A stretch of DNA of 8,138 nucleotides from Dehalococcoidales bacterium. Its GTDB lineage: Bacteria; Chloroflexota; Dehalococcoidia; Dehalococcoidales; UBA5760. The stretch's first letter is position 1, and each line of letters begins with the position of its first letter. The position numbers were made by a program, and so were the translations under genes. The notes under the pieces were generated by a model. It searched no databases and had not been told where the DNA came from. It saw only the letters and a list, made by a program, of their open reading frames with translations. Of the stretch, positions 1-8,138 are shown one piece after another. The stretch lies in the NCBI GenBank assembly GCA_018399795.1, contig JAGYOC010000119.1, positions 1 through 8,138 on the forward strand, given 5' to 3'.

Positions 1-891
1 TTTTGCAATTATACGCCGGATCCAGTCACCAATCCTCAATACCTTGACGCCGGAACCCAGGCAGGGTAAGATGGTGTCGGTTGAAGTCCTCTCACCCCGA
101 CCACCCCCTTCGGCATCCAGCGCACCCTTTGCCTCTTCCCACAAACGGTCCTTCTCTGCAAGGGACAATCCAGCGAACTCCAGATTACGCCTGCGGCAAA
201 GCTCCTCCATGTATGCAAAACGCCGGTAGAACCTGCGGTTGGTTTCCCTCAGGGTAGACTCCAGGTCTATTCCCATCCTCCGGGCGATGTTGGCCATTGT
301 AAAAACGATATCGCCGAATTCGGCCTCTTTTTCCTCCTGGCTCTGTGCCTGCCCTAGCTCGTTAATCTCTTCGGCAAGCTTGTCAATCACCCCTGCGTCG
401 CTTTCCCAGTCGAAACCTACCCGGGCCACTCGCTTCTGTAGAGACTGCCCGTATGTCAATGCCGGCATTTGCTTCGGTATACCGTCAAGCATGGATGAGC
501 TGTTGCTTCTCTCTTTTTTCTTGAGTTCCTCCCAGTTGGTGAGGACATCCCGAACGCCGGCAACCTCTACCGAGTCAAAAACATGGGGATGGCGCCTGAT
601 AAGCTTGGTATTTATACTGTTGATTACATCCCCGATGTCGAAATCACCGGCTTCAGTGGCAATCTGGGCATGAAGTACTATCTGCAGGAGGAGGTCTCCG
701 AGCTCCTCACATAGGGACTTACCATCTCTCCTGTCTAGGGCCTCCAGCACCTCATAGCACTCCTCAAGCAGGTTTTCCCGCAGTGAGACATGGGTCTGCT
801 TCCTGTCCCAGGGACATCCATCCGGGCCCCTTAGCTTTGATATGATGTCAACCAGTGTCTCAAACCGGTGTGTTAGTTCCGGTGCTTCCAT
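1..891 (-). CDS. mazG: MazG nucleoside triphosphate pyrophosphohydrolase, 3' end outside window
   Basis: The frame is open from ATG 891 to base 1 (297 codons, no stop reached), with an in-frame TAA just upstream at 897-895 that fixes this as the first possible ATG. MazG hydrolyses (d)NTPs to the monophosphate and pyrophosphate in the cytoplasm and helps clean the nucleotide pool. The protein shows both tandem MazG domains: CPWDR at residues 26-30, EECYE at 43-47 and EELGD at 62-66 supply the metal-binding acidic residues, HPHVF lies at 101-105, and the second domain has EEINEL at 174-179 and EFGD at 191-194. The recognisable domain ends near residue 255. The family is usually about 260 residues long, so the last 40 or more residues are an unexplained C-terminal extension that continues out of the window. 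It follows fmt by 43 bases and is probably cotranscribed with it. TAAGGA abuts the ATG, while GGGGTGG a few bases further up is a better placed, though weak, ribosome site. Confidence 0.93.
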   Translation of the reverse strand, partial: MEAPELTHRFETLVDIISKLRGPDGCPWDRKQTHVSLRENLLEECYEVLEALDRRDGKSLCEELGDLLLQIVLHAQIATEAGDFDIGDVINSINTKLIRRHPHVFDSVEVAGVRDVLTNWEELKKKERSNSSSMLDGIPKQMPALTYGQSLQKRVARVGFDWESDAGVIDKLAEEINELGQAQSQEEKEAEFGDIVFTMANIARRMGIDLESTLRETNRRFYRRFAYMEELCRRRNLEFAGLSLAEKDRLWEEAKGALDAEGGGRGERTSTDTILPCLGSGVKVLRIGDWIRRIIAK

Positions 892-934
892 TCCTTACCA
901 CCCCAATCAGTATCTGTCTTTCACCAACCTCGCA

Positions 935-1885
935 TCAATTCGTGGGCAGCTGAGCCCCGGCCAGATCTGGCTGCCCTTTCAGGAAATCCCCGGAGTACAG
1001 GACTCGCTTTCCCTCCATCTGTAACTTGATCACCCCGAGTGCGCCCCTACCGGTACCGATACAGAACGCCGACTTTCCCGTTGCTTCATAAGGATCTATC
1101 AGCGCTACCTTCCCCGCGTCAACACCGGTATTGTCCGGCAGAGGTATCCCCTCGATTATTCTGAGTTGTTTGTCCTGCCATCGGGTGCGGCAAACCGGCC
1201 ACGGATAGAAAGCCCGCACCCGCCGCCATATATCCACGGCGGGCATATTCCAGTCTATCTCGCCATCGGCCCTCCTGACCTGCTTGCAGTAACTCGCCTG
1301 CAACTCGTCTTGAGTGCGGGAAACAATATCACCGGTCTGCAAACGCGACAGCAGAGAAAGGGTTAGCTGTACCGATAGGCGGGATAGCTTCTCAGTCAGG
1401 GAGCCGGTGGTGTCACTAGAGGCAACAGGTATCCTGGCCTGCATGAGTAAAGGCCCGGTATCCATCCCTTCATCAAGCGACATGACGCTAACGCCCGTGA
1501 ATTCATCCCCGGCCAGTATGGCCGAGGCCACCGGCGACGCACCCCGGTGACGTGGTAGCAAAGAGGGGTGAAGGTTAATGCAGCCACAGTGCGGAATTTC
1601 GAGCACAGCACGGGGCAATATTTTCCCGTAGGCGGCAACCAGAACAACATCCGGCTCAAGAGATGCCAGGTGCTCTATCTCGTCGCTTTCAAAAACCTCC
1701 GGCTGTACCACCGGAAGGCCTGCTTCCATTGCCGCCCGCTTTACCGGCGTAACGGATAGTTCACGCCCCCTCCCAGCCGGACGGTCAGAGCGGGTGTAGA
1801 CTGCCACAACCCGGTGGCCGCCCCTCACCAGCCGTTCGAGCGGCCCAACGGAAAATTCGGGGCTTCCCATGAATACAACCCTCAT
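935..1885 (-). CDS. fmt: Methionyl-tRNA formyltransferase
   Basis: Fmt transfers a formyl group from 10-formyltetrahydrofolate to the amino group of methionyl-initiator tRNA, making the substrate for translation initiation. The 316-residue length matches the family (about 310-320). The N-terminal Rossmann-type formyltransferase domain begins MRVVFMGSPEF. The catalytic set is present: N104 and H106 in NLHPSLLP, followed by RHRGASP at 112-118, and D142 in DEGMDTGPLL. These correspond to N106, H108 and D144 of the E. coli enzyme. The C-terminal OB-fold-like tRNA-binding domain starts around residue 205 and includes the usual (A)DGEIDW stretch at 206-212 and RAFYPWP at 224-230. A GAGGG ribosome site lies 9 bases before ATG 1885. 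In many bacteria fmt follows def (peptide deformylase). Here no def is adjacent and fmt is the first gene of a leftward unit with mazG. Confidence 0.97.
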   Translation of the reverse strand: MRVVFMGSPEFSVGPLERLVRGGHRVVAVYTRSDRPAGRGRELSVTPVKRAAMEAGLPVVQPEVFESDEIEHLASLEPDVVLVAAYGKILPRAVLEIPHCGCINLHPSLLPRHRGASPVASAILAGDEFTGVSVMSLDEGMDTGPLLMQARIPVASSDTTGSLTEKLSRLSVQLTLSLLSRLQTGDIVSRTQDELQASYCKQVRRADGEIDWNMPAVDIWRRVRAFYPWPVCRTRWQDKQLRIIEGIPLPDNTGVDAGKVALIDPYEATGKSAFCIGTGRGALGVIKLQMEGKRVLYSGDFLKGQPDLAGAQLPTN

Positions 1886-1967
1886 ATCAGGTCGCCCTCT
1901 TTATAATATTTGACGGAATTTGTGTCCCTAACCCCTTTTTCTCCCGCAAGAAATATCGAAATCGTGT

Positions 1968-1996
1968 AATATCGATCGTTTGAAAGACCTTCTCAA
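1968..1996 (-). promoter_or_regulatory. Candidate sigma-70-type promoter for fmt-mazG
   Basis: On the minus strand TTGAGA (1996-1991, 5 of 6 to the -35 consensus) is followed after exactly 17 bases by GATATT (1973-1968, 4 of 6 to the -10 consensus). Transcription would start near 1961, giving a leader of about 75 bases before the fmt ATG. The -35 lies inside the first copy of the direct repeat and the -10 overlaps a TGTAATATC motif, so a protein binding either repeat could control the unit. Assigned from consensus match and spacing only. Confidence 0.35.
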
Positions 1997-2019
1997 GGAA
2001 AGATGGTTGATGTAATTTT
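1978..2019 (+). repeat. Direct repeat copy 1
   Basis: This copy begins GTTTGAAAGACCTT and ends TGTAATTTT. It shares the pattern GTTTGAARGACCTTYTYAAGG and, after ten unrelated bases, TGTAATTT with copy 2 exactly 230 bases to the right. The first block contains the interrupted palindrome CCTT-CTC-AAGG, which suggests a dimeric protein site. It overlaps the candidate fmt -35. Confidence 0.6.
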
Positions 2020-2207
2020 CAGAGAGTAATCCTCAGATAACTTGCCATTCTGAAAAGTGGAGAACTCCCCGTTCAACCCTCCTTTATGTAATATCCTTAT
2101 GTTGCCATTTTCACTCCATTGCCACTGCCTAAATATTAGCATCTGTACCAAAATTTCGCCAATCTTAACTCACCAGCCTGAAAGTCCATAATCGAGCAAA
2201 ATTTACA

Positions 2208-2249
2208 GTTTGAAGGACCTTTTTAAGGGAATTCCGAAAATGTAATTTC
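2208..2249 (+). repeat. Direct repeat copy 2
   Basis: This copy begins GTTTGAAGGACCTT and has the interrupted palindrome CCTT-TTT-AAGG. Over the first 23 positions it differs from copy 1 at four bases, all transitions. The last block TGTAATTT is identical and sits at the same distance. A third, weaker resemblance (AACTTTTTTAAGGTAA, 4053-4068) lies before obg but coincides with the obg ribosome site and may be chance. Confidence 0.6.
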
Positions 2250-2268
2250 GCGAAAATTGGCGCCAATT
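2246..2268. repeat. Two adjoining perfect palindromes
   Basis: TTTCGCGAAA (2246-2255) is a perfect 10-base palindrome and AATTGGCGCCAATT (2255-2268) is a perfect 14-base palindrome sharing one base with it. They lie immediately upstream of the candidate dnaA -35 and directly after direct repeat copy 2. The arrangement looks like paired operators or origin protein sites. Confidence 0.6.
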
Positions 2269-2271
2269 ATC

Positions 2272-2302
2272 TTGCCCCCCAATGGTGATCACCTGATATT
2301 AT
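2272..2302 (+). promoter_or_regulatory. Candidate dnaA promoter with internal palindrome
   Basis: TATTAT (2297-2302, 5 of 6 to TATAAT) is preceded by TGA, giving an extended -10 (TGnTATTAT). TTGCCC (2272-2277) is a partial -35 at a long 19-base spacing; measured to the overlapping GATATT (2295-2300) the spacing is 17. The perfect palindrome GGTGATCACC (2284-2293) fills the space between the two elements, where a bound repressor would block RNA polymerase. Transcription would start near 2309. Confidence 0.4.
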
Positions 2303-2308
2303 TATTGA

Positions 2309-2401
2309 TGTCGTCCTGCAACGTGGAGTTAACCATCACCCAGTCAGGTGGGTGTCTGCTTTAGGCACTATTCAAGTGCACCAAAATGAGAAAGGGGCGC
2401 T
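2309..2401 (+). promoter_or_regulatory. dnaA leader with two small hairpins
   Basis: If the promoter above is right, dnaA mRNA has a leader of about 93 bases. It contains CACCCA-GTCAGG-TGGGTG (2337-2354, six perfect pairs) and GCACT-ATTCA-AGTGC (2365-2379, five perfect pairs). The second ends 11 bases before the ribosome site AAAGGGG (2391-2397), which stands 4 bases from ATG 2402. An 18-codon frame starting ATG 2308 spans the first hairpin but has no ribosome site. The hairpins are visible; a regulatory role is only a possibility. Confidence 0.3.
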
Positions 2402-3736
2402 ATGACATCCAAACCCGCCCGGCAAGTATGGGAAGCCGCTCTGGGCGAGCTTCAGGTCCAGGTAAGCAAACACAATTTCCAGACTTGGTTTCAAAAAACA
2501 ATTGGTCTGAGTTTCGAGGGTGGCCAGTTCACCGTGGGCGTTCCCAATACATTCGTTGCCGAGTACCTTAACCGTAACCAGTTTTCCCTCATAGAGAAAA
2601 CCCTCATTGGAATCACACAACAGGATATCAAGGTGACCTTTCAGGTTACCGGTAACGGCGTAGCGCGCTGTGATAATGACAATGGTGCCAGCCATATGGA
2701 GGCCAGCCCTTATGCCAGTGCTATCAATCCAAAATACACCCTTGATTCATTCGTCGTGGGCAGTTCCAACCGGCTTGCCTATGCTGCAGCCAGGGGAATA
2801 GTCGAGAAGCCGGGCCGGGACTACAATCCGCTATTCATCTACGGGGGTGTTGGCCTTGGCAAAACGCACCTGCTGCATGGCATCGGGCACCTTTTTGCCG
2901 CCAATAGCCTCAAGGTCCATTACGCCAGTTGTGAGCAGTTTACCAACGAGTTTATCAGTTCCCTTCAAGACAGAAAAGCCGACGATTTCCGCAACCGGTA
3001 TCGGAATGCCGAGGTGCTCTTGATAGACGACATCCAGTTCATCAGTGGCAAGGAGCAGACCGAGGAGTGCTTCTTCCATACCTTCAACGAGCTCCACAAC
3101 GCCAACCACCAGATTGTTGTCACCTGTGATCGGGCCCCGAAAGCCATACCGCGCCTTGCCAGCAGACTGCGCTCGCGGTTCGAGTGGGGCCTTGTTGCCG
3201 ACATCCTACCGCCGGATTTTGAAACCCGCCTAGCAATCCTTCAGGCAAAGGCAAGGAATAAAGGCGAGAGCATTTCCCTGGATACGCTCGATTTTATCGC
3301 CAGAAGATCGCACCGAAATATCAGGGAGCTTGAAGGTAATCTCAACCGTGTGATAGCCTTTGCAAGATTATTCGATAGCATGCCCACCCAGGAGCTTGCC
3401 GCCAAAGCACTCGAGAATATTGCCGATAAGTCAAACGATGGCTCTGCCATAAACCCCATCCTCCTTGCCGAGGCTGTAGCCAGCAACTTCGAGTTGACTC
3501 TCGCGGACCTGAAGAGCCCTAAACGTGACAAGGAGACTTCCCTTGCCAGGCAACTGGCAATGTACTTGATGCACAACGATACCAACTGCCCGCTGGCCCA
3601 TATAGGCAGAGAACTGGGTAACCGAAACCCCTCAACAGTAAGTCATGCCTGTGAAAAAATCGCTTCCGATATTGTCACAAGCCCCTACCTCAAGAACAAG
3701 ATTGCCGCAATCCGAGATAACGCCTTTTCCTGTTGA
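2402..3736 (+). CDS. dnaA: Chromosomal replication initiator DnaA
   Basis: DnaA binds origin DNA, forms an ATP-dependent filament, opens the duplex and recruits the helicase loader. The 444-residue product has all four domains. Domain I spans about residues 5-82 and ends in an oligomerisation-type fold with QTWFQKT at 27-33. Domain II is a short linker of about 25 residues. The AAA+ core starts near 110: Walker A GGVGLGKTH at 148-156, Walker B LLIDD at 206-210, the SRF arginine-finger region at 258-260, and sensor-2 NIRELEG at 306-312. Domain IV begins near 350 and carries the helix-turn-helix. Its recognition loop, normally GGRDH(T/S)TV, is GNRNPSTV at 406-413, so the base-contacting Asp and His are Asn409 and Pro410. 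ATG 2402 has AAAGGGG close upstream and gives the usual N-terminus. The coding strand is C-rich, unlike obg-nadD-pyrE, which fits its lying on the opposite side of the origin. dnaN does not follow. Confidence 0.98.
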   Translation: MTSKPARQVWEAALGELQVQVSKHNFQTWFQKTIGLSFEGGQFTVGVPNTFVAEYLNRNQFSLIEKTLIGITQQDIKVTFQVTGNGVARCDNDNGASHMEASPYASAINPKYTLDSFVVGSSNRLAYAAARGIVEKPGRDYNPLFIYGGVGLGKTHLLHGIGHLFAANSLKVHYASCEQFTNEFISSLQDRKADDFRNRYRNAEVLLIDDIQFISGKEQTEECFFHTFNELHNANHQIVVTCDRAPKAIPRLASRLRSRFEWGLVADILPPDFETRLAILQAKARNKGESISLDTLDFIARRSHRNIRELEGNLNRVIAFARLFDSMPTQELAAKALENIADKSNDGSAINPILLAEAVASNFELTLADLKSPKRDKETSLARQLAMYLMHNDTNCPLAHIGRELGNRNPSTVSHACEKIASDIVTSPYLKNKIAAIRDNAFSC

Positions 3737-3810
3737 GCATCTTTCGACAGCCTTTCTATAACCGATGCAAATTCCGCACCCAATTTCTTGTGATATCATT
3801 CCTACTATAC

Positions 3811-3843
3811 ATATCCATAACCGATAATTTTAATTTTCGATAA
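3811..3843 (-). repeat. Cluster of three TTATSG motifs
   Basis: Read on the minus strand, TTATCG occurs at 3843-3838 and 3827-3822 and TTATGG at 3820-3815. All have the same orientation, at the edge of the A+T-rich stretch. The first four bases match the conserved start of a DnaA box while the second half does not. Given the altered recognition loop in DnaA these are candidate binding sites, but such short motifs can arise by chance in A+T-rich DNA. Confidence 0.25.
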
Positions 3844-4029
3844 TATTTTCAAAACCCATACACGGATTTGAACAATTGTTGCACAAAATGTTTACATCTT
3901 AATAAAACATTCTATAGATTATTCCCCCAGCGAAGCCTCAATTTAACATCATCCCTCACAAATATAGTACTCGCACTCCATTACGATATATATTATTATT
4001 GTTTATATGAAACCTATTATATGTCCTGA

Positions 4030-4038
4030 TGTTATAAT
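4030..4038 (+). promoter_or_regulatory. Extended -10 promoter for obg-nadD-pyrE
   Basis: TGTTATAAT (4030-4038) is a perfect extended -10 (TGnTATAAT). No good -35 stands 16-18 bases upstream, which extended -10 promoters tolerate. Transcription would begin near 4045, leaving about 30 bases before the obg start, with the ribosome site AAGG at 4062-4065. The TATAAT is also the right arm of a 7-base inverted repeat. Confidence 0.55.
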
Positions 4039-4074
4039 ATCTAATAATAGTGAACTTTTTTAAGGTAACATAAT

Positions 4075-5358
4075 ATGATTGATAGAGCAGAGATAAAGGT
4101 AAGAGCAGGAAAAGGTGGCAACGGGGCGATAAGCTTCCGACACGAGAAATTTGTTCCCTTCGGGGGTCCGGATGGTGGAGATGGAGGTAAAGGTGGCGAT
4201 GTGATAATGGTGGCCACTCGCGGCATAAGCACTTTGCGAAGATATAGCCTCAAACATTTCTATGCCGCTGAGAATGGAGGAGATGGCGGCGGCAGAAAGA
4301 TGCACGGCAAAAATGGAAAACATTCTGTGCTGGAGGTGCCTGAAGGGACAATGGTGCTGGAGAAACAGAAAGGTGGCGCTTATATTCAGCTAGCAGATTT
4401 AACTGAGCACAGGATGAGCGAGGTTGTGGCCAGGGGAGGTTCTGGTGGACTAGGGAACACGCATTTTACCTCATCGACCAATCAGGCCCCCAATATTTCA
4501 CAGCGGGGAGAAGAGGGTGAGGAAAAAGATATAGTTCTGGAATTGAGATTAATAGCTGATGCCGGTATAGTGGGATATCCGAACTGCGGAAAGTCGACAC
4601 TGGTAGCTTCATCATCAGCGGCAAGGCCCAAAATTGGCGAGTATCCTTTTACTACTCTTGAGCCCGTACTCGGAGTTGTGGAAGTCGGGGAAGAGAAGTT
4701 TATACTTGCCGAGATACCCGGCTTGATTGAGGGTGCCCATCTTGGCAAAGGACTTGGTCATGAATTCCTACGCCATGTGGCTCGCACAAGGGTATTGATA
4801 AATATGGTTGACGGTGCCTCAGAAAAGCCCGAAGAGGATATGGCACGGGTAAATGCCGAGCTGGCCATGTACGATAAGGCTCTGTCCAGTAAACTGCAAC
4901 TGGTTGTGGTGAATAAAATTGACCTTCCCTCAGTGAGGAACAAGGAGGCTGAGTTGAGGCGTAGTTTCGGTAAAGTAGGGATAAAGCCATATTTCATATC
5001 GGCCTCCACAGGTGAGGGTGTGGGAGATCTTATGGCTGATACTAAAGACCTTGTAGAAAAGGAGTGGTCTGGCCAGAGCGAAGCAAGGATGGAGGAAGAG
5101 GGGGAAAAACTGTTTCAGCCTGGGGAACGTATCAATAGACCGCGGGTGTGTAAAGAGGGCGATATTTTTTATATCAATTCTTCCGGGCTGGAACGAATAG
5201 TGGAGGGTGGTGGAAGCGGAACAGAAGCATACTGGTATGTGAGAAGGCGTTTGGAGAGGCAGGGTATAAACCGGGTGCTGAAGCGCAAGGGTATAAGACC
5301 AGGGGATAAGATTCGCTGCGGTAGCGTTGAATGGGAGTGGCGCGAGGGTGGGAGGTAG
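4075..5358 (+). CDS. obg: GTPase Obg (ObgE/CgtA)
   Basis: Obg is a slow GTPase that associates with the 50S ribosomal subunit and links ribosome assembly to growth and (p)ppGpp signalling. The 427-residue product has the full three-domain architecture. The N-terminal glycine-rich Obg fold covers residues 1-158, with GGDGGKGG at 34-41. The G domain has G1 GYPNCGKST at 167-175, switch I YPFTT at 190-194, G3 EIPG at 213-216, G4 NKID at 280-283 and G5 SAS at 309-311. The C-terminal OCT domain occupies about 345-424. Two departures from the common sequence are Cys171 in the P-loop, usually Ala, and Glu213 where the DxxG aspartate is usual; both are conservative and the protein looks functional. 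ATG 4075 follows AAGG by 9 bases. It is the first gene of a rightward unit with nadD 23 bases behind. The usual ribosomal-protein partners rplU and rpmA are not upstream. Confidence 0.97.
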   Translation: MIDRAEIKVRAGKGGNGAISFRHEKFVPFGGPDGGDGGKGGDVIMVATRGISTLRRYSLKHFYAAENGGDGGGRKMHGKNGKHSVLEVPEGTMVLEKQKGGAYIQLADLTEHRMSEVVARGGSGGLGNTHFTSSTNQAPNISQRGEEGEEKDIVLELRLIADAGIVGYPNCGKSTLVASSSAARPKIGEYPFTTLEPVLGVVEVGEEKFILAEIPGLIEGAHLGKGLGHEFLRHVARTRVLINMVDGASEKPEEDMARVNAELAMYDKALSSKLQLVVVNKIDLPSVRNKEAELRRSFGKVGIKPYFISASTGEGVGDLMADTKDLVEKEWSGQSEARMEEEGEKLFQPGERINRPRVCKEGDIFYINSSGLERIVEGGGSGTEAYWYVRRRLERQGINRVLKRKGIRPGDKIRCGSVEWEWREGGR

Positions 5359-5381
5359 CGTAGGTACAAGGGGATAAGTAG

Positions 5382-5987
5382 GTGATGGCGAAAATGGGAG
5401 TAATGGGGGGGACCTTCGACCCAATTCACAACGGGCACCTGGCCGTTGCCAGAGAGGTAATATCCAGCCTTGCACTGGATGGGATTCTATTTGTACCAGC
5501 CGGTTTGCCGCCGCTGAAAGATGGAGGGGCCGTGGCTTCTGGTGAAGACCGCGTCAACATGGTGAGACTGGCCATTGCAGAAGAGCCGAGGTACCAGTTG
5601 AGCAGGGTGGAGGTAGACCGGCCGGGGCCATCCTATACCGTGGACACGATAAGCGGATTTAAGGCCGACAATAGAGATGAACTCTACTTCGTCATGGGAT
5701 GGGACAATCTGGCCGAATTATACCACTGGAAGGACCCTGGCCGACTGGCAGAAATATGCTGGATAGTGGCAGTGCCGAGGCCAGGCTGCAACCGCCCTGA
5801 TCTGGATTCGATAGAGGCCCTGGTCCCTTGCGTCAAGAGTAGTTTAATCCTCCTTGAGTCACCACTGGTCGATATCAGTGCTTCTGACATCAGGGAGAGG
5901 GTAGCTGGAGGATTAACGATAGGTCACCTTGTTCCGGCGAAGGTGGCGGACTATATCAAGACCTCGGGCTTGTATGCTAGCATATAG
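5382..5987 (+). CDS. nadD: Nicotinate-nucleotide adenylyltransferase
   Basis: NadD joins nicotinate mononucleotide and ATP to give deamido-NAD and pyrophosphate, the penultimate step of NAD synthesis. The product is 201 residues from GTG 5382, normal for the family. The nucleotidyltransferase signature GGTFDPIHNGH is at residues 9-19 (the GxFxPxHxGH motif that binds ATP), GPSYTVDT at 82-89, FVMGWDNL at 103-110, and the C-terminal ISASDIR at 165-171 replaces the more common ISSTxIR. Three in-frame starts compete: GTG 5382 (AAGGGG at 5368-5373 ends 8 bases before it), ATG 5385 and ATG 5394. The last gives the shortest lead-in before the signature and has AGGTG 9 bases before it, so the true start may be any of the three. 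obg-nadD adjacency is widespread, but the usual next gene rsfS is replaced here by pyrE. Confidence 0.95.
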   Translation: MMAKMGVMGGTFDPIHNGHLAVAREVISSLALDGILFVPAGLPPLKDGGAVASGEDRVNMVRLAIAEEPRYQLSRVEVDRPGPSYTVDTISGFKADNRDELYFVMGWDNLAELYHWKDPGRLAEICWIVAVPRPGCNRPDLDSIEALVPCVKSSLILLESPLVDISASDIRERVAGGLTIGHLVPAKVADYIKTSGLYASI

Positions 5988-6009
5988 GCTATGCCTATAA
6001 GTACGACAC

Positions 6010-6018
6010 AGGAGCAGG
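6010..6018 (+). promoter_or_regulatory. Ribosome site deciding the pyrE start
   Basis: AGGAG (6010-6014), continuing as CAGG to 6018, lies 8-12 bases before ATG 6027. The earlier in-frame ATG 5991 has only a weak TAGG close to it. This favours 6027 as the start of pyrE, giving a 190-residue protein. Confidence 0.5.
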
Positions 6019-6026
6019 TATATATT

Positions 6027-8138
<2,112 letters not shown>

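What the first reader, a model, noticed from the sequence alone, without database searches (positions are those of the whole stretch)
3737..4074. Strand composition flips between dnaA and obg, independent of gene direction
Hand counts of 60-base rows (G/C on the plus strand) left of the gap: 10/24 at 121, 13/21 at 1201, 11/20 at 3061, 17/23 at 3121, 15/20 at 3181, 13/20 at 3421 (one dnaA row, 3001, was 18/14). Right of it: 24/9 at 4141, 15/11 at 4861, 29/5 at 5341, 19/17 at 7021, 21/12 at 7081, 21/17 at 7201. mazG/fmt and dnaA lie on opposite strands yet share C excess. pyrE and gyrB lie on opposite strands yet share G excess. Inside the gap the sign changes around 4000-4030. Such a gene-independent flip from C excess to G excess marks replication origins in most bacteria.
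Basis: partly seen in the sequence, partly recalled or inferred. Interest (0 to 1): 0.75.

Follow-up and report, generated by a model that had tools for sequence, protein, structure and literature searches.

The report
Replication origin with shifted initiator sites
The composition flip marks the chromosome's replication start point in an uncultured Dehalococcoidia bacterium, and across its relatives the initiator protein DnaA and the DNA word it probably binds seem to have changed together.

Summary
In detail: all 13 hand counts are exact, the cumulative GC-skew minimum (3984) lies in the 338-base dnaA-obg gap, and third codon positions flip sign whatever the gene strand. The window is from a Dehalococcoidia bacterium. 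With flanks of up to 2.5 kb left and 1.2 kb right, 92 of 92 usable loci are C-rich left and G-rich right; in 85 the local minimum lies in this gap. In a single-contig 1.47-Mb relative the two arms meet there. So this is oriC, ordinary in kind; the window's own genome is not held.

Less ordinary are the DnaA boxes. The gap has no canonical box; the window's only two TTATNRAAA words both lie there. Across relatives the word follows DnaA's recognition helix: TTWTNCACA in 26 of 35 gaps where His434 is kept, 3 of 38 where Asp433 and His434 are both replaced; TTATNRAAA 3 of 35 against 29 of 38. TTATCGAAA was proposed for Dehalococcoides in 2008; the helix-box covariation I met nowhere in my searches. 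Shared ancestry is not excluded; binding is untested.

The parts
3737..4074 (.). dnaA-obg gap, proposed oriC; 30% G+C, GC skew -0.373
   Evidence: conserved position of the skew minimum
3980..3984 (.). cumulative keto (3980) and GC (3984) skew minima of the window
3835..3843 (-). TTATCGAAA, proposed DnaA box (exact match to the word proposed for Dehalococcoides)
   Evidence: word in PMC2275245
3753..3761 (-). TTATAGAAA, proposed DnaA box
3812..3820 (-). TTATGGATA, possible weak box in the same orientation
   Evidence: seen in the TTAT listing; no statistic
3987..4019 (.). AT-rich stretch with TTATTA (3993-3998) and CTATTA (4014-4019), possible unwinding site; runs of only two trinucleotides
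   Evidence: inference from relatives with longer runs
2402..3736 (+). dnaA, 444 aa, initiator
   Evidence: TIGR00362, E 1.2e-141
3623..3640 (+). codons of the recognition-helix motif RNPSTV, aligned to RDHTTV of E. coli and B. subtilis DnaA
   Evidence: 1j1v, 8btg; coordinates counted from the sequence
4075..5358 (+). obg (GTPase ObgE/CgtA), first gene of the right arm

Best explanation
The dnaA-obg gap is the chromosomal replication origin. DnaA, encoded next door, probably binds boxes of the type TTATCGAAA/TTATNRAAA in the left half of the gap, assembles onto the AT-rich right half and opens it; two forks leave in opposite directions. Different mutation pressures on leading and lagging strands then give C excess on the left and G excess on the right of the plus strand, whatever the gene direction. 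Shown here: the flip, its conservation, two arms meeting at this gap in one single-contig relative, and lineage-specific words enriched in the gap. Inferred: DnaA binding, unwinding and bidirectional start. The box differs from TTATCCACA probably because the Asp-His pair of the recognition helix is replaced (RDHTTV to RNPSTV).
For: Exact counts and third-position flip. 92 of 92 loci share the signs, 85 of 92 have the minimum in the gap. Two arms in G043 meet in its gap. 80-kb minimum in the gap in 3 of 5 contigs sampled, G156, G085, G159. In 8 genomes where dnaA is not followed by obg, 6 of 8 keep TTATC[AG]AAA within 450 bases upstream of obg, while 1 of 8 has one around dnaA; in G050 the sign change lies near obg, not at dnaA. 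The only two TTATNRAAA words of the window lie in the gap. Words follow the helix class.
Against: No genome is held for the window. G072 and G115 do not have the long-range minimum in the gap; G069 and G052 have no clear arms; in G050 the 40-kb minimum is 14 kb left of obg. With one mismatch allowed, 3 of the 5 TTATCGAAA-like sites of the window lie outside the gap, and 10 of 200 shuffles also gave two TTATNRAAA words. The strict trinucleotide run in the window is only 2.
Confidence: 0.9

Rival explanations
1. The flip is a by-product of gene content: amino-acid and codon preference or transcription gives each neighbouring gene its own skew.
For: First codon positions do follow gene direction (for example dnaA +0.159, gyrB -0.156 on the plus strand).
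Against: Third positions flip whatever the strand; the same signs in 92 of 92 loci; arms of hundreds of kilobases in G043.
Confidence: 0.03
2. The origin is upstream of dnaA, in the 516-base fmt-dnaA gap, and the dnaA-obg gap only happens to be near it.
For: Many bacteria have boxes upstream of dnaA (general knowledge). The upstream gap is long and has a repeated element.
Against: dnaA itself still has left-arm skew. Upstream gaps hold few boxes: TTWTNCACA 0 of 34 in the His class, TTATC[AG]AAA 1 of 40 in the replaced class, against 26 of 35 and 20 of 38 in the dnaA-obg gap.
Confidence: 0.04
3. The sign change is an inversion or assembly junction.
For: Such junctions also give abrupt sign changes.
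Against: fmt(-) dnaA(+) obg(+) nadD(+) order and the flip are kept in many separate assemblies.
Confidence: 0.01
4. The origin is real, but the match between helix class and box word is shared ancestry and not a causal change of DnaA specificity.
For: Only 1 or 2 independent contrasts lie on well-supported branches, too few for a test; 6 and 5 on the best trees. The Asp-Pro/Ala class is one clade. The classes were drawn after seeing the sequences. For absence of TTWTNCACA some contrasts go the other way (0.1 of 1, 0.2 of 2).
Against: The classes need 12 or 13 changes on the best trees. For TTATNRAAA contrasts go with the helix in 0.6 of 1 and 1.1 of 2 pairs on average and against it in 0.0 (rounded). 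His kept with Asp lost leaves the canonical word (12 of 16) and gives TTATNRAAA in 0 of 16. The residues are ones reported to touch bases (PMC5043019, passages).
Confidence: 0.3

Closest known systems
oriC of Dehalococcoides as predicted by Ori-Finder (PMC2275245, passages seen)
   Same: Same class of bacteria; TTATCGAAA is the word proposed there for Dehalococcoides, and one exact copy lies in this gap.
   Different: The paper passage names the word only; no link to DnaA's helix is made in the passages I saw, and other words in the order are not mentioned there.
Origin next to dnaA with DnaA boxes and DnaA-trios (basal unwinding system, PMC8287927, passages seen)
   Same: Box side and AT-rich side within an intergenic gap downstream of dnaA; relatives have CTA/TTA runs of 3 or more in 29 of 92 gaps against 5.5 expected.
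   Different: The window has runs of only 2 by the strict count, and its boxes are not TTATCCACA.
Epsilonproteobacterial DnaA-box specificity (PMC5043019, passages seen)
   Same: A lineage-specific DnaA/box pairing attributed to residues at the start of the recognition helix.
   Different: There the pair at 433-434 is described as highly conservative and 435, 438-439 vary; here the pair itself is replaced.

Membership tests
bacterial chromosomal origin (oriC) | strand-composition minimum that does not follow gene direction | tested here: met
   window; 85 of 92 loci with the minimum in the gap
bacterial chromosomal origin (oriC) | meeting point of two chromosome arms | tested here: inconclusive
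   not testable for the window; met in G043; near obg in G050; not seen in G069 and G052
bacterial chromosomal origin (oriC) | cluster of boxes bound by its own DnaA | tested here: inconclusive
   two TTATNRAAA words, both in the gap; lineage words enriched in relatives; binding not testable here
bacterial chromosomal origin (oriC) | AT-rich intergenic unwinding region near the boxes | tested here: met
   gap 30% G+C against 50-58% in the genes; unwinding itself not tested
origin with canonical E. coli-type boxes | TTWTNCACA in the origin | tested here: not met
   no exact match in the gap; one exact match in the window, inside dnaA; window total at chance level with one mismatch
basal unwinding system (BUS) | three or more DnaA-trios beside a box | tested here: inconclusive
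   runs of 2 of [CT]TA in the window; 29 of 92 loci have 3 or more; the paper's looser NAN pattern was not run
DnaA with canonical recognition helix | Asp-His at E. coli positions 433-434 | tested here: not met
   RNPSTV against RDHTTV in the alignments to 8btg and 1j1v
DnaA family | NCBIfam DnaA equivalog score above cut-off | tested here: met
   TIGR00362, 472.7 bits against 343.9

The most novel reading that the evidence does not exclude
Within one bacterial order the DnaA recognition helix and the DnaA box have repeatedly switched together: His434 kept goes with TTATC[CA]ACA; Asp433 and His434 both replaced goes with TTATC[GA]AAA; Asp433 kept with His434 replaced (and Gln408 to Arg in 16 of 16) goes with CACAAAA words. 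His434 rather than Asp433 would be the residue tied to the C at box position 8. An initiator code thought nearly invariant would then be evolvable.
Probability: 0.5. Interest if true: 0.65.

Novelty: new variant of a known kind. Interest (0 to 1): 0.45.

Why it matters
It places the origin in a group of mostly uncultured bacteria and shows why a search for TTATCCACA would miss it. If the covariation is causal, Dehalococcoidales is a natural series for asking how an essential initiator changes its binding code while replication goes on. It also warns that records numbered from dnaA need not start at the origin (G050).

Tried and rejected
Canonical box scan of the window with one mismatch: 10 matches, 10.07 expected. 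EM motif discovery with a simple background converged on low-complexity stretches in four of five sets and was dropped in favour of k-mer counts against dinucleotide shuffles and base tables after a fixed TTATC core. A pattern for a repeated leader element upstream of dnaA matched 1 of 96 upstream gaps, so that lead is unquantified. G069 and G052 gave no clear arms. Rfam at E up to 1: only AsdA, 23.1 bits against a gathering score of 52, E 0.27, taken as chance. A terminus was rejected because it would have the opposite sign. A paper search for the string TTATCGAAA gave 116 papers; the 20 listed look unrelated by title, and the other 96 were not seen.

Rows left out of counts: 20 loci outside Dehalococcoidia of 135 kept after removal of identical DnaA C-termini; loci without a dnaA-gap-obg arrangement; L108 (helix gapped) from the class counts; 2 RDRTTV and 4 REPITV-like loci are counted apart; 5 of 97 loci with short flanks; L149, L152 and L117 (and L108) from the trees. 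Helix classes were drawn after looking at the sequences, so P values are descriptive.

Full report
WHAT IS THERE. The window carries mazG(-), fmt(-), dnaA(+), a 338-base gap, obg(+), nadD(+), pyrE(+) and gyrB(-), named by NCBIfam models (gyrB and mazG are cut by the window ends). The hand counts are exact. Cumulative GC skew falls to 3984 and rises after. Third codon positions are C-rich in all three genes to the left and G-rich in all four to the right, on both strands.

WHOSE IT IS. A scan of species genomes with DnaA gives Dehalococcoidia first (best 70% identity, L001 and L002; 63 loci in all). No genome is held for the window. A search of the order of L002's genome gave a match at E up to 0.001 in 149 of 156 genomes, a few of them only weak. 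I fetched dnaA regions from some of these and, after removal of identical DnaA C-termini, kept 135 loci, of which 115 remain after 20 outside Dehalococcoidia are set aside; 97, window included, have the dnaA-gap-obg arrangement.

THE FLIP IS AN ORIGIN. In 92 of these 97 with enough flank, left skew (up to 2.5 kb) is negative and right skew (up to 1.2 kb) positive in all 92, and the local cumulative minimum lies in the gap (20 bases tolerance) in 85. With up to 4 kb a side, 29 of 32 are negative left and 32 of 32 positive right. In G043, one contig of 1,469,720 bases (a length I recall as that of Dehalococcoides mccartyi 195; the collection gives no name), 12 of 12 sampled stretches between 1 and 828 kb are positive and 7 of 8 from 882 kb on negative; the minimum of the first 20 kb, 1737, lies in its gap 1599-1923. 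In G156, the nearest relative on a long contig, the 80-kb minimum is in the gap, 263 bases past the dnaA match; G085 and G159 agree; G072 and G115 do not. G069 and G052 show no clear arms. Genome-scale support is thus good in some relatives and missing in others.

A NATURAL TEST. In eight genomes (G046-G053; two of the lengths I recall as Dehalogenimonas) obg does not follow dnaA; the distance runs from about 3 kb across the record ends (G047, G048, if circular) to hundreds of kilobases. Six of 8 keep TTATC[AG]AAA within 450 bases upstream of obg, and all 8 have TTATC there; around dnaA (up to 600 bases upstream, as far as held, and 800 downstream) 1 of 8, L128, has TTATC[AG]AAA. In G050 ten of ten stretches from 1.316 Mb through the record start to 0.53 Mb are positive, nine of nine from 0.59 to 1.28 Mb negative (the last two only -0.005 and -0.001), one at 1.296 Mb is 0.000; the 40-kb minimum lies 14 kb left of obg, whereas dnaA at 254 lies inside the positive arm. 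The origin seems to have stayed with the obg side.

THE BOXES. TTATCCACA-type sites are at chance level in the window. Among the most enriched 9-mers of the gaps against dinucleotide shuffles were TTATCCACA where DnaA has His at the E. coli 434 position (9 of 19 and 6 of 14 gaps) and TTATCGAAA where Asp433 and His434 are replaced by Asn/Ser/Thr/Ala/Ile and Pro/Ala (13 of 38). Counts per gap: TTWTNCACA 26 of 35 (His kept) against 3 of 38 (both replaced), Fisher 3e-9; TTATC[AG]AAA 0 of 35 against 20 of 38, 9e-8; TTATNRAAA 3 of 35 against 29 of 38; in the Asp-Pro/Ala class CACAAAA 11 of 17, against 4 of 35 and 1 of 38. In flanking coding sequence TTWTNCACA is at 0.25-0.27 per kb in these two classes, against 3.79 in His-class gaps, and TTATNRAAA at 0.30 per kb in the replaced class, against 4.62 in its gaps. 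The fmt-dnaA gap has TTWTNCACA in 0 of 34 (His) and 5 of 40 (replaced), TTATNRAAA in 5 of 34 and 3 of 40. With only the TTATC core fixed, box position 8 is C in 64% of 59 sites (His class) and A in 73% of 94 sites (replaced class); 0 of 2000 permutations of gap labels reached the observed difference, a test that ignores kinship. Inside the order set alone: TTWTNCACA 14 of 19 against 3 of 38, TTATNRAAA 3 of 19 against 29 of 38. Where Asp433 is lost but His434 kept, TTWTNCACA is in 12 of 16 and TTATNRAAA in 0 of 16; only 3 of those 16 are in the order set, most others are one other clade. Exceptions: 3 of 38 replaced-class gaps have TTWTNCACA (L005, L009, L134), 9 of 35 His-class gaps lack it, 9 of 38 replaced-class gaps lack TTATNRAAA. 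In the window the two TTATNRAAA words, 3835-3843 and 3753-3761, both minus strand, are the only ones in 8138 bases (0.40 expected; 10 of 200 shuffles reached 2); with one mismatch to TTATCGAAA there are 5 sites, 3 of them outside the gap.

STRUCTURE. The window's domain IV aligns without gaps through the helix with 8btg (B. subtilis) and 1j1v (E. coli); RNPSTV stands over RDHTTV. By PMC5043019 (passages) residues 399, 423, 432-435 and 438-439 make base contacts, and the 433-434 pair is highly conservative. PMC11511705 (passages) calls the box consensus widely conserved. The numbers 433, 434 and 408 for window residues rest on that alignment and on E. coli numbering from the paper and from recall.

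INDEPENDENCE. On a tree of DnaA without domain IV the classes need 12 changes; on a concatenate of DnaA, Obg, Fmt, NadD and MazG, 13. Well-supported branches force only 2 or 4 changes for each of the two main classes and leave 1 or 2 independent pairs. Over random pairings TTATNRAAA goes with the helix in 0.6 of 1 and 1.1 of 2 and against it in 0.0 (rounded); absence of TTWTNCACA goes with it in 0.4 of 1 and 0.8 of 2 and against it in 0.1 and 0.2. That cannot reach significance, so shared ancestry is a real rival.

MECHANISM. Likely steps: DnaA binds the lineage boxes on the left of the gap and extends onto the AT-rich right part, where relatives have CTA/TTA runs of 3 or more (29 of 92; shuffles mean 5.5, largest 17; 10 of 92 on the other strand), opens it, and helicase is loaded both ways. 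The window itself has runs of only 2. The left fork would meet dnaA head-on. All beyond the sequence features is inference from general oriC biology.

NOVELTY. The word TTATCGAAA for Dehalococcoides was proposed in 2008 (PMC2275245, passages), so neither the kind of origin nor that word is new. I met no report of the helix-box covariation in the listings of searches of an open-licence library that lacks most subscription papers; listings were capped.

Noticed in passing
L194-L201 (G046-G053): In eight genomes obg does not follow dnaA; 6 of 8 keep TTATC[AG]AAA just upstream of obg, so the origin seems to have stayed with obg. Records of G047, G048, G050, G051 and G052 begin just before dnaA.
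   Followed up: partly
L091-L097, L102, L106, L107, L110, L113, L114, L116, L119, L146: One clade has DnaA with Asp-Pro/Ala at 433-434 and Arg in place of Gln408 (16 of 16 in the order set) and CACAAAA words in the gap (10 of 16).
   Followed up: partly
L003 and L075: Close sister loci (support 100/99) with different helices, RNPATV and REPITV, and differently worded gaps.
   Followed up: no
window 1987-2001, 2217-2231; L001 3099-3620; L002 2750-3278: Upstream of dnaA a leader-like element appears twice about 230 bases apart, by eye almost identical copies in L001 and L002, weak in the window. My pattern for it failed.
   Followed up: partly
L174-L193 (G069), L223-L242 (G052): Two long single-contig genomes of the order show no clear two-arm skew; rearrangement or misassembly not examined.
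   Followed up: no
L007 (G007): DnaA runs into unknown bases near residue 400 and obg lies some 0.63 Mb away in the same record, which suggests an assembly gap at the origin.
   Followed up: no
window 2840-2913, minus: Weak Rfam match to AsdA (antisense RNA of dnaA), far below its gathering score; probably chance.
   Followed up: no
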